Shown here piece after piece: positions 1 to 64,000 of a DNA stretch of 64,000 nt. Position 1 is the first letter of the stretch. Each line of letters opens with the position of its first letter. The translations under genes were made by a program, and so were the position numbers. The stretch comes from Sphingomonadales bacterium. GTDB taxonomy: Bacteria > Pseudomonadota > Alphaproteobacteria > Sphingomonadales > Sphingomonadaceae. Below the pieces are notes generated by a model. It had not been told where the DNA came from, searched no databases, and was given only the letters and a program-made list of their open reading frames with translations. The stretch spans positions 1 to 64,000 of the forward strand of contig JAACPW010000016.1 of NCBI GenBank assembly GCA_009995225.1. Reading direction: 5' to 3'.

Positions 1-136
1 GAAAAGCGGCCAATCCCACCCTTCAAGTAGCGTCTCTCGCGGCAATCCCCGCAACCAAGCCAATCACAGCGCAAAAACCACGGTTGTTGCGGGTGTCCAA
101 ATGATATCAAATGGCGTCAACTATCGACAATATAAA

Positions 137-162
137 AGAGGCTGGGAATCACCCCAGCCTCT
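137..162 (-). terminator. Rho-independent terminator behind the recombinase gene
   Basis: A perfect 10-bp stem (137-146 with 153-162) encloses a 6-base loop. Read on the minus strand it is followed by TTTTATA. It lies 40 bp past the stop codon of the leftward recombinase gene, which fits a terminator for that gene. Confidence 0.75.
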
Positions 163-201
163 GAAACGTCACTCAACACTTAGACTTGGTATTTATCGCA
201 C

Positions 202-780
202 CTAGGTGTGATGCGCCATAATTCTTTGGATAGCTGCGCGGCTGGTGCCATACTCGCTGGCGAGTTCGCCATAGGACGCGCCTTGCGCCTTGCGGGTGCG
301 AACTTCCTCTTTCTGTGCCTCTGTCAGCTTGGAGCGCCGCCCGAGCGTCTTACCTTGCGCGCGGGCGCGGCTAAGTCCGCTTTGGGTTCTCTCAATCAAT
401 AGATCGCGCTCAAACTCAGCCACGGCGCTGATAACGCCCATAGTCATTTTGCCCGCTGGTGAAGTCAGGTCTACGCCGCCAAGGGCGAGGCAATGCACCC
501 GCACTCCGATAGCCGCTAAGGCTTCGACCGTGGCGCGCACATCCATGGCATTGCGCCCGAGCCTATCCAGCTTGGTAACGATTAAGATGTCGCCCGATTC
601 CAGCCGATCCACCAGCTTAGCGAATTCGGGGCGCTGCATTGCAGCCACAGAGCCTGAGACTGTCTCAGTGATTGTGCGACGGGCATCGATGGCAAACCCA
701 GCCGCTGCGATATCGCGAACTTGGTTCTCGGCAACCTGATCGCTGGTGCTTACGCGGCAATATGCGAAAATGCGGGACAT
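202..780 (-). CDS. Serine recombinase (resolvase/invertase family)
   Basis: A 192-residue small serine recombinase that would perform site-specific strand exchange through a 5'-phosphoserine intermediate. The N-terminus [12 protein letters not shown] carries the nucleophile Ser; the conserved blocks TKLDRLGRN and [12 protein letters not shown] lie in the catalytic and E-helix regions. The last 45 or so residues form a helix-turn-helix of the Hin/Tn3 TnpR type. Length is normal for TnpR/Hin-like enzymes. No transposase gene is visible beside it, so it may be an orphan resolvase of a plasmid-like or genomic-island element. Just upstream (793-897) lie repeated half-sites that could be its recombination and autoregulatory site. 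It is followed by a strong terminator. Whether it resolves or inverts cannot be told from the sequence. Confidence 0.93.
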
Positions 781-792
781 AACGGCAAACCT

Positions 793-897
793 TGTATCGA
801 AAACGCTGTATTGCCTATGCGGTGTATCGAAATGCCTGTCAAGCTATGTTTCGATACAGGTATGGCAGGTGTATCGGAATCGACCGTTTTCGATACC
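793..897. promoter_or_regulatory. Candidate res site of the serine recombinase
   Basis: Five copies of a 10-bp half-site TGTATCGAAA (one or two changes allowed) occur immediately upstream of the recombinase start: forward at 793-802, 823-832 and 870-879, reverse at 849-858 and 888-897. The pair 870-897 spans exactly 28 bp and the pair 823-858 spans 36 bp, close to subsites I and II of Tn3-family res sites; the lone half-site at 793 would belong to a degenerate subsite III next to the gene. A further GGTATCGAAT lies at 999-1008 and an inverted GGCGATACC at 965-973. The role in recombination and in repression of the gene is inferred from layout. Confidence 0.6.
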
Positions 898-1023
898 ATT
901 GTTTTAAGGCGAGAATTGAATGTCAGCCCGATCTCGATTATTCCTTCGCTGACTGAGTAGATGGGGCGATACCTAAAGGGGGACTTAGCCGCTAACTAGG
1001 TATCGAATAGAAAGGCTCAGGGG

Positions 1024-1230
1024 ATGTTGTGGACTAGTGCGCTTGAAGCAGCGGGATTGTTTATTACGGTCGCTTTCGCTGTCACCGCATTCAATGACCC
1101 GCGCGTTGCCCGATTATCCGATAGGACATCGAGATTTCTTGATTATGTGATGTTAGTCGCTGCCGTGATTGCAGGCTTTTTCTTTTTGCTCGCAGGTGTC
1201 CTCGCTCTGCGCAATTCACTTGGAATTTGA
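1024..1230 (+). CDS. Small two-helix membrane protein, unknown function
   Basis: A 68-residue protein with two hydrophobic segments (about residues 7-22 and 40-62) separated by a short basic loop, so probably an inner-membrane hairpin. A purine-rich stretch (GGCTCAGGGG) precedes the ATG. It lies inside the presumed mobile element, downstream of the recombinase site and in tandem with the next small ORF. I do not recognise the family. Confidence 0.5.
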   Translation: MLWTSALEAAGLFITVAFAVTAFNDPRVARLSDRTSRFLDYVMLVAAVIAGFFFLLAGVLALRNSLGI

Positions 1231-1277
1231 ACGCAGAGGATTGGATATATCCTTTACCTTGCATGGGGGATTAGATC

Positions 1278-1493
1278 ATGAAGCGCGCGCCCACAATGTT
1301 CGTATCAATCCCTCGCCATCCCGAGGAAAGGATTCTGGAATTCATCGAAAGCATGGAGCGTAAAAAAGAAACCCCTCGATATGCGGACGCCGATGGGGTC
1401 GCGGAATTGGATGAATACATCGAGCAAGCGGTGAAAAACCTCGAACGGGAGCGGGAACTGAGAGCCAGAATTGCCGCTAAGCAAGGCGGCTGA
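1278..1493 (+). CDS. Small charged hypothetical protein
   Basis: A 71-residue, highly charged protein with no membrane segment. The C-terminal half (EYIEQAVKNLERERELRARI) looks like a continuous helix or short coiled coil. It follows the small membrane protein by about 50 bp in the same direction and shares its presumed element. Size and charge would suit a small DNA-binding or antitoxin-like protein, but no motif proves this. Confidence 0.45.
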   Translation: MKRAPTMFVSIPRHPEERILEFIESMERKKETPRYADADGVAELDEYIEQAVKNLERERELRARIAAKQGG

Positions 1494-1608
1494 TGTTTCT
1501 TACTGGTGTGGCGGCACAGATTAAAAACCGCTTCACCCAGCCGCTACAAAGTGCTACCCAAAACGCCCATGTAAACACGGACAAGTCATTGTTTTACATA
1601 GGTTGATA

Positions 1609-1631
1609 GAGAATCCCTCCGTCTCCGCCAC
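1609..1631 (+). repeat. tRNA-Ser 3'-end fragment, probable right attachment site
   Basis: The stretch AATCCCTCCGTCTCCGCCA (1612-1630) matches what the 3' end of a tRNA-Ser gene looks like: T-arm 3' strand, a CGTCTCC acceptor strand, discriminator G and CCA. The upstream bases GGTTGATAGAG do not fold as a complete tRNA. Such isolated 3' ends are the usual footprint of elements that integrate into tRNA genes. The intact tRNA would lie left of the window, making 1 to about 1610 element DNA. The rest of the gene-free interval 1494-1817 shows only a small CCCCGACCGGGG palindrome near 1660. Confidence 0.55.
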
Positions 1632-1817
1632 CGGCTACTGAAAATCACAGATATTTTCCCCGACCGGGGCTAACTTCCCTTATCCACTCCCCAATAGACG
1701 CAGCGCCTGAGCGACGGTCACTGCGCGTCGCGGCAGCGGAGATACACCTCGGAAGATTATCAAGCCGTTTGCACGATGGTGCTTGATGCCAACGCCGACC
1801 CATAATATTTATAGGTT

Positions 1818-2057
1818 ATGGCCGAGCCGGTCCCCATGTGGATGATTGACGCAACGGCGCTCAAGGTCCTGCGGAAAATAGCGACGGACAGCGCCCGCGT
1901 GGTCTTGACGGACCATGCACGCCTGCGGATGCGGCAGCGGAAGGTTTCTGTGGCGCAGGTTTTAACCTGCCTACAGCGCGGGATAATCAGCGAGCCTGTG
2001 CCGCTTGATCCGCACGGGAATTGGAAGCTGACTGTGGCGCACCGCGTCGCAGGTTAG
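1818..2057 (+). pseudogene. DUF4258 toxin gene cut by an in-frame stop
   Basis: The 79-residue product matches the N-terminal and central part of DUF4258 toxins: LTDHARLRMRQRKVS followed by a GNWKLTVAHRVAG strand. In this family the next residues are normally G-R-D plus a V-A-V-A-I-D strand. Here TAG (2055-2057) replaces the expected Arg codon and the same frame continues with DLNVAVAID, so one base change truncated the protein. The C-terminal core strands are therefore missing and the toxin is probably inactive. It is followed at once by its XRE/MqsA-like antitoxin gene. The stop could also be a sequencing error. Confidence 0.6.
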
Positions 2058-2060
2058 GAT

Positions 2061-2567
2061 TTGAACGTGGCGGTGGCGATCGATATTCCCAGCCGAGCAA
2101 TCGTCATCACCGTATTTTGGGAGGCGAGCATATATCACTATCGGGAGTGCGGCCTTCGCAACGTTTGGCTGGCGAACGGCTTTGATAAGCACGACACCCC
2201 TTACGGGAAGGGTATAGCCATCCACGACGTGGAGGGCCTACACCGCGCAATCGCGCATGGAATTGTCAGCAAGGGCGGAAAACTCACCGGCACTGAACTG
2301 CGCTTTTTGCGTCAGGAAATGGGCCTTAGCCAAGCCAAGCTGGCGACCATGCTTGGCAATGAGGCTCAGACAGTCGCCCTATGGGAGAAACGAGGCGGAC
2401 AGCCGAAGATGGCCGACCGCTTCATCCGTGCGATTTATCGGGAGCTCAATGAAGGCAACGCGCAAATCCGCGAAATGATCGAGCGGCTGGTAGACTCCGA
2501 CCTGGAAGAGTCCGACGCGCGCATCACGCTTTCGCAGGACGATACCGGGTGGAAGGTCGCCGCCTAA
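2061..2567 (+). CDS. XRE/MqsA-type antitoxin with altered start
   Basis: The protein carries an MqsA-like N-terminal domain (YHYRECGLRNVWLANGF) and a helix-turn-helix (TELRFLRQEMGLSQAKLATM ... ALWEK), the arrangement of antitoxins that accompany DUF4258 toxins. Homologues usually begin at M-Y-H-Y; here that codon is ATA (2130-2132), preceded by a good GGGAGG ribosome site. Initiation therefore either uses ATA or comes from TTG 2061 or GTG 2067/2073, which would add the toxin's C-terminal strands to the antitoxin. No stop separates the two reading frames. The pair appears to be decaying, although the antitoxin body itself is intact. Confidence 0.65.
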   Translation: MNVAVAIDIPSRAIVITVFWEASIYHYRECGLRNVWLANGFDKHDTPYGKGIAIHDVEGLHRAIAHGIVSKGGKLTGTELRFLRQEMGLSQAKLATMLGNEAQTVALWEKRGGQPKMADRFIRAIYRELNEGNAQIREMIERLVDSDLEESDARITLSQDDTGWKVAA

Positions 2568-2605
2568 GGGTGGAATGCCCTGCCTTATAACGGCGCAGAG
2601 ACATT

Positions 2606-2656
2606 TCGGGGTTCAAATCTGGTCGGGGTTCAAATCTGGTCGGGGTTCAAATCTGA
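2606..2656. repeat. Three tandem copies of a 17-bp unit
   Basis: The unit TCGGGGTTCAAATCTGG is repeated head to tail starting at 2606, 2623 and 2640, with only the last base of copy three changed. It resembles a tRNA T-arm (GGTTCAAATC) but no tRNA fold surrounds it. It sits in the interval 2568-2894, where I see no convincing gene. Confidence 0.85.
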
Positions 2657-2894
2657 TTCCCGACCCAAAGCTTCAGGCTGAAGCACACCCTACGCACCAG
2701 ATCGCAGCACCTAATAGCAGGAATATGCCCAGCGTAACAGTGAGATGGCCAGCATCTCCGTAGATGGCAGCTTCCCCATCAGATCCGGATATGCCGAATT
2801 TCGCCAATCAGAATTGATTGAGGCGCGCTCAAACCCATGAATAGCTTATGCATTTTCATGCTCGGCCGGCAAATCAGAATCGAGTGACCGAAAG

Positions 2895-3340
2895 GTGGGG
2901 CGAACTTCGTGGGCCGATGGTGAGATACTTTTGGCGAGCTCTGCCGAACGCGTCAGAGACAGCCTGATAGCGCGAGCGAACCAGCATGGAAACGCAAGCT
3001 ACGTCAGCGAATGGCTGGAGGCAGAGCTTCTAGTGCGGAAAATTCGCCTGCTCGACCTTACCCTTGCTGAATTCTGCCAGCACGCCGAGACCGCCCGCGC
3101 CCTCTTTTTCCGAGAGCCTGACGACGAAGCCTTGCGAGGGCTAATTTTATCGAACATGCGCCTCGCAGGATCGGCGCTTATGTGGGGGTTTCCGCACTGC
3201 TTGTTCGGGAGCGAAGAGGCGACACTCGCGTACTTCGGCCAGATCGCCCCGCACGAACGCGCAGCGCTCTTCGCAATCTTGCCGGAAACGATAAGCTCCA
3301 AAGATCGCGTGACACCAAGGATTTCTATGACGGCTTCGGC
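2895..3340 (+). CDS. Hypothetical protein, probably truncated
   Basis: A GTG-initiated frame gives about 148 residues rich in helices (for example VSEWLEAELLVRKIRLLDLT) before it runs out of frame into the monooxygenase remnant. The formal ORF continues to 3863 but the distal part is a different protein. Around 3295-3350 another frame (TKDFYDGFGWYIAG) reads more naturally, hinting at a frameshift or a rearrangement junction. I do not recognise the family; it may not be a functional gene. Confidence 0.3.
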
Positions 3341-3351
3341 TGGTACATCGC

Positions 3352-3863
3352 TGGACGGTCAGAGGGGAAGCTGGCGCAGGCCTGCTCGACACCTACCAGT
3401 GCGAGCGCGCACCGCACCTGCGCGCCACGATCGACATGGCAGTTATGATGGGACGGATGGTGTGCACCACCAGCCGGGTCCGTGCTGCAATCCGCGATCT
3501 GCAATTCACGCTGGCGCGATTGCTGGGCAAGCTCCCCGATGCCCCGCCCGCCTACCTGCCGATTGCCACTGGCGCGATCCTATCCGGCACGCCGGGGCGG
3601 GATGCTATTTACCGCAGGCCCGCGCCATATGCGGCGCGCGGATCGACGATCTGCTTGGCCCGGCCGCATGGCTTGCCACCCGCGATGACTTGCTGTCGGA
3701 CAAACTTGCGCCCTTTGCAGACCCGCTGCGCGAATGGCTTGATGGTCATGGGGTGCAGGCGGTGCTGGTGCGTCCCGAACGCTATGTGTTCGGCGCTGGC
3801 GATGCCATCATGCTGCGCGAGCGTTGGGCGGCAGTGACAACCGCACCGCCCGCCCGCGTCTGA
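3352..3863 (+). pseudogene. C-terminal remnant of MhpA-like FAD monooxygenase
   Basis: From about 3352 a frame reads VRGEAGAGLLDTYQCERAPH followed by RATIDMAVMMGRMVC, the typical linker and C-terminal region of MhpA-type (3-hydroxyphenyl)propionate hydroxylases. At about 3597 the frame shifts by one base: CCGGGGCGG would need one more G to continue from GAILSGTPG into AGCYLPQARAI. The normal C-terminus (FADPLREWLDGHGVQAVLVR, then PERYVFGAG) follows up to a stop at 3863. The FAD-binding N-terminal two thirds are absent, so this is a stump left by deletion or insertion at about 3350. Confidence 0.7.
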
Positions 3864-3878
3864 TCCCCGGCACCCAAG

Positions 3879-6818
3879 CTAATCGATCAGAACGAAGGGC
3901 GCCCAGATCTCGGGGCGATCCGCGCCTGGCAGGCCGCTGTCACGCCGCAAACGCCCAATCGCGTGGTGCAGCGCCTGCGCCTTGTCGCCGTGCTGGCGGT
4001 AGTGGCGCAGCATCTCGACCGCGACATAGGCCGCCACATCGTCGCGCACCTGCCAATGGGTCGCCAACACGCTACCCCCTCCGGCAAAGCGGAAGGCGCT
4101 GACCAGACCCGCAAAGGCGGGCACCCCGCCCTCGAACCCGGCGGCGCTGTCGCAGGCGGTGAGGATCACCCAATCCGCGACCAGATCGAGCCGCGCAATC
4201 TCGCTCGCGGTCAGCACCCCGTCGCCCTCACCCTGTTGCGGGCGCGACAGGATCAATGCAGGCTCCGCAATCCCCTCCAGCTCTCCGGCGACAAGGCCGT
4301 GGGTGGCAAACAGCAACACCTCGGCGCGGGCTACGCCTGGATCGGCAAGATTGGCTTCGCTGGCCGCGTCTCCAAGAAACACTTGGGCAGAGCCACTGGC
4401 GAACTCACGCGCAATGGTTCGCGCCTCGTTGGCGGAACCGGGCAGCCGGGGAAGCTGCGCCAGCCGAGTGGCATCGACGCCGCCGCGCTCAAAATAAGCG
4501 GCAGGACTGAACGTCGCGGACCCGGCAGCCTCGCCCGACTCGCCCGATTGGCCCGCGTTGAAGGGCGCGGGCGCAGCAAAGGCGACCAGCCCGCCCCCAC
4601 GCGGGCGTTTGGCGCGATCCTCCCGACCCAGCGCGGCGATGTTCGCCAGCGCGAAGCGATCCGCCAACCATTCCGTCGCCCTGCCCTGACCGCCTTCGTC
4701 CAGCAGCAGCGCCCCGAACGGCAGCGAGGCGAGGGGACCGCCTGCCAAAATCCGCAGCGTTTCAACCTCATCCAATGCCATGCGAGCCTCGGGAGGGAGC
4801 AAGACGGCGGCCAGCTGGGCCGAAGCGGCCGCATCGAAGGCCATCGTCGCCGCTCCGTCTCGCACCTTAGAGGCGAGCGCGATCAGATCCGCGCGCGGCA
4901 GATCGAGCCTGCGGACGATCGTCTGATCGGCGGTCACCAACAGGCTGTACGCCCCATCATAGGCCGGGGCGAACGCCAGCAGCGCCTCCCCCTTGCCAAG
5001 CTGCGCTCGGATCGCAGCAATGCTGGCATCGCCGGGATCCAGCATCTGTCCGGCCGCAGCATCGCGCGCGCTCAGGGCGGCCAGCGTCGCTGCGCGTACC
5101 GCATCGGCCTGCACCAGCGTGTCACGCGCCGCATCGGCCGCGGTGCCATCGGCCAGCGCGCGCAGAAACGCCCGGTCAGCCGCATCCACCGCCGCATCGG
5201 CCTGCTGGAGCGCGCGCAGTTCGGCCGCGATCTCGGGATCGTCCGCCGCCAGCCGCTCGGCCCGAAAGGCGGTCGCCTGGGCCAATCCCGATCCGGTCGC
5301 CAGCGCCATGGCCTGCGCCATCAGATCGGGCACAGCGCAATCCACCGCGATTTCCATCACCAGATCGAGCGCCGCACGCTGTTCGGTCTCGAATGTCCCC
5401 GCCTGCCCCCGCGCCCGGTCGCGTCCGAGAAAGGCGAGCATCGTGCGCGCCTCGTCAACCGCAGCCTGCGGCCGGCCCGCCACCACGCTTTGCGCCCGGA
5501 TATCGACCAGTCGCGCATGGCGCAGCGCAAAGGCGCCGCTCTTCTCCGTCTCGAGCAACCGGGCATAATCGCGCGCGGCAATGCGCGCCGCTTCCACGCT
5601 GTCCCCATTGCGGATCAAGGCGCGCACCAGATCCGGCCCGATCCGCTTGGCGATATCGGTATCGACCGAGTTCGTCTCCATGCGCGCATCGACCGCGCGC
5701 AGCTGTGCCAGCGCCTCGGCCCCGCGGCCCAACGCGAAGGTGCCTTGCGCGGCATAGGCCTGCGAACCCAGCCCGAAGGGACTGCCCTCCCCCTGATACT
5801 TGGCGAAGATCGGCGCAGCTTCCGCGAACAATGGCACCGCGTCGGCGTAGCGTTCGCGCTGATGGTAGATCGTCGCCAGCAGATGGATTCCATAGCCGAA
5901 GAACAGGCTGTCAGGCCCTTCGTGCTGGCGTTTGAGTTCCAGACTGCGGGCCAGATAGCCGGTCGCTTCGATCGGGCGTCCGCTGCGGGACAGGACAATC
6001 GCAAGCATTTCCAGCGCGCGCGAATAGGTGGGGTGGGCGGAGTCGATATGCTGCACCGCCCGCTCGACCGCGATCCGCGCATAGCGTTCGGCCTCGTCCA
6101 CCTGCCCGGCCCGGCGCAGCGTGCCGGCGTAGCCGTAGTAGGAACTGATGGTGTCGGGATCGTTCGGCCCGAGAAATCCCTCGCGGGTGTCCAGGCTGGC
6201 GCGTTGGTAGCGCAATGCATCGTCGGTCCGGCTGAGTTGCAGCAGCACTTGGGAAAGCGAGAATTCGAGGTTGGACCGGGCGACCACCGCCCCGCGGCCG
6301 ATCTCATCTGGCGCAAGCGCGGCGAAACTCTCCATATAGGCTGCATAGCCGGTTTCGAGCGATGCGATCGCCGCGTCGGCTTCACCTGCTTGCGCAAACA
6401 ATGTGCCGAGCAACGCTACCCCCTCGGCGCGCACCACGAGCGTTTCGGGATCGCGATCGGGCAGCGCGGCCAGCCCCCGTTCGACCGCGACACGGGCATC
6501 GGCGTTGCGTCCAAGGACGTAGAGCTGCGAGGCGACGCGGATGTCCGCTCGCGCCACTTCGGGGTGATCGGGTGCAAACAGGCGCGCGGCGGCAGCGACC
6601 TTCTCCCACGCGTCGATAATGCGCTGCGCGCCGTTCGCATCAGGGGTGGTTTCCGCAAATAAGGCTTCGGCCTGCTCTCGAAGAAGTGCCACCTGCGGTT
6701 CGGATGGTGTTTGCGCAGCCAAAGCCCCCACGGGCGCGCTGCCCAATGCCAGTGCCAACGCGCAGACCCTGGCCGTGACAGCGCCACCAAAGCGACGGTT
6801 ACCGCAATATCCGGTCAT
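3879..6818 (-). CDS. Exported TPR-CHAT domain protein
   Basis: 979 residues. An N-terminal signal peptide (ARVCALALALGSAPVGALAA) directs export. Residues about 40-420 contain TPR-like helix pairs, and the C-terminal 300 or so residues form a CHAT domain (caspase HetF associated with TPRs). The catalytic dyad is present: His840 in FATHG and Cys889 in LTACDSA; the following FRFAGGGSVLATHW and GDKAQALHHAI segments are typical. CHAT proteins are clan CD cysteine proteases or protease-like scaffolds and often accompany secreted adhesins. It is the last gene of the leftward locus, 39 bp after the lipoprotein gene, with a GGGGGGAAAGC ribosome site. The substrate is unknown; the FecR-repeat protein upstream is the obvious candidate. 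Confidence 0.9.
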   Translation of the reverse strand: MTGYCGNRRFGGAVTARVCALALALGSAPVGALAAQTPSEPQVALLREQAEALFAETTPDANGAQRIIDAWEKVAAAARLFAPDHPEVARADIRVASQLYVLGRNADARVAVERGLAALPDRDPETLVVRAEGVALLGTLFAQAGEADAAIASLETGYAAYMESFAALAPDEIGRGAVVARSNLEFSLSQVLLQLSRTDDALRYQRASLDTREGFLGPNDPDTISSYYGYAGTLRRAGQVDEAERYARIAVERAVQHIDSAHPTYSRALEMLAIVLSRSGRPIEATGYLARSLELKRQHEGPDSLFFGYGIHLLATIYHQRERYADAVPLFAEAAPIFAKYQGEGSPFGLGSQAYAAQGTFALGRGAEALAQLRAVDARMETNSVDTDIAKRIGPDLVRALIRNGDSVEAARIAARDYARLLETEKSGAFALRHARLVDIRAQSVVAGRPQAAVDEARTMLAFLGRDRARGQAGTFETEQRAALDLVMEIAVDCAVPDLMAQAMALATGSGLAQATAFRAERLAADDPEIAAELRALQQADAAVDAADRAFLRALADGTAADAARDTLVQADAVRAATLAALSARDAAAGQMLDPGDASIAAIRAQLGKGEALLAFAPAYDGAYSLLVTADQTIVRRLDLPRADLIALASKVRDGAATMAFDAAASAQLAAVLLPPEARMALDEVETLRILAGGPLASLPFGALLLDEGGQGRATEWLADRFALANIAALGREDRAKRPRGGGLVAFAAPAPFNAGQSGESGEAAGSATFSPAAYFERGGVDATRLAQLPRLPGSANEARTIAREFASGSAQVFLGDAASEANLADPGVARAEVLLFATHGLVAGELEGIAEPALILSRPQQGEGDGVLTASEIARLDLVADWVILTACDSAAGFEGGVPAFAGLVSAFRFAGGGSVLATHWQVRDDVAAYVAVEMLRHYRQHGDKAQALHHAIGRLRRDSGLPGADRPEIWAPFVLID

Positions 6819-6857
6819 GTGCTTTCCCCCCCAACTGGTGGGAGCATAAGGGCGGAT

Positions 6858-7463
6858 TTAGTCGAATACGATGTAAAATTCCGATATTGCCGGCCCAATA
6901 TTGACGATTTCGATACTGTGCCGCTGGGTGTAGAGCGGCACCCACAGGCATTTGATCGGATCATCGCTGGTCTTGCACACCTGACGATCCGACTGGTCAC
7001 GCACCACCAGCTGCGGTGCCGGGCCGCGCGAAACCTTGAGCACGATCTGCGCCGATCGGCCGCCTAGGAAGGTCTGGTTAAGCTGCGTCGTCGCTCCGGG
7101 ATTGAGCGCAGCGGACCGATAGGCCGGGCCCAACGCGCGCCCACGCATCGGGCGCGCATCGCCGGGCAATCGAGCCATCCAGCGTTGCATTGCCGCGTCG
7201 TCCTGTTCGGTCTGCGGCTTCGGGCCGAGCTGTTCGAGCCGCTGCGCCGCCAGCGCCAGAGCGGTGGCATCCTGCGCCCGTTCGGCCCGATCGGCCATCA
7301 GCAACGCGTCGGCCAGCCGCTCCGCCCGGCTTGGAAGCGCGGCGCCCGGAACGGGCGCGGCCGGTGCCTGCCCTGCATCGCCCGCCCCCGGCGCAGCGCA
7401 GCCCACCGCAAGCGCACAAAGCGTCGCCATCACCCCTGCGCGAAGCCCATACCCCGCAATCAT
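6858..7463 (-). CDS. Small lipoprotein of the CHAT locus
   Basis: 201 residues. The N-terminus has a lipobox (CALAVGC-AAP), so it should be a lipoprotein. A low-complexity Ala/Pro stretch leads to a helical part (about 45-95) and a C-terminal beta-rich domain ending in ISEFYIVFD, with two cysteines (QVCKTSDDPIKCLW) that may form a disulfide. The start codon overlaps the stop of the kinase gene by 4 bp, so it is translationally coupled to the two-component pair and cotranscribed with the CHAT gene. It could be a sensory or assembly partner. No family recognised. Confidence 0.8.
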   Translation of the reverse strand: MIAGYGLRAGVMATLCALAVGCAAPGAGDAGQAPAAPVPGAALPSRAERLADALLMADRAERAQDATALALAAQRLEQLGPKPQTEQDDAAMQRWMARLPGDARPMRGRALGPAYRSAALNPGATTQLNQTFLGGRSAQIVLKVSRGPAPQLVVRDQSDRQVCKTSDDPIKCLWVPLYTQRHSIEIVNIGPAISEFYIVFD

Positions 7464-8812
7464 GCTGCGGCCGCGATGCGAAACACCGCGCCTCCCAATC
7501 CGGTGGTCTCTCGCTCCTCCAGCGTCAGGGACAGGCCGTGCCGCTCGGCAATGGCGTGCGCCAGCGCCAGCCCCAGGCCGCTGCCCGAAGTTTCCTCGCC
7601 GCGCAGCCGCCCGCGATAGAACCGTTCAAAGATGCGCGCCCGATCGCGCGGGTCGATCCCAGGCCCGTCATCGGCCACCACCAGAACAGGCCCCCGCTCC
7701 AGCGTGATCGCAATCTGGCCGCCGCGGGGGACGTATTTGAGGGCGTTGTCGAGCATGTTCGTCATCAGCCTTCCCAATTGTCGTTCGTCGCCATTGATGA
7801 TCACGTCCGGCGCGATCGTCCAGCGCAGTTCCAGCCCGGCTTCCTCGGCGCTACCGGCGTAAAGCTCGCAGATGCCCGTTACCAACCCGCTGAGATTGAC
7901 CGGCACCAGCCCACTGCGATCGCCGCGATTAGCCTTGCTCGCGGCGATATCGAGCAGGGATTCGAGCGTCTGCACGATCCGCCGGATTTCGCCGCGCGCT
8001 TCTGCCAGCCGCTCGGCAATTGCGGTGTCGGGCTTTTGTGCGAGCGCTTTCACCAACCGGTTGTCGAGGTGCGATAGCGGCGTTCGGATTTCGTGGGCGA
8101 GCTGTTCGGATGTGTCCTTGTAGGCCGCCAGCAGATCATTCACCCGCGCCAGCGCCGCGCCGCTATGCGCGGTCAATTCGTCGATCTCGTCCCCGTCGAT
8201 CCGCCCGGTGGCGGCGAGCCCTGCGCCATCCTGCGGTTCGCGAAAGGCCAGGTTGATCCGCCCGATCCGGCGCTGCAGGCCAAGCGCAGCGAAGCGCCCG
8301 AGCAGCGCCACCAGCCCGATGAACACCGCGCCCCCGCCCGCAAAGGCCATCGCGATGCCTGACAGCACCGGCGTTTCGATATCGATGCCGCGGGCGACCA
8401 CCAGCCGCAAATCCGGGCCAAGCTGGACCGCGCGGGCAAAGCCTTTGGAATTGGCGCCAATCGCGATGATCCCGCTTTCCGACACGGTGGGATCCAGCGC
8501 CGGCCATGTCGTCAGATCGCCGGCGATCACCCGGCCGCTGTCATCCGCCAGCAGGTAGTGCGGTGCCCCGCCTTCCATCGGGGTCAGCGCGATACGGTCG
8601 GCGATGCGCGCTTCCAGCTCGACCCTCCCGCCGGTGGCATAGATATCGGCAAGCCCGGCAAGGTCGACATCGACTTCAGCCTGCGCCGCCTGCTGCAAGG
8701 TCGTGCTCACCGTCTGGTGCGTGAGCCACCACAGGCCCGCCAGCAAGACCAGCGAAAGCACAATCGCACCCGCCACCAGGCGCGAAAAAATGGAACGGCG
8801 CGCTTCGATCAC
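7460..8812 (-). CDS. Sensor histidine kinase
   Basis: 450 residues. TM helix 1 at about 11-30, an extracytoplasmic sensor region at 31-150, TM helix 2 at about 151-175, then a HAMP-like linker, the H-box EQLAHEIRTPL with phospho-acceptor His240, and a HATPase domain with N-box (NMLDNALKYV), G1 (DDGPGID) and G2 (GSGLGLALA). All catalytic motifs are intact. Its start overlaps the stop of the response-regulator gene (ATGA) and its stop overlaps the lipoprotein gene. The signal is unknown; the context suggests control of the envelope system around it. Confidence 0.95.
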   Translation of the reverse strand: MIEARRSIFSRLVAGAIVLSLVLLAGLWWLTHQTVSTTLQQAAQAEVDVDLAGLADIYATGGRVELEARIADRIALTPMEGGAPHYLLADDSGRVIAGDLTTWPALDPTVSESGIIAIGANSKGFARAVQLGPDLRLVVARGIDIETPVLSGIAMAFAGGGAVFIGLVALLGRFAALGLQRRIGRINLAFREPQDGAGLAATGRIDGDEIDELTAHSGAALARVNDLLAAYKDTSEQLAHEIRTPLSHLDNRLVKALAQKPDTAIAERLAEARGEIRRIVQTLESLLDIAASKANRGDRSGLVPVNLSGLVTGICELYAGSAEEAGLELRWTIAPDVIINGDERQLGRLMTNMLDNALKYVPRGGQIAITLERGPVLVVADDGPGIDPRDRARIFERFYRGRLRGEETSGSGLGLALAHAIAERHGLSLTLEERETTGLGGAVFRIAAAA

Positions 8813-9489
8813 GGCGTTCCATCGAGCAGGCGATAGCCCGATCCCAAAATCGTCTCCAGCGCCGGCCGATCAAAGCCATCCTCAAGCTTGCGGCGCAGCC
8901 TCCCGATATTGACATCCACAACGTTGGTCTGGGGATCGAAGTCCATCTTCCACACATGGCGCAGCAACATCTCGCGCGTCACGACCTCACCGGCATTCTC
9001 CATGAAATAACGAAACAATTCGAACTCCTTGGGGCTGAGCGCAAGGTGACGATTGTTGCGGAAGGCCGTGCGCGCTTTCACATGACATTCGAACGCGCCA
9101 TAGAGGATCACGGCGGAATGTTCGCGCCCCGTGGCACGGCGGTGCAGTGCCCTGAGCCGGGCAACCAGCTCCTCCGGTTCGAACGGCTTGGCAAGGTAAT
9201 CGTCAGCCCCGCCATCCAGCCCATCGGCGCGATCGCTGCTTCGGCCGAGCGCCGAAAGGATCAGGATCGGCGTGCCAATGCCGCCTTCGCGCAGGCGGCG
9301 GGTGATCGTCAATCCGTCGATATCGCCGAGCATCCGGTCAAGGATGATGACATCAAATGGCTCCAGCCCGGCGCGCAGCAGCGCGGCGCTGCCATTGTCT
9401 TCCCACACCAGCACATCACCACTGGCGCCGAGGATCTCCCCCACCGCTGCCGCAGAGCGCGGATCATCCTCGACATAGAGGATCCTCAT
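8809..9489 (-). CDS. OmpR/PhoB-family response regulator
   Basis: 226 residues from MRILYVEDDP. The receiver domain has the acidic pair E-D-D, phospho-acceptor Asp51 (IILDRMLGD), Thr/Ser in LILSA and Lys in LAKPFEPEEL. The C-terminal winged helix (LSPKEFELFRYF ... NVVDVNIGRLRRKLE ... LGSGYRLL) is of the OmpR type. I start it at 9489 although the frame is open further upstream, because the receiver fold begins there. The partner kinase follows with a 4-bp overlap. Likely targets are the two promoters that share a 28-bp motif in this locus. Confidence 0.95.
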   Translation of the reverse strand: MRILYVEDDPRSAAAVGEILGASGDVLVWEDNGSAALLRAGLEPFDVIILDRMLGDIDGLTITRRLREGGIGTPILILSALGRSSDRADGLDGGADDYLAKPFEPEELVARLRALHRRATGREHSAVILYGAFECHVKARTAFRNNRHLALSPKEFELFRYFMENAGEVVTREMLLRHVWKMDFDPQTNVVDVNIGRLRRKLEDGFDRPALETILGSGYRLLDGTP

Positions 9490-9610
9490 GAATGCTGTTT
9501 CCCACCTGACGAAACCTGGCCCATCAACCCGGTGTCTCCCCTTAATTGTCGTGCTGCCACCGCTCGCCCAAGGGTGCAAGCGATGGCAGGAGGCGAGACA
9601 AGGCGTCCGC

Positions 9611-10492
9611 TCAGTTAATGCTTTCGACCGATACCCAGCCCAGCGTGCCGAAATTGTCCTTCGCTTCGATAAACAGGCCTTCGCGCTTGCCGGTCGGGAT
9701 AAGCGTGGTGCCCACCCGCAGGTTGCGCAGCACCTTGGCGCTGGCAGACGGCGTTTCGAGCATTGCCGTGGCGGCCGCGACGGTTGCCATGTCGTTGTCA
9801 CCGGCGCCGCCAGAGGTGGGAGCGGCGGCGATGGTGGCCTTTTGGGCGACCAACTGATTGAAGGCGATTACGAACGCCTCGACCAGCATCTTGCCGTCCT
9901 TGCTGGAGCCGTAGCCCGCCGCCGCAGCGCCCGCATTCCATGCGCCTGCACCGCCGAAGCTTAATGTGCTTTTCTTGACCACACCTTGTCCCGCGGCGAT
10001 CGCCTGCCCGCTGGCCGGGTTTAGCAACTTGATCCCGGCCGCAAGCCGCTTTTTCTTTCCGCCCAGACCGCCAAACATGCCGAGCACGGCGCCTGCCCCC
10101 GGCACGCTGCTGAGCAGCGAGCCTGCCGCGCCCGAACTCACCAGCCCCTGCATCGCTGCAGACTTGGCGACCTCGATCGACTGGTCAACTTCCTCACTGT
10201 CGCCGGCAACCACGTTCATCAGGAAATCGGCCGCGTCACCGCTGGCGGGGCTGTGCGGGGTAAAGCAGCCGGATTCGACCGCGAGTGAATTGATCAGTTC
10301 GCGAGGGCTGCCGAGCCCGAACTCGGACCACCCCTGTGTATCGCCTTCCACCACCGCGATCGAGCCGAGGCTTTCGGTACAGGTGGCCAGTTTGACCGCT
10401 TCGTCGCCGCCCTTGGCCTGCGCCGGGGCCGCAACCAGCGCGCCCGAGGCCAGCGACGCCACTACAAGCGCGTGGAAATTCGTCTTCGTCAT
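9611..10492 (-). CDS. Exported protein with SH3-like C-terminus
   Basis: 293 residues starting at MTKTNFHALV, preceded by GGGGAGATTGACA. A signal peptide ends at APAQA-KGG. The N-terminal part (ESLGSIAVVEGDTQGWSEFG) resembles the CsgG/LpoB-like fold used by envelope assembly factors. The middle is Gly/Ala-rich with a basic GGKKKR patch, and the last 60 residues (KVLRNLRVGTTLIPTGKREG, then FIEAKDNFGTLGWVSVESI) look like a bacterial SH3 domain, a common peptidoglycan-binding module. It lies between the giant FecR-repeat gene and the regulator gene. Its upstream region carries one copy of the shared 28-bp motif. The CsgG-like assignment is tentative. Confidence 0.75.
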   Translation of the reverse strand: MTKTNFHALVVASLASGALVAAPAQAKGGDEAVKLATCTESLGSIAVVEGDTQGWSEFGLGSPRELINSLAVESGCFTPHSPASGDAADFLMNVVAGDSEEVDQSIEVAKSAAMQGLVSSGAAGSLLSSVPGAGAVLGMFGGLGGKKKRLAAGIKLLNPASGQAIAAGQGVVKKSTLSFGGAGAWNAGAAAAGYGSSKDGKMLVEAFVIAFNQLVAQKATIAAAPTSGGAGDNDMATVAAATAMLETPSASAKVLRNLRVGTTLIPTGKREGLFIEAKDNFGTLGWVSVESIN

Positions 10493-10563
10493 TGTCAATC
10501 TCCCCATTGCGATCAATGGTGCGATGATGCCGCCGGTGCCCTCGCGCAGCCACACACATGCAC

Positions 10564-10591
10564 TGTCATCGGCATGACAAGTGCTGTTAGG
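10564..10591 (-). promoter_or_regulatory. Shared 28-bp motif, copy 1
   Basis: An inverted repeat TGTCAT-CGGC-ATGACA with a conserved 3' flank, 72 bp upstream of the start codon at 10492. It matches the sequence at 17502-17529 at 23 of 28 positions (blocks TGTCA, CG, CATGACAA, TGC and GTTA in register). It is a candidate operator or activator site, probably for the response regulator encoded in the same locus. Confidence 0.6.
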
Positions 10592-10596
10592 TCGCG

Positions 10597-13500
10597 TCAG
10601 CGCCGCTCAGCCATGCCGCCATCGAAGGTGATCATCCCGCCCATCAGCTGTTCGGCCTGCTTGACTGCCGCTTGCCGGGCCAACGCATTGCCGCGCGCCG
10701 TCCCTTCGCCCGCTGTCAGCCCTGGTGGGAGCAGCGAAAGTTCCTGCCCGCCTATCGACGCCGGGCCACCTTGCGGTGAGGCGGTGCCCGTCCCGCCCCA
10801 GCGGTTCATGTCGATCCCTGCGATCGTGCCGCTGCTGGGAGCAACCGACACGGCCCCGCCGCCCGCGCCGCCAGCGTAAGGGTTGGTCGAGGGCTGCGTG
10901 CCGGAAGTGGTTGCACGCAATGCCGCAGTGCCGATTACGGCAATGTCCGCAGCAAACCGGATATCGTACTGGACTCCGATTTCGGTACCGCCGACCCCGG
11001 CGAGAAAGCCCGTCCATTCGACAGAACACGCCCCGGCGCAGGCACCGCCGGTCACACTGCCATTGGCCGAACGCCCCGTGAACCCGCCATTGACCAGCGA
11101 CAGCTCGCTGGTGGCAAGATTGGCAACACCCCCAGTGGTCTGCGCCACATAGCTGTTGGAATTGTAATCGAAACCGAGCGAGATGCCGACCTTGGGGCTC
11201 GCGCCAAACTGCACCGCGGCCGAGCCCGATGTGAGTATGCCCGGAGCCACACTGCCGTCCACTGCCGTAGGCCTTGTGCCCCCGACGAGGGTGTAGTCGA
11301 CCCTCCCGCCGGTCGGAAGGTTGGTAGACGGCGTGCCGATGATGATATGATAGCCGCCGTTGGCATTTATACCGAAGGGCGGGGGCGGGCCGAAACGGCT
11401 GGGAACAACCCCGCCATTGCTCCAGCGCGACCACCGCACCGCGCCCGATGTCGTCCGGCCGATATCGGTGTTGCTTGCTGCGGCAAAGTTCGTGCCCACC
11501 GGGGCGATCCGGTCAAACCAGCCATTTCTGCCGCCAATCTCGATCACCCGGCCATCAGCATCGGTCTTGTAGCCGAAGCTGCCGGGCGTATTCTGCACTG
11601 TGTCGAGCGAATTGGTCCGGCCCGGATTGGCGGTGCTGAAATCGAGTGACACGAGATTGCCCTGACTGACGAACAGGTCGGTCGTGACAGTGGCGCTCAA
11701 CCGGTTGCCGGTCACCGCGCTGACTGGCGGGCCGGTCAGCGCGCCATTGCCGAAAATCGCCGCGCCGTTGAGGTTTTTGAGATTGCTCTGCCCCGTGGCG
11801 TTGTAGGTCAGGCCCAACTGACTGATATCAGCCCCAGCGAAATAGCCTGCAAACTGGATCGTGCAATTGGCATCGCAGCTGTTGTCGCTGGTGGTGATGC
11901 CATCGCCAAGAATGCTGAAATTGACATTGCGTCCCTGCGTTACGCGGAACTCCGATGTGCTTTGTTGGGCGTTGGCGATGCCGCCCTGGGTGGAGAAACC
12001 GTAGACAAAATCACCACCTGCCTTTGGCATGGTGATGCTGCCTTCCATCGCCACGCGGTTGGTTGCACCAAACAGCACCGCCATATCGGCCTGGAACTGT
12101 CCCGGAGCAAGCGACCCATCGGCAATCGTCGGCGCGGTGGCCGCGATCAGATCGTAATCGATGCGGCCTGTTGTCGGGATGGCAAAGCCGCCCGTGGTTG
12201 GCCCGGCGAACAGATAATGCAGGCCCTGCGTGGCCGACAAAGTCGTGTTTTCGGACGGATCTGCCGAAACATAGATCCCGTTGCTCCAACGGCCGATGGC
12301 GAAGCGGGCATTGGTCGACACATCAACGGCGGTGGCTGTGCCGATGCTGCGCGGGCGGAAGCTTTCGAGAATCGCGGTGATCGCGCCATTGCTATCGGAA
12401 GTTATCCCATCGGCGCTGAATCCGTTGAGGCCGGTTGTCGGAGCGCGCAGGTTGTAATTGATGCCGGTGGTGGCCGTGAATGGCGTTTGATTGGCAAGGA
12501 TCAACGGCGTGCCGCCGGTATTGCCGCCACCTGTATCGCCGCCACCTGTATCGCCGCCACCTATGGTGTCAGCACGCCCGAAGATCGCTGCACCGCTGAT
12601 GTTGTCTGACCCGCTGAGTGATGCGAGATAGGTTACTCCCAAACGGTTGGCCGTTGCATCACCAAGGAACCCTTGAAAGTCGATTGATCCGGATCGCGGC
12701 GTCGCTTCATTTGTCGAACCGCTAGCCGAAAAATTGATCCCGCCGTCAATGATGACAAGCGAGCTTGGATTGCCATTCGGGTTAACCGATCCGCCCGGAG
12801 TGGAAAAGGAGTAAACAAACCCGCTGTCGCCGGGCATAGTGATCGTGCCGTCAATGCCAAAGCGCGCTCTTGGCCCTGAAAATTCGACCGCAAGGTTGGC
12901 CGCGAAAGTGCCCGGTGCGATTGCGCCGGAAAACAATGTGGGCCGCGTCGCGCCAAGCAGATCATATTCGATAACGCCGCTCGGCAAAGTCAGCGCGCCG
13001 GTGATGTCGCGTGCCAGCAGGTAATGAAAACCTTGGTTGGCCGAAAGCGTAAGATCGCGCGCACGGTTTTTGAAGGTTCCATCGGTGAAACGGCCGATCA
13101 GCAGGTTGCGATCGCCGGAGATCTCCTGCACCGAAGCAGCGCCTGTCTCGCTGATAAGACCGCCATAGCTTTGTAATGCACCGTTGGCGGCAATACCGGC
13201 ATCTGCAAAGCCGTTCAGTCGGGCGAGCAAGGGCCTTGCATTCACGCTTTGGCCGTCAAAACCGTTTCCAGCATAGGCAATGTTGGGCTGCGGGCCGTCA
13301 AATCCTCCCGAGTAGACAAGCGTTGGGTTGTTGCCCGGATCGGTCGGCCCACCTCCGCCATCGCTGCCCGGAAGCCCGACAAACATATCGGGGTTGCCGC
13401 CGCCCTGGAGGAACGCGAAGTATTCGACAAAGAAAGCGTTCAGATCGGCAAATCCGCCCAACCCGCCCTGAAGCGCAGCGAGCGCGGCCAGATAGGCTTC

Positions 13501-16068
13501 GAGAATGGAAAGATCGAGCGCAGTATATTCGCTCGGCAACCCGCCATCTGCGAGGAAAGCGAAATAGGCATTCAGCGCCGCGACGTAATCGGCATAAACC
13601 GGCAGCCCCGCAAAATTCGCAGGATTACCGCCGCCCGACACGAACGCGGCATAGGCGGCAAAGAACCCGTTGAGATCGCCGAACCCGGCCAGACCGCCCT
13701 GCGCCCCAGCCAGCGCGTCAAGATAGGCGTTGAGCGTCGCCTGATCGAGCACGGTGTAATCGCTCGGTAGGCCGCCTCCCGATAGGAATGCGAAATACGC
13801 GTTCAGCGCCGCAACATATTGGCTATAGACCGGCAAGCCCGCAAACCCGTCGGGCGTGCCGCCTGCCGAAAGAAAGGCGAAATAGCGTGTCAGCAGATCG
13901 GCGTTGTCGCCCACCAAGGCGGCGAACTGTCCCGAGCGGGTCAGCGCGTCGATGAAGCCTTGCAACTGCGCCAGATCCTGGGCGGTGTAATCGGTTGGCA
14001 ATCCCCCGCCTTGCAGGAACAACGCATAGGCATTGAGCGCGGCGGCAAAAGCGGGGAAATCGGGCGCGACCGGCAAGCCGGCAAACAGGTCGGGATTGGC
14101 CCCGCTCGCAAGATAGACCGCATAGTCGCGGTAGAAGGACGCGCTGTCTCCAAGGAAGCGCGACGTGGCCCCGGCTGCTTCAAGGGCGGCGATATAGGCG
14201 CGGACCTGATCGAGCGTCAGCAACGTATAGCCCGATGGTACGCCGCCAGCGTTCAAGAAGTCGAAGAACGTCCGCAAGTCGACAGCATAGCCCGCAAACA
14301 CGTTGGCGGGCAGTCCGGTAAATCCATCAATGCTGCCGCCCCCGGCCACAAAGCTCGCAAAAGCCGAAAAGAACGCGGCGCGATCCCCCAGGAAACGGTC
14401 GAGCGCACCGGCCTGCTGCAATTGCAGCACCCAGGCCTGCAACACCGCTATATCGGTGCCGCTGAACTCCGACGGCCGCCGGCCAGTGGAAAGGAAGGCG
14501 AAATAGGCGTCGAGCTGCGCGGCATAGCCAGCAAACACATTGGCAGGCAGCCCCGTAAAACCATCAACCTCACCGCCTGCGCGCAGGAACGCGAGGTAAT
14601 CGGCATAAAAGCCCGCCTTCTCGCCCAGCACGGTCTGGAGCAGGCCAGTGTTGGCCAGCGTTTCAAGATAGGCCCGCAAGGTAGCCTGATCGATCGCGGT
14701 GTACGCGCTCGGGCGGCGGCCGCTCGCGAGGAAGGCGAAGTAATCGCCCAGGGCGGTCTCGTACTGCGCCGCGAAAGCCAGTCCGCCATTGGCGAGGAAG
14801 GCTTCGGCCAGCGCGCGATCGGTCGCGCCCAGTTGCGCCACCAGCCCGCTTTCGCGCAGGAAAGCAATGGTTTGCGCAAGCGCCGCTTGGCTTGCACCAG
14901 TGAAAGCCGTCGGATCGCCCCCGCCCCGAACAAAGGCGAAATAGGCGGATGTCAGGTCGGTGAAAGACAGCGCAAAGCCATCGCGATTGCCGCCACTGGC
15001 AAGGAAGGCGAGGTAGGCGTCGGCCAACACCCGGTCACGCGCCGCCAGGTCAGAGAATGCACCAGTACGGCGAATGTAAGAAAGATAGGCGTCGATATTG
15101 TCCGGGCCTGACGAAGCAAAGCCACTGGGCAATCCGCCTGCACGGATGAGATCGAGGTAGCTGGCAACAAAGCCGCTATAGGCGCCCAGAAATTCGCTGC
15201 CCGCGCCGCCGCCGGCCAGAAACCGCAGATAGGCACGAATGATGTCGGCTTGCGCCTGAGGAAAAGGCGTGCCGCCGTAGCTGTCTTCGATCTGCGCAGC
15301 GGCTGATACCAGCAGCGCAAGATCACCGCTCGGGAACGTGTCGAGCGCAGGGTTGCCGGCCACAGCCTCGATCCGGCGGGCGGCAGCGATGATGTCGCTC
15401 GATGCACCAGCCGTGGCAAGCTGATCGCCGAACCCTGTGGGAATGCCGTTGAGCGCCGCTGCAACGGGGCCAGCGTCGCTCCCGATCGGGACCACGCGGC
15501 CCGCTTGTGCAGGGCCAGCAGCGGCCAGCGCGGCAGGTTGCGCAATCGCATTATTGGCAATGACGCGGCGCACCCCGCCCTGCCCGCGCGCCCGCCACAT
15601 TTCTCCGGCACCAAAACGCTCCAGCGCGCCAGCGCGGCCAATTTGCAAAGCGCCGGTCAGCGCATGGCCGCTCGCCTCGCCCGTCCCGCGCACAGTGAAA
15701 TTGCTCGCAGACCCTACGCCTGCCACGCGGCCTTCAAGGCCTTCGGGCATCCGCACCACCACTTCGCCACTCGGACCCGATGTGACCGTGATCGCGCCTT
15801 CGTAAAGGTCGATCGAACCGTCCTCGTTCAGACGGTATTCCGCTGCATCGACAATCGATACCGTGCCCCCGCCGGTGAGCGCAATCTGGGTCAGCCCAGC
15901 ACGCTGATCGATGCGCTGGCCGGTCGCCGGCTGCGCTTCGCTGGTGGTGAACAGCAGCTGGTTGGCCGCCAGTGGTGCGCTCAGCGCAAGGCCCGAAGCG
16001 CCGACCAGCAGCAGCCGGGCGGAACGGGCGAAGGTCTTCGCGGGCGAAATGGTCAGGATAGCAGTCAT
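10597..16068 (-). CDS. Giant FecR-domain repeat protein with TbpB-like modules
   Basis: 1823 residues from MTAILTISPAKTF, preceded by GGAGGCCACC. An N-terminal export signal is followed by a FecR-type beta domain (about 35-200: QIALTGGGTVSIVDAAEYRL, then DLYEGAITVTSGPSG). Residues about 270-895 hold seven or eight divergent units of about 88 residues with the pattern YFAFL-x-GGG-x-P-x-x-YT and AGLP-x-x. After a Gly/Pro linker come three homologous beta-rich modules of about 200-250 residues, each with IGR(F/W)-x-(D/N)G, a YHxLxG-like core, YDLxxATxPT and a GxLxGxxxxxxGLTY end, resembling TbpB-like beta-barrel domains. No membrane anchor for FecR-type signalling is seen, so it is probably a secreted or surface protein. 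It follows the TPR-barrel gene by 23 bp. Confidence 0.88.
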   Translation of the reverse strand: MTAILTISPAKTFARSARLLLVGASGLALSAPLAANQLLFTTSEAQPATGQRIDQRAGLTQIALTGGGTVSIVDAAEYRLNEDGSIDLYEGAITVTSGPSGEVVVRMPEGLEGRVAGVGSASNFTVRGTGEASGHALTGALQIGRAGALERFGAGEMWRARGQGGVRRVIANNAIAQPAALAAAGPAQAGRVVPIGSDAGPVAAALNGIPTGFGDQLATAGASSDIIAAARRIEAVAGNPALDTFPSGDLALLVSAAAQIEDSYGGTPFPQAQADIIRAYLRFLAGGGAGSEFLGAYSGFVASYLDLIRAGGLPSGFASSGPDNIDAYLSYIRRTGAFSDLAARDRVLADAYLAFLASGGNRDGFALSFTDLTSAYFAFVRGGGDPTAFTGASQAALAQTIAFLRESGLVAQLGATDRALAEAFLANGGLAFAAQYETALGDYFAFLASGRRPSAYTAIDQATLRAYLETLANTGLLQTVLGEKAGFYADYLAFLRAGGEVDGFTGLPANVFAGYAAQLDAYFAFLSTGRRPSEFSGTDIAVLQAWVLQLQQAGALDRFLGDRAAFFSAFASFVAGGGSIDGFTGLPANVFAGYAVDLRTFFDFLNAGGVPSGYTLLTLDQVRAYIAALEAAGATSRFLGDSASFYRDYAVYLASGANPDLFAGLPVAPDFPAFAAALNAYALFLQGGGLPTDYTAQDLAQLQGFIDALTRSGQFAALVGDNADLLTRYFAFLSAGGTPDGFAGLPVYSQYVAALNAYFAFLSGGGLPSDYTVLDQATLNAYLDALAGAQGGLAGFGDLNGFFAAYAAFVSGGGNPANFAGLPVYADYVAALNAYFAFLADGGLPSEYTALDLSILEAYLAALAALQGGLGGFADLNAFFVEYFAFLQGGGNPDMFVGLPGSDGGGGPTDPGNNPTLVYSGGFDGPQPNIAYAGNGFDGQSVNARPLLARLNGFADAGIAANGALQSYGGLISETGAASVQEISGDRNLLIGRFTDGTFKNRARDLTLSANQGFHYLLARDITGALTLPSGVIEYDLLGATRPTLFSGAIAPGTFAANLAVEFSGPRARFGIDGTITMPGDSGFVYSFSTPGGSVNPNGNPSSLVIIDGGINFSASGSTNEATPRSGSIDFQGFLGDATANRLGVTYLASLSGSDNISGAAIFGRADTIGGGDTGGGDTGGGNTGGTPLILANQTPFTATTGINYNLRAPTTGLNGFSADGITSDSNGAITAILESFRPRSIGTATAVDVSTNARFAIGRWSNGIYVSADPSENTTLSATQGLHYLFAGPTTGGFAIPTTGRIDYDLIAATAPTIADGSLAPGQFQADMAVLFGATNRVAMEGSITMPKAGGDFVYGFSTQGGIANAQQSTSEFRVTQGRNVNFSILGDGITTSDNSCDANCTIQFAGYFAGADISQLGLTYNATGQSNLKNLNGAAIFGNGALTGPPVSAVTGNRLSATVTTDLFVSQGNLVSLDFSTANPGRTNSLDTVQNTPGSFGYKTDADGRVIEIGGRNGWFDRIAPVGTNFAAASNTDIGRTTSGAVRWSRWSNGGVVPSRFGPPPPFGINANGGYHIIIGTPSTNLPTGGRVDYTLVGGTRPTAVDGSVAPGILTSGSAAVQFGASPKVGISLGFDYNSNSYVAQTTGGVANLATSELSLVNGGFTGRSANGSVTGGACAGACSVEWTGFLAGVGGTEIGVQYDIRFAADIAVIGTAALRATTSGTQPSTNPYAGGAGGGAVSVAPSSGTIAGIDMNRWGGTGTASPQGGPASIGGQELSLLPPGLTAGEGTARGNALARQAAVKQAEQLMGGMITFDGGMAERR
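12523..12566. repeat. 15-bp in-frame tandem repeat
   Basis: About three copies of a 15-bp unit (CGCCGCCACCTGTAT-like) encode a GGGDT linker repeated between beta modules 1 and 2 of the giant protein. Units of whole codons can expand or contract without breaking the frame. Confidence 0.8.
13381..15250. repeat. Region encoding about 88-residue protein repeats
   Basis: This segment of the giant gene encodes successive units with recurring phrases such as NAYFAFLSGGGLPSDYT, AYFAFLADGGLPSEYT and YFAFLASGRRPSAYT, each paired with a second half ending F-x-GLP. The rightmost (N-terminal) units are most diverged and the leftmost pair (13390-13830) the most alike, suggesting recent duplication at the C-terminal end of the array. 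Confidence 0.85.
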
Positions 16069-16091
16069 GTGGTGGCCTCCCCGGATGCCAA

Positions 16092-17423
16092 TCAAAATTC
16101 GAAACGCGCGCCGACCGATGCGGTCCATCGCTCGAAATCGAACAACGCGATATTGCTCCAGTTGCGCGAATAGGTGGCGGTGGGCTGAAGGAAGAGACGA
16201 TCCGTGATGGCGACCTTCAATCCTGCCGTCAGGTCGAGCCGCTCGTCCTCACGCTTGACCAGGAACAGCGGATCGGGCGCATCATGACGGCGCAGATCGA
16301 AGCCGATCCCGCCAACCACCGCGATCGTCCGTGCCAGCGGCACTTCGGCACCCAGATTGGCCCCTATGAAATCGAACGACAGGTGATCACCTGCCTGGCG
16401 CCGGGTCTTTTCGGTGCCGCCATTGATGTTCGCAGCGAAGAATTTGCCGACGAAACCCGTCCCGATGGAAAGGCGATCCGCATCGCGCAAGGGATCGCCA
16501 TTGAAGTCCAGCCTGTTCCACTGACCCGAAACCGTCAGTGCCTTTCCGCCTGCCAGTGGCTTGGTGTATTGCGTCGTGACCCCGTATGAGGTCCGGAAGC
16601 CCGCATCATCAAGCCAGAATTGCTGCACCTGTCCCGACAGCGAGATCACGTCGTCATTGGCGAAGCTGTGGGCGTAACCCGCTGTCCCGGTCAGCGCGGC
16701 CTGATCGAACATCGCAGTGTCGAAATTGTCGCGCCAATTGCCCAGCACCGACGCGAACAGGCGATCCTGCCGCCCGATTGCTGTCACGCCGGAGATGCCG
16801 GCGGTGATGTCGTAGAATTCGTCGGACTGCGCCACCGCCGCGCCGCCAAGCTGGCCGGGCCCAAGAAAGCTGAACAGCGGAATGACAATCGAATTCAGCT
16901 CGGTCGCGGTGTTGATGTTGCTATCATATCCCACCCGCGCATCAACAAAGCCGCTGACGTCCGAACCGCCGCCTGCGATCTGCCTGTCGAACTGGCGCAC
17001 GAACCCGGTAAAACGCTGACGCACCGGATCGGGCAGGCTGGGATCGTCGACCACGGTCGCAAACTGTTCGCGCGCGGTGTCGATATCGCCCGCCAGCGCA
17101 AAAGCGCGCGCCAGTTCGGCCCGCGCGGCGGCGTTGTCCGGCTGGACGGCAAGCACGCGCTGAAAAGCGATGATTGCATCGCCAAATCTGCCCGAATCCA
17201 GCGCCGCAATGCCCAAGGCGAAATCGAACCCCGGATCGCCCGCACGCTGCGGCACCTGACTGGAGAGCTGCCGGTATTCCGCTTCGGCCGCAGCCTTGGA
17301 AGTTGCGCTGTCCGGCTGGGGCTCATTCTGGGCGAGCGCAGGCGTGCCAATAGCGGTTGCCGCCAGAAAAGACGACGCCCCCAGCATCGCTGCACGCAGG
17401 CGGTATGCAGATGTCCGTTTCAC
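16092..17423 (-). CDS. TPR plus outer-membrane beta-barrel protein (Slam/DUF560-like)
   Basis: 443 residues. A signal peptide (ATAIGTPALAQ) is followed by a TPR region (about 45-145: FALGIAALDSGRFGDAIIAF ... NAAARAELARAFALAGDIDT) and a C-terminal region of alternating beta strands beginning FVDARVGYDSNIN and ending in the typical outer-membrane signature GARFEF. This two-part architecture is that of surface lipoprotein assembly modifiers (DUF560), which carry TbpB-like lipoproteins across the outer membrane. The next gene encodes a protein with TbpB-like modules, which supports a transporter and cargo relation by inference. It is the first gene of the leftward unit and has the second copy of the shared motif upstream. 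Confidence 0.75.
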   Translation of the reverse strand: MKRTSAYRLRAAMLGASSFLAATAIGTPALAQNEPQPDSATSKAAAEAEYRQLSSQVPQRAGDPGFDFALGIAALDSGRFGDAIIAFQRVLAVQPDNAAARAELARAFALAGDIDTAREQFATVVDDPSLPDPVRQRFTGFVRQFDRQIAGGGSDVSGFVDARVGYDSNINTATELNSIVIPLFSFLGPGQLGGAAVAQSDEFYDITAGISGVTAIGRQDRLFASVLGNWRDNFDTAMFDQAALTGTAGYAHSFANDDVISLSGQVQQFWLDDAGFRTSYGVTTQYTKPLAGGKALTVSGQWNRLDFNGDPLRDADRLSIGTGFVGKFFAANINGGTEKTRRQAGDHLSFDFIGANLGAEVPLARTIAVVGGIGFDLRRHDAPDPLFLVKREDERLDLTAGLKVAITDRLFLQPTATYSRNWSNIALFDFERWTASVGARFEF

Positions 17424-17501
17424 TGTAAGCCAGCCCCCAAGTCCGTTCCGATCAGACTTGTGGCATGGCGCAGAGTGTCAGGCGGTCACATTGACAAGCG
17501 T

Positions 17502-17529
17502 TGTCAGCGTCATGACAAATGCCGTTATG
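17502..17529 (-). promoter_or_regulatory. Shared 28-bp motif, copy 2
   Basis: Sits 79 bp upstream of the start at 17423 and is 23/28 identical to 10564-10591. The surrounding bases contain more half-sites: TGACAA-GCG-TTGTCA at 17492-17506 is a perfect inverted repeat, and TGTCA recurs at 17476-17480. The cluster looks like several binding sites for a dimeric regulator. Confidence 0.6.
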
Positions 17530-17565
17530 TGCCTCGCGTGCCGCCCGAATAGGGCGCGAACAGGA

Positions 17566-18138
17566 TCAACCCCGGCGTTTGAGGATCAGATAGAGCGCAC
17601 CTTCACCCCCATGGCGATTATGAGCGCGGCGCACGGCCGTGATCGTATCGGAATGGCGGCTGGCGGCCAGCCAATCGAGCAGCTTGGCCCGGATTGCGCC
17701 GCGTTTCGCCATGCGGTCCGCCGGATCGACCGGCCGCTCGCGCCCCGCGATCACCAGCACGACCCGTGCCCCCATCATCTGCGCCTGATCGAGCCCGGCC
17801 ATGACCCGGTCATAGGCTGTGTCGAGCGTGTGGCCGTGAAGATCGAGCGTCAGATCGGGATCGAGCCGTCCCGCCTTGACCCGCCGGTCCCAGTGGGAAT
17901 CGAGACCCGGTGCTGCGGGAGGAGCGGACGGGGGCGGCGAGATCGGTTTTCGCGGCCGGACAACCGCGGCGGGCTTGACGATTGGCGCATTGCGCACGGC
18001 TGCCGATGGGATCGGCGCCAGAGTTACGGGAAGCGCAGGCGGCCGTGGCCGTGTCTTTCCCGGCAGCGGCTTCACGCTTGAGGCCAGATGCGCCCAAGCC
18101 GCCTGTTCTCCGGTCGACAGCCCGCGCGGCGCTCTCAT
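17566..18138 (-). CDS. Smr/MutS2-type domain protein
   Basis: 190 residues. The C-terminal 95 form a Smr domain with the signature LDLHGHTLDTAYDRVM and RVVLVIAGRERP, found as a nicking or RNA-cleaving nuclease domain. The N-terminal half is a basic, Pro-rich linker. Its start overlaps the mltA stop by 4 bp, so the two are coupled; this mltA-smr order is common in alphaproteobacteria. Confidence 0.9.
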   Translation of the reverse strand: MRAPRGLSTGEQAAWAHLASSVKPLPGKTRPRPPALPVTLAPIPSAAVRNAPIVKPAAVVRPRKPISPPPSAPPAAPGLDSHWDRRVKAGRLDPDLTLDLHGHTLDTAYDRVMAGLDQAQMMGARVVLVIAGRERPVDPADRMAKRGAIRAKLLDWLAASRHSDTITAVRRAHNRHGGEGALYLILKRRG

Positions 18139-19352
18139 TGTGAGGCTGCGTCCAGCCGCGCGGCGGCGGCGCGGGGCACTAGGACATAGGCACGCCCGCG
18201 CCCGCTCATTCCACCAGCGATCCGCCGGGCCTCTTCGCCCGCGCCCCAGAAGGTATCGAAGCGGTTAGCCCCTTTGATCGCGCCACCCGTATCCTGTGCG
18301 ATCCACAGGCCGTTAGCTTCGGTTCGATCAAGCTCCAGCCAGACCGGCGCGCCCAGTGGCACATAGGCCGGGTCCGCCGCCACCGAAGTCTCACGCCGCA
18401 CCGGTACGCCCAGGGCGCCCAGCGGGCCATCCCCTTTCAATTCTGTAAAGAAAATCCAGCTTTTGTTGAGCCGCATCAGATCGCGGCCTTCACGGGGGTT
18501 TTGGCGAATATAGGCCATGATGCCCTGCATCGAGCCGGAATATTTGCCCGGCCCTTCGCCCAGCAAACCGCGTTCCCGCATCACGCCGCCAATGCCCACA
18601 TATTCGCGCCCGTTCTGCCCGGCATAGCCGATACGGATCACCTCGCCTTCAGGCGAGCGCAGACGGCCCGAGCCCTGAATCTGGAGGAAGAAGAACTCGA
18701 CGGGATCGGCAGCCCAGGCGATGATCGGAGCCTTGCCGCTCAACGCTCCGTCTTCGATCGCCGCACGGTCGTGATACAAGACGAAGCGGCCTGCCTCGTC
18801 ATATCGGCCTAGGGGCGCCCGACCGGTTCGCTCGGACATTGGCACATCATCAGGCCAGGCACGCACCAGATCGGGCGGCATGGCATAAACCGGCACGTCA
18901 AAACCGGGACGGCGGGTACGGCTTCCGGCGATTTCCGGCTCGAAATAGCCGGTCGCAAAGGCGCGGCCATCTCCGATCTGCACCGGCATGAACTGCTCCG
19001 CAAAGAACGCGCGGGCACGGGTTTGCGGAGTGCTGCGCGCCGCATCACAGGCACCGCGCCAGTCTTCACGACGCGTCAGTCCGCTCGCATCATCACGCGT
19101 CAGCAGCCGCGGACAGGATTCGATGAAGCCCGCCAACGCGTTGCGTGCATCTGCATCATTGACCGACAGCGCGGCGAAAGCCGGGCCCAGCGCGATCCCT
19201 GCGAGCACCGCGTTGGCGGCAACAGGCGCAGATATTACCGGCACAGAAGCAGGGGGCGGCGTTGCGACGGGCTGCGGAATGCTCCCCTGCGGGATCACCC
19301 GCCCGCAAGCCCCCAGCGTCAACAGGATCGCAAGGCCAAGCGGCAGCCGCAT
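18135..19352 (-). CDS. mltA: Membrane-bound lytic murein transglycosylase A
   Basis: 405 residues from MRLPLGLAIL, with an AAGGAACG ribosome site; the open frame extends upstream but without export signal. A lipobox (LTLGACG) marks it as a lipoprotein. MltA and 3D domains are present: FFLQIQGSGRLR, GYAGQNGREY and the 3D catalytic region IAQDTGGAIKGANRFDTFWG with the conserved Asp pair. It cleaves peptidoglycan to anhydromuropeptides. Followed by the Smr gene with overlap. Confidence 0.95.
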   Translation of the reverse strand: MRLPLGLAILLTLGACGRVIPQGSIPQPVATPPPASVPVISAPVAANAVLAGIALGPAFAALSVNDADARNALAGFIESCPRLLTRDDASGLTRREDWRGACDAARSTPQTRARAFFAEQFMPVQIGDGRAFATGYFEPEIAGSRTRRPGFDVPVYAMPPDLVRAWPDDVPMSERTGRAPLGRYDEAGRFVLYHDRAAIEDGALSGKAPIIAWAADPVEFFFLQIQGSGRLRSPEGEVIRIGYAGQNGREYVGIGGVMRERGLLGEGPGKYSGSMQGIMAYIRQNPREGRDLMRLNKSWIFFTELKGDGPLGALGVPVRRETSVAADPAYVPLGAPVWLELDRTEANGLWIAQDTGGAIKGANRFDTFWGAGEEARRIAGGMSGRGRAYVLVPRAAAARLDAASQ

Positions 19353-19389
19353 CGCACGTTCCTTGGTAAGGGGCACACGGCCCCGCACA

Positions 19390-20064
19390 TCAGCCTTCGT
19401 CGGTTTCGTCGAGCAGCCAGTTGGGATCGCGCGCGGAAACATTGCGCGAAAAGGTCCACACATCACGGCTTTCAATCGCATCATCGAGCGATCCGGCGAT
19501 CAGGTTACCGTCCTTGTCGCGCGTGACAGCTGCAACATCGGCAACAAACAACAGCGCGATGCGCGCAGTACGGCCGTCAAGCGAGGCGGAGTGAACCTTG
19601 GTTTCTTCGATCCGTATCAGCTTGTTTTCAACGCTTTCACCCGCCGCTTCACGTGCGTCGATGGCGGATTCAAAGCCGGCATAGACATCGTCATCGCACA
19701 ATTCGCGCAATGTCTCACGGTCGCCCTTCCAAAAGGCTTCGAGGATCATGCGATAGGCCCCGCGTGCGCCGTCCAGAAACTGAGCAAGATTGAACTTGCC
19801 ATCCGCTGCCGTGATTTCCTTCAGGCCGCGCTCAACCGCGGGCATCATGCTTTCAAATTCGGTCGGGCGCGGCTGGGCAGCAGCAGCCGGCATCACTGCG
19901 GGGCGAACGCCAGCTGGCTTATCTTCCGAATCGAACCGCTGCGGCACAGATTCTTCTTCCTGTTCCGCACGGCGTCCCAACACCGAATAGAGGCGAAGGC
20001 CGAGAAATGCGGCGACCATGGCGAGGAGAACAATTTCGAGCACAGCAAAAATTCCGATCTTCAA
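19390..20064 (-). CDS. Tim44/TimA-like membrane-anchored protein
   Basis: 224 residues: one N-terminal TM helix (IFAVLEIVLLAMVAAFLGLR), a charged linker, then a Tim44-like domain (about 75-224) with FLDGARGAYRMILEAFWKGD and DVWTFSRN near the end. Alphaproteobacterial Tim44-like proteins are relatives of the mitochondrial import factor; their role in bacteria is not settled. It is divergent from secB, 298 bp away, and upstream of mltA by 37 bp, a typical neighbourhood in this group. Confidence 0.88.
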   Translation of the reverse strand: MKIGIFAVLEIVLLAMVAAFLGLRLYSVLGRRAEQEEESVPQRFDSEDKPAGVRPAVMPAAAAQPRPTEFESMMPAVERGLKEITAADGKFNLAQFLDGARGAYRMILEAFWKGDRETLRELCDDDVYAGFESAIDAREAAGESVENKLIRIEETKVHSASLDGRTARIALLFVADVAAVTRDKDGNLIAGSLDDAIESRDVWTFSRNVSARDPNWLLDETDEG

Positions 20065-20362
20065 ACAGGGGAGCCGCTGAGTTACGGCGCGGCATCACCC
20101 ACAGACGCTTATCCTGCCTCAAGTGGGCATCAATTACAATTCGCCAACGGCCAATAGGTTGCTGTGCGGGTCGAAACTTTGCAACACCTGTGATCAGAGG
20201 CCTGACACCGGAAATGCGTTTTTTGGCCTGATGCGGGCGCGGTTGCGGGCCAGCCACACCCCTGCTAGGCGCACGCCCAAGCGCACCTGAACAAATAGCG
20301 TGCATCAGGCGCACTGATCGTTACCCTTTTTCCAACGACACTTTTGAAAGACAAGCGACACC

Positions 20363-20908
20363 ATGGCCGACGAAGAAGGCGTCCTCACCAATCTCGACAC
20401 CACTGGCGCCGACGGGCCGCAGCCCAACGGTGCCGACACATCGCCGGCGATCGGGATCATCACGCAATACGTCAAAGATCTTTCCGTCGAGAATCCGAGC
20501 GCGCCGGACGTCTTTCAATGGGCCGAACCGCCGCAGATCGACGTACAATTCAACATCGGCACTGAAGTGATCGGCACTGACGTGCACGAAGTGACACTCA
20601 AGCTGACACTGACCGCAACGTCGCAGCGCGGGACCATGTATATTGTCGATCTGGCCTATTGCGGCCTGATCGGGATGCGCAACGTGGCAGAAGAACAGGC
20701 CCATGCCTTTCTCTATGCCGAAGCCCCGCGCCTGTTGTTCCCGTTTGCTCGCCGCGTCGTGGCTGATGCTGTGCGCGATGCCGGCTTCCCGCCGCTGATG
20801 GTCGATCCGGTGGATTTCAACGGGCTTTACGCGCAGCAGCTCGCATCACGCCGCGCCGAAGAAGCGTCAGGCGGAAAGCCGATTGACCCGGTCACGGGCA
20901 ACGCCTGA
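20363..20908 (+). CDS. secB: Protein-export chaperone SecB
   Basis: 181 residues, slightly longer than usual because of an acidic, Thr/Asp-rich N-terminal tail of about 30 residues. The core begins at IITQYVKDLSVENPSAP and contains VELxVxVxx-type strands and LFPFARRVVADAVRDAGFPP, then VDFNGLYAQQ, all diagnostic of SecB. It binds unfolded preproteins and hands them to SecA. Confidence 0.96.
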   Translation: MADEEGVLTNLDTTGADGPQPNGADTSPAIGIITQYVKDLSVENPSAPDVFQWAEPPQIDVQFNIGTEVIGTDVHEVTLKLTLTATSQRGTMYIVDLAYCGLIGMRNVAEEQAHAFLYAEAPRLLFPFARRVVADAVRDAGFPPLMVDPVDFNGLYAQQLASRRAEEASGGKPIDPVTGNA

Positions 20909-20936
20909 TCCGCGCTCCCGGTAAGGGACCCCTACG

Positions 20937-22508
20937 ATGAGCCTTCTCAGGAACGTCGGCACCATCGGTGGTCTGACGTTGGTGAGCCGGGTGTTCGGCT
21001 TTGCCCGCGACATCCTGCTCGCCCGCGTGCTGGGCGCAGGCGGGGTGGCAGACGCCTGGCAGCTGGCGTTCCAACTGCCCAACCTGTTCCGCCGCCTGTT
21101 CGCCGAGGGCGCATTTGCCAGCGCTTTCATCCCGCTGTTCAACCGGCATATGGCCGAAGACAAACACGCGGCCCGGCGCTTTGCGAGCGAGGTGCTCGCG
21201 GTACTGTTGCCAATCCTGGTCGTCTTTGGCGCGCTGATGATGGTGGCGATGCCGTGGGTGCTGTGGGCCTTTGCCAACGAAACGTTGCGCGGCGACGCGG
21301 TGACCTATGATCTCGCTGTCACGATGGGGCGGATCGCCTTCCCGTATCTGATGTTCATGAGCCTGGCGACGCTGGTTGCGGCGATCCTGAACTCGCTATC
21401 ACGCTTTGCCGCGGCAGCCGCAGCGCCAATCCTGCTCAACATCTGCCTGCTCGCCGCGCTGATCTGGGGCGCGCTCCAGCCGGGAAGTGAAGCAACCCGC
21501 GCTGCAACCGGGGTCGGCCTTGCGATTGCGGTGTCCGTTAGCGGCCTGCTGCAACTGGCTTGGCTCTACTGGTTCATGCGCCGCGCAGGGTTTCGCATTC
21601 CCCGCACCACGCCCAAAATTACCCCCAGTGTCAAAGAAATGGGTATCTTGATCGTACCGGCCGTGTTTGGCGCGGGCGTGTATCAGATCAGCCGCTTCAT
21701 CGACCTGGCGTTCTATCGCTATCTGCCCGACGGTTCGATCAGCTATATGGCCTATGCCGACCGCTGGAATCAGCTACCCCTTGGCGTCATCGGCATTGCG
21801 CTGGGCACTGCGATCCTGCCCGCCCTGTCGCGCTACATTGCCAAGTCGCAGGATGATGAGGCCGTGCGCTTGCAAGCCAACGCGATCGAGCTTGCCATGC
21901 TGCTGACCCTGCCGTGTGCGGTGGCGCTGTTCTTCACCGGATCGGCTTTCGTCAAGGCGTTCATGGAGGGGCAGGCCTTTACCGCAGAGGACGCGCGCGT
22001 CACCGGAATGGTCACCTCGGCGCTGGTCATTGGCTTGCCTGCCTATGTGCTGGTGAAGGTGCTGACCCCCAATTTCTTCGCGCGCAAGGATACCCGCACG
22101 CCGGTCATTACGGCGGCAGTCTCGCTTGTGGTAACGGTCAGCCTGAATGCCGCTTTCATCTTTGGCCTTGGCCTGGGGGTGGTAGGGCTGGCGCTGGCGG
22201 GAGCCATCGGCGCGTGGGTCAATATCATGCTTCTCGGCGCGATCCTGGCTCGGCGGGGACTTTTCCGTCTCCCCGTACGCGTGGTCGGGCGAGTCGGGCG
22301 GATCGCGGTTGCTTCGGGCATCATGGGCGCTGCTCTGGCGGCGCTGATGAGCGTCATCACCCCATGGCTCGATGGGCCGCTTAGTGGCCGGTTGCTGGCC
22401 ATCGCTGCAATCATGGTGGTCAGCCTCATAACCTATGGCGGTGCGAGCGTGCTGCTCGGAGTTCTCGACAAGGCGACAATCCAGCGCCTAATGCGCCGCC
22501 AAAGCTAA
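20937..22508 (+). CDS. murJ: Lipid II flippase MurJ
   Basis: 523 residues with about 14 hydrophobic segments. The N-terminus TLVSRVFGFARDILLARVLG and LFAEGAFASAFIPLF are MurJ signatures, with conserved Arg residues in the first helices. It flips lipid II across the inner membrane for peptidoglycan synthesis. It follows secB by 28 bp and precedes trpS by 22 bp, so the three may be cotranscribed. Confidence 0.96.
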   Translation: MSLLRNVGTIGGLTLVSRVFGFARDILLARVLGAGGVADAWQLAFQLPNLFRRLFAEGAFASAFIPLFNRHMAEDKHAARRFASEVLAVLLPILVVFGALMMVAMPWVLWAFANETLRGDAVTYDLAVTMGRIAFPYLMFMSLATLVAAILNSLSRFAAAAAAPILLNICLLAALIWGALQPGSEATRAATGVGLAIAVSVSGLLQLAWLYWFMRRAGFRIPRTTPKITPSVKEMGILIVPAVFGAGVYQISRFIDLAFYRYLPDGSISYMAYADRWNQLPLGVIGIALGTAILPALSRYIAKSQDDEAVRLQANAIELAMLLTLPCAVALFFTGSAFVKAFMEGQAFTAEDARVTGMVTSALVIGLPAYVLVKVLTPNFFARKDTRTPVITAAVSLVVTVSLNAAFIFGLGLGVVGLALAGAIGAWVNIMLLGAILARRGLFRLPVRVVGRVGRIAVASGIMGAALAALMSVITPWLDGPLSGRLLAIAAIMVVSLITYGGASVLLGVLDKATIQRLMRRQS

Positions 22509-22530
22509 CCTTTCTTCAGGCAGGACCATC

Positions 22531-23550
22531 ATGCGCGTCGTTTCCGGCATCCAGCCCACGGGCAAGCCCCATCTTGGCAATTACCTCGGAGCGATCCGCA
22601 ACTACGTGAAGTTGCAGGACGATGCCCATGCGGCGGGCGGTGAATGCCTGATCTTCATCGCCGACCTTCATGCCTTGTCGATGCCCCATGATCCGGCCGA
22701 CCTGCGCGCCTCCACCCTCGAACTGGTGGCAACGCTGGTGGCCTGCGGGCTCAATCCGGACAAGGCGATCCTGTTCAATCAGGCGCAGGTGCCGCTGCAT
22801 ACCGAATTGCAATGGCTGCTCAACGGCACGGCTCGCATGGGCTGGCTCAATCGGATGACGCAGTGGAAGGACAAAGCCGGCAAGAACCGCGAAGGCCAGT
22901 CGGTCGCCCTGTTCACCTATCCCGTGCTGCAAGCCGCCGACGTGCTGCTATATCAGGCGACCCACGTCCCGGTGGGCGAAGATCAAAAGCAGCATCTGGA
23001 GCTGGCCCGCGACATCGCGCAGAAGTTCAACAACGACTTCGGGACAGAAGATACGCCGATCTTCACCTTGCCTCAGCCGATCATCCCGGCCGAGGCCGCG
23101 CGCATTATGTCCCTGCGCGACGGAACGGCCAAGATGTCGAAGTCCGATCCCAGCGATATGAGCCGCATCAATCTGTCCGACGATGCCGACACGATGGCGC
23201 AGAAGATCAAGAAGGCGAAGACCGATCCCGAACCGCTGCCGTCCGAGGAAGCCGGGCTGGCCGACCGGCCCGAGGCGCGCAATCTTGTGGGCATCTACGC
23301 CGCGCTGTCCGGGCAATCGGCGGCAGATGTGCTGCGCGAATATGGCGGGCAGGGTTTCGGCGGTTTCAAGCCAGCCTTGGCCGATCTGCTGGTGGCCAGG
23401 CTCGGCCCGATCCGCGACAGGTTCGTGGCGCTGAAGGACGATAGCGAGGCCTTGGATGCCATTCTCGCCCGCGGTGCGGCAAAGGCGCGCGAGCGTGGCA
23501 AGCCGACGCTGGATGCCGCCTACCGCGCGCTGGGGCTGGTCCGCCACTGA
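22531..23550 (+). CDS. trpS: Tryptophan--tRNA ligase
   Basis: 339 residues, class I aminoacyl-tRNA synthetase. The HIGH-type motif is in GIQPTGKPHLGNYLGA and the KMSKS loop in GTAKMSKSDPSD; FNQAQVPLHTELQWLL and YPVLQAADVLLY are typical TrpRS segments. Normal length. Confidence 0.97.
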   Translation: MRVVSGIQPTGKPHLGNYLGAIRNYVKLQDDAHAAGGECLIFIADLHALSMPHDPADLRASTLELVATLVACGLNPDKAILFNQAQVPLHTELQWLLNGTARMGWLNRMTQWKDKAGKNREGQSVALFTYPVLQAADVLLYQATHVPVGEDQKQHLELARDIAQKFNNDFGTEDTPIFTLPQPIIPAEAARIMSLRDGTAKMSKSDPSDMSRINLSDDADTMAQKIKKAKTDPEPLPSEEAGLADRPEARNLVGIYAALSGQSAADVLREYGGQGFGGFKPALADLLVARLGPIRDRFVALKDDSEALDAILARGAAKARERGKPTLDAAYRALGLVRH

Positions 23551-23684
23551 TTTCCCGAAGGTTTTGGGACAGGCCGACGCGCGCGAACGGCAGATATTCA
23601 ATCGGTGTTCATGCCAGGGCAATATGATGGCGCGGGTAATCACCATTGCTGCCATTGCAATGGAAACCAGACAAGGGTTGTGTC

Positions 23685-24371
23685 ATGTTGTCTCCTATGT
23701 CCTCGATAAAGTCTTTGCGCCGTCTTGCTCTGCCAGTCGCGCTTGTCATCGGCCTTTCGGCCTGCGCCACGCCGTTCAAGGCGGACGTGTCGCGCTTTGC
23801 CGTGCCGCTTCCGGCGCCGCAGGGCCAATCCTTCGCGATCGTGCCGGAGGATCCCAAGCTCGCAGGCGGGCTTGAATTCGCGACTTACGCCAATTCGGTC
23901 GCGGCGGAAATGCAGCAGCTGGGCTATGCCCGTGCAGCATCGCCCGAAGGCGCTGATTTGCTGGTGCGTTTCGATTACCGGGTCGATGGCGGGCGTGAAC
24001 GCGTGCGGACCGATTTGAACGGTGGTGGATTTGGCGGCGGCTTCGGCGCTGGCCGCTTTGGCCCGTGGGGCCCCTGGGGTGGCTGGCGCGGCGCGGGTTG
24101 GGGCCTCGGCTTCAACGATCCGTTCTTCGGCGGGCCGGAGGTGCGCAGCTACACGATCTACACCAGCGGCATCGATTTGAAGATCGACCGCGCGGCCGAT
24201 GGCCAGCGCTTGTTCGAAGGCAAAGCCGAAGCGGTTTCGCGTTCGAACAACCTGCCACGGCTCGTGCCCAATCTGGTGGATGCGATGTTCACCGATTTCC
24301 CCGGCAACTCGGGCGAGACGCTACGTATCACCATCCGTGACGACGAAAAGACCGTGCGCCCCACCGACTGA
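23685..24371 (+). CDS. DUF4136 lipoprotein
   Basis: 228 residues from the ATG at 23685 (AAGGG 9 bases upstream; ATG 23697 also possible). A lipobox LSACAT follows a signal segment. The DUF4136 core (KADVSRF ... SFAIVP ... GLEFATYANSVAAEMQQLGY, then ADLLVRFDY) is interrupted by a Gly/Trp-rich loop (GGGFGGGFGAGRFGPWGPWG). The family is found in envelope lipoproteins of unknown role. A distant relative lies at 55248. Confidence 0.85.
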   Translation: MLSPMSSIKSLRRLALPVALVIGLSACATPFKADVSRFAVPLPAPQGQSFAIVPEDPKLAGGLEFATYANSVAAEMQQLGYARAASPEGADLLVRFDYRVDGGRERVRTDLNGGGFGGGFGAGRFGPWGPWGGWRGAGWGLGFNDPFFGGPEVRSYTIYTSGIDLKIDRAADGQRLFEGKAEAVSRSNNLPRLVPNLVDAMFTDFPGNSGETLRITIRDDEKTVRPTD

Positions 24372-24416
24372 TGGTGTAGAGCCATGCTCAAGAGTCCCTT
24401 GGACGGGAAAAGAGAA

Positions 24417-24446
24417 GGCGGCGCAGGGGATCGCGCCGCCTTTTTT
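24417..24446 (+). terminator. Rho-independent terminator
   Basis: GGCGGCGC pairs with GCGCCGCC around an 8-base loop, followed by six T. It lies 45 bp past the DUF4136 gene and before the convergent dut gene. Confidence 0.85.
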
Positions 24447-24466
24447 GTTGTCTGCAATCCGGCCGG

Positions 24467-24919
24467 TCAGAGCTTGGCGTGCCCTCCGGTCGAACCAAAA
24501 CCGCCCGCTCCCCGCTCAGTCTCATCCAGTTCGGCCACTTCGTCCCACGCTGCGTGCACCACCGGTGCCAGCACCATCTGCGCCACGCGGTCGCCGCGCT
24601 GGACGACAAAGGGTTCTGCGCCGAGGTTGATCAGGATCACCTTCAATTCGCCGCGAAAATCGCTGTCGATCGTGCCGGGCGTGTTGGGCACCGTAATGCC
24701 GTGTTTCAGCGCGAGGCCTGAACGTGGGCGCACCTGTATCTCGTAGCCTTCAGGGATTGCCATCGCGAGGCCGGTCGTCACGGCATGGCGCGCACCCGGC
24801 GCAATGGTGACATCCTCGGCACTGACAACATCCATACCGGCTGCCCCTGCGGTGGCATAGGCGGGCAGCGGCAGGCCTGCACCATGCGGCAGGCGTTTGA
24901 CCTGCACCGAAATGCTCAT
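24467..24919 (-). CDS. dut: dUTP diphosphatase
   Basis: 150 residues with the five trimeric dUTPase motifs, including [51 protein letters not shown] and C-terminal [10 protein letters not shown]. It hydrolyses dUTP to dUMP. The ATG overlaps the coaBC stop by 4 bp; this coaBC-dut order is common in alphaproteobacteria. Confidence 0.97.
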
Positions 24920-26616
24920 TCCGCCGCCTCCGCCCGGAAGACCGCTGCAATCCGCCCGGCCAAGGCCATCGCCACGGCGCTTTTGGGCATGTCATCAAGC
25001 GTTTCGATACCGTCCCCGCTGACGATGGTCACCCGGTTGCGATCCCCGCCCATCACATCGCCCGAAACATCATTGGCGACGATCCAGTCGGCGCTTTTGC
25101 GTTTGCGCTTCTGCTTGGCGTTTTCGAGCACGTCATCGGTTTCGGCGGCAAAACCGATCACCAGTGCCGGGCGATTGGGATTGCTTGCAACATTGGCGAG
25201 AATGTCAGGGTTCTCGACCAGCATCAGCGCCGGCGGCGCATCGCCGCGTTTCTTGATCTTCGCGCTGCGATATTCCTTGGGACGCCAATCCGCGACCGCC
25301 GCGACCATCACGGCTACATCAGCTGGAAGCGCCCGTTTGACGGCTTCAGCCATGTCGCGTGCGCTTTCCACGTCGATACGGGTGACGCCAACAGGTGTCT
25401 TGAGCGCAACCGGGCCTGCCACCAGCGTCACCCGCGCACCCAACGCCGCGGCCGCTGCGGCGATGGCAAAGCCCTGCTTCCCGCTTGAACGGTTGGCGAT
25501 ATAGCGGACCGGATCAATCGCTTCCCAGGTTGGCCCCGCGGTGATCAGGACGTGCCGCCCGGCGAGTGGCCGGTGCGACGCGGGCACGCCAAGCGCGGCG
25601 CCTTCGACCACTTCGCCAAGATCGGCTTCGACTTCGTCTGGCGTCTGGGGGGCGAGGATTGGGGTCGCCAGCATTTCGGGCCGGGATTTGCGGGCGTCGA
25701 CTTCGTGGTTGATAGCCCCTGCGTCCACCGGTGGTGCGGCGTTGGCCTTCCCCTTTTTTGCCAGCAGCGGTCCGCCGAAATCCGGCGCGAAGTCGGGCGC
25801 GGGTTCGTCGGGCAAAGGAAAATCCTCTCCCTCGGGTTCAGGCAAATCCTCGTATTCCGCTTCGATCTCGTCATGCGTGCGCTTGGCGGTGGAACGCGGG
25901 ATGATGCGCGAGAAGAACCCGCTCAGCCCGCCTGCGGGAACCGCAGCGTCGCCATCTTCATCCTCTTCTTCGGGTTCGAGCGCTTCGACCTCAATCACCG
26001 GCGCAGCAAGGCGGCGCGCGGGCGCCTCGAGCAATTGCGGCTCTGGCACGTCCATGCCGAAATGCGCTGCGATCGCGTGCCAGATCGCTTCGGGTTCGGG
26101 CAACCGGCCATAGCCGAATTCCCCGCACGCCATGGGGCCTTCGTCAGGGTGCAGCACATTCACGCCAGCTGCCTTCAGAAGGGCAATATTGCGCCGGGTG
26201 GCCGCATGGTCCCACATCCGCACATTCATGGCCGGTACGGCCATCACCGGCTTGTCAGTGGCGAGAATCAGTGTGGTAGCCAAGTCATCCGCGATGCCTG
26301 TCGCCATCTTCGCAAGCAGATCGGCGCTCGCCGGGCATACCACCACCAGATCGGCCTCTCGGCTCAACTGGATGTGGCCCATCTCGGCCTCGTTCCTGAG
26401 ATCGAACAGATTGGTGTAGACCTGATTTTCGCTCAGCGCGGCAAGTGACAGCGGGGTAACGAATTGCTGCCCACCCTTGGTGACCACACATGTCACGTCG
26501 CCCCCGCCCTTGCGGATCAGGCGCACAAGTTCACAGGCCTTGTAGGCCGCGATCCCGCCGCCCACGACCAGCAGGATGCGAGGGTGTCTGCTCGCATTCG
26601 CCTGGGGTGTGCTCAT
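24916..26616 (-). CDS. coaBC: Bifunctional CoaBC with large acidic linker
   Basis: 566 residues from [10 protein letters not shown], well above the usual 400. The CoaC part (11-187) decarboxylates phosphopantothenoylcysteine; catalytic His81, the PAMN motif (128-131) and Cys164 in [13 protein letters not shown] are present. The CoaB part (about 350-566) ligates cysteine to phosphopantothenate and has [20 protein letters not shown] and [10 protein letters not shown]. Between them, residues about 188-348 form an insert rich in Glu/Asp/Pro ([31 protein letters not shown]) with one [10 protein letters not shown] patch. The insert stays in frame and keeps both domains intact. Confidence 0.95.
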
Positions 26617-26765
26617 TGAACTCTCGCCTCTCGCGCCGCGCTGCCGGATGCCTGCCTTAAAGCAAGCGACACCCATCGCAAAGCTTGGTTAAGTTTGCCT
26701 TGATGGACAACCGCAGCCTTGGGAAAAATACGTCACGCCGCGGGTTGAGACCCCCGGCCGAAGGT

Positions 26766-28322
26766 TTAACCGATCCAGCCCAGCGCCATGGCACCCCAGA
26801 CACCGCCCGCCCCTGCCAGCACCGCTATCCCATAACCCAGCCAGCCTCGGCCCTCACGCTTGTCTGTGATGAGCGCGATCGGCGGCAGCGGCGGCGTTTC
26901 CGGTGCGCCACCCTTGGGCGGGTATTTTTCCTCCAGCCGCCGGATCAGGCCGGGCAAGCGGAACAGTGTTTCGGTATCCTGCTTGATCCGTTCGGCAAGA
27001 GCCGCTTCGGGCCCAAGCTCGTCACGAATCCAGCTGCGTACATAAGGCGCGGCGGTGTCCCACATGTTGATATCGGGATTGAGCTGCGTGGCGATGCCTT
27101 CAACCATCACCATCGTCTTTTGCAGCAGCAGCAGGTGCGGCTGGGTCTGCATGTCGAAATCGCGGGTGATCGCGAACAGTCCGTCGAGCATCTGACCGAC
27201 GCTGAGCTCCTTTACCGGCTTGCCCCGCATCGGTTCGCCCACGGCACGCAGCGCGGTGGCGAATTCGCCAACAGAATGATAGCTCGGCACATATTGGGCT
27301 TCGAAATGGATCTCGGCGACGCGCTGGTAATTGCCGGTGGTCAGGCCGTATAGGATCTCGGCCAGCCATTGCCGAGCGCGCAGGTCAATGCGGCCCATGA
27401 TCCCGAAATCGATCGCGACGATGGTGCCGTCATCCTCCACGAACAGGTTGCCCTGGTGCATGTCGGCGTGGAAGAATCCCGCGCTGATCGCTTGCGTCAG
27501 GAAGCAGGTTACCAGCCGTTCCGAAAGCGCCGCCAGATCATGCCCGCGCAAAACCAATTCATCGATCCGGCTGATCTTGACCCCGTCGATCCACTCGATC
27601 GTCATCACCCGCCCGTTGGTGCGGTCCCAATCGATGCCCGGTATGCGATAGCCCGGAACGCCGGCCATCTGTTCGGCCAGTTCGCTGGCTGACGCGGCTT
27701 CGCGCCGCAGGTCGAGTTCGGAGTTGGTCCAGCGCTTGAAATTGGCGATAGTCAGGCGTGGGCGCAGCCGGCTGGCCTCGCCCCCCATCGCCTCAACATG
27801 GGCTGCTGCCCATTCATAGGTGGTGATGTCTCGCGCAAATTTTTCGCGGATGCCAGGACGAAGCACCTTGATCGCGACGGTTCGGCCTTCGATGGTGACA
27901 CCCTTGTGGACCTGCGCGATGCTGGCCGCGCCGACCGGATCGGGGTCGATCTCGGCAAACAGCTTTTCGATCGGCTGGCCGAAGCTCGACTCGATCGCCG
28001 CCTTGATCTGCGCGAAGGGCACCGGCGGCAGGCTGTCCTGCAGACTGAGAAGATTGTTGGCCGCTTCGTCGCCCACCAGATCGGGCCGCGTGGCGAGACT
28101 CTGTCCCAGTTTGATTGCAGCCGGACCAATGGCGCGGAATGCCCCGGCATAATCGCGTGGGCCATTCTTGCCCGTCAGCGTGGCAAGCCGCGCAAGACGC
28201 ACCAGCTGGCGCACGGCAACGGGCGCATTGGGATCGTTCTCGATCCCGACCAGGGCACGGCGGCGGGCCAGCGTCACACCCCAGCGGGCGAGGCGAATCA
28301 GGTGAACGGCGGAAGATGCCAC
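26766..28322 (-). CDS. ubiB: Ubiquinone biosynthesis kinase-like protein UbiB
   Basis: 518 residues from the GTG at 28322, where the family-typical SSAVHLIRLARWG begins; an ATG further upstream (28364) would overlap ubiE. The ABC1/ADCK/UbiB fold is clear: KxGQ motif in AIKLGQSLATRPD, VAIKVLRPGI, FHADMHQGNLFV and IDFGIMGRID. Two C-terminal TM segments follow (LGYGIAVLAGAGGVWGAMAL). It supports coenzyme Q synthesis through an ATPase activity. It lies 4 bp after ubiE in the same direction. Confidence 0.95.
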   Translation of the reverse strand: MASSAVHLIRLARWGVTLARRRALVGIENDPNAPVAVRQLVRLARLATLTGKNGPRDYAGAFRAIGPAAIKLGQSLATRPDLVGDEAANNLLSLQDSLPPVPFAQIKAAIESSFGQPIEKLFAEIDPDPVGAASIAQVHKGVTIEGRTVAIKVLRPGIREKFARDITTYEWAAAHVEAMGGEASRLRPRLTIANFKRWTNSELDLRREAASASELAEQMAGVPGYRIPGIDWDRTNGRVMTIEWIDGVKISRIDELVLRGHDLAALSERLVTCFLTQAISAGFFHADMHQGNLFVEDDGTIVAIDFGIMGRIDLRARQWLAEILYGLTTGNYQRVAEIHFEAQYVPSYHSVGEFATALRAVGEPMRGKPVKELSVGQMLDGLFAITRDFDMQTQPHLLLLQKTMVMVEGIATQLNPDINMWDTAAPYVRSWIRDELGPEAALAERIKQDTETLFRLPGLIRRLEEKYPPKGGAPETPPLPPIALITDKREGRGWLGYGIAVLAGAGGVWGAMALGWIG

Positions 28323-28326
28323 GCGG

Positions 28327-29082
28327 CTAGATCTTCCACCCCGAATGGATCGCAACGAGCCCACCCATGATCGGTTCGACCTTGGTGTTGGTAAAGCCCG
28401 CCGCGCGGATCATCTGCTCAAAGGCAGGCATGGGCGGAAACTTGCGGATCGATTCGGCCAGATAGCGATAGGAATCAGCGTCCCCCGCAATCGCCTGTCC
28501 CATGCGGGGCAACAGGTGTTCCGAATAAATGTCATAGGCTTCCTTCAGCCCGGACCATTCAACGGTCGAGAATTCAAGGCAGAAAAACCGCCCGCCGGGG
28601 CGCAGAACCCGCAAAGCTTCGGCCAAGGCCCGGTCGATGTGGGTCACATTGCGGATGCCGAATGCGATGGTGTAGGCATCGAAGGTGCCGCTCGCGAAGG
28701 TCACGCTTTCCGCGTTCTGACAGGTGAAGACGAGGCTGCCATCGTCCTCGTCGGCGCCGCGTTCCAGCGCACGTTCGGCGCCCACGTCCAGCATGTCCTG
28801 GTTGATATCGGCGACCGTGATGTGTGCGCCTTTCGCCGCCATGCGAAAGGCGATGTCGCCGGTGCCACCGGCCATATCGAGGATCTGCTCACCGGCCTGC
28901 GGCTTCACGCGCTTGACGAAACGGTCCTTCCACAGCCGGTGCATCCCTCCCGACATCGCGTCGTTCATGATGTCGTACTTGCGCGCAACGCTGGAGAAGA
29001 CCTCACCCACCTTGCGGGTCTTTTCGGCCGGCGTGACCTCGGTGTAGCCGAAGGAGACGGTTTCATCGGTGCTCTGTGTCAT
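28327..29082 (-). CDS. ubiE: Demethylmenaquinone/ubiquinone C-methyltransferase
   Basis: 251 residues from MTQSTDETVSFGY. SAM-binding motif I is in QILDMAGGTGDIAFRMA; VFSSVARKYDIMNDAMSGGM and FGIRNVTHIDRAL are UbiE signatures, as is the C-terminal LVAIHSGWKI. It methylates the quinone ring. Divergent from mutM with a 71-bp gap; upstream of ubiB. Confidence 0.96.
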   Translation of the reverse strand: MTQSTDETVSFGYTEVTPAEKTRKVGEVFSSVARKYDIMNDAMSGGMHRLWKDRFVKRVKPQAGEQILDMAGGTGDIAFRMAAKGAHITVADINQDMLDVGAERALERGADEDDGSLVFTCQNAESVTFASGTFDAYTIAFGIRNVTHIDRALAEALRVLRPGGRFFCLEFSTVEWSGLKEAYDIYSEHLLPRMGQAIAGDADSYRYLAESIRKFPPMPAFEQMIRAAGFTNTKVEPIMGGLVAIHSGWKI

Positions 29083-29153
29083 GGGCGGTTCCCTAGAGGC
29101 AATTGAGCCGGGCGCAAAGAGTGTTACAGGGCAACCCATGTGCGAAGTTTGCA

Positions 29154-29969
29154 ATGCCTGAGTTACCTGAAGTTGAAACAACTGTTCGCGGTCTTGCAAA
29201 GTTCCTCGAAGGGGAGCGGATCGTGCGCGTGGCGTTGAACCGCGCCGATCTGCGGCGCCCCTTCCCGGCGGACCTGGTTCAGGTGATGACCGGAGCCACC
29301 GTCACCGGCCTGTCGCGCCGCGCCAAATATGGCCTGATGCATCTAGACCGCGGGGCGACGATGATCTTTCACCTCGGCATGAGCGGGCGCTGGCGGATCG
29401 ACCCTGAAACGGCCGAACCCCATGACCACCTGTTGTTGGAAACCGCGCAGCACCGCTTCGCGCTGTGCGATCCGCGCCGATTCGGCTCGGTCGATCTGGT
29501 GGGAACGCACGCGCTGGATACCTGGCCGCAATTTGCCGCGCTTGGGCCGGAGCCTTTGGGGCCGGGGCTGAGCGCCGCGTATTTGAAGGCGGCACTGAAG
29601 GGAAAGACACAGTCGATCAAGCTCTCGCTGCTCGACCAGCGGATCGTGGCGGGGCTGGGCAATATCTATGTGTGCGAAGCACTGTGGCGCGCGAGGGTCC
29701 GGCCCACGAAACAGGCGGGCAAGGTCACGGGGCCGCAGTTGGCTCGGCTGGTTCCGGCCATCGTTGACGTGCTTGAGGCCTCTATCCGTGACGGAGGCTC
29801 GACGTTGCGCGATTATGCGCGGCCCGATGGCAAACTGGGTTATTTCGCCAGCAGCTTTGATGTTTACGGCCGAACGGGCGAATCCTGCCGCCGCGGTGAC
29901 GGCGGCATGATCGCTCGGATTGCCCAGGGTGGGCGCAGCACCTGGTATTGCCCGGTCTGCCAGAAGTAA
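29154..29969 (+). CDS. mutM: Formamidopyrimidine-DNA glycosylase with altered zinc finger
   Basis: 271 residues from MPELPEVETT, with catalytic Pro1-Glu2 after Met removal, FHLGMSGRW, and LLDQRIVAGLGNIYVCEALW of the helix-two-turn-helix. It excises 8-oxoguanine. The C-terminal zinc finger reads ESCRRG ... STWYCPVCQK, so three of the four usual Cys are present. The second one (normally C-x-x-C) is Gly, codon GGT at 29895-29897, where TGT would restore it; an Asp follows. The rest of the protein looks fully intact. Confidence 0.96.
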   Translation: MPELPEVETTVRGLAKFLEGERIVRVALNRADLRRPFPADLVQVMTGATVTGLSRRAKYGLMHLDRGATMIFHLGMSGRWRIDPETAEPHDHLLLETAQHRFALCDPRRFGSVDLVGTHALDTWPQFAALGPEPLGPGLSAAYLKAALKGKTQSIKLSLLDQRIVAGLGNIYVCEALWRARVRPTKQAGKVTGPQLARLVPAIVDVLEASIRDGGSTLRDYARPDGKLGYFASSFDVYGRTGESCRRGDGGMIARIAQGGRSTWYCPVCQK

Positions 29970-29977
29970 GGGAATCA

Positions 29978-30006
29978 TTGACCTTGCGCGCTGTCCCCAC
30001 TATGCG
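29978..30006 (+). promoter_or_regulatory. Possible sigma70 promoter for rpsT
   Basis: TTGACC (29978-29983) and TATGCG (30001-30006) are separated by exactly 17 bp and lie 114 bp upstream of rpsT. The -10 box is only partly like consensus. Confidence 0.4.
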
Positions 30007-30119
30007 CGCTGCTTTCCGGCGGTTGGGCCAAGCGTCCGCTCGTCCGTTTTCGAGCAAACCGTCACCCTTTTCCCGGCTGCCGCAAGCAGCCCGAAACAAA
30101 CGCGAGACAGACACGAATT

Positions 30120-30380
30120 ATGGCCAATACGCCGCAAGCCAAGAAGCGCATCCGTCGCAACACCGCCCGCGCCGAAATCAACGGCGCCCGCATCAGCCGC
30201 ATTCGCAGCTTCGTCAAGAAGGTCGAATCGGCCTGTGAAGCAGGCGACAAAGAGGCGGCTGCCGCTGCATTGAAGGCAGCGCAGCCCGAATTGGCGCGCG
30301 GCGTTGCGCGCGGCGTGATGCACAAGAACACGGTGGCGCGTAAGCTGTCGCGCCTGACCCGCCGGGTGTCCACGCTTTAA
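30120..30380 (+). CDS. rpsT: 30S ribosomal protein S20
   Basis: 86 residues, strongly basic: [14 protein letters not shown], then [13 protein letters not shown] and [16 protein letters not shown], all typical of S20. It binds 16S rRNA early in 30S assembly. The position upstream of dnaA is conserved in alphaproteobacteria. A strong terminator follows. Confidence 0.97.
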
Positions 30381-30449
30381 GCCGAATCGCCGCGTTTTGT
30401 CGGGTCGCGTTTTGCACGCACCCGCGATAGCCGAGGCTAGGTTTTCCAG

Positions 30450-30485
30450 ACGGGCCGCGCTCAATGAGCGCGGCCCGTTTTGTTT
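30450..30485 (+). terminator. Rho-independent terminator behind rpsT
   Basis: A perfect 13-bp stem (30450-30462 with 30466-30478) with a 3-base loop, followed by TTTTGTTT. Confidence 0.92.
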
Positions 30486-30896
30486 GCAACAAATGCGACA
30501 GTCCTGTGCCGCATAAATGTCAGGATTCCCCGCGATTCGCGTCGCAAAAACTGGCTTTTCCTTTATATATCCGACACTTCAACGCAAGCCTGCGGGTCAG
30601 AGGCGAGTCAATCGGATTATTTCACTTTTTTTAAAAGTCCGCGCTTGCGCAAAGGGGCTCAGCGTTCTTTACATCACCTTCACCCGGCACGGGACAGTCC
30701 GGGTGACTTTACGAACTTGCCGACAGGGGGGCTCCCAGGAATTGCGATTCCGGGAAGCAAGCCCGTTGCCTGTCGCATTAGATGAATACGAGCCTGCAAA
30801 CCATCCGGTTCCACAGGCCGTGAGTGAATTGGGGAAGATCTTGTGCACAGAACTGACAAGGCGCGGACGGGTGGCCGCCAGGCTGACGAACATTTG
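30486..30896 (+). other. dnaA upstream region
   Basis: About 410 bp without a convincing gene. It is locally AT-richer than its surroundings around 30550-30660 (TTCCTTTATATATCC, CACTTTTTTTAAAAG) and should hold the dnaA promoter. A near-match to a DnaA box (TTGTGCACA, 30841-30849) lies just before the start, but there is no cluster of boxes, so I do not call an origin. Confidence 0.5.
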
Positions 30897-32300
30897 ATGG
30901 AAGATTCCGAAGCCGTGAATCTTGCCGCCGATTGGTCCGATATCAGCCAGGGTCTGCGCAAGGATCTGGGACACCAGCTTCACAGCCAGTGGATCAAGCC
31001 GATCCAGTTGGGCACGCTCAATCGCGAAAGCGGCGCGCTTGATCTTTATCTCCCCACAGAATTTTCCGCCACTTGGGTGCGTGACCGGTTTCACGATCGT
31101 CTCCAGCTTGCCTGGAGCATTGCCCGCAGTGAAGTGCGCAAGATCAATATCGTGGTTCATCCCGGACGCCGTCAGTTGCCTGACATCCGCCTTGATGATG
31201 GCCGCCGTGCCGCCAACGACGGTGCCAGCGCCATCGCGATGGCCGCAGGATCGCTGGGCGATGCGACCTTCACGTCGTCGGTAGGCCTTGATGCCTCGTT
31301 GACCTTTGCCGCCTTCGTCACCGGCGAGGCGAACATCCTCGCGTGCAATGCGGCGCAGCGCATGGCCGCGCTCGAACAGCCGCAGTTCTCGCCGCTCTAT
31401 CTCAAGGCTGCAACCGGCCAGGGCAAGACGCACCTGATGCACGCCATCGGCCACACCTATTTGCAGACCCACCCGCGCGCGCGAATCTTCTACTGTTCCG
31501 CCGAACGCTTCATGGTCGAGTTCGTGCAGGCGCTCAAATCGAGCCAGACCATCGAGTTCAAGGCGCGGCTGCGCAGTTTTGACCTGCTGTTGGTGGACGA
31601 TATCCAGTTCATCATCGGCAAGGCGAGCGCGCAGGAAGAACTGCTTTACACGATTGATGCATTGCTGGCCGAGGGCAAGCGGCTGGTCTTCGCCGCAGAC
31701 CGCGCCCCGCAGGCGCTGGATGGCGTGGAGCCGCGCCTGCTCAGCCGCCTGTCGATGGGCCTTGTTGCCGACATCCAGCCCGCGGATATCGAACTGCGCA
31801 AGAAGATCCTTGTCTCCAAACTGACCCGCTTTGCGCCACTCAGCGTGCCGGCAGACGTGGTCGAGTTTCTGGCCCGCACCATCACCCGCAATGTGCGCGA
31901 GCTGGTGGGCGGTCTGAACAAACTGATCGCCTATGCCCAGTTGACCGGGCAGGAGGTCTCGCTCCAACTGGCTGAAGAACAGCTCACCGATATCCTGTCG
32001 GCCAATCGCCGGCGCATCACCATCGACGAAATCCAGCGCACCGTCTGCCAGTTCTACCGGATAGACCGGTCGGAAATGAGCAGCAAGCGCCGCGCGCGCG
32101 CCGTCGTCCGTCCACGGCAGGTGGCGATGTATCTGTCCAAGGTGCTGACCCCGCGCAGTTACCCCGAAATCGGGCGCAAGTTCGGCGGGCGCGATCACTC
32201 CACCGTGATCCATGCGGTGCGGCTGATCGAGGATCTGCGCCAGCGCGATGCCGACATGGACGGCGATGTGCGCAGCCTGCTGCGCCAGTTGGAAAGCTGA
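30897..32300 (+). CDS. dnaA: Chromosomal replication initiator DnaA
   Basis: 467 residues from MEDSEAVNLA; an in-frame GTG at 30843 would add 18 residues. Domain III has Walker B LLLVDDIQFI, sensor 1 and the arginine finger region (EPRLLSRLSMGL). Domain IV ends with RPRQVAMYLSKVL and GRDHSTVIHAVRLI, the DnaA-box recognition signature. The Walker A loop reads AATGQGKTH where most DnaA proteins have a G-x-x-G-x-GKT form starting with Gly. Domain I begins SQGLRKDLGHQLHSQWIKPI. Confidence 0.96.
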   Translation: MEDSEAVNLAADWSDISQGLRKDLGHQLHSQWIKPIQLGTLNRESGALDLYLPTEFSATWVRDRFHDRLQLAWSIARSEVRKINIVVHPGRRQLPDIRLDDGRRAANDGASAIAMAAGSLGDATFTSSVGLDASLTFAAFVTGEANILACNAAQRMAALEQPQFSPLYLKAATGQGKTHLMHAIGHTYLQTHPRARIFYCSAERFMVEFVQALKSSQTIEFKARLRSFDLLLVDDIQFIIGKASAQEELLYTIDALLAEGKRLVFAADRAPQALDGVEPRLLSRLSMGLVADIQPADIELRKKILVSKLTRFAPLSVPADVVEFLARTITRNVRELVGGLNKLIAYAQLTGQEVSLQLAEEQLTDILSANRRRITIDEIQRTVCQFYRIDRSEMSSKRRARAVVRPRQVAMYLSKVLTPRSYPEIGRKFGGRDHSTVIHAVRLIEDLRQRDADMDGDVRSLLRQLES

Positions 32301-32397
32301 TCGTGCACAGATTTTGCGCAATCTTTGCACCGCACTTTCGACAGGCCTTTCCACAGACCTGTCGACAGACGGCGCACAGGATGTAAACAGCCTGTCC

Positions 32398-32823
32398 ATG
32401 CCAACTTCACCGCTTCCTCCTGACCAGATCACCCTGCCTACCGGGTGGTTTGCCGCCCTGCTGCGCGGCATCAAGGGCCAGTGCCCGCGCTGCGACGAGG
32501 CGGCGCTTTTTCGCAAATGGCTCAAGCCGGTCGACGCCTGCCCGCATTGTCGGCAGGACTGGTCGATGCAGCAGGCTGATGATTTTCCCGCCTATATCGG
32601 TATCTTCGTGGTCGGCCACCTGCTCGCGCCGGTGGTGATCGCGATGATCTCCGGCGGCGTGTCGGCCTGGGCGACTCTGACAATTATTCTGCCGCTGGCC
32701 GTGGTGCTGTTGTTGGTTACACTGCAACCGGTCAAAGGTGCGGTGATAGGTTTTCTGTGGTGGAACGGCATTGGCGCGTTCCGACAGGAACGGCGCAGTG
32801 TAGCCCCCAAGGATCCTGAATGA
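32398..32823 (+). CDS. DUF983 membrane protein
   Basis: 141 residues from MPTSPLPPDQ. Two CxxC motifs (CPRC and CPHC, spaced about 20) form a zinc-ribbon-like head, and two TM helices follow (YIGIFVVGHLLAPVVIAMI and TLTIILPLAVVLLLVTL). Family role unknown. The stop overlaps the start of the next gene. Confidence 0.85.
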   Translation: MPTSPLPPDQITLPTGWFAALLRGIKGQCPRCDEAALFRKWLKPVDACPHCRQDWSMQQADDFPAYIGIFVVGHLLAPVVIAMISGGVSAWATLTIILPLAVVLLLVTLQPVKGAVIGFLWWNGIGAFRQERRSVAPKDPE

Positions 32824-33596
32824 CGCTTTCGCCCGCCCGGCTTGACCGGTTTGCCCGTCATATCGTGCTGCCGGAAGTCGGCGGTGCGGGGCAAGTGCGG
32901 CTATCACGAGCGCGGATGGCGATCATGGGTCTGGGCGGCATCGGCAGCCCTGCACTGCAATATCTCGCGGCCAGCGGCATCGGACGGATGGCGCTGGTGG
33001 ACAACGATGTGGTCGACGTATCGAACCTCCAGCGCCAGACCATCTTCACCATCCGCGATATCGGCTACGGCAAAGCGGTCTCGGCGCGCCGGTGGCTCGC
33101 CAATTTTGACGATTCGCTGATCGTTGATGTCTCCGATACGCGGATCACTGTGGCCAACATCGCCGGGCTGATCGCGGGATGCGATCTGGTGCTCGACGGC
33201 ACCGACAATTTTGCCACGCGACTGGCCGTCTCGGATGCCTGCGTGGCCGCGGGGATCCCGCTGCTTTCGGCTGCTGTGGGCCGCTTTCAGGGCCAAGTCG
33301 GGGCTTTTGCTGGCCACCTGCCAGAACAGGCATGCTATCGCTGCTTCGTCGGTGACGCCTTTGATGCCGAGGATTGCGACACCTGCGCGGATGACGGGAT
33401 GCTGGGTGCCATGGCCGGGTGGGCAGGCACCTTCGCCGCGCTTCAGGCACTTAAGGCGTTGCTGGAAGGTGTGAGCGGATTGGGCCGTCCGGGCTGGGGC
33501 ACGGTTCACATCATGGACGGTTTGGAACCGGCGCTCCGCACGATCCGTATTGCGAAAGATCCCGCCTGCAAGGCGTGTGGGCCGTCCCCAGACTAG
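32820..33596 (+). CDS. HesA/MoeB/ThiF-family adenylyltransferase
   Basis: 258 residues. The nucleotide-binding loop GLGGIGSPALQYLA, DNDVVDVSNLQRQ with the arginine finger, and LVLDGTDNFATR are E1-like signatures; two CxxC pairs (CYRC and CKAC) bind zinc. These enzymes adenylate the C-terminal Gly of MoaD or ThiS before sulfur transfer. No partner gene lies nearby, so MoeB versus ThiF cannot be decided. It overlaps DUF983 by 4 bp. Confidence 0.92.
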   Translation: MTLSPARLDRFARHIVLPEVGGAGQVRLSRARMAIMGLGGIGSPALQYLAASGIGRMALVDNDVVDVSNLQRQTIFTIRDIGYGKAVSARRWLANFDDSLIVDVSDTRITVANIAGLIAGCDLVLDGTDNFATRLAVSDACVAAGIPLLSAAVGRFQGQVGAFAGHLPEQACYRCFVGDAFDAEDCDTCADDGMLGAMAGWAGTFAALQALKALLEGVSGLGRPGWGTVHIMDGLEPALRTIRIAKDPACKACGPSPD

Positions 33597-33723
33597 ACAC
33601 GCCCTATCGGCGCCACACCTCACCTTGCCCGAATTCGGCCACGGCGCAGCACGTGAATCGCGTGCCTAAGGAACTTCGCTGTACAGATCACGGTCTCCCC
33701 TTGCCTGAAAAGGAGATACGCAG

Positions 33724-33981
33724 ATGAACGGCAATGTAGTCATGATCCTTTCAATCTTCACGCTTGGCGCGGTGCTGCTTTGGGTAATTATGTCATGGCT
33801 TCGGGCGAAGCGGGCCCAAGACCATCATGAGGATGCCGAAGCCGCCCATGGTCACAACGATGCGAGCGCGCTTGAACGCCCTGAAACCGAAGGTGCACCG
33901 GCGGGCCGCACCTGGAGTGAGGAGCGCGGCGCGAATCCGCCCACGGCCGAACATCCCACCCCTATGGCCCCGCGCAACTGA
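33724..33981 (+). CDS. Small single-pass membrane protein
   Basis: 85 residues, preceded by AAAAGGAGATACGCAG. One TM helix (VVMILSIFTLGAVLLWVIMSW) is followed by a hydrophilic, His/Glu/Pro-rich tail. Its 3' end overlaps the convergent sirtuin gene by 20 bp. Family not recognised. Confidence 0.65.
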   Translation: MNGNVVMILSIFTLGAVLLWVIMSWLRAKRAQDHHEDAEAAHGHNDASALERPETEGAPAGRTWSEERGANPPTAEHPTPMAPRN

Positions 33982-34672
33982 GCACATCCTCGACCCAGGC
34001 AGGCACTAGCGCGCTTGCCGGGCCTAGGCGGCTCTCATGGAACAGTCGTGACCCCTCGCTCGGCTCGAGGTTGAGTTCTAGGGTGTGGGCACCCGCCGCC
34101 CGCGCCTCCTGCACAAAGCCTGCTGCCGGATAAACCGCACCCGACGTGCCGATGCTGACAAACAGGTCACAGGTTTCCAGCGCCGTGTAGATACGCCCCA
34201 TCTGGTATGGCATCTCGCCAAACCACACGATGTCGGGTCTGAGACTGCGGGATTGACAGACGGGGCAAGCCGGCCGGCCAAGCATTTCCCCCTCCCAGCG
34301 GGTTCGCATTTCGCAGGACGCGCAAAGTGCCGACTGCAATTCGCCATGCATATGCAGCACACGGGCACTGCCGCCGCGTTCGTGCAGATCGTCCACATTT
34401 TGCGTCACCAGCAGCAATTCGCCGGGAAATTCCCGCTCCAGCCGGGCAAGCGCGATGTGCGCAGGGTTTGGCAGGGCCGCTGCCATGGCGGCGCGGCGCG
34501 TGTCGTAGAACCCCAGCACAAGCCCGGGGTTCCTTGCAAAGCCTTCGGGCGTGGCAACATCCTCGATCCGGTGCTGTTCCCACAGCCCCCCCGCCGCGCG
34601 AAAGGTATCGATACCGCTTTCCGCCGAAATGCCAGCGCCGGTGAGGATGACGATGCGTTTGAAGTCTGCCAT
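33962..34672 (-). CDS. cobB: NAD-dependent Sir2-type deacylase
   Basis: 236 residues from MADFKRIVILTGAG; the longer open frame upstream is the shadow of dapB. Rossmann motif GAGISAESGIDTFR, TQNVDDLHERGG with catalytic His in LHMHGEL, zinc Cys pairs (CASC and CPVC), and SIGTSGAVYPAAGF are present. It removes acyl groups from lysines using NAD. Divergent from dapB by 34 bp. Confidence 0.95.
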   Translation of the reverse strand: MADFKRIVILTGAGISAESGIDTFRAAGGLWEQHRIEDVATPEGFARNPGLVLGFYDTRRAAMAAALPNPAHIALARLEREFPGELLLVTQNVDDLHERGGSARVLHMHGELQSALCASCEMRTRWEGEMLGRPACPVCQSRSLRPDIVWFGEMPYQMGRIYTALETCDLFVSIGTSGAVYPAAGFVQEARAAGAHTLELNLEPSEGSRLFHESRLGPASALVPAWVEDVLSCAGP

Positions 34673-34706
34673 GAGGCCTCCAAGCATATTCGGCAGAGGC
34701 GAGGCA

Positions 34707-35441
34707 ATGGCACAGGTGCAATTCGGGGTGATCGGGCACAAGGGCCGGATGGGACGCGCGCTGGAGGCGGCGATTGCGGATGCAGGACATGCTCTGTGCG
34801 TCGGTGTGGATGCCGGGGGCAGTATCGGCGCGCATGCCAGCCAATGCGATGTCCTGATCGATTTCTCGGCGCCGGACGCGCTCGCTGCCAATCTTGCTGC
34901 GGCGCGCGAGGCGGGCAAGCCGATTGTCGTCGGCACGACCGGACTGGAAGACGCCCACTTCGTAATGCTGGCCGATACGGCCAAGGCGGTACCGGTGCTG
35001 CAATCGGGCAACTTCTCGCTTGGCGTAACGCTGATGGCGCATCTGGTGCGCGAGGCCGCCGCGCGGTTGGGGCCTGACTGGGACATCGAGGTGCTCGAAA
35101 TGCACCACCGCATGAAGGTGGATGCACCCTCGGGCACAGCCAAGCTGCTGGGCGAAGCGGCGGCGGACGGGCGCGGTATTGCGCTGGCCGAAAACATGGA
35201 AAGCGGACGGCACGGGATGACCGGTGCGCGGGGCCTTGGCGCGATCGGCTTTGCCACCTTGCGCGGCGGCACAGTCGCGGGGGAGCACTCGGTGATCTTC
35301 GCCGGGAACGAGGAGCGCCTGACGATCGCCCATTCCGCGGAAAACCGCATGATCTTTGCGCGCGGCGCCGTACGCGCGGGCGAATGGCTCAATGCGCAGG
35401 GCGCCGGACGTTACACCATGAACGACGTTCTGGGTCTGTAA
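34707..35441 (+). CDS. dapB: 4-hydroxy-tetrahydrodipicolinate reductase
   Basis: 244 residues from MAQVQFGVIGHKGRMG with the NAD(P)-binding loop. The signature EMHHRMKVDAPSGTAKLLGE contains the catalytic His and Lys, and GFATLRGGTVAGEHSV is typical. It works in the diaminopimelate/lysine pathway together with dapE further on. nth follows after 8 bp. Confidence 0.97.
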   Translation: MAQVQFGVIGHKGRMGRALEAAIADAGHALCVGVDAGGSIGAHASQCDVLIDFSAPDALAANLAAAREAGKPIVVGTTGLEDAHFVMLADTAKAVPVLQSGNFSLGVTLMAHLVREAAARLGPDWDIEVLEMHHRMKVDAPSGTAKLLGEAAADGRGIALAENMESGRHGMTGARGLGAIGFATLRGGTVAGEHSVIFAGNEERLTIAHSAENRMIFARGAVRAGEWLNAQGAGRYTMNDVLGL

Positions 35442-35449
35442 CCGCGCCC

Positions 35450-36124
35450 ATGAACAAGGCCCAGATTTTCGAGTTCTTCCGCCGGCTGGCCGAAGACAAT
35501 CCCGTCCCCCAGACCGAGCTGGAATATGGCAACGCCTATCAACTGCTCGTCGCCGTTGCACTGTCCGCACAGGCCACCGATGTCGGCGTGAACAAGGCCA
35601 CCCGCGCGCTGTTTGCCAAGGTCGATAACCCGCAAGCGATGCTCGATTTGGGCGAGGAAGGGCTGAAAGCGCATATCAAGACCATCGGCCTGTTCAATTC
35701 CAAGGCCAAGAACGTGATCGCACTGAGCCGCATCCTCGTCGATGACCATGGCGGCATCGTGCCTGACACGCGTGAGGCGCTGGTGACGCTGCCGGGCGTC
35801 GGTCGCAAGACGGCGAACGTGGTGCTCAATTGCTGGTTCGGGCAAGAGACGTTCGCGGTCGATACCCACATCTTCCGGGTCGGCAACCGCACCGGCATGG
35901 CCAAGGGCAAGACCCCCGATCATGTCGAAGCCAAGCTGGAAAAGCGCGTGCCGGCGCCGTTCCGCCGCGATTCGCATCACTGGATGATTTTGCACGGCCG
36001 CTACGTCTGCAAGGCGCGCACGCCGGAGTGCTGGCGCTGCAAAGTGGTGGATCTGTGTTCGTTCCGCAAGAAGGTGCTGGAGCCGCCCAAGGGCCGCCAA
36101 GCCCCCGAAGTCGCCCCGGATTAA
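35450..36124 (+). CDS. nth: Endonuclease III
   Basis: 224 residues from MNKAQIFEFF. Helix-hairpin-helix LPGVGRKTANVVLN with the catalytic Lys, the Asp in FAVDTHIFRVGNR, and the 4Fe-4S ligands C-x6-C-x2-C-x5-C in CKARTPECWRCKVVDLC. It removes oxidised pyrimidines. Start chosen just after the dapB stop. Confidence 0.97.
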   Translation: MNKAQIFEFFRRLAEDNPVPQTELEYGNAYQLLVAVALSAQATDVGVNKATRALFAKVDNPQAMLDLGEEGLKAHIKTIGLFNSKAKNVIALSRILVDDHGGIVPDTREALVTLPGVGRKTANVVLNCWFGQETFAVDTHIFRVGNRTGMAKGKTPDHVEAKLEKRVPAPFRRDSHHWMILHGRYVCKARTPECWRCKVVDLCSFRKKVLEPPKGRQAPEVAPD

Positions 36125-36179
36125 GGCGCGGTTCAAAAGCGCAGACGATGATGCCAGAACCCCAGTGGAGAGACCTGCC

Positions 36180-36593
36180 ATGACCGCACGCTTCCTCGCC
36201 CTTGCTCCCCTCCCTCTCGTCATCGCTGGCTGTGCGCCCAGCGATCCCGCCGCCCACGCCGCGCGCGCCGCCGCCGCTATCGCCGCAGCACCCGCCGCCA
36301 CGGTGGTCGGGCCGGGCCAGAATTGCATAGACCGCTCGCAAGTGCGGCAAACAGTGGTGCGATCGGACCGGGTGATCGATTTCGAAATGAACGGCACCAA
36401 GGTTTTCCGCAGCACCCTGCCCAACCGCTGCCCCGGCCTCGGCTGGGACCGTGCGATCACCTACGAAACCTCCGTCAATCAGCTCTGCACGCAGCAGATT
36501 GTCTACACCCTGCAGAACATCGGCGGGGTGCCCCAGCGCGGGGCCGGGTGTTCGCTGGGCGAGTTCGTGCCGATCGAATACGTGAAGGAATAG
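36180..36593 (+). CDS. Small lipoprotein, unknown function
   Basis: 137 residues with GGAGAGACC before the ATG. Signal peptide with lipobox VIAGCAP, an Ala-rich stretch, then a C-terminal domain with four Cys (NCID, NRCPG, QLCTQ, AGCSLGEF) and likely disulfides. Ends 6 bp before the convergent symporter gene. No family recognised. Confidence 0.75.
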   Translation: MTARFLALAPLPLVIAGCAPSDPAAHAARAAAAIAAAPAATVVGPGQNCIDRSQVRQTVVRSDRVIDFEMNGTKVFRSTLPNRCPGLGWDRAITYETSVNQLCTQQIVYTLQNIGGVPQRGAGCSLGEFVPIEYVKE

Positions 36594-36599
36594 CGCGGC

Positions 36600-37835
36600 T
36601 CAAATATCGTCCGCGCTGACCAGTTCGGCTGTGTCGAGTTCCCCCGTCAGGCTCGCCACGGTCACCGCCACCGCCGCATCGCCGGTGATGTTGGTGGTGG
36701 TGCGCATCATGTCCATGATCCGGTCCACGCCGGCGACAAAGGCGATGGTTTCCAGCGGCACGTTCACCGCGCTGAACACCAGCGCCATCATGATGAGGCC
36801 CGCGCCCGGAATACCCGCTGCGCCCACTGCCCCCAGCGTGCCCAGCAGCGCGATCATGCCGTAATCGCCCCAGCTCAGGTCCACGCCGAAAATCTGCGCC
36901 CCGAACAAGGTCGCAAGGCCCAGATACATCGCGGTGCCGTTCATGTTCACCGTGGCGCCCAGGCTGATGATGAAGCTGGCGACCGAGTTCGACACGCCAA
37001 GATTGCGTTCCGCACAGCGAAGCGTCACGGGCAGCGTCGCGTTGGAGCTGGCGGTGGAATAGCTCACTGCAATCGCATCCACCATGCCCCGGAAGAACCC
37101 GATCACCGGCATCCGCGCGATGAACTTGATCATGCCGCCATAGATCAGACCGATGATCAGGAAACAGCCGAAGTAGTTCAGGAACACGAGCTTGCCGAGC
37201 GCCGCGAGCGCATCGAAGCCGAGCGTTCCGGCGACCCATGCCATCAGCGCAAAGACACCGAACGGGGTGAGTTCCATCACGATCATCGTGACTTTCTGCA
37301 TCACCACCGATCCGCTTTCAAAGATCCTGAGCGCAGGCTCGCCTTCTTCCCGCGCCATCAGGATACCGATCCCGATCAGCATCGAAAACACGATCAGCGG
37401 CAGCACGTTGACGTCCGCCATCACCTGCACCGGGCTTTGCGGGATCATGCCCAGCAGCATCTCGCGCCAACTGGTATCAGCCGGTTCGGGCGCGACACCG
37501 AGCGTCAGCGCCGAGGTATCGACCCCCACACCGGGCGCGATGAAGGTGCCGAGCGCAAGGCCAAGCCAAACCGACATCTGCCCGGTCACAACGAACAGCA
37601 GCATCGCCCGCCAGCCCACGCTGCCCAGCTTGCGCAGATCGCCGATGCTGGCGACCCCTGCCACCAGACTGAAGAAGATCAGCGGCACCACCAGCATCTT
37701 GATGAAGGCGACGAAGACATCGCCGATAATCTTGATGCTCTCCGCCCCCGGCCCCCACAACCGCCCAACTATGATACCAAGGACGAGCGCGGCAATGACA
37801 CGTTGCCAAAGCGGGATGCGGAGCCATGCGCCCAA
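36600..37835 (-). CDS. Dicarboxylate/amino acid:cation symporter
   Basis: 411 residues if started at TTG 37835, which directly follows the dapE stop and has AAGGACAG upstream; an ATG at 37904 would overlap dapE by 68 bp. About eight TM helices plus re-entrant loops. Signatures of the DAACS family include SNSVASFIISLGATVNMNGTA-like (split here SFIISLGATVNMNGTAMY) and GIPGAGLIMMALVF. It imports C4-dicarboxylates or glutamate/aspartate with cations; substrate not decidable. Confidence 0.92.
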   Translation of the reverse strand: MGAWLRIPLWQRVIAALVLGIIVGRLWGPGAESIKIIGDVFVAFIKMLVVPLIFFSLVAGVASIGDLRKLGSVGWRAMLLFVVTGQMSVWLGLALGTFIAPGVGVDTSALTLGVAPEPADTSWREMLLGMIPQSPVQVMADVNVLPLIVFSMLIGIGILMAREEGEPALRIFESGSVVMQKVTMIVMELTPFGVFALMAWVAGTLGFDALAALGKLVFLNYFGCFLIIGLIYGGMIKFIARMPVIGFFRGMVDAIAVSYSTASSNATLPVTLRCAERNLGVSNSVASFIISLGATVNMNGTAMYLGLATLFGAQIFGVDLSWGDYGMIALLGTLGAVGAAGIPGAGLIMMALVFSAVNVPLETIAFVAGVDRIMDMMRTTTNITGDAAVAVTVASLTGELDTAELVSADDI

Positions 37836-37836
37836 T

Positions 37837-38982
37837 TTACTGTCCTTTGTCCAATCCCAGCGCCTGTGTGGCGATGCGGGTGTAGATGCGCGCGAGCGCG
37901 GCAAGATCGGGGATCGCCACCGCCTCGTCGCGCTTGTGCATGGTTGCGTTGCACAGGCCGAATTCGATCACCGGGCAGACGGCGCGCAGGAAGCGCGCAT
38001 CGGATGTTCCGCCGGTGGTGCTGAGTTCGGGCGCGATGCCGGTTTCTGCCTCGACTGCGGCGGCGACCAGCCGCGAAAAGTCGCCCGGCTCGGTCAGGAA
38101 TGGTTCGCCCGAAATCACGGGCCGCGCGCGACCGCCGTGCTTTTCGGCAATCGCCATGACCCGTTCGGACAGGCTGTGGCCAGTGTGCAGGTCGTTGAAG
38201 CGGATCGAGATGCGCGCCTGCGCCAGCGCCGGGATCACGTTGTGCGCGCGGTTGCCGACATTGATGTCGGTGATTTCCAGATTGGAGGGCTGGAACCAGC
38301 GCGTGCCTGTATCCAGCGTCAGCGCGTCCAGTTCCGCCAGGATCGCGACCAGCTTGGGCAGCGGATTGTCGGCCAGGTGCGGATAGGCGACATGGCCCTG
38401 CGTGCCTTCGACATCGATGAAGATGTTGACCGAGCCGCGCCGTCCGATCTTCACCATGTCGCCCAGCCGGGCGACGCTGGTGGGCTCGCCGACAAGGCAC
38501 AGATCGGGCTCGATGCCTTCTGCCCCCATGTAATCGATCAGCGCGCGGGTGCCGTGCAGCGCGGGCCCTTCCTCATCGCCGGTGATGATGAAGCTGATGG
38601 TGCCCGCGTCGGCAGGCACCTCGGCCACGGCAGCGACCATCGCGGCAATCGCGCCCTTCATGTCGACCGCACCGCGCCCGTGCAGCAATTCTCCGCGCAC
38701 CTCGGGGGTGAAGGGATCGGAGACCCATCCCTCACCGGGTGGAACCACATCGAGGTGCCCGGCAAAAGCGAAGTGGCGCGAACCCGCAGGCCCTGACCGC
38801 AGCGCGAACAGGTTCTCGACCGGTGCTTCGTCGCTGCCTTCAGGCCCGTCGCCGCGTGTGAAGCGGTGAACGGCGAAACCCAGCGGCACCAGCATCGCTT
38901 CCAGTTCGGCAAACACGCCACCGGTCGCCGGTGTCACCGAAGGCGCAGCAATCAGTCGCTTGGCAAGGTCGAGAGGATCCAT
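37837..38982 (-). CDS. dapE: Succinyl-diaminopimelate desuccinylase
   Basis: 381 residues; of two adjacent ATG codons (38985, 38982) the second has better spacing from AAGGAG. M20 peptidase fold: FAGHLDVVPPGEGW, GRGAVDMKGAIAAM, FIITGDEEGPALHG and the C-terminal TTGGTSDARF with metal and substrate residues. It hydrolyses succinyl-DAP in the lysine pathway. The symporter gene follows without a gap. Confidence 0.95.
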   Translation of the reverse strand: MDPLDLAKRLIAAPSVTPATGGVFAELEAMLVPLGFAVHRFTRGDGPEGSDEAPVENLFALRSGPAGSRHFAFAGHLDVVPPGEGWVSDPFTPEVRGELLHGRGAVDMKGAIAAMVAAVAEVPADAGTISFIITGDEEGPALHGTRALIDYMGAEGIEPDLCLVGEPTSVARLGDMVKIGRRGSVNIFIDVEGTQGHVAYPHLADNPLPKLVAILAELDALTLDTGTRWFQPSNLEITDINVGNRAHNVIPALAQARISIRFNDLHTGHSLSERVMAIAEKHGGRARPVISGEPFLTEPGDFSRLVAAAVEAETGIAPELSTTGGTSDARFLRAVCPVIEFGLCNATMHKRDEAVAIPDLAALARIYTRIATQALGLDKGQ

Positions 38983-39014
38983 CATTCTCCTTCGACTAGC
39001 AGGAGTTTACGCCG

Positions 39015-39482
39015 ATGCCCAAGCTCGATCTTGACGCGATCCCCCAGACCGATGCGACCGGCTATCCTGCGCCCTACGATGCCGATGTCGCGGGCCGCTG
39101 GTATCGCCGTCTGGCACCCCCCGCCGGACTGACTCTGATGGGCGCAAGTCATGTCGTGCTGAGGCCCGGCGCATTCTCGTCACAGCGCCACTGGCATGCC
39201 GGGCAGGACGAGCTGGTCGTCATGCTCCAAGGCGAAGCCGTGCTGATCGAGGATGACGGCGAAACCCGCGTGTGCGCTGGCGATGTGCTGGCGTGGGCTG
39301 CGGGGGTCGAGAATGGCCACAGGCTGCACAACCGCAGCGGCGAGGATTGCGTGTTCGTGGCGATCAGCGCAGGCGACCGCGAGACCGACAGCGGCGCATA
39401 TCCCGATATCGACATGGTGTTCGATGCCGAAGGATATGCGCGCAAGGACGGCAGCCGATACGCGGCGCGGCGCATCCCTTAA
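39015..39482 (+). CDS. Cupin-domain protein
   Basis: 155 residues. Cupin motif 1 (SQRHWHAGQDELVVMLQGEA) and motif 2 (GDVLAWAAGVENGHRLHNRS) supply His/Glu metal ligands in a single beta-barrel. Possible sugar- or small-molecule-binding protein; substrate unknown. Its 3' end overlaps the convergent nuclease gene by 4 bp. Confidence 0.85.
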   Translation: MPKLDLDAIPQTDATGYPAPYDADVAGRWYRRLAPPAGLTLMGASHVVLRPGAFSSQRHWHAGQDELVVMLQGEAVLIEDDGETRVCAGDVLAWAAGVENGHRLHNRSGEDCVFVAISAGDRETDSGAYPDIDMVFDAEGYARKDGSRYAARRIP

Positions 39483-40360
39483 CGCGGCTCCGGCACCGCC
39501 AAGGCCCCCGGCGCAAAGGCGCTGGTGAGCAGGTCCGCGATTCGCACCCCGGCCTGCTGCACCCGGCGCCTGGCAATCGGAACGCCGCGCACGATGTCGT
39601 CCTGGCTCAAGGCCGCCTTGTCCGGCAGCGGCGCTGCGCACACATCCTCGCTGTCGAAAGCGGTGGGATAGACGAAGCTGCGCGCAATCTCCCAGCTTTC
39701 GCGTCCCCATTCATCGGGACTGCCGCGGCCCAGATCGGCGCGTTCGGCAGGCGTGTAGCGCCGCACCACCGGATCGGCGGGATCGGTGATGGCACGTTCA
39801 GCCAGTGGGCCATCCCAGACGGAATGGAGGTTGTACCCCGGCCTGATCCCGTAATCGGCTTCACGGTCGTTCCCGCCGCGATCCTCGTTATCGCCCGAAT
39901 GCAGCGGCATGTGCACATCACCCGCGAAATGGACCATGAAGGCCAGCGCCTCCAGCCGGATCGGCGCAGGCAGGCTTTCATCGGCCAGCACGCGGTGCGC
40001 GCGAGTGATCTGCGCGGTGACACAGGCCCCGCCCGCGCAATTCGCGCGCGGGTTGAAGGCCTGGCAGATCGGCGCGGTGCGGTAATGCCACGCGGCGGTG
40101 TAGCCCCAGCGCCAGCCCTCACCCCGAACGCAATCGGCCCAGACAGCGGCGTCCTCCAGCGTCTTCAGCGGACACTCGGGCGTGCCCAGCGCCGTTTCGT
40201 AGGCCAGCAGCGCGCGGATCTTGGCGCGCACTTCGGGCGTCACATTGGCCTCGGCAATCGCAGCGGTCTGGCGGTGGGCGTAGAAGCCCCAGGCGTGCGC
40301 GGGCGCGGGCGCGGGCAGCAGCGCCACCAGGGCGAGGAGCAACGCAGCAAGGCGCATCAT
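39479..40360 (-). CDS. S1/P1-type nuclease
   Basis: 293 residues. The signal peptide ends at APAHA so that Trp becomes the mature N-terminus (WGFYAHRQTA), as required for zinc binding in this family. Further ligands are visible in AVWADCV, AAWHYR, VHFAGDVHMPLH and YNLHSVWD. It degrades single-stranded nucleic acid in the periplasm or outside. Its start overlaps the GST stop (ATGA). Confidence 0.93.
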   Translation of the reverse strand: MMRLAALLLALVALLPAPAPAHAWGFYAHRQTAAIAEANVTPEVRAKIRALLAYETALGTPECPLKTLEDAAVWADCVRGEGWRWGYTAAWHYRTAPICQAFNPRANCAGGACVTAQITRAHRVLADESLPAPIRLEALAFMVHFAGDVHMPLHSGDNEDRGGNDREADYGIRPGYNLHSVWDGPLAERAITDPADPVVRRYTPAERADLGRGSPDEWGRESWEIARSFVYPTAFDSEDVCAAPLPDKAALSQDDIVRGVPIARRRVQQAGVRIADLLTSAFAPGALAVPEPR

Positions 40361-41019
40361 ACCGCCGCCTCCCACTGTTCGATCACCCATTCCTCCTGCT
40401 CGGCCGCGTTGCACCATTCGCGCATCCAGTCATGCTCAAGGATCGCTTCCATGTAAGCCTGCGCAAAGCCGGGAACGCCGATGCCGTAGGTGACGAAGCG
40501 CGTTACCACCGGCGCGTAGAAGATGTCGGCCGCGCCGAAAGTGCCGAACAGATAGGGTCCGGCGCTGCCGTGGCGCGCGCGGGCTTCGGCCCACAGGCCG
40601 AGGATGCGGACGATATCGTGCCGGGTCTGCTCAGTCAGGCCGGGCAGTTCGATCCGGCGGCGGATGTTCATCGGCAGTTCGCGGCGCAGGCTGAGATAAC
40701 CGGAGTGCATCTCCGCCACCATTGCCCGTGCCATGGCCCGCGCGACTTCGTCCTTGGGCCAGAACCGTTCGCGCCCGACCTTGTCAGCGCAGTATTCGAG
40801 AATCGCGAGGCTATCCCACACCACGGCATCCCCGTCCCACAGCACCGGCACCTTGCCGCTGGAGGGCTGGACCTCACCCATGTCCTGCTTGATCCGGTCC
40901 CATTCCTCGCCCAGCAGCGGCACCGTAAGCTCGTCGAAGTGCAGGCCCGACTGCTTGGCTGCCAGCCAGCCGCGCAGGCTCCAGCTTGAGTAGTTCTTGT
41001 TACCGATGATCAGTTTCAT
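40357..41019 (-). CDS. Glutathione S-transferase family protein
   Basis: 220 residues from MKLIIGNKNYSSWSLRGW, with the Ser/Tyr region of a GST thioredoxin-like domain, GKVPVLWDGDAVVWDSLAI as the cis-Pro glutathione-binding segment, and an all-helical C-terminal domain with AADIFYAPVVTRF. Detoxification or isomerase role unknown. Cotranscribed with the nuclease gene. Confidence 0.9.
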   Translation of the reverse strand: MKLIIGNKNYSSWSLRGWLAAKQSGLHFDELTVPLLGEEWDRIKQDMGEVQPSSGKVPVLWDGDAVVWDSLAILEYCADKVGRERFWPKDEVARAMARAMVAEMHSGYLSLRRELPMNIRRRIELPGLTEQTRHDIVRILGLWAEARARHGSAGPYLFGTFGAADIFYAPVVTRFVTYGIGVPGFAQAYMEAILEHDWMREWCNAAEQEEWVIEQWEAAV

Positions 41020-41300
41020 GCCGCCGCGTGCTCCACCTTGCCGGGCTGTATCCGGGGCACGCCCTAGCCGTTCATCCGCGCACTGTCGACGCTGAACGAG
41101 GTGACAGGTGAGACACTGTCCAGAAGAAGGAATCGCCTTGCCCCGAAAGCGATCGAGCATCGCGGCGAATGTTTCGCGGGTGACGGGCGGGGTGTGAGGG
41201 CGGATCGGCGGGCGGCGCATGGCGGCAGGCGGGCTGGCACAGCCTCGGCAAGTAGGAAAACGCTTTCCCTCCTCGGTCCCCCCGCGCTATTTGCCAGCGC

Positions 41301-41720
41301 ATGACCCTGCCCCCGTTCCACCTCGCCTTCCCGGTCGATGATCTGGCCGCCGCCCGCGCCTTTTATGGCAATGTGATGGGCTGCGCCGAGGGACGGTCGA
41401 GCGATGAATGGGTCGATTTCGATTTCCATGGCCACCAGATCGTCGCCCATCTGGCGCCGGGGCAGGCAGGCGACCGCGCCAGCAACCATGTCGATGGCCA
41501 CGGCGTGCCCGTGCCGCATTTCGGGCTGGTGCTGAGCATGGCCGAATGGGAGGCACTGGCGGCACGGCTGCGGACAAGCGGCGCCGATTTCGTGATCGAA
41601 CCCACCATCCGCTTCAAAGGTCAGCCCGGCGAACAGGCGACCATGTTCCTGCGTGACCCATCGGGCAATGCGCTGGAGTTCAAGGCCTTTGCCGACATGG
41701 GCAAACTGTTTGCGACCTGA
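41301..41720 (+). CDS. VOC-family (glyoxalase-like) protein
   Basis: 139 residues. [20 protein letters not shown] begins the first beta-alpha-beta-beta-beta unit; [15 protein letters not shown] ends the second, with the conserved Glu. Metal ligands His and Glu are present. Substrate unknown; could be a dioxygenase- or glyoxalase-like enzyme. Confidence 0.9.
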
Positions 41721-41811
41721 GCGCCGCGATAATCGCTGCCATCGACGACCATTTCCGGACAATCCGCAAACCCGCGTGACAAACCTGCCAGAGCCAATTA
41801 GCTGGTGACTT

Positions 41812-42870
41812 GTGAATGCACCTCAACACCAGCAAACCTTCACTGATGGTTGCCAAAGCACGGCCCCCGCGCCGATCGATCCACGCCGGCTTATGCGCGA
41901 TTTGCAGGCCTTCCGTGATCCGCAGCCTGTGCGCAGCGGATGGGAGCTGGCGATCACGCTCATCCCCTTCCTGGCGCTGTTTGCGCTGATCGGCACCGCG
42001 GTGAGCGCAGGCTATGCCCTGGCGCTGGCCCTGACACCTCTGGCGGGCCTGTTCCTGCTCCGGCTGTTCATCATCCAGCACGATTGCGGCCACGGCGCTT
42101 TCCTGCGCAGCCGGAGCAGCAACGACTGGATCGGCCGGGCGATGGGCGTGTTCACGCTGACCCCCTATGATTGCTGGCGCCGCTCGCACGCGCTGCATCA
42201 CGCTGCCACCGGCAATCTGGATGCGCGCGGCATCGGCGATGTGGATACGCTGACCGTGGCGGAATATCGCGAACGCACGCCCATGCAGCGGTTTCTGTAC
42301 CGCCTGTATCGTCATCCTGTGGTGCTGCTGGGCATTGGCCCTGCCTATCTGTTCCTGCTGCGCCACCGGTTGCCGATCGGCCTGATGAAGGAAGGGTCGA
42401 TCTACTGGGTCAGCGCGCTGGCGACCAATCTGGTCACCGCGCTGCTGCTGGGCATCGGCGTCTATTTCTGGGGCCTCGGCGTCACGGCGATGGTGTTCCT
42501 GCCCGTGCTGCTGATGGCGGCATCGATGGGCGTCTGGCTGTTCTACGTGCAGCACCAGTTCCCCGATGCGCACTGGGACAGCGCCGAAGACTGGTCGTTC
42601 CACCATGCGGCGCTGCATGGCAGTTCGCACCTCGACCTGCACCCTGTGCTGCGCTGGTTCACCGGCAATATCGGCATCCACCACGTCCACCACCTCGCCA
42701 GCCGGATCCCGTTCTATCGCCTGCCCGAAGTGCTGGAGCATCACCCGGCCTTGCGCGACATGAACCGCTTCACGGCGCTGAGTGCGTGCAGCACGCTGCG
42801 GCTGACCTTGTGGGATGAAGGACAGCGCAGGCTGGTCAGCTTCCGCGAGGCCAAGCGAATCTCCGCATAA
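41812..42870 (+). CDS. Membrane fatty acid desaturase
   Basis: 352 residues from a GTG. The three His boxes of membrane desaturases are intact: HDCGHG, HALHH and HHVHH, with hydrophobic helices between them (ELAITLIPFLALFALIGTAV, LLLGIGVYFWGLGVTAMVFL). It introduces a double bond into acyl chains with a diiron centre; regiospecificity unknown. Confidence 0.92.
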   Translation: MNAPQHQQTFTDGCQSTAPAPIDPRRLMRDLQAFRDPQPVRSGWELAITLIPFLALFALIGTAVSAGYALALALTPLAGLFLLRLFIIQHDCGHGAFLRSRSSNDWIGRAMGVFTLTPYDCWRRSHALHHAATGNLDARGIGDVDTLTVAEYRERTPMQRFLYRLYRHPVVLLGIGPAYLFLLRHRLPIGLMKEGSIYWVSALATNLVTALLLGIGVYFWGLGVTAMVFLPVLLMAASMGVWLFYVQHQFPDAHWDSAEDWSFHHAALHGSSHLDLHPVLRWFTGNIGIHHVHHLASRIPFYRLPEVLEHHPALRDMNRFTALSACSTLRLTLWDEGQRRLVSFREAKRISA

Positions 42871-42914
42871 ACGACGCGGCGCAAGGCCTGCCCCGAAAGG
42901 CTGGTCTTGCGTGC

Positions 42915-43595
42915 CTACCCCGCCCAGCCTTCGCCCAGCGCATCCGCCACCACGGCAGCGCGCAGAGCGGCGATGCCCATGCCCTTCTCGCTGCTGGTGA
43001 GGTGCAGTTCAGGATAAGCGGCCACGTGCTTACGGATCTCGGCGGCGGTGGCTTGGGCGACCTTGTCCAGTTCGCTGGCCTTGATCTTGTCGGTCTTGGT
43101 CAGCACCACGCGGTAGCCCACGGCCGCCTCGTCAAGCATGGTCATCATCACCCGGTCGACGTCCTTGACCCCGTGCCGGCTATCCACCAGCACCAGCGTG
43201 CGTGACAACACGGCGCGGCCGCGCAGGTAGGAATTGACCAGCGCCTTCCACTTGTCGACTACCTTGATCGGCGCCTTGGCAAAGCCGTATCCCGGCATGT
43301 CGACCAGCCGGAACAGCGGCAAGGCGCCCTCTTCCTCCGGACGGCCCACATCGAAGAAGTTCAGCTCCTGCGTGCGGCCCGGCGTCACCGAGGCGCGCGC
43401 GATTGCGCGCCTGCCGGTGAGCGCGTTGAGCAGCGAGGATTTGCCCACGTTGCTGCGTCCGCAAAAGGCGATCTCGGGCACATCCGGATCGGGCAGGAAT
43501 TGCAGCTGCGGGGCAGAGCGCAGGAAATCGACCGGCCCTGAAAAGAGCTTCGATGCCGCTTCCTCGCGGGCGATGTAATCGTCGTCTTCGGTCAC
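42915..43595 (-). CDS. engB: Ribosome biogenesis GTPase EngB/YsxC
   Basis: 226 residues from the GTG at 43595; another GTG at 43610 would overlap yidC. G1 GRSNVGKSSLLNAL, G3 DMPGYGFAKA and G4 TKTDKIKASE are present. It acts in 50S assembly. Last gene of the rpmH-rnpA-yidD-yidC-engB cluster, 4 bp after yidC. Confidence 0.95.
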   Translation of the reverse strand: MTEDDDYIAREEAASKLFSGPVDFLRSAPQLQFLPDPDVPEIAFCGRSNVGKSSLLNALTGRRAIARASVTPGRTQELNFFDVGRPEEEGALPLFRLVDMPGYGFAKAPIKVVDKWKALVNSYLRGRAVLSRTLVLVDSRHGVKDVDRVMMTMLDEAAVGYRVVLTKTDKIKASELDKVAQATAAEIRKHVAAYPELHLTSSEKGMGIAALRAAVVADALGEGWAG

Positions 43596-43599
43596 AGTT

Positions 43600-45354
43600 C
43601 TACCCTGCACCCTTCTTGTCTGCCGCTGCGGTCGCTGCCTTCAGCTGCGGGTGCTTGGAATAAAGATAGCTCTGCTGTGCCACCGTCAGGATGTTGGACG
43701 TGACCCAGTAAAGCAGCAGGCCTGCCGCAAAGGGCGCCATCACGAACATGAGGATCCACGGCATGATCGCAAACATCTGCTGCTGGATCGGGTCCATCGC
43801 CGCCGGGTTGAGCTTGAAGGTCAGCCACATCGTAATGCCGAGCAGGATGGCGAGCGGGCCGATCGCCAGGAAGCCCACGACTTCGTAGGGAAGCAATCCG
43901 AACAGATTGAGGATGTGCGCAGGGTCCGGCGCGGACAGGTCGCGGATCCACAGCGCGAAGGGTTCATGCCGCATCTCGATGGCGAGGACCAGCACCTTGT
44001 AGAGCGCGAAGAACACCGGAATCTGGATCACCATCGGCAGGCATCCGGCCAAGGGATTGACCTTTTCATCCTTGTACAGCTTCATGATTTCCTGCTGCTG
44101 GCGCTGCTTGTCGTCCTTGAAGCGTTCCTGGATTGCCTTCATCTTCGGTTGCACGGCCTTCATCGAGGCCATCGAGGCAAAGCCCTTCTGCGCAATCGGG
44201 AACATCAACCCGCGGATCACCACGGTGAGCAGAATGATCGCCACACCGAAATTGCCGACAAGTCCATTCAGCGTGCGCAGCAGCCACAGGATCGGCTTTT
44301 CGACAATCTCGAACCAGCCCCAGCTGATCGCCTTGCCGAAATAGGTGATACCCGCGTCTTCATAAAGATCGAGGATCTGGCTGTCCTTGGCACCTGCATA
44401 AAGGCGCGATTGCTGGGTCAGCGTGCCGCCGGCGGGAACCGTACTGGCCGAATAAAGCAGATCGGCGCGGAACAGCGTGTTGCCGAGCGAACGGAAGCCC
44501 GCATTATCGACCCGCGCAGTACCCGCCCCGTCGCCCGGCACCAATGCGCCAAGCCAATATTGATCGGTAAAGCCAAGCCAGTCGGGCGCGCCTTCGGGAG
44601 TCTCGCCGCCCAGTTCGGCCAGCTCGTCATAGGAATGCGGGTCCCACAGCGTCCCGCCGAAAACGCCGACCGGGCCGGAGTGGGCCACGAACTGGTCGAT
44701 GGTGGCGTTGGTGCTGGTGCGCTTGATCAGGGCAAAGGGCTGGACAATCGCCGCTGCGGCGCTGGCGTTGCGCACGGTCTGCGTGGCGGTGATCATGTAG
44801 TTGGCGTCGACCGCAAAGCGGATTCCATACGTCACGCCTGCGGCATCGGTGCGCGTCAGGGTAACCGGCGTGGTCGGGGTCAGCCGCGCACCATCGGCCT
44901 GCCACAGCAGGTTCGATGGCTGGCGCGCGCCGCCGCTGACAAAGCCGAATTCCGCAAAATACTGACCCGGCGTGCCTTCGGGCGCGAACAGGCGCACGGG
45001 GCCGGAATCCTTGTCCACCGTCTCGCGGTAGTCCTTGAGCACGATGTCATCGATCCGTGCGCCCACAAGGTTGATGGACCCGGCCACGCGCGGCGTGTCG
45101 ATCACCACGCGGTTGCCGCCTGCCAGCGCCTCGGCCAGATCAACCTTGCGCGCCACCGCCGCCGCTTCGCTGCCGAGGTTGGTGGCACCCGCTAACGGAG
45201 CTGCGCCGGGGATCGTGCCATCGGCATCAGGATCGGTCGGCAGCGCCTGCGACGAAATCGCCGCCTCGGGATAGAAATAGCGCATCCCCACGTCCCACCC
45301 CAGAATGAGCAGGCCCGAAAGCACGACAGCGAGCAGAAGATTGCGATTGTCCAA
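43600..45354 (-). CDS. yidC: Membrane protein insertase YidC
   Basis: 584 residues. N-terminal TM (NLLLAVVLSGLLILGWDVGM), a periplasmic beta domain (about 70-360), then the five-TM insertase core with KGFASMASMKAVQPKMKAIQ, CLPMVIQIPVFFALYKVL and MPWILMFVMAPFAAGLLLYW. It inserts proteins into the inner membrane. 85 bp separate it from yidD. Confidence 0.97.
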   Translation of the reverse strand: MDNRNLLLAVVLSGLLILGWDVGMRYFYPEAAISSQALPTDPDADGTIPGAAPLAGATNLGSEAAAVARKVDLAEALAGGNRVVIDTPRVAGSINLVGARIDDIVLKDYRETVDKDSGPVRLFAPEGTPGQYFAEFGFVSGGARQPSNLLWQADGARLTPTTPVTLTRTDAAGVTYGIRFAVDANYMITATQTVRNASAAAAIVQPFALIKRTSTNATIDQFVAHSGPVGVFGGTLWDPHSYDELAELGGETPEGAPDWLGFTDQYWLGALVPGDGAGTARVDNAGFRSLGNTLFRADLLYSASTVPAGGTLTQQSRLYAGAKDSQILDLYEDAGITYFGKAISWGWFEIVEKPILWLLRTLNGLVGNFGVAIILLTVVIRGLMFPIAQKGFASMASMKAVQPKMKAIQERFKDDKQRQQQEIMKLYKDEKVNPLAGCLPMVIQIPVFFALYKVLVLAIEMRHEPFALWIRDLSAPDPAHILNLFGLLPYEVVGFLAIGPLAILLGITMWLTFKLNPAAMDPIQQQMFAIMPWILMFVMAPFAAGLLLYWVTSNILTVAQQSYLYSKHPQLKAATAAADKKGAG

Positions 45355-45439
45355 GTGTTAGATGCCCTGAGATGATGCAACAATAGGTGTATTATGGAGA
45401 TAGGACGGCTCCGTTACCACCCCCCCGCAAATTGCCCTG

Positions 45440-45649
45440 TCAGGGAACGGGATCATGCCCGTGTCCGCCCCAGGGGTGGCAGCGCATTAGCCGCTTAAAT
45501 GCCATCCATCCACCCTTGAGCGCACCATACTTTCCGATCGCCTCGATCGCGTATTGGCTGCACGAGGGGTAATAGCGGCAACTGGGCGGCAGGATGCGTG
45601 AGGGGCCAAGCTGCCAGCCGCGCGCGATGAGGATGAGGATCTGCTTCAC
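45440..45649 (-). CDS. yidD: Membrane protein insertion efficiency factor YidD
   Basis: 69 residues with the YidD signature CRYYPSCSQYAIEAIGKYG, then MAFKRLMRCHPWGGHGHDPV. Start overlaps the rnpA stop by 4 bp. Confidence 0.96.
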   Translation of the reverse strand: MKQILILIARGWQLGPSRILPPSCRYYPSCSQYAIEAIGKYGALKGGWMAFKRLMRCHPWGGHGHDPVP

Positions 45650-46059
45650 CGCTTGGGTTTCCCTCCACGATTGCCCCCACGATTGCCCCCACGATCACCT
45701 TTGCGTGGACGCCGGCCGCCGGACGGATCGCCCCGGCCTTCGCGCGCACGTTCGAGCGCCTTGGCCAGTTCTTGCGCCATCAGATGAAAATCCCGCTCCA
45801 CACCGCCCGCACGGCCGATCAGCACATGATCGTGATCGGGCAGTCCCTGATCCGGCAGTGCGGCGCGCAGCATTTCGCGAAAGCGCCGCTTCATGCGATT
45901 GCGCACCACCGCATTGCCGATCTTCTTGGTGACGGTGATCCCGAAGCGGATGCCCTGACCATCGTTGGAGCGTGTCAGCAACACAAATCCGGCCCGCGCA
46001 TTGCGCAGGCCGCTGTTGGCGCGCAGGAAATCGGCGCGCTTGGTGATGACGGAGATCAT
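45646..46059 (-). CDS. rnpA: Ribonuclease P protein component
   Basis: 137 residues. RnpA signature RFGITVTKKIGNAVVRNRMK then RRFREMLR, preceded by RADFLRAN. It assists tRNA 5' maturation. The C-terminus has a basic GGNRGGNRGG repeat tail, encoded by a small tandem repeat at about 45660-45700, not usual in short RnpA proteins. Confidence 0.95.
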   Translation of the reverse strand: MISVITKRADFLRANSGLRNARAGFVLLTRSNDGQGIRFGITVTKKIGNAVVRNRMKRRFREMLRAALPDQGLPDHDHVLIGRAGGVERDFHLMAQELAKALERAREGRGDPSGGRRPRKGDRGGNRGGNRGGKPKR

Positions 46060-46094
46060 GGGCTCGCAAGGAACGCAGCGGGACAGGCGGCAAA

Positions 46095-46121
46095 AAGCAA
46101 CGGGCTCCCAATGGGAGCCCG
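46095..46121 (-). terminator. Hairpin between rpmH and rnpA
   Basis: A 9-bp perfect stem (46101-46109 with 46113-46121) followed on the minus strand by TTGCTTTTTG. Two more GC hairpins lie upstream (about 46155-46195). Possibly an attenuator that reduces rnpA relative to rpmH. Confidence 0.5.
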
Positions 46122-46206
46122 CAAGCGCGACTGCGCGCCGCGGCTTATGCCGCGAAAGCCCAGCGGGCCGGACGGCCCGCGCCCGGCGCCTGAGGGCGCC
46201 AGAAAA

Positions 46207-46341
46207 TTACGCGCAGAGCTTCTTGCGGCCGCGATTGCGGCGCGCACGAAGAACCTTGCGGCCGCCCGGGGTCGCCTTGCGCGCGAAGAAACCGTGGCGA
46301 CGGGCGCGCACGAGATTGCTGGGTTGGAACGTCCGCTTCAT
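46207..46341 (-). CDS. rpmH: 50S ribosomal protein L34
   Basis: 44 residues: [20 protein letters not shown], then [20 protein letters not shown] and KLCA, the standard L34. It starts the rpmH-rnpA-yidD-yidC-engB cluster. Confidence 0.97.
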
Positions 46342-46436
46342 ATCATCCTCGAAAAAGCTACCGGCAGATTGATCGGGGTTGCCCCCGCACGTCCGCCGTG
46401 GCCACGCAATCGCGGCCGCAAATCAGACCGGCGCCG

Positions 46437-47486
46437 TTATGGGAAAGCCGGAACAGAGTCAAGCAAACCCGCAGCCAAATCGCCACGCCCAGCGCCGCTC
46501 ACGTCGGCATAAGCCAGCCGGGGCGCTGCCACGCGGGCAGCAGGCAGTGCATGCGGCAGGGGCCACGGGGCGCGCAAGGCATCGGCCCATAGCCGTCCCG
46601 AACGGGCCAGTGCCAGCCGCATGGCGGTCTCGATCTCGTGCGGGACAGCCCGTGTGGCTGGCGCACGCGGCACGGCGGGCGCGATCCAGCGCGCCATATC
46701 GCTGCCTTCAAGCCACAGCGCAGCGGCGTGGGGCACCGAATTGGTCATTGTGTAGAAGGCACGGGCCTCCGCATCGCTCATGCCCATTTCGGCATAGTAA
46801 TCGAGATAGAGCCGGTTTTCAGGCGCATCGGGGGCGAAATCGTCAGGCTCGCGCCCGGCTTCGTCACGCCACGAATGCACTGCAAACAGCGCCCCCGGAT
46901 CCATCGTGCGGCGGGTGCCGGCAAGAAACAGTTCAACCGCGCCCGACCGCGCCGATCCGCCTGCAGGCACATGCGTCGCAAGCCCTGCGGCCCGAATCGC
47001 CCGGCCCAGGCGCAGGTTCGCCAGATCGTGACTGGTGCCGGGAGCGTCGGCAAATACGATCACTTGAAGGCCCGGATAGGCCGCCAGCATCGCAGCAAAG
47101 GCCTGCGGACTGACAGCATCAGTCGAAGCAACCAGAGCGGCGCGCGTTGCGTCGATGACGCGGAACGGGCCGAAGCGCGCGATCCCGGCACGGTTTGCGG
47201 GCAGGCGCGAGGCGTTGGCGATGAAACGGGTCGGTTCGTGATGGACCGTCTCGGTAATGGTCACGCTTTCGCCGCGGGTCAGGATCGTGCTGGCCGTAGG
47301 GGCAAAGGCGGCGGACGTAACGCTGGCGGCGCTATCGTCCACGCGCACCCATGCTTGCGTGGCCGGGTTCCATTCCTCGACCCAGGTAACACGCTCCACC
47401 AGCCGCGCACCCGATTGCGCGAGCGCAGCGCCACCAGGCATCAGCAGCGCAAGAGCAGCAAGGAGGAGAGCGGGCACACGCTTCAT
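46437..47486 (-). CDS. Exported ClpP-fold-like protein
   Basis: 349 residues with signal peptide ending LAQ. The centre (HDLANLRLGRAIRAAGLATH, then VPAGGSARSGAVELFLAGTRR and DPGALFAVHSW) has the ClpP/crotonase-like fold of COG3904 periplasmic proteins. The nucleophile position would be the Ser in SARSGA; a catalytic His is in AVHSW. Function unknown, possibly a serine hydrolase. Confidence in the fold is moderate. Confidence 0.7.
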   Translation of the reverse strand: MKRVPALLLAALALLMPGGAALAQSGARLVERVTWVEEWNPATQAWVRVDDSAASVTSAAFAPTASTILTRGESVTITETVHHEPTRFIANASRLPANRAGIARFGPFRVIDATRAALVASTDAVSPQAFAAMLAAYPGLQVIVFADAPGTSHDLANLRLGRAIRAAGLATHVPAGGSARSGAVELFLAGTRRTMDPGALFAVHSWRDEAGREPDDFAPDAPENRLYLDYYAEMGMSDAEARAFYTMTNSVPHAAALWLEGSDMARWIAPAVPRAPATRAVPHEIETAMRLALARSGRLWADALRAPWPLPHALPAARVAAPRLAYADVSGAGRGDLAAGLLDSVPAFP

Positions 47487-47626
47487 GCCGCGAATGTGCG
47501 CCGGCGAGGTTTCCCAATTCGCAAAGATTTATGCTTTAAATATCCCTTCGCACCCGCACGCAGGCGCTCGACAAGCCTCTCTTAGGATTGCACTATCCGG
47601 CTTCGGGGGACGCAAGGGGCAAGCAG

Positions 47627-49117
47627 ATGGTCGCGCTGGTACGAACGGTTGCCTATCTCGGACTGGAGGCGCGCGCCGTGGAGGTGCAATGCCAGGTCGC
47701 TCCGGGAATGCCGAAGTTCACGGTTGTGGGCCTGCCCGACAAGGCGGTGAGCGAAAGCCGCGAACGGGTGCAGTCGGCGCTGTCGGCGATGGGCCTTGCG
47801 CTGCCGCCCAAGCGGATCACGGTGAACCTGTCGCCCGCCGATCTGCCCAAGGACGGATCGCATTACGATCTGCCGATCGCGCTCGCGCTGCTGGCGGCGA
47901 TGGGCGTCACCGATGCCGAACAGTTGGGGGACTGGATCGCGGTGGGCGAACTGGCGCTGGATGGCCGCGTGGTCGCCAGCCCCGGCGTTCTGATCGCCGC
48001 GCTCCATGCCAGCGAATCGGGAACCGGCCTGATCTGCCCGGCCGATCAGGGGCCCGAAGCACGCTGGGCGAGCGGCGTGCCGGTGCTCGCCCCGCGTGAT
48101 CTGACCAGCCTGCTGGGACATCTGAAAGGAAGCCTGATTCTGCCCGAACCCGCTCGTGGTGAAGTGGCGCAAATCGTGGGCGGAAATGACCTCAAACAGG
48201 TCAAAGGACAAGAAACTGCCAAGCGTGCGCTCGAAATCGCGGCGGCAGGGGGACACAACCTGCTGATGGTCGGCCCGCCCGGATCGGGCAAAAGCCTGCT
48301 CGCCGGTTGCCTCCCCGGCATCCTGCCCGATCTGACACCGGGCGAGGCGCTGGAGGTGTCGATGGTGCAATCGGTCGCGGGCACGCTGGAGGCGGGGCGC
48401 ATCAGCCGCGCCCGCCCGTTCCGCGCGCCGCACCATTCGGCCAGCATGGCGGCGCTGACAGGCGGCGGGCTGAAGGTGCGCCCGGGCGAGGTCAGCCTGG
48501 CGCATCTGGGCGTATTGTTCCTCGACGAGCTGCCCGAATTCCAGCGCCCGGTGCTCGATTCGCTGCGGCAGCCGCTGGAGACCGGACGCGTCGACGTCGC
48601 CCGCGCCAATGCCCATGTGACCTTCCCTGCCCGCGTGCAGCTGGTCGCAGCGATGAACCCTTGCCGCTGTGGCTACGCGGGCGATCCGGCGCGCAACTGC
48701 AACAAGTACCCGCGCTGCGTGGGCGATTATCAGGCGCGATTGTCCGGCCCGCTGCTCGACCGGATCGACCTCCACGTCCACGTCGGCGCGGTCAGTGCGA
48801 TCGACATGGCGCTGCCCCCGCCCGCCGAGGGCAGCGCCGAGGTCGCCCGCCGGGTTGCCGCCGCCCGCGCTGTGCAGGTGGCCCGCGGCGTGCGCTCCAA
48901 TGCCGAGCTGGAAGGCGAGCGGCTTGAAGCCCACGCCACCCCTGACGAGGCAGCCCGCAAGCTGCTGTTGCAAGCGGCGGAGAAATTGCGGCTGTCCGCC
49001 CGCGGCTATACCCGGATGCTGCGCGTTGCACGAACCATCGCGGATCTTGCCGGATCTGACACGGTTGGCCGAGTCCACATTGCCGAGGCGCTATCCTATC
49101 GGCTGATGACGGGTTAA
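47627..49117 (+). CDS. comM: YifB/ComM-family Mg chelatase-like ATPase
   Basis: 496 residues from MVALVRTVAYLGLEARAVEV. An N-terminal Lon-like/ChlI domain is followed by an AAA+ module with Walker A GPPGSGKSLLAG, Walker B FLDELPEF and a zinc-type CRCGYAGD element. ComM/YifB proteins promote branch migration during natural transformation. Whether this strain is competent is unknown. Confidence 0.93.
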   Translation: MVALVRTVAYLGLEARAVEVQCQVAPGMPKFTVVGLPDKAVSESRERVQSALSAMGLALPPKRITVNLSPADLPKDGSHYDLPIALALLAAMGVTDAEQLGDWIAVGELALDGRVVASPGVLIAALHASESGTGLICPADQGPEARWASGVPVLAPRDLTSLLGHLKGSLILPEPARGEVAQIVGGNDLKQVKGQETAKRALEIAAAGGHNLLMVGPPGSGKSLLAGCLPGILPDLTPGEALEVSMVQSVAGTLEAGRISRARPFRAPHHSASMAALTGGGLKVRPGEVSLAHLGVLFLDELPEFQRPVLDSLRQPLETGRVDVARANAHVTFPARVQLVAAMNPCRCGYAGDPARNCNKYPRCVGDYQARLSGPLLDRIDLHVHVGAVSAIDMALPPPAEGSAEVARRVAAARAVQVARGVRSNAELEGERLEAHATPDEAARKLLLQAAEKLRLSARGYTRMLRVARTIADLAGSDTVGRVHIAEALSYRLMTG

Positions 49118-49189
49118 GGAGCCGCCTGAGGCCGCCCCCCCTCCCGGCCGATCAAGGGCGCACTGGCGATTTCGGACGATTCTTCAGTA

Positions 49190-50053
49190 TTGGCGGCAAC
49201 GCAGCCGCGGAAGGCTGCGGCGCTGTGGCAGACAGCCTGGCAGGCGGTGCGCGACACGCCGCAGCGGCGCAAGCTGGCCAGCCTTGCGATCGCACTGGCG
49301 CTCGAGGCGCTCATTTTACTGTTGCTGCTGACCCTCGGCACGCAGTTCGCCGGGAGTGAGGACGGGCGCGAAACCGTTACCACGATGACGTCGATCGAGT
49401 TCGCCGCGCCGCCCGAGCCCGAGGAATCCGAATCGGCCAGCGAAAGCGAAAGCGCCGAAGCGCCAGAACAGCCGCAAACCCCGACACCACCGACACCGCC
49501 AACAACCGAGCCATCCTTGCGCGCCGAAGAGCCGCTGCGCCCCTCCCCGCTGGCAATCAATCCTAGCCCCGCGCCCGCGCCGGAACCTGTGCGTCAGCCG
49601 CCCGCACAGCCCCAGCCCTCGTCACAGCCACAGGCCAGCCCGTCCCCGCCCAAGATCGGCGCACGGATCAGGCCGGGGCGCACCATGGGGCCTGCCGACA
49701 CCGGCAATCCGCGCACCGCGGGCGACAGCCAGCAAGTCGGCACCGCGCCCAATGGCGAGCCGCTGTATGCCGCGCGCTGGTATCGCGAACCGACCGATCA
49801 GGAGCTTTCGGGCTACCTCTCCACCGCCAACGGCCCCGGCTATGCGCTGATCGCCTGCAAGACCGTGGCGGATTACTATGTCGAAGATTGCCAGCTTTTG
49901 AGCGAGGGGCCGCAAGGTTCCATGATCGGCCGCGCCGTGATGGCCGCCGCCTGGCAGTTTCGGGTGCGCCCGGCGCGGATCGGCGGGCGCGAACAATTCG
50001 GCAGCTGGGTGCGGATCCGGATCGACTATTCGGTTCGGCAGGCGCCGCGCTAA
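49190..50053 (+). CDS. TonB-like energy transducer protein
   Basis: 287 residues from a TTG. One TM helix (LASLAIALALEALILLLLLT), a long Pro/Glu/Ser spacer (about 65-165: PEPEESESASESESAEAPEQ, PTPPTPPTTEPS) and a C-terminal beta-rich domain (SGYLSTANGPGYALIACKTV ... AWQFRVRPARIGG) as in TonB-like proteins. No exbB/exbD nearby. Stop overlaps the convergent recQ gene. Confidence 0.7.
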   Translation: MAATQPRKAAALWQTAWQAVRDTPQRRKLASLAIALALEALILLLLLTLGTQFAGSEDGRETVTTMTSIEFAAPPEPEESESASESESAEAPEQPQTPTPPTPPTTEPSLRAEEPLRPSPLAINPSPAPAPEPVRQPPAQPQPSSQPQASPSPPKIGARIRPGRTMGPADTGNPRTAGDSQQVGTAPNGEPLYAARWYREPTDQELSGYLSTANGPGYALIACKTVADYYVEDCQLLSEGPQGSMIGRAVMAAAWQFRVRPARIGGREQFGSWVRIRIDYSVRQAPR

Positions 50054-51843
50054 CCACTCAGGTGATCGCGTACCACCGCGATGAAATCCGGTCCCCAGGT
50101 TTCGAGTTTCTTGGCGCCGACCCCTGCGATGGCGCCCAGTTCACCCAGCGTTTCGGGGCACTGGTTGGCCATGTCGCGCAGCACCGAATCGTGGAAGATG
50201 ACATAGGCCGGGATGCCGTGTTCGCTGGCGAGCGCCTTGCGCCTTGCCCGCAGGGCTTCGAACAGGGGGCTGCCGACCGGGTTGGGCGCGTCACTCCCGC
50301 TGCGCGCACGGCGCGCACGGGGGGCGCGTGCAGGTGGTTCAGCGATGCTGACCCCGGCCTCGCCCTTCAGCACGGCACGCGCGTCCGGCCCCAGCATCAA
50401 GCCGCCATGTTCGGTCGCCGCGAGCATGCCTCGCGCCACCAGGGTGCGCGTAAGCGGGCGCAGCAAAGCCGCCTCGCCCGATTCCACAATGCCGAACACC
50501 GACAGCCGATCGTGCCCACGCGTGGTAATCCGATCGTCGCTCTGCCCGGTCAGCACCTTTTCGATGTGGCCAATGCCGAAGCTCTGCCCGGTGCGATAGA
50601 CAGCCGACAGCAGCTTGCGCGCCAGCTCGCTCGCATCGAGCACCTGCGGCGGATTGTCGCAATTGTCGCAGTTGCCGCAACGCGCGGGCGGATGCTCACC
50701 GAAATGGCGCAGCAGGATCGCGCGGCGGCAATCGGGCGCTTCGACCAGTTGCGCCAGCGTGTTGAGCCGCGCCTGCTCGCCCGCCAGCCGTTCCGGCTCG
50801 ACATCGCCCAGCCATTGCCGCGCGCGGGCAAAATCATTGACGCCCCAGAACAGGTGGGCTTCGGCAGGGTCGCCATCGCGGCCTGCGCGCCCGGTTTCCT
50901 GATAATAGGCCTCGATCGATTTGGGCAGGCCCGCGTGGATCACAAAGCGCACATCGGGCTTGTCGATCCCCATGCCAAAGGCGATGGTGGCGACCATCAC
51001 CATGCTTTCGGACGCCACGAATTGCGCCTGCACCGCCGCGCGGCGCTCAGGCTCAAGCCCCGCATGATAGAACGCCGCCTCGCGGCCCGTGCGGGCGATC
51101 TGGGCGGCGATATCCTCGGTTGCCTTGCGGCTGGGCGCATAGACGATGCCCGCCCCGTCGAGCCGCGCCAGCACATCGTTGATCTGGCGCGCACCATTGT
51201 CGCGCGGCGTTATGGCGTAGCGGATATTGGGCCGGTCGAACCCGGCGACGATCAGGCCTTCGTCCGGGATGCCAAGCTGGCGCAGGATATCCGCCCGCGT
51301 CGCCTGATCGGCGGTGGCGGTGAGCGCCAAGCGCGGGACATCGGCAAAGCGGTCGAGCATCGGCCTGAGGCCGCGATAGTCGGGGCGGAAATCATGCCCC
51401 CATTCGGACACGCAATGCGCTTCGTCGATGGCGAACAGCGATATCCGGGTGCGCTCCAGCAGCGCCTGAAATCCGGAGGTGGCAGCGCGTTCGGGCGCGA
51501 CATAGAGCAGATCGAGCGCGCCTTGCCGAAACGCCTCAGCCGTAGCGGCGTTATCGCTGTCGGCAGACGTCATCGACGCTGCCCGGATACCCGCCGCGCT
51601 GGCCGACCGGATCTGGTCGTGCATCAGCGCGATCAGCGGTGAGACGACAATCGCCGTGCCTTCGCGGGCCAGCGCGGGCACCTGATAGCACAGGCTCTTG
51701 CCCGCCCCTGTGGGCATCAGCGCAAGGGTGTGGGCGCCGCTCATCACCCGCCCGATCACCGCCTCCTGCTGCCCGCGAAACGCGGGAAAGCCGAAAGTGC
51801 GGCGCAACACGTCATGACATTCGGGAGGGGCGACCACACTCAT
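50050..51843 (-). CDS. recQ: ATP-dependent DNA helicase RecQ
   Basis: 597 residues. Walker A MPTGAGKSLCYQ, DEAH box in FAIDEAHCVSEWGHDFRPDY, motif VI YYQETGRAGRDGDP, the RQC zinc site with CGNCDNC, and a C-terminal HRDC domain (EHGIPAYVIFHDSVLRDMA). 3'-5' helicase for recombination and fork repair. Confidence 0.97.
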   Translation of the reverse strand: MSVVAPPECHDVLRRTFGFPAFRGQQEAVIGRVMSGAHTLALMPTGAGKSLCYQVPALAREGTAIVVSPLIALMHDQIRSASAAGIRAASMTSADSDNAATAEAFRQGALDLLYVAPERAATSGFQALLERTRISLFAIDEAHCVSEWGHDFRPDYRGLRPMLDRFADVPRLALTATADQATRADILRQLGIPDEGLIVAGFDRPNIRYAITPRDNGARQINDVLARLDGAGIVYAPSRKATEDIAAQIARTGREAAFYHAGLEPERRAAVQAQFVASESMVMVATIAFGMGIDKPDVRFVIHAGLPKSIEAYYQETGRAGRDGDPAEAHLFWGVNDFARARQWLGDVEPERLAGEQARLNTLAQLVEAPDCRRAILLRHFGEHPPARCGNCDNCDNPPQVLDASELARKLLSAVYRTGQSFGIGHIEKVLTGQSDDRITTRGHDRLSVFGIVESGEAALLRPLTRTLVARGMLAATEHGGLMLGPDARAVLKGEAGVSIAEPPARAPRARRARSGSDAPNPVGSPLFEALRARRKALASEHGIPAYVIFHDSVLRDMANQCPETLGELGAIAGVGAKKLETWGPDFIAVVRDHLSG

Positions 51844-51921
51844 GGCCGCCGCCCTAGCCCATGGCGCGGGAAGAATGCACCTGCCGCGCGGGGGCTATCG
51901 ACGAAAAAAGCGAAAAAGCGC

Positions 51922-52476
51922 CTATCGCGCAGCGGCTGCCTTGGCCGCCTGCAGATCGACGACATCCCCCTTGTCCAGCGCGGCGCCAGGCGTGGCAAAG
52001 GTGCCATCGGCCCGCTTGCCGAGGTCTTCGGGACGCGTCAGCCACAGATCCTGCGGCCCAAGGATGCGGCCATCATGCGCCAGGATGGATACCGGGCCGA
52101 TCGGCAACCGGTCCAGTTCGTCCACCAGCACCGGATCTTCGACCACCGTTTCGCTGCCGTATTTCTGGCCCCACTGGCGCAATGCGAGCATCGCCGGAAG
52201 CAGATCCAGGCCCTTTTCCGTCAACCGGTATTCGATCTTGCGGCGATCATCGGCGCACGGTTCGCGCTTCAGGATGCCGTGCTCGACCAGCTTGGCCAGC
52301 CGGTTGGAAAGGATGTTGCGGGCGATGCCGAGCTCGCTGAGGAACTCTTCGAAGTGCTTGAGACCGTTGAAACTTGCGCGCAGGATCATGAACGACCAGC
52401 GTTCGCCCATCACCTCCAGCGCCTGCGGCAGGCCGCATTCGATCAGCTCGCGCAGCGGTTCTCTCAATTCACCCAT
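51922..52476 (-). CDS. HxlR-family transcriptional regulator
   Basis: 184 residues from MGELREPLRE, with AAGGAA upstream. The winged helix (ALEVMGERWSFMILRASFNG, LGIARNILSNRLAKLVEHGI, KIEYRLTEKGLDLLPA) is that of HxlR regulators. About 75 extra residues follow, ending in a region rich in Asp/Gly. Divergent from the CC_3452-type gene; a perfect palindrome lies between them. Confidence 0.93.
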   Translation of the reverse strand: MGELREPLRELIECGLPQALEVMGERWSFMILRASFNGLKHFEEFLSELGIARNILSNRLAKLVEHGILKREPCADDRRKIEYRLTEKGLDLLPAMLALRQWGQKYGSETVVEDPVLVDELDRLPIGPVSILAHDGRILGPQDLWLTRPEDLGKRADGTFATPGAALDKGDVVDLQAAKAAAAR

Positions 52477-52563
52477 GATGCGTATTCCTTCCCCGTCGGG
52501 GGTCATGTGTAACCGCTTTTTGACGGCCTCACAAAAAAATTCAGTTTCCAGTTGCAACCCGCA

Positions 52564-52575
52564 ACCTACGTAGGT
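52564..52575. promoter_or_regulatory. Perfect 12-bp palindrome, candidate HxlR operator
   Basis: ACCTACGTAGGT, followed by a further TAGGT repeat, lies 88 bp upstream of the HxlR start and 106 bp upstream of the gene at 52682. Its position suits an operator for the HxlR regulator. Confidence 0.5.
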
Positions 52576-52681
52576 AGGTGGCGATTAGCAACTGGTTTCG
52601 AATCGAAATGTTGCATTGCAAAATACCGCGAGTGAGACCAGAGGGCCACGGCCCCAACATAGCAACGCAAGGATTACCCCC

Positions 52682-53026
52682 ATGTTCAACACCCTCTCGA
52701 TTCCCCGCACCGGCAAGCTCGCAATCCTCGCATCGGCGTTGGTCTATACGGGCCTCAGCTTTGGCGTCGCCGGTGGCGCAGCGCCCGCCAATGCCGCTGG
52801 CGCACCCTATTACACCGCCGTGCTGTCGGCCCCGACAAGCGAAACCCGCACCGTCGCTGACGGCGTGGCATGGGCCTGCAAGGATGCCATGTGCGTCGCC
52901 AACAAGACCACTTCTCGCCCGCTGCGCGTGTGCCGTGGCCTGAACCGCAAGTTCGGCGAAATCGCGACCTTCAAGTTCGATGGCGAGGACATGACCGCCG
53001 AAGAGCTGGCCAAGTGCAACGGCTGA
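52682..53026 (+). CDS. CC_3452-type exported protein
   Basis: 114 residues from MFNTLSIPRTGK, preceded by AAGGATTAC. Signal peptide ending NAAG, then the family core YYTAVLSAPTSETRTVADGV and three Cys (WACKDAMC, LRVCRG, plus C near the end) likely disulfide-bonded. Small secreted protein of sphingomonads and caulobacters; role unknown. Confidence 0.85.
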   Translation: MFNTLSIPRTGKLAILASALVYTGLSFGVAGGAAPANAAGAPYYTAVLSAPTSETRTVADGVAWACKDAMCVANKTTSRPLRVCRGLNRKFGEIATFKFDGEDMTAEELAKCNG

Positions 53027-53170
53027 TCCCGGCCTGATACTGCGTCCCCTCTCTGTACGGCTTTCCTCTCCCGCCGTGACAGAGCTCCACGACCCCCGGC
53101 GCCCGCTGATCCCACAGCGCGCGACCGGGGGTTTTGATTGCCGGACAGCGCGTGGACGAAGGCTAAGACC

Positions 53171-53773
53171 TTAAAGCAGCCCGGCGGCGTGAAGCTGCGC
53201 CTCAAGGCTGGGCGCGTCGGTGAACAGATGCGCGTCCCACCCGCGCGCCTGCGCGGCTGCGATGTTGGCCGGATTGTCATCGGTGAAGAACAGGTTTTCG
53301 CCCGTGCGTCCGCTGCGTTCCTCCACGATCTGATAGATCCGCGCCTCGGGCTTCGCCACCTTCTCCACGCCCGATACGATAATGTCAGCAAAGTGGTCGA
53401 AGATCGGCTGGGTGGGGCGGAAACCTTGCCAGAACTCGTCACCGAAATTGGTCAGGCAGAACAGCGGAACGCCCGCATCCGCCAGCCGCTCCACGATTGC
53501 GTGCGATCCCGCGATCGGCCCCGGCACCGTCTCGTTGAAGCGGGCCTGATAGGCGCGGATGTGCGATTCGTAGGCGGGGAATTGCGCGATCCGTTCGCGC
53601 ACCATATCGGCCAGCGCGCGGCCCCGGTCGTGTTCGAAATGCCATTCTTCGGTCACGACATGGGCAAGGAACCATTCCAGTTCCTGCGGATCGTCGATCA
53701 GCTTTTCGAACAATGCGCCCAGCTGCCACTGAAACAGCACGCGGCCCACATCGAACACCACCGCCTTTTGCAC
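53171..53773 (-). CDS. HAD-family hydrolase
   Basis: 200 residues if started at GTG 53773 (VQKAVVFDVG); ATG 53836 would add 21 residues. Motif I AVVFDVGRVLFQW (nucleophile Asp), motif II FCLTNFG, Lys in EKVAKPEARIY and motif IV FFTDDNPANIAAA are present. Phosphatase or haloacid dehalogenase-like activity; substrate unknown. Confidence 0.9.
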   Translation of the reverse strand: MQKAVVFDVGRVLFQWQLGALFEKLIDDPQELEWFLAHVVTEEWHFEHDRGRALADMVRERIAQFPAYESHIRAYQARFNETVPGPIAGSHAIVERLADAGVPLFCLTNFGDEFWQGFRPTQPIFDHFADIIVSGVEKVAKPEARIYQIVEERSGRTGENLFFTDDNPANIAAAQARGWDAHLFTDAPSLEAQLHAAGLL

Positions 53774-53865
53774 GCCGCCTGCCCCCCAAATGCGTGCGGC
53801 CCGCGCTCCGGTAAGGAGGCGGGCCGCCAATTTCATCAGCCGCCCGTGCCGGGCAGCCGCGCCAA

Positions 53866-53991
53866 TCAGCCCTGGCGGGCCTTGAAGCGACGATCGGTCT
53901 TGTTGATCACATAGGTGCGGCCGCGACGACGAATCACGCGGTTGTCGCGGTGACGACCCTTGAGCGACTTGAGGCTGTTGACGATCTTCAT
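53866..53991 (-). CDS. rpmJ: 50S ribosomal protein L36
   Basis: 41 residues: [20 protein letters not shown], then [20 protein letters not shown]. It lacks the four zinc-binding Cys/His of C+ L36 (C- form). Confidence 0.95.
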
Positions 53992-54105
53992 GGCTCTCAG
54001 CTTTCAAATGAAAACGCGCCGGATCGAGCCCGACGCGCGAATAATTGAAGCGAGCCGTTAGCGGCCACGCCCCCGCGCGTCAATGCACTTGGCACGGCAT
54101 GGCGA

Positions 54106-55128
54106 TCACCCGGCGCGCAAATCGGCCAGTTTGCGCTCCCAGGCGAGCGCATGGGCGACAATCGTGTCGAGCTGCGCGTGCTGCGGCTGCCACCCAAGGG
54201 TCTGTTTGAGCCGCGCCGGATCGGAAATCAGCGAATCGGGATCGCCCGCGCGGCGCCCTTCGATCCGGCGGTCGATCTTGCGATTCGTCACCCGGTCGAC
54301 CGCGTCGAGCACCTCACGCACGGAAAAGCCCAGGCCATAGCCGCAATTCATCGTCAGCGATCTCGCAGGCTCCGCCATCAGCGCCTCCAGCGTCAGCACG
54401 TGGGCGGCGGCCAGATCGCTGACATGGATATAGTCACGCACACCGGTGCCATCGGGGGTCGCATAATCGGTGCCGAACACGCTGACCGATTCGCGCAAGG
54501 CCAGCGCCGCTTCGATGGCGACCTTGATCAGATGCGTGGCGCCTGCGGTCGATTGCCCGCTGCGCGCCTGCGGATCGGCGCCGGCGACATTGAAATAGCG
54601 CAGCACGCCATAGTTCATCGGATGCGCGGCCGCGACATCGGCCAGCATCTGCTCGGTCATCAGCTTGGACCAGCCATAGGGATTGATCGGGCGCTGCGGC
54701 GTATCTTCCGACACGCCGGGGGAATCTGCGGCAACATCGGGGATGCCATAGGTCGCCGCGGTCGAGGAAAAGATGAAATGCGGCACGCCCGCCGCCACGG
54801 CCGCCGCGATCAGGGCGCGGCTTTTGGCGGTATTGTTGTGATAATATTTGAGCGGATCGGCAACGCTTTCGGGCACCACGATCGACCCGGCAAAGTGCAT
54901 GATCGCACCCGTCTGCTGCTCGGCAAAGATCCGCGCCAGCAGATCGGCGTCGGCGATATCGCCTTCATACAGCGGCACGCCTTCGGGAATGGCGAAGCGA
55001 AAGCCCGTGGTCAGATTGTCGATCACCGCCACCGGCCAGCCTGCATCGCGCAAGGCCAGCACGGCATGGCTGCCGATATAGCCTGCGCCGCCGGTGACAA
55101 GGACGGAAGGTTTGCCGGAAGATGTCAT
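54106..55128 (-). CDS. galE: UDP-glucose 4-epimerase
   Basis: 340 residues from MTSSGKPSVL. Extended SDR: NAD loop VTGGAGYIGSH, HFAGSIVVPESV, the YxxxK catalytic pair in NPYGWSKLMTEQ, and YDYATPDGTGVRDYIHVSDL. Interconverts UDP-glucose and UDP-galactose for surface sugars. Confidence 0.95.
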   Translation of the reverse strand: MTSSGKPSVLVTGGAGYIGSHAVLALRDAGWPVAVIDNLTTGFRFAIPEGVPLYEGDIADADLLARIFAEQQTGAIMHFAGSIVVPESVADPLKYYHNNTAKSRALIAAAVAAGVPHFIFSSTAATYGIPDVAADSPGVSEDTPQRPINPYGWSKLMTEQMLADVAAAHPMNYGVLRYFNVAGADPQARSGQSTAGATHLIKVAIEAALALRESVSVFGTDYATPDGTGVRDYIHVSDLAAAHVLTLEALMAEPARSLTMNCGYGLGFSVREVLDAVDRVTNRKIDRRIEGRRAGDPDSLISDPARLKQTLGWQPQHAQLDTIVAHALAWERKLADLRAG

Positions 55129-55247
55129 GCGCAAAGCCCTACCCCGTCATCCATTTCAATTTTCTCAACCTGGATCACAAACGCAGGGGTCTGTGCATGG
55201 GGCCCGGCGCACCCTATAGTCAGGACGTACCAAAAGGAACCTGCGCT

Positions 55248-55883
55248 ATGCTGCCTGCCCGCCTGCTTGCCCCCCTCGCCGCTGTTACCGCGCTGGCGCT
55301 GTCTGCCTGTGCGACGTCGCCCTACACCGGCCCCGTCGAAGTGACGCGCTTCGTGGCAGACAGCCCCGCCGGGCTGGGCCAAGGCACCATCGCTATCAGC
55401 TTCCCCGAAGAAATCAGCAACGAAAGCGCACGCCGGGCCTTTGCCGCCGCTGTCGCCAATGAACTCGCCGCGCTCGGCTACGCTGTGGTGCCGGAAGGCG
55501 CGCAGGCCGGGCAGATTGCCACCATCCGCACCAGCCGCGCACCGATTGCCGCATCGCCTGTGCGCCGCGGTGGGCCGGTCAGCGTCGGCGTCGGGGGGCA
55601 AACTGGTGGCTTTGGATCGGGACTTGGCATGGGGGTCGGTATCAATCTGGGCGGCGGACGCGAGGACGCCAACGCCATCACCGAATTGTCGGTGCGCATC
55701 GCGCAAACGGGCGGCGCGACCTTGTGGGAAGGGCGCGCACAGCTCGCAACCGGGGTCAAATCGCCCTATTCGCAGGTCGACGCCAGCGCCCGCACGCTTG
55801 CTGCCGGGTTGTTTGCAGGCTTCCCCGGTGGCAATGGCGAGACCGTAACGATCGACGTGAAAAATCTACAGGCGGCCCCATGA
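55248..55883 (+). CDS. DUF4136-like lipoprotein
   Basis: 211 residues from [10 protein letters not shown] with AAAAGGAACC upstream. Lipobox LSACAT. The core (EVTRFVAD ... [10 protein letters not shown] ... [20 protein letters not shown]) parallels the protein at 23685, including a Gly-rich insertion ([18 protein letters not shown]). Stop overlaps the start of the carboxypeptidase gene (ATGA). Confidence 0.8.
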
Positions 55884-57016
55884 CCTCTCTTTTTATCGAT
55901 GCCGGTTTCGACAGCGGCAATATTGATGTGCTGGGGATCGAAGGGCGCACCGCGCGCCTCGCGATCCGGCGCGATACGGATTCCGAATTCTTCCAGTGGT
56001 TCCATTTTCGCGTGGCAGCGCCGGCTAGCGAGGAGGTTGCCCTCAAGATCACTGGCCTGAATGCCAGCGCCTATCCGGGCGGCTGGCCCGATTACGACGC
56101 CTGTGTTTCCGAAGACCGCGCCTACTGGGCGCGCGCGGCCTCCAGCTTCGACAAGGACGAGGATGGCGGCACGCTGACGGTGCGCTACATCCCGGCAGGC
56201 GGCGTCTTCTGGTGCGCCTATTTCGCGCCCTATTCGATGGAGCGGCACCACGATCTGATTGCCGAGGCCGCGGCGAGCGAAGGGGTGGATTACGTCCGGC
56301 TCGGCACCACGCTGGATGGTCAATCGATCGATTGCCTGGAAATGGGCGAGGGGTCGATGCAGGTGTGGCTTTACGCCCGCCAGCATCCGGGCGAAACGCA
56401 GGCCGAATGGTGGATGGAAGGCGCGCTGGCCTGCCTGACCGATCCCGCCGATCCGGTCGCCCGCGGCTTACGCAAGCAGTGCCGCATCCATGTGGTCCCC
56501 AACTGCAACCCCGATGGTTCGCGCCGCGGGCACCTGCGAACCAATGCCGTCGGCACCAATCTCAACCGCGAATGGGCTGAACCGACATCCGGCCGTTCGC
56601 CCGAAGTGCTCGCGATCCGCAACCGGATGGACCAGACAGGCGTCGATTTCGCGATGGATGTCCACGCCGACGAGGCGATCCCGGCGGTGTTCATCGCGGG
56701 CTTCGATGGCATCCCGTCCTGGACCGAAGAACAGGGCGCGGGCTATGATCGCTACCAGCAGATCCTCGACCGGCGCACACCCGATTTCCAGACCAAGCTG
56801 GGCTATCCCAAAGCCTCCCCTGGACGCGCAAACCTTTCGATGAGCACCAACCAGCTCGCCGAACGCTTTGGTGCGGTCGCGATGACGCTGGAAATGCCGT
56901 ACAAGGATCTGGCCGATTTCCCCGAGCCTGAACAAGGGTGGTCGCCGGAGCGGTGCAAGATGCTGGGCCGCGAATGTCTGGCTGCATTGGTGGAATGGAT
57001 CGAGCAGGCCGAGTAA
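55880..57016 (+). CDS. M14-family zinc carboxypeptidase (AGBL/Nna1-like)
   Basis: 378 residues from [11 protein letters not shown]-terminal beta domain typical of cytosolic carboxypeptidases, then zinc ligands HxxE in [38 protein letters not shown] (third ligand) and catalytic Glu in LEMPYKD. May trim peptides or protein C-termini. Coupled to the lipoprotein gene. Confidence 0.93.
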
Positions 57017-57153
57017 TCGCCTGCCTCAGGTGGCTTATTGTTACAAAGCTGCAACACCGAGTAAGGAAGATGGGGCGGTCATACCGAAGCCCATTCTCTG
57101 CGACCGCGTGTTCGACTATCGCGCAACATCAGGTTTACGATAGGAACATCACG

Positions 57154-57696
57154 ATGAACAAATTCACGATTACCCTCGCCTTGGGTGCGGCGCTGGCGGC
57201 TGTTCCGGCAGCGGCACAGGACACCGGCTCCGACAACTCCGGCTTCTTTGTCGGCGTTCTCGGCGGCTATGACGTGATCAATCTCGAAGTCGGCGGCAAC
57301 GACGCCAACGAAGACGGCGCGGTTTATGGCGTGACTGCCGGTTACGACGTCCAGTCGGGTCAGGGCATCATCGGCGTCGAAGCCGAAGTGACCGACACCT
57401 CGATCAGCGACGGCATCGGCAACGCCGGCCTCGATCTCTATGCTGGCCTGCGTCTGGGCTACGTTATGGACGATAACGACATCATCTATCTCAAGGGCGG
57501 ATACAGCCGCCTCGATGTCGATCTCAACAACGATCTCGAAGGCATCCGCGCCGGCGCCGGGTTCGAACACGATTTCAACGGCTTCTTTGGCCGTCTCGAA
57601 TATCGTTACTCGACCTACAACGTGGGCGACATTCTGGGTATCGACGCGAATGACAACCGTCATCAGGTCGTCGTCGCCGTTGGCGCCAAGTTCTAA
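57154..57696 (+). CDS. Outer-membrane beta-barrel protein
   Basis: 180 residues from MNKFTITLAL with TAGGAAC upstream. Signal peptide ends AAAQ, followed by eight predicted strands (SGFFVGVLGGYDVINLEV ... RLEYRYSTYN ... QVVVAVGAKF) ending in the C-terminal Phe of OMP-A-like barrels (opacity family). Strongly Asp/Asn-rich loops. A terminator follows. Confidence 0.88.
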   Translation: MNKFTITLALGAALAAVPAAAQDTGSDNSGFFVGVLGGYDVINLEVGGNDANEDGAVYGVTAGYDVQSGQGIIGVEAEVTDTSISDGIGNAGLDLYAGLRLGYVMDDNDIIYLKGGYSRLDVDLNNDLEGIRAGAGFEHDFNGFFGRLEYRYSTYNVGDILGIDANDNRHQVVVAVGAKF

Positions 57697-57724
57697 GACG
57701 TCATCCGCGTCACAGCAAAACCAG

Positions 57725-57757
57725 CGGGTCGGAAGCATGCCTTCCGGCCCGTTTTTT
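57725..57757 (+). terminator. Rho-independent terminator
   Basis: An 11-bp stem with one G-T pair (57725-57735 with 57741-57751) and six T behind the outer-membrane protein gene. Confidence 0.88.
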
Positions 57758-57802
57758 GTGGGTGGAGCAAAGCCTCAATCGGGGCGAAAGCCGGGTCTTG
57801 GA

Positions 57803-58228
57803 TCAGCCGAGGTGCGATGGGCCAAAAGCATGCGGCAAAAGCGCAGAGAGCGTAATGCGCCGCACATCATCCTTGCTGACGCACAGCACCATCGGATCGG
57901 TCGCGCCCAAGGCTGCGACTTCGTTCAAAACCTGACGGCAACGACCACAAGGGGTGATCGGTTCGCGGTCGGCCTTCAATCCGACCACTGCGACCGCCAC
58001 CAACCCGCCGCGGCGCCCGGCTTCGAAGGCCTTGGCGACCGCCACTGTCTCGGCACACAGGGCCAGACCATAGCTCGCATTTTCGACGTTGCAGCCGGTG
58101 ATGACCGCGCCGTCTTCAAACAACAGCGCCGCGCCCACGGGGTAATCGGAATAGGGCGCATAGGCATGCTCGGCCGCAGCAAAAGCGGCGGCAATCAGGC
58201 TGCGTTCCTGCGCATCTTCAAGGGTCAT
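57803..58228 (-). CDS. cdd: Cytidine deaminase
   Basis: 141 residues from MTLEDAQERS. Zinc site and proton shuttle: GCNVENASYGLALCAETVAV and PCGRCRQVLNE. Converts cytidine to uridine. Its ATG overlaps the stop of the GH25-like gene. Confidence 0.96.
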   Translation of the reverse strand: MTLEDAQERSLIAAAFAAAEHAYAPYSDYPVGAALLFEDGAVITGCNVENASYGLALCAETVAVAKAFEAGRRGGLVAVAVVGLKADREPITPCGRCRQVLNEVAALGATDPMVLCVSKDDVRRITLSALLPHAFGPSHLG

Positions 58229-58959
58229 TTCTGCACCACCACCCACTCAACCGGCTCTGCCGCCGCTTCCGTCACCAACGCCGAATTGGCGCTCCATAGC
58301 AGCCACGGCCGGCCTGCATAGTCAGGCCGCGCCCGGTCGCGCGCCAACCACAGATCGCGCGCCATCGTGGTCGCCGTCTTGTGCCGGTCCTGAAAAGCGG
58401 CACCCAGCTTGAGAATCGCGGATCGACCGGCGTGGGTTTCGATCTGGTTGATCAGGGTCATCAATTCGCTTTCGACCGCCGCATCGCTGACCTTGGGGAT
58501 GCAGCCATCGGCGAGCCGGTCCAGGCCGATCGCAGGCGGCAGCAGCCCGGTATCGCGCGGCACCATCTGGGCGAACATCCCGCTCTGCGCGTCAGCCCCC
58601 AGGCACGGGTCAAAATCAAGCACCACACCAACTTGCAGGCCAGCCTGCCGCGCGCGCGCAAAGCGTTCGGCAAAGCCCGCTGGCGAAGCGGTTGCCAGCG
58701 GCAGATAGACAAACTGCGCGCCAACGGCTTTCAACGTGGCAAAACCCACTTCGCCTGCGCCTGCTGGCACCAGCGCGCCTTGTTCGGGGTATCGCGTCTC
58801 ATCGGGCCGCCAACTGCGCATGTCCCACCACAACCATGCGGCAAAAGCGATGCCGAACAGCACCGCAAGCGATGTCAGCCGAAGCAGCCAGCGCCGCCGA
58901 CGCGCGCCGCGGCTGCGCGTGCGCGCACGCTTGGCGCCTTTTGCGCGCGATGCCACCAT
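58225..58959 (-). CDS. GH25 (lysozyme)-like membrane protein
   Basis: 244 residues: a basic N-terminus, one TM helix (LTSLAVLFGIAFAAWLW), then a domain with the GH25 outline (ATLKAVGAQFVYLPLATASP, GLQVGVVLDFDPCL, WLLWSANSAL). The usual D-x-E catalytic pattern is not clear, so it may be a non-catalytic or diverged member. Coupled to cdd, an uncommon pairing. Confidence 0.65.
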   Translation of the reverse strand: MVASRAKGAKRARTRSRGARRRRWLLRLTSLAVLFGIAFAAWLWWDMRSWRPDETRYPEQGALVPAGAGEVGFATLKAVGAQFVYLPLATASPAGFAERFARARQAGLQVGVVLDFDPCLGADAQSGMFAQMVPRDTGLLPPAIGLDRLADGCIPKVSDAAVESELMTLINQIETHAGRSAILKLGAAFQDRHKTATTMARDLWLARDRARPDYAGRPWLLWSANSALVTEAAAEPVEWVVVQK

Positions 58960-58981
58960 GTCGCCCTCCGCTGCCCCCGCC

Positions 58982-59515
58982 CTAGCCCTTGATATGCAGC
59001 ACGCAGATCAGCGTGAACAGGCGGCGGGCCGTGGCGAAATCGGTTTCGACCTTGCCGTCCAGCCGTTCCAGCAGCAATTCGGCGGCGTTGTTATGGATCC
59101 CGCGCCGGGCCATGTCGATCGTCTCGATCTCGGTCGGGGTGGCCTTGCGGATCGCCTGATAATAGGAATCGCAGATCGCGAAATATTCGCGGATCGGGCG
59201 GCGGAACCGGGCCATGCCGATCAACAGCGTTTCCAGCAGCACGTCGCCCGTATCGCGGATATCCATCCCCAACCGGCCATCGGTCACCGACAGATGCAGG
59301 TGATAGGGCCCACGGTTTCCGCGTTCGGCCGACCGCACCGGTTTGAAGCTGTTTTCCTCGATCAGATCATAGATCGCCACGCGCCGTTCCTGTTCGACAT
59401 CGGCGTTGCGCCAAAGGATCGTCGCTTCATCCAGTGTTACCTGGGCAATGCGGTGCGATCCCGCGGCACCGGGCGCAGGCGAAGGGGGCAGGGAATCGGG
59501 CGGCGGATCGGCCAT
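58982..59515 (-). CDS. UPF0262 family protein
   Basis: 177 residues from MADPPPDSLP. Family core HRIAQVTLDEATILWRNADV, RVAIYDLIEENSF, HLHLSVTDGRLGMDI and FAICDSYYQAIR. Alphaproteobacterial protein of unknown role; the long Pro-rich start is variable. Confidence 0.92.
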   Translation of the reverse strand: MADPPPDSLPPSPAPGAAGSHRIAQVTLDEATILWRNADVEQERRVAIYDLIEENSFKPVRSAERGNRGPYHLHLSVTDGRLGMDIRDTGDVLLETLLIGMARFRRPIREYFAICDSYYQAIRKATPTEIETIDMARRGIHNNAAELLLERLDGKVETDFATARRLFTLICVLHIKG

Positions 59516-59649
59516 TTGACTGCCTTCGCAGATCGGGGGGCGGGACTTCAAGCACTTCGACGCGCTCTCCCCACTATCCACAGCATCGCAAATAAATATT
59601 GGCCGCGATCACTCTTGCGCGAAAGGGCCACTCGCGGCCATTTGGGGCG

Positions 59650-61170
59650 ATGGCCGAACCCGAAAAAGTGACCCCGATCAAGGCATCTGCCGCCGATCCC
59701 GATGTCGTAACGCGCAAGCTGCCCTACAATCTCGAAGCGGAAGCTGCGTTTTTGGGCGCGGTGCTGATCGACAACCGGGTGCTGGAAGAATTGCAGGTGC
59801 CGATTCGCGCCGATCATTTCTTCGAAGGCCTGCATGATCGCATCTACACCCGTGTGCTTGCCTTGCTGGAACGCAACGCGACCGCCTCGCCTGTGACCTT
59901 GCGCCCCTATTTCGAGGCGGACGAGGCTTTGAAGGAGCTGGGCGGCACCAGCTATCTGGCGCAGTTGACGGCCAGCGGCGCGGGCCTGCTGGCCCCGCGC
60001 GAACTGGCGCAGCAGATCTATGACCTGGCCTTGCTGCGCGAGTTGGTCAGCGTCGGGCGCGGGCTGGTCGAAGGTGCGCTCGACACTTCGGAAGACACCT
60101 CCCCGCTCGATCGCATCGCGCAGGCCGAAGCCGATCTGTTCCGCGTGGCCGAAGGCGCAGCCACGGGCCGCGAAGCCTCCACCTTCCGCGAAGCCGCGAT
60201 GCACGCCATCAAGCTGGCCGAGGCGGCGATGCAATCGGGCGGCGGCTTGTCAGGCAAGACGACCGGGCTTGCCAATATCGACCAGAAAACCGCAGGTCTG
60301 CACCCTTCGGACCTTATCATCCTTGCCGGGCGTCCGGGCATGGGCAAAACGTCGCTTGCGACCAACATCGCCTTCAACTGCGCCGAAAAGCATCTGGAAT
60401 GGCAGCGCGACGGGGGCGAGTTCAACTACGGCGCGCCGGTCGCCTTCTTCAGCCTGGAAATGAGCGCGGACCAACTCGCGACCCGTATTCTGGCCGAACA
60501 GGCCGAGATTTCCTCCGAAGCGCTGCGCAGCGGTAAGCTGAGCCGTGAGGATTTCCAGAAGCTGTCCTATGCCAGCCAGCGCCTTGCCGAACTGCCGCTA
60601 TACATCGACGATACGCCGGCGCTCACCATCGGGAGCCTTCGCACCCGTGCGCGGCGGATGAAGCGGCGGCATAATATCGGCCTGATCATCGTCGATTACC
60701 TGCAACTGCTCCAAGGCTCGGGCCGCGCCAACGACAACCGGGTGAACGAAATCTCGGAAATCAGCCGTGGCCTGAAAACGCTGGCCAAGGAGTTGCAGGT
60801 GCCGGTGATCGCGCTTTCGCAGTTGTCCCGCGCCGTCGAGCAGCGCGAGGACAAGCGCCCGATGCTGTCCGACTTACGCGAATCCGGCTCGATCGAGCAG
60901 GACGCCGACATGGTCTGGTTCATCTTCCGCGGCGATTACTATCATCTGCTGGTAAAGCCCGACACGCCTGACGCCAGCAGCGCGCCCGATGTGCAGGAAA
61001 AGTACCGGATGTGGGAGGAGAAGTTTGAAGGCCTGCAAGGGCGTGCCACCCTGATCGTGGCAAAACAGCGCCACGGTTCCACCGGCAACGTGCCGCTTCA
61101 CTTCCAGAGCGACATTACCAAGTTCACCTCGCCCGCGTACAAGGATTATTCGGACTACGGCTTCGAATAA
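59650..61170 (+). CDS. dnaB: Replicative DNA helicase DnaB
   Basis: 506 residues from MAEPEKVTPI. N-terminal DnaB domain (LPYNLEAEAAFLGAVLIDNR), linker helix, and RecA-like domain with Walker A GRPGMGKTSLA, Walker B IGLIIVDYLQLL and SDLRESGSIEQDAD. Hexameric fork helicase. Confidence 0.97.
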   Translation: MAEPEKVTPIKASAADPDVVTRKLPYNLEAEAAFLGAVLIDNRVLEELQVPIRADHFFEGLHDRIYTRVLALLERNATASPVTLRPYFEADEALKELGGTSYLAQLTASGAGLLAPRELAQQIYDLALLRELVSVGRGLVEGALDTSEDTSPLDRIAQAEADLFRVAEGAATGREASTFREAAMHAIKLAEAAMQSGGGLSGKTTGLANIDQKTAGLHPSDLIILAGRPGMGKTSLATNIAFNCAEKHLEWQRDGGEFNYGAPVAFFSLEMSADQLATRILAEQAEISSEALRSGKLSREDFQKLSYASQRLAELPLYIDDTPALTIGSLRTRARRMKRRHNIGLIIVDYLQLLQGSGRANDNRVNEISEISRGLKTLAKELQVPVIALSQLSRAVEQREDKRPMLSDLRESGSIEQDADMVWFIFRGDYYHLLVKPDTPDASSAPDVQEKYRMWEEKFEGLQGRATLIVAKQRHGSTGNVPLHFQSDITKFTSPAYKDYSDYGFE

Positions 61171-61194
61171 TCCTGCCGGACGCAAAGGCGTGCC

Positions 61195-62403
61195 TCAGCT
61201 CGCGCTGACCCGGCTGATGCGGTATTCCGCCAGCGACAGCCAGTAAACCACCCGCCAGCGCAGGCGTGTGAAAAAGGTGCTTTCGCGCCTGTAACGTTCC
61301 AGCGTCATCGCGTCGCTGGATGCTTCCATGTGGTCGATCAGCTCGCGCAGTTTTGCCGCCAGTCCGGCATCCTCGATCCGCACCATCAGTTCGACATTGA
61401 TCCGGAACGACCGCTTGTCGAGGTTGGCACTGCCGATATAGCTCGCATCGTCCACCACCAGCAGTTTCATGTGCAGCTTGCACACGCCGAATTCCGCGAT
61501 CTTCACGCCGGCGCGAAGCAGCCTGCCATACAGCGACCGCGCCATGTCGATCGCGGCGGAAATGTCCGATTTGCCCGCCAGGATCAGCCGCACCTCGCCG
61601 CGCCGTGCGACCCGCCGGATCAGGCGACGAAAGCTGCGCGGCGGCGAGAAATAGGCAGATACCGCATCCAGCCGCTTTGCCGTGCGCAAATCCTTCTTGA
61701 ACACCCAGGCCCAATGGCCGCGCCGCACCAGCGGGCCGCCAACCAGCAGGCGCACCGGCCCATCGCCGCCCTCCCAATCCTTGACGATATGGCGCAGCCG
61801 CCGCAGCTTCTTGGTCCGGCCAGCATCTTCATTGGCAACCCACCTGGCCAGCAGATCGAACCACTGGCTGAACTGCTCCACCACCGCGCCTTCGATTGCG
61901 GCCGACAGATCGCACCAGCCATTATCGGCGGGAAGCGCGAAATAGTGGTCGGAGACATTGGCCCCGCCGGTCATCACCCGTGCCTCGTCCGCAATCACGA
62001 ACTTCTGGTGATTACGCACCAGATAGCGGGTGGTGAGCCTGCGCGCGAAGATGGCGAAACTGCCGCCCGCCTCAGTCAGCGGCTCAAAAAACTCGGCCCC
62101 GGCATCATTGCCGAAATCATCGACGATCAGCGCCACCTTGACCCCGCGCCGCGCCGCCGCCACCAGCGCATCGCGCACCATCGTACCAGAGGTGTCGCTG
62201 TCAAACAGGTAGTAGAACACCTTGAGTTCCCGCTCGGCGCTGTCGATCATCGCAATCAGCGACTTCAGACGGTCGCGTCCGTGCGGGTAGAATGTGAATT
62301 CATGGTCGGCTGCCGAAATGCTGAACGGCTCGAGATCGCAATAATCGGGCCCGCCCGTGGCAGAATTGGGGGTTTCGGCGGATGTTGCAGGGGCGACGAC
62401 CAT
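61195..62403 (-). CDS. Phospholipase D/cardiolipin synthase-type protein
   Basis: 402 residues with two HKD motifs: RNHQKFVIADEARVMTGGAN and KLHMKLLVVDDASYIGSANL. No N-terminal TM helices of classical cardiolipin synthase are evident, so it could be a ClsB-like synthase or another phosphatidyltransferase. Convergent with dnaB. Confidence 0.9.
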   Translation of the reverse strand: MVVAPATSAETPNSATGGPDYCDLEPFSISAADHEFTFYPHGRDRLKSLIAMIDSAERELKVFYYLFDSDTSGTMVRDALVAAARRGVKVALIVDDFGNDAGAEFFEPLTEAGGSFAIFARRLTTRYLVRNHQKFVIADEARVMTGGANVSDHYFALPADNGWCDLSAAIEGAVVEQFSQWFDLLARWVANEDAGRTKKLRRLRHIVKDWEGGDGPVRLLVGGPLVRRGHWAWVFKKDLRTAKRLDAVSAYFSPPRSFRRLIRRVARRGEVRLILAGKSDISAAIDMARSLYGRLLRAGVKIAEFGVCKLHMKLLVVDDASYIGSANLDKRSFRINVELMVRIEDAGLAAKLRELIDHMEASSDAMTLERYRRESTFFTRLRWRVVYWLSLAEYRISRVSAS

Positions 62404-62561
62404 ATCGCATTATAACGTGCGTAAGCTGCAACACCATACCTTCCCGCCGCAACTGCCGCGCCTGATGGGCGAGCCGCTGCCCCCTTTCCTTGACTTTACG
62501 CGCCTTCGGACTTAGCCCGCGTTCCTCATATTTCCATTTCGATTCTGACAAAAGGCCGCCC

Positions 62562-62906
62562 ATGGCACGCGTTACCGTTGAAGATTGCGTCGACAAGATC
62601 CCGAACCGGTTTGACCTTGTCCTGCTGGCTGCGCAGCGTGCGCGCGAGATTTCGGGGGGCAGCGAACTGACCATCGACCGTGATCGCGACAAGAACCCGG
62701 TGGTCGCCTTGCGCGAAATCGCCGAGGAAACCGTCGGGCCGCGGGCGCTGCACGAATCGCTCGTTACCAGCCTTCAGAAGATCCTGCCCGATGACGAGGA
62801 TGAAGCTGACGAAATCGGCTCGCTGAGCCAGTCGGCCGAAGCGCTGCGGATCACGGCATCGGCTCCGGCGCGCACTTCCTCACTCGGCAGCGATTACGAC
62901 GGATAA
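62562..62906 (+). CDS. rpoZ: RNA polymerase omega subunit
   Basis: 114 residues: [40 protein letters not shown] and [12 protein letters not shown] are omega signatures; preceded by AAAGGCCGCCC. It stabilises RNA polymerase. The Ser/Thr-rich tail is variable. Confidence 0.97.
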
Positions 62907-63161
62907 GGATTTTCGTCGCAATATGCGGCTGATACAATTTTCGCCTGATACGGGGGGTGGTTCGGACCGGCGTTTGCCCGGCTCAGACCACCCCTTGATC
63001 GTTTCAGGCCGCCCCTTGATCGTCCTTGACCCTAGCCAGACCGGTCCAGACTGGGGCTTGACCACTTCTTGACGGCGCTCTTGCGGCGCTTGCCATCGGA
63101 CGAAGCGCCGCTATCCCTTGGCCTTGTAACAATTACGTAACACTTCAAGGCGGCACGCAGA

Positions 63162-63893
63162 ATGGCATCGATCGCAATCTACAGCGTCAAGGGCGGAGTC
63201 GGGAAGACGACGCTGGCGGTTAACCTGGCGTGGTGCGCGGCCAGCATCTCGCGCCGCAAGACCTTGCTGTGGGATCTGGATGCGGCCAATGGTTCGGGCT
63301 TTCTGCTGGGCATCGATCCCAAGAAAAAACGCAGCGCAGACAGCATCTTCGCGGATGGCAGCGATCCCTTTAAACTGGTGCAACCGACCGACTATCCGGG
63401 CCTTGATCTGCTGCCGGCGGACGAAAGCATCCGTGCGCTCGACCGTCACCTTGATCAGTTGGGGAAGAAGAAACGGCTGGCCAAACTGACATCGGCGCTG
63501 GGCAAAGAATACGACCGGATCATTTTCGATTGTCCGCCAGTTCTTAACGAGTTAAGCGCCCAGATCATCCGCGCTGCGGATCTGATCATCGTCCCTCTTC
63601 CTCCATCTCCGCTATCGGCCCGGGCGTTTGATGTGGTGGTTGATGAAGTGCGCGGCGCAGGCAAGGGTCACCCGCCGATACTCCCCGTTCTGTCGATGCT
63701 CGATCTGCGCCGAGGCCTGCACAAGGAAGCGCGAGCCGCCAATCCGACATGGCCGGTCATACCGCTCGCCAGCGCGGTGGAGCAGTGCGCAGTGGAGCGC
63801 AAGCCTGTAGGCGCCTTCGCCGCTCGCTCCCCGGCGGCGCGGGCCATGGCCCAACTGTGGACCGCCATCGAGCGAAAGTTGGCCACCAGATAG
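63162..63893 (+). CDS. Orphan ParA-like P-loop ATPase
   Basis: 243 residues. Deviant Walker A KGGVGKTTLAVNLA, Walker A' LLWDLDAANGSGFLLG and IIFDCPPVLNELS with SAQIIRAADLIIVPLPPSPL. Such MinD/ParA ATPases position DNA or protein complexes. No parB gene lies to its left; the right neighbour is cut off by the window edge. Confidence 0.9.
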   Translation: MASIAIYSVKGGVGKTTLAVNLAWCAASISRRKTLLWDLDAANGSGFLLGIDPKKKRSADSIFADGSDPFKLVQPTDYPGLDLLPADESIRALDRHLDQLGKKKRLAKLTSALGKEYDRIIFDCPPVLNELSAQIIRAADLIIVPLPPSPLSARAFDVVVDEVRGAGKGHPPILPVLSMLDLRRGLHKEARAANPTWPVIPLASAVEQCAVERKPVGAFAARSPAARAMAQLWTAIERKLATR

Positions 63894-63968
63894 GGCTCGC
63901 AAAATGCGCGCTTTTGCGGCGCCGCGAAAGGTGCCTATAGTAGGTTAAACGTACTGTGGGGGCGTGCA

Positions 63969-64000
63969 ATGAGCGGGTTGAGCGACGGCATTGGCACGAT
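63969..64000 (+). CDS. Start of a gene cut by the window edge
   Basis: ATG with GGGGGCGTGCA upstream, reading MSGLSDGIGT before the window ends. It starts 75 bp past the ParA-like gene in the same direction and may be its partner. Too short to identify. Confidence 0.35.
   Translation, partial: MSGLSDGIGT

Follow-up and report, generated by a model that had tools for sequence, protein, structure and literature searches.

The seven leftward genes between positions 3879 and 17529 of the window (the whole 64,000-nucleotide stretch of DNA analysed) raise the question of what a Slam-like barrel, a giant exported protein, a two-component system and a CHAT protein do in one locus, and whether all of them belong to one system. 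Gene order, homology and predicted folds were computed directly, as were a promoter box and its association with the response regulator (RR). Overall, the locus probably represents a separate branch of the Slam/type 11 secretion system (T11SS), one that has a cargo and a regulon of its own. The gene cluster is conserved in a group of mostly environmental bacteria and, judged from its sequence, seems to deliver a protein of unusual length and many domains to the cell surface via a Slam-type barrel. Every one of the seven genes named in an earlier sequence-only reading is present at its given place:

3879–6818 (−): exported TPR-CHAT protein, accessory; CHAT domain E = 3.9e-43 (Pfam)
6858–7463 (−): putative lipoprotein, next after the kinase; lipobox-like pattern in 29/45 relatives
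7460–8812 (−): sensor histidine kinase (HK), clear HK domains
8809–9489 (−): OmpR/PhoB-type RR, clear RR domains; start as read at 9489
9611–10492 (−): exported SH3-domain protein, core tentatively CsgG-like; start about 10492
10597–16068 (−): giant exported protein of 1823 aa, counted from its ATG; carries one FecR-like domain, alpha-helical repeats, three modules of TbpB-like type and a C-terminal tail
16092–17423 (−): Slam/T11SS-like outer-membrane barrel, 443 aa, with TPRs and a 14-stranded barrel

Beside the CHAT gene, a chimeric ORF (2895–3863, +) resembles by eye a decayed hydroxylase gene. Nearer the window edge lie what we take to be a serine recombinase/resolvase-like gene (202–780, −), where the GC content is low (0.54), and a small gene pair, presumably DUF4258-type toxin-like and MqsA-type antitoxin-like (1818–2057 and 2061–2567, +).

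A scan of named genomes with the barrel alignment (A1) yielded 63 loci. A same-strand giant gene follows the barrel in all 58 loci whose downstream sequence reaches 1 kb, and one of the five loci with less than 1 kb shows the start of a giant. Of 149 family genomes, the window's own included, eight have a close barrel homologue (E < 1e-70), and these eight comprise all seven with a clear giant (Fisher p = 2.9e-11, the genomes being related; an eighth giant match, in G027 at E = 2.8e-4, was left out of this count). The barrel–giant set is found in family genomes more than by chance, and of the joint occurrence proposed in the sequence-only reading this part stood. The distribution of the locus is patchy, with the barrel in 9 of 61 genomes of the genus and 3 of 289 of the class, two of these outside the family (own genome included in both counts). 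Where 8 kb or more of downstream sequence was available (52 loci), the cognate RR (>150 bits) and HK were found in 41, the full RR-HK-lipoprotein trio in 37, and the SH3 gene in 26. Pairwise distances of the barrel correlated with those of the giant N-terminus (r = 0.90, n = 58), SH3 protein (r = 0.88, n = 31), HK (r = 0.73, n = 45), RR (r = 0.66, n = 46), CHAT (r = 0.61, n = 23) and lipoprotein (r = 0.60, n = 41); none of 2000 permutations was as high, and shared descent alone yields some correlation. The barrel, giant and SH3 protein therefore form a tight group, with the RR, lipoprotein and CHAT looser alike.

Profile comparison places the barrel among the Slam/T11SS proteins as a distant member. 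Its structure model combines TPR helices, also found by Pfam scan, with 14 strands (pLDDT 84.2), and it aligns to five sphingomonad Slams (hhalign 99.8%, E = 5.7e-29) at an identity of only about 27–29% to the fetched sphingomonad Slams. Three of four scanned orthologues (P0228, P0239 and L078) pass the PF04575 cut-off and the fourth, L098, just misses it (21.2 of 22 bits); the label is attached to 7 of 120 barrel relatives among the matches listed. In three sphingomonad Slam loci with both genes scanned, the Slam passes PF04575 and adjoins a PF01298 cargo. The window barrel itself has no PF04575 match in the Pfam scan, and Foldseek returned assorted barrels with no Slam named among the best 50 matches, as might be expected of an unrelated porin-like channel whose neighbouring giant stays periplasmic or surfaces by another route. 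Such a channel is, though, very improbable beside the orthologues above the cut-off, the hhalign result, the 14 modelled strands and the tandem TbpB-like cargo in 58/58 loci. The Slam relation suspected earlier for the 443-residue protein was borne out by the alignment to Slams and by the orthologues, not by the window protein's own Pfam scan. The suggestion that the barrel exports the giant gains support from this homology, the 14-strand model, the TbpB-like fold of module 1 and the tandem order.

A PDB sequence search with the barrel profile returned mostly TPR proteins, plus BcsC. TpsB proteins of two-partner secretion have POTRA domains and a 16-stranded barrel; that identity was rejected, with no POTRA family among the Pfam matches and 14 strands in the model. 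The available sections of PMC8406197 set 16-stranded PgaA-like members apart from 14-stranded ones.

The giant, as the predicted cargo, is made up of the following parts:

15559–15963 (−): FecR-like N-terminal beta domain
13369–15270 (−): alpha-helical repeat array, 9–10 units, by profile
12559–13257 (−): TbpB-like handle-barrel module 1, by profile and structure model
11740–12504 (−): TbpB-like module 2, by the module 1 profile
10903–11715 (−): TbpB-like module 3, by the module 1 profile
10597–10902 (−): C-terminal tail after the last module, about 100 aa

The C-terminal TbpB-like handle-barrel domains by which T11SS cargo is recognised are present, and the three modules first proposed were all recovered by profile, module 1 also showing a TbpB-C-lobe-like fold in its structure model and fold search. 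The description of a FecR-repeat giant was right as to its length and the presence of a FecR-like domain, but this domain is single and N-terminal and the repeats are alpha-helical. The N-terminus has the FecR/PupR signalling-domain fold (fold search), and the domain occurs in 120/120 giants among the matches listed, of which 11 have a lipobox. An apparent Sec signal peptide was noted by eye in the giant. No Pfam family matched the giant up to E = 0.1, and its self-BLAST returned no repeats, which were found by profiles; a XerC-like match of the repeats and PF02899 labels were put down to chance or to a helical bundle in common. In the window's giant and in several relatives the tail has a QLMGGMITF-like motif at its end; giants that stop at the last module lack it. 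FecR anti-sigma regulators carry an anti-sigma module and have a cognate ECF sigma factor nearby. The giant shares the fold of their signalling domain but was rejected as such a regulator, since it showed no anti-sigma part and a scan of nine window genes turned up no sigma factor.

Of the SH3-protein orthologues, 22/23 carry SH3_3, with the window protein (P0005) below the curated cut-off. Pfam assigned the CsgG family to none of the 23; hhalign of the core against CsgG gave 36.8% over 38 columns (controls ≤0.2%), and the core is tentatively CsgG-like.

Control of the locus was approached through its promoters. Alignment of 11 barrel promoters gave a common block (TAACrGC, TTTGTCAT, CTGACA, TTGTCA), a predicted OmpR-type direct-repeat box that is new in this analysis and occurs twice in the window:

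17489–17529 (−): promoter box 1, before barrel–giant; direct repeats TAACGG, TTGTCA, CTGACA, TTGTCA; training site
10551–10591 (−): promoter box 2, upstream of the SH3-RR-HK-lipoprotein-CHAT run; scores 40.2 against a null maximum of 12.6; non-training

A matrix built from the 11 barrel promoter sites was scanned over 68 loci at a threshold of at least 13 bits (highest of 340 shuffled loci, 12.6) and placed boxes at 44 barrel, 27 SH3 and 8 RR starts, training sites included. The box precedes the SH3-protein gene in 26/30 cases and the RR gene in 8/47. It was found at no giant, HK, lipoprotein or CHAT start, whether the cognate RR was present (0/46, 0/46, 0/42 and 0/22, respectively) or absent (0/16, 0/6, 0/1 and 0/9). 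Non-training loci had a box in 29/37 cases with the cognate RR versus 6/20 without (p = 0.0006, loci not independent), and loci with divergent RRs (L028, L070, L087 and L098) showed no recognisable box. The H-box pattern was present in 45/48 HKs and the D-box pattern in 44/49 RRs. The window's own genome contains three exact copies of the box core: the two window sites and one on contig 7. Allowing up to two mismatches gave 17 sites, hardly above the 13 of a reversed control, and weaker box sites therefore mean nothing; the strict pattern was unusable for a genome-wide target count because it missed box 2 and found box 1 alone. The core on contig 7 (L157, 5962–5977, −) precedes a small exported protein, a possible further target.

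The half-sites TTGTCA/CTGACA, at a phase of about 10–11 bp, resemble the Pho box, and the locus RR is itself PhoB-like, so that control of the operon by PhoB under phosphate starvation, and not by the locus RR, might be considered. It is nevertheless quite unlikely in light of the bias of the box towards loci with the cognate RR and the mere three exact cores genome-wide. The claim that the kinase pair controls the locus gains support from a shared box found mostly where the cognate RR is present.

The CHAT protein stands differently. His840 and Cys889 are intact in the window protein, as first read, and the catalytic His/Cys motif is kept in 44/44 CHATs compared (partial CHATs left out). In 30 of the 52 loci that extend at least 8 kb downstream, a CHAT gene is found close to the barrel (25 within the compared locus stretch and 5 more about 10–12 kb from the barrel), and 28 of 30 genomes searched have one somewhere; of the 27 loci without a CHAT in the locus stretch, 26 were checked genome-wide (L044 left out). 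These counts would suit a core component, a dedicated protease maturing the giant. Against this, 21/52 loci showed no CHAT on the same contig within 20 kb (for L049, L057 and L095 the reach was limited by contig ends) and two genomes lack any match. Linked and unlinked CHATs interleave on their tree, with at least seven label changes (17/500 shuffles were as low, so that they are somewhat clustered). None of the 22 CHAT starts has a box, and CHAT occurs with two-component genes but neither barrel nor giant in L034 and L101, L034 having the order RR-HK-lipoprotein-CHAT. A core role is thus unlikely, and the earlier proposal that the CHAT protein processes the giant finds no support other than frequent adjacency. 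The linked CHATs form no clade, and CHAT was rejected as a phylogenetic partner of the system. It is treated here as accessory because linked and unlinked copies interleave and the RR-HK-lipoprotein-CHAT run occurs without barrel and giant. Four unlinked CHATs (L099, L108, L117 and L118) lie near a gene with MSLLEARKTYKPFEYPWAY, taken as the ribonucleotide reductase small chain; the large chain was confirmed by Pfam in L108 only.

We infer from these results a route of export, its activation by the RR, and roles for the FecR domain, lipoprotein, CHAT and any ligand. The giant would leave by Sec and be kept in the periplasm, where the 14-stranded TPR barrel would recognise its C-terminal TbpB-like modules and pass it to the surface. 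Its alpha-helical array could then serve as a long stalk or binding face, and the FecR-like domain may remain periplasmic as a plug or anchor. The HK-RR pair would switch on the barrel–giant and SH3-RR-HK operons via the common box, perhaps with the lipoprotein as its sensor partner, and CHAT may act as an accessory, interchangeable peptidase by which stalled giant could be trimmed, released or cleared. A different emphasis, possible though doubtful, makes the FecR domain a surface-signalling device by which the giant reports ligand or assembly state to the HK–lipoprotein pair, adhesion being secondary. The signalling-domain fold in every giant among the matches listed and the frequent RR-HK-lipoprotein trio are consistent with it; the locus genes in the window nevertheless include no sigma factor, and the domain is kept in giants without a cognate two-component system (L066, L067, L068 and L088). 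More speculatively, export and signalling may be joined in a closed-loop T11SS, in which a periplasmic FecR-like gauge is read by the lipoprotein and HK, the box tunes barrel, giant and SH3 adaptor, and CHAT clears stalled cargo. If true, secretion would be coupled to need, and the locus would be, to our knowledge, the first T11SS to carry a feedback regulon of its own.

Compared with known systems, the preferred reading of a Slam-type exporter with its own cargo places the locus beside T11SS/Slam with TbpB, fHbp and HphA cargo, which share a TPR and 14-stranded barrel protein with adjoining handle-barrel cargo. Unlike these, the window-type cargo is very long, usually without a lipobox, and carries FecR and alpha repeats, and the locus has a promoter box tied to a dedicated two-component system. 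Cargo proteins of L127, L130 and L131 match PF01298, whereas the giant matches no Pfam family. A second CHAT in the window's genome (L114, G000:C22, 400–12915) lies between a 2454-aa MBG_2 protein and a CHASE2-guanylate cyclase; this CHAT too accompanies a giant protein, here an MBG-repeat protein directly beside it, but the giant is another one and no barrel or two-component match was found among the ORFs scanned there. The 'Sphingomonas surface protein', as presented in the available sections of PMC12282271, is likewise a sphingomonad cargo with several TbpB beta-barrel domains and differs in its N-terminal Pro-Thr repeats. Sphingomonad T11SS members are mentioned in PMC12282271 and PMC8406197, whose available sections do not describe this architecture; FecR, CHAT and Erythrobacter have no occurrence in the main text of PMC12282271. 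Among the papers listed in a search of open-access literature there was no report of this architecture or box, nor of FecR or CHAT joined with Slam/T11SS. According to the available sections of PMC12282271, the seven T11SS exporters verified before it all come from one animal-associated cluster. The locus would extend this set by a branch that is divergent and mostly environmental, in which a cargo partner is already at hand, the cargo architecture is very large and there is a candidate regulatory box, such that export, regulation and the role of CHAT are each testable by single deletions in culturable sphingomonads.
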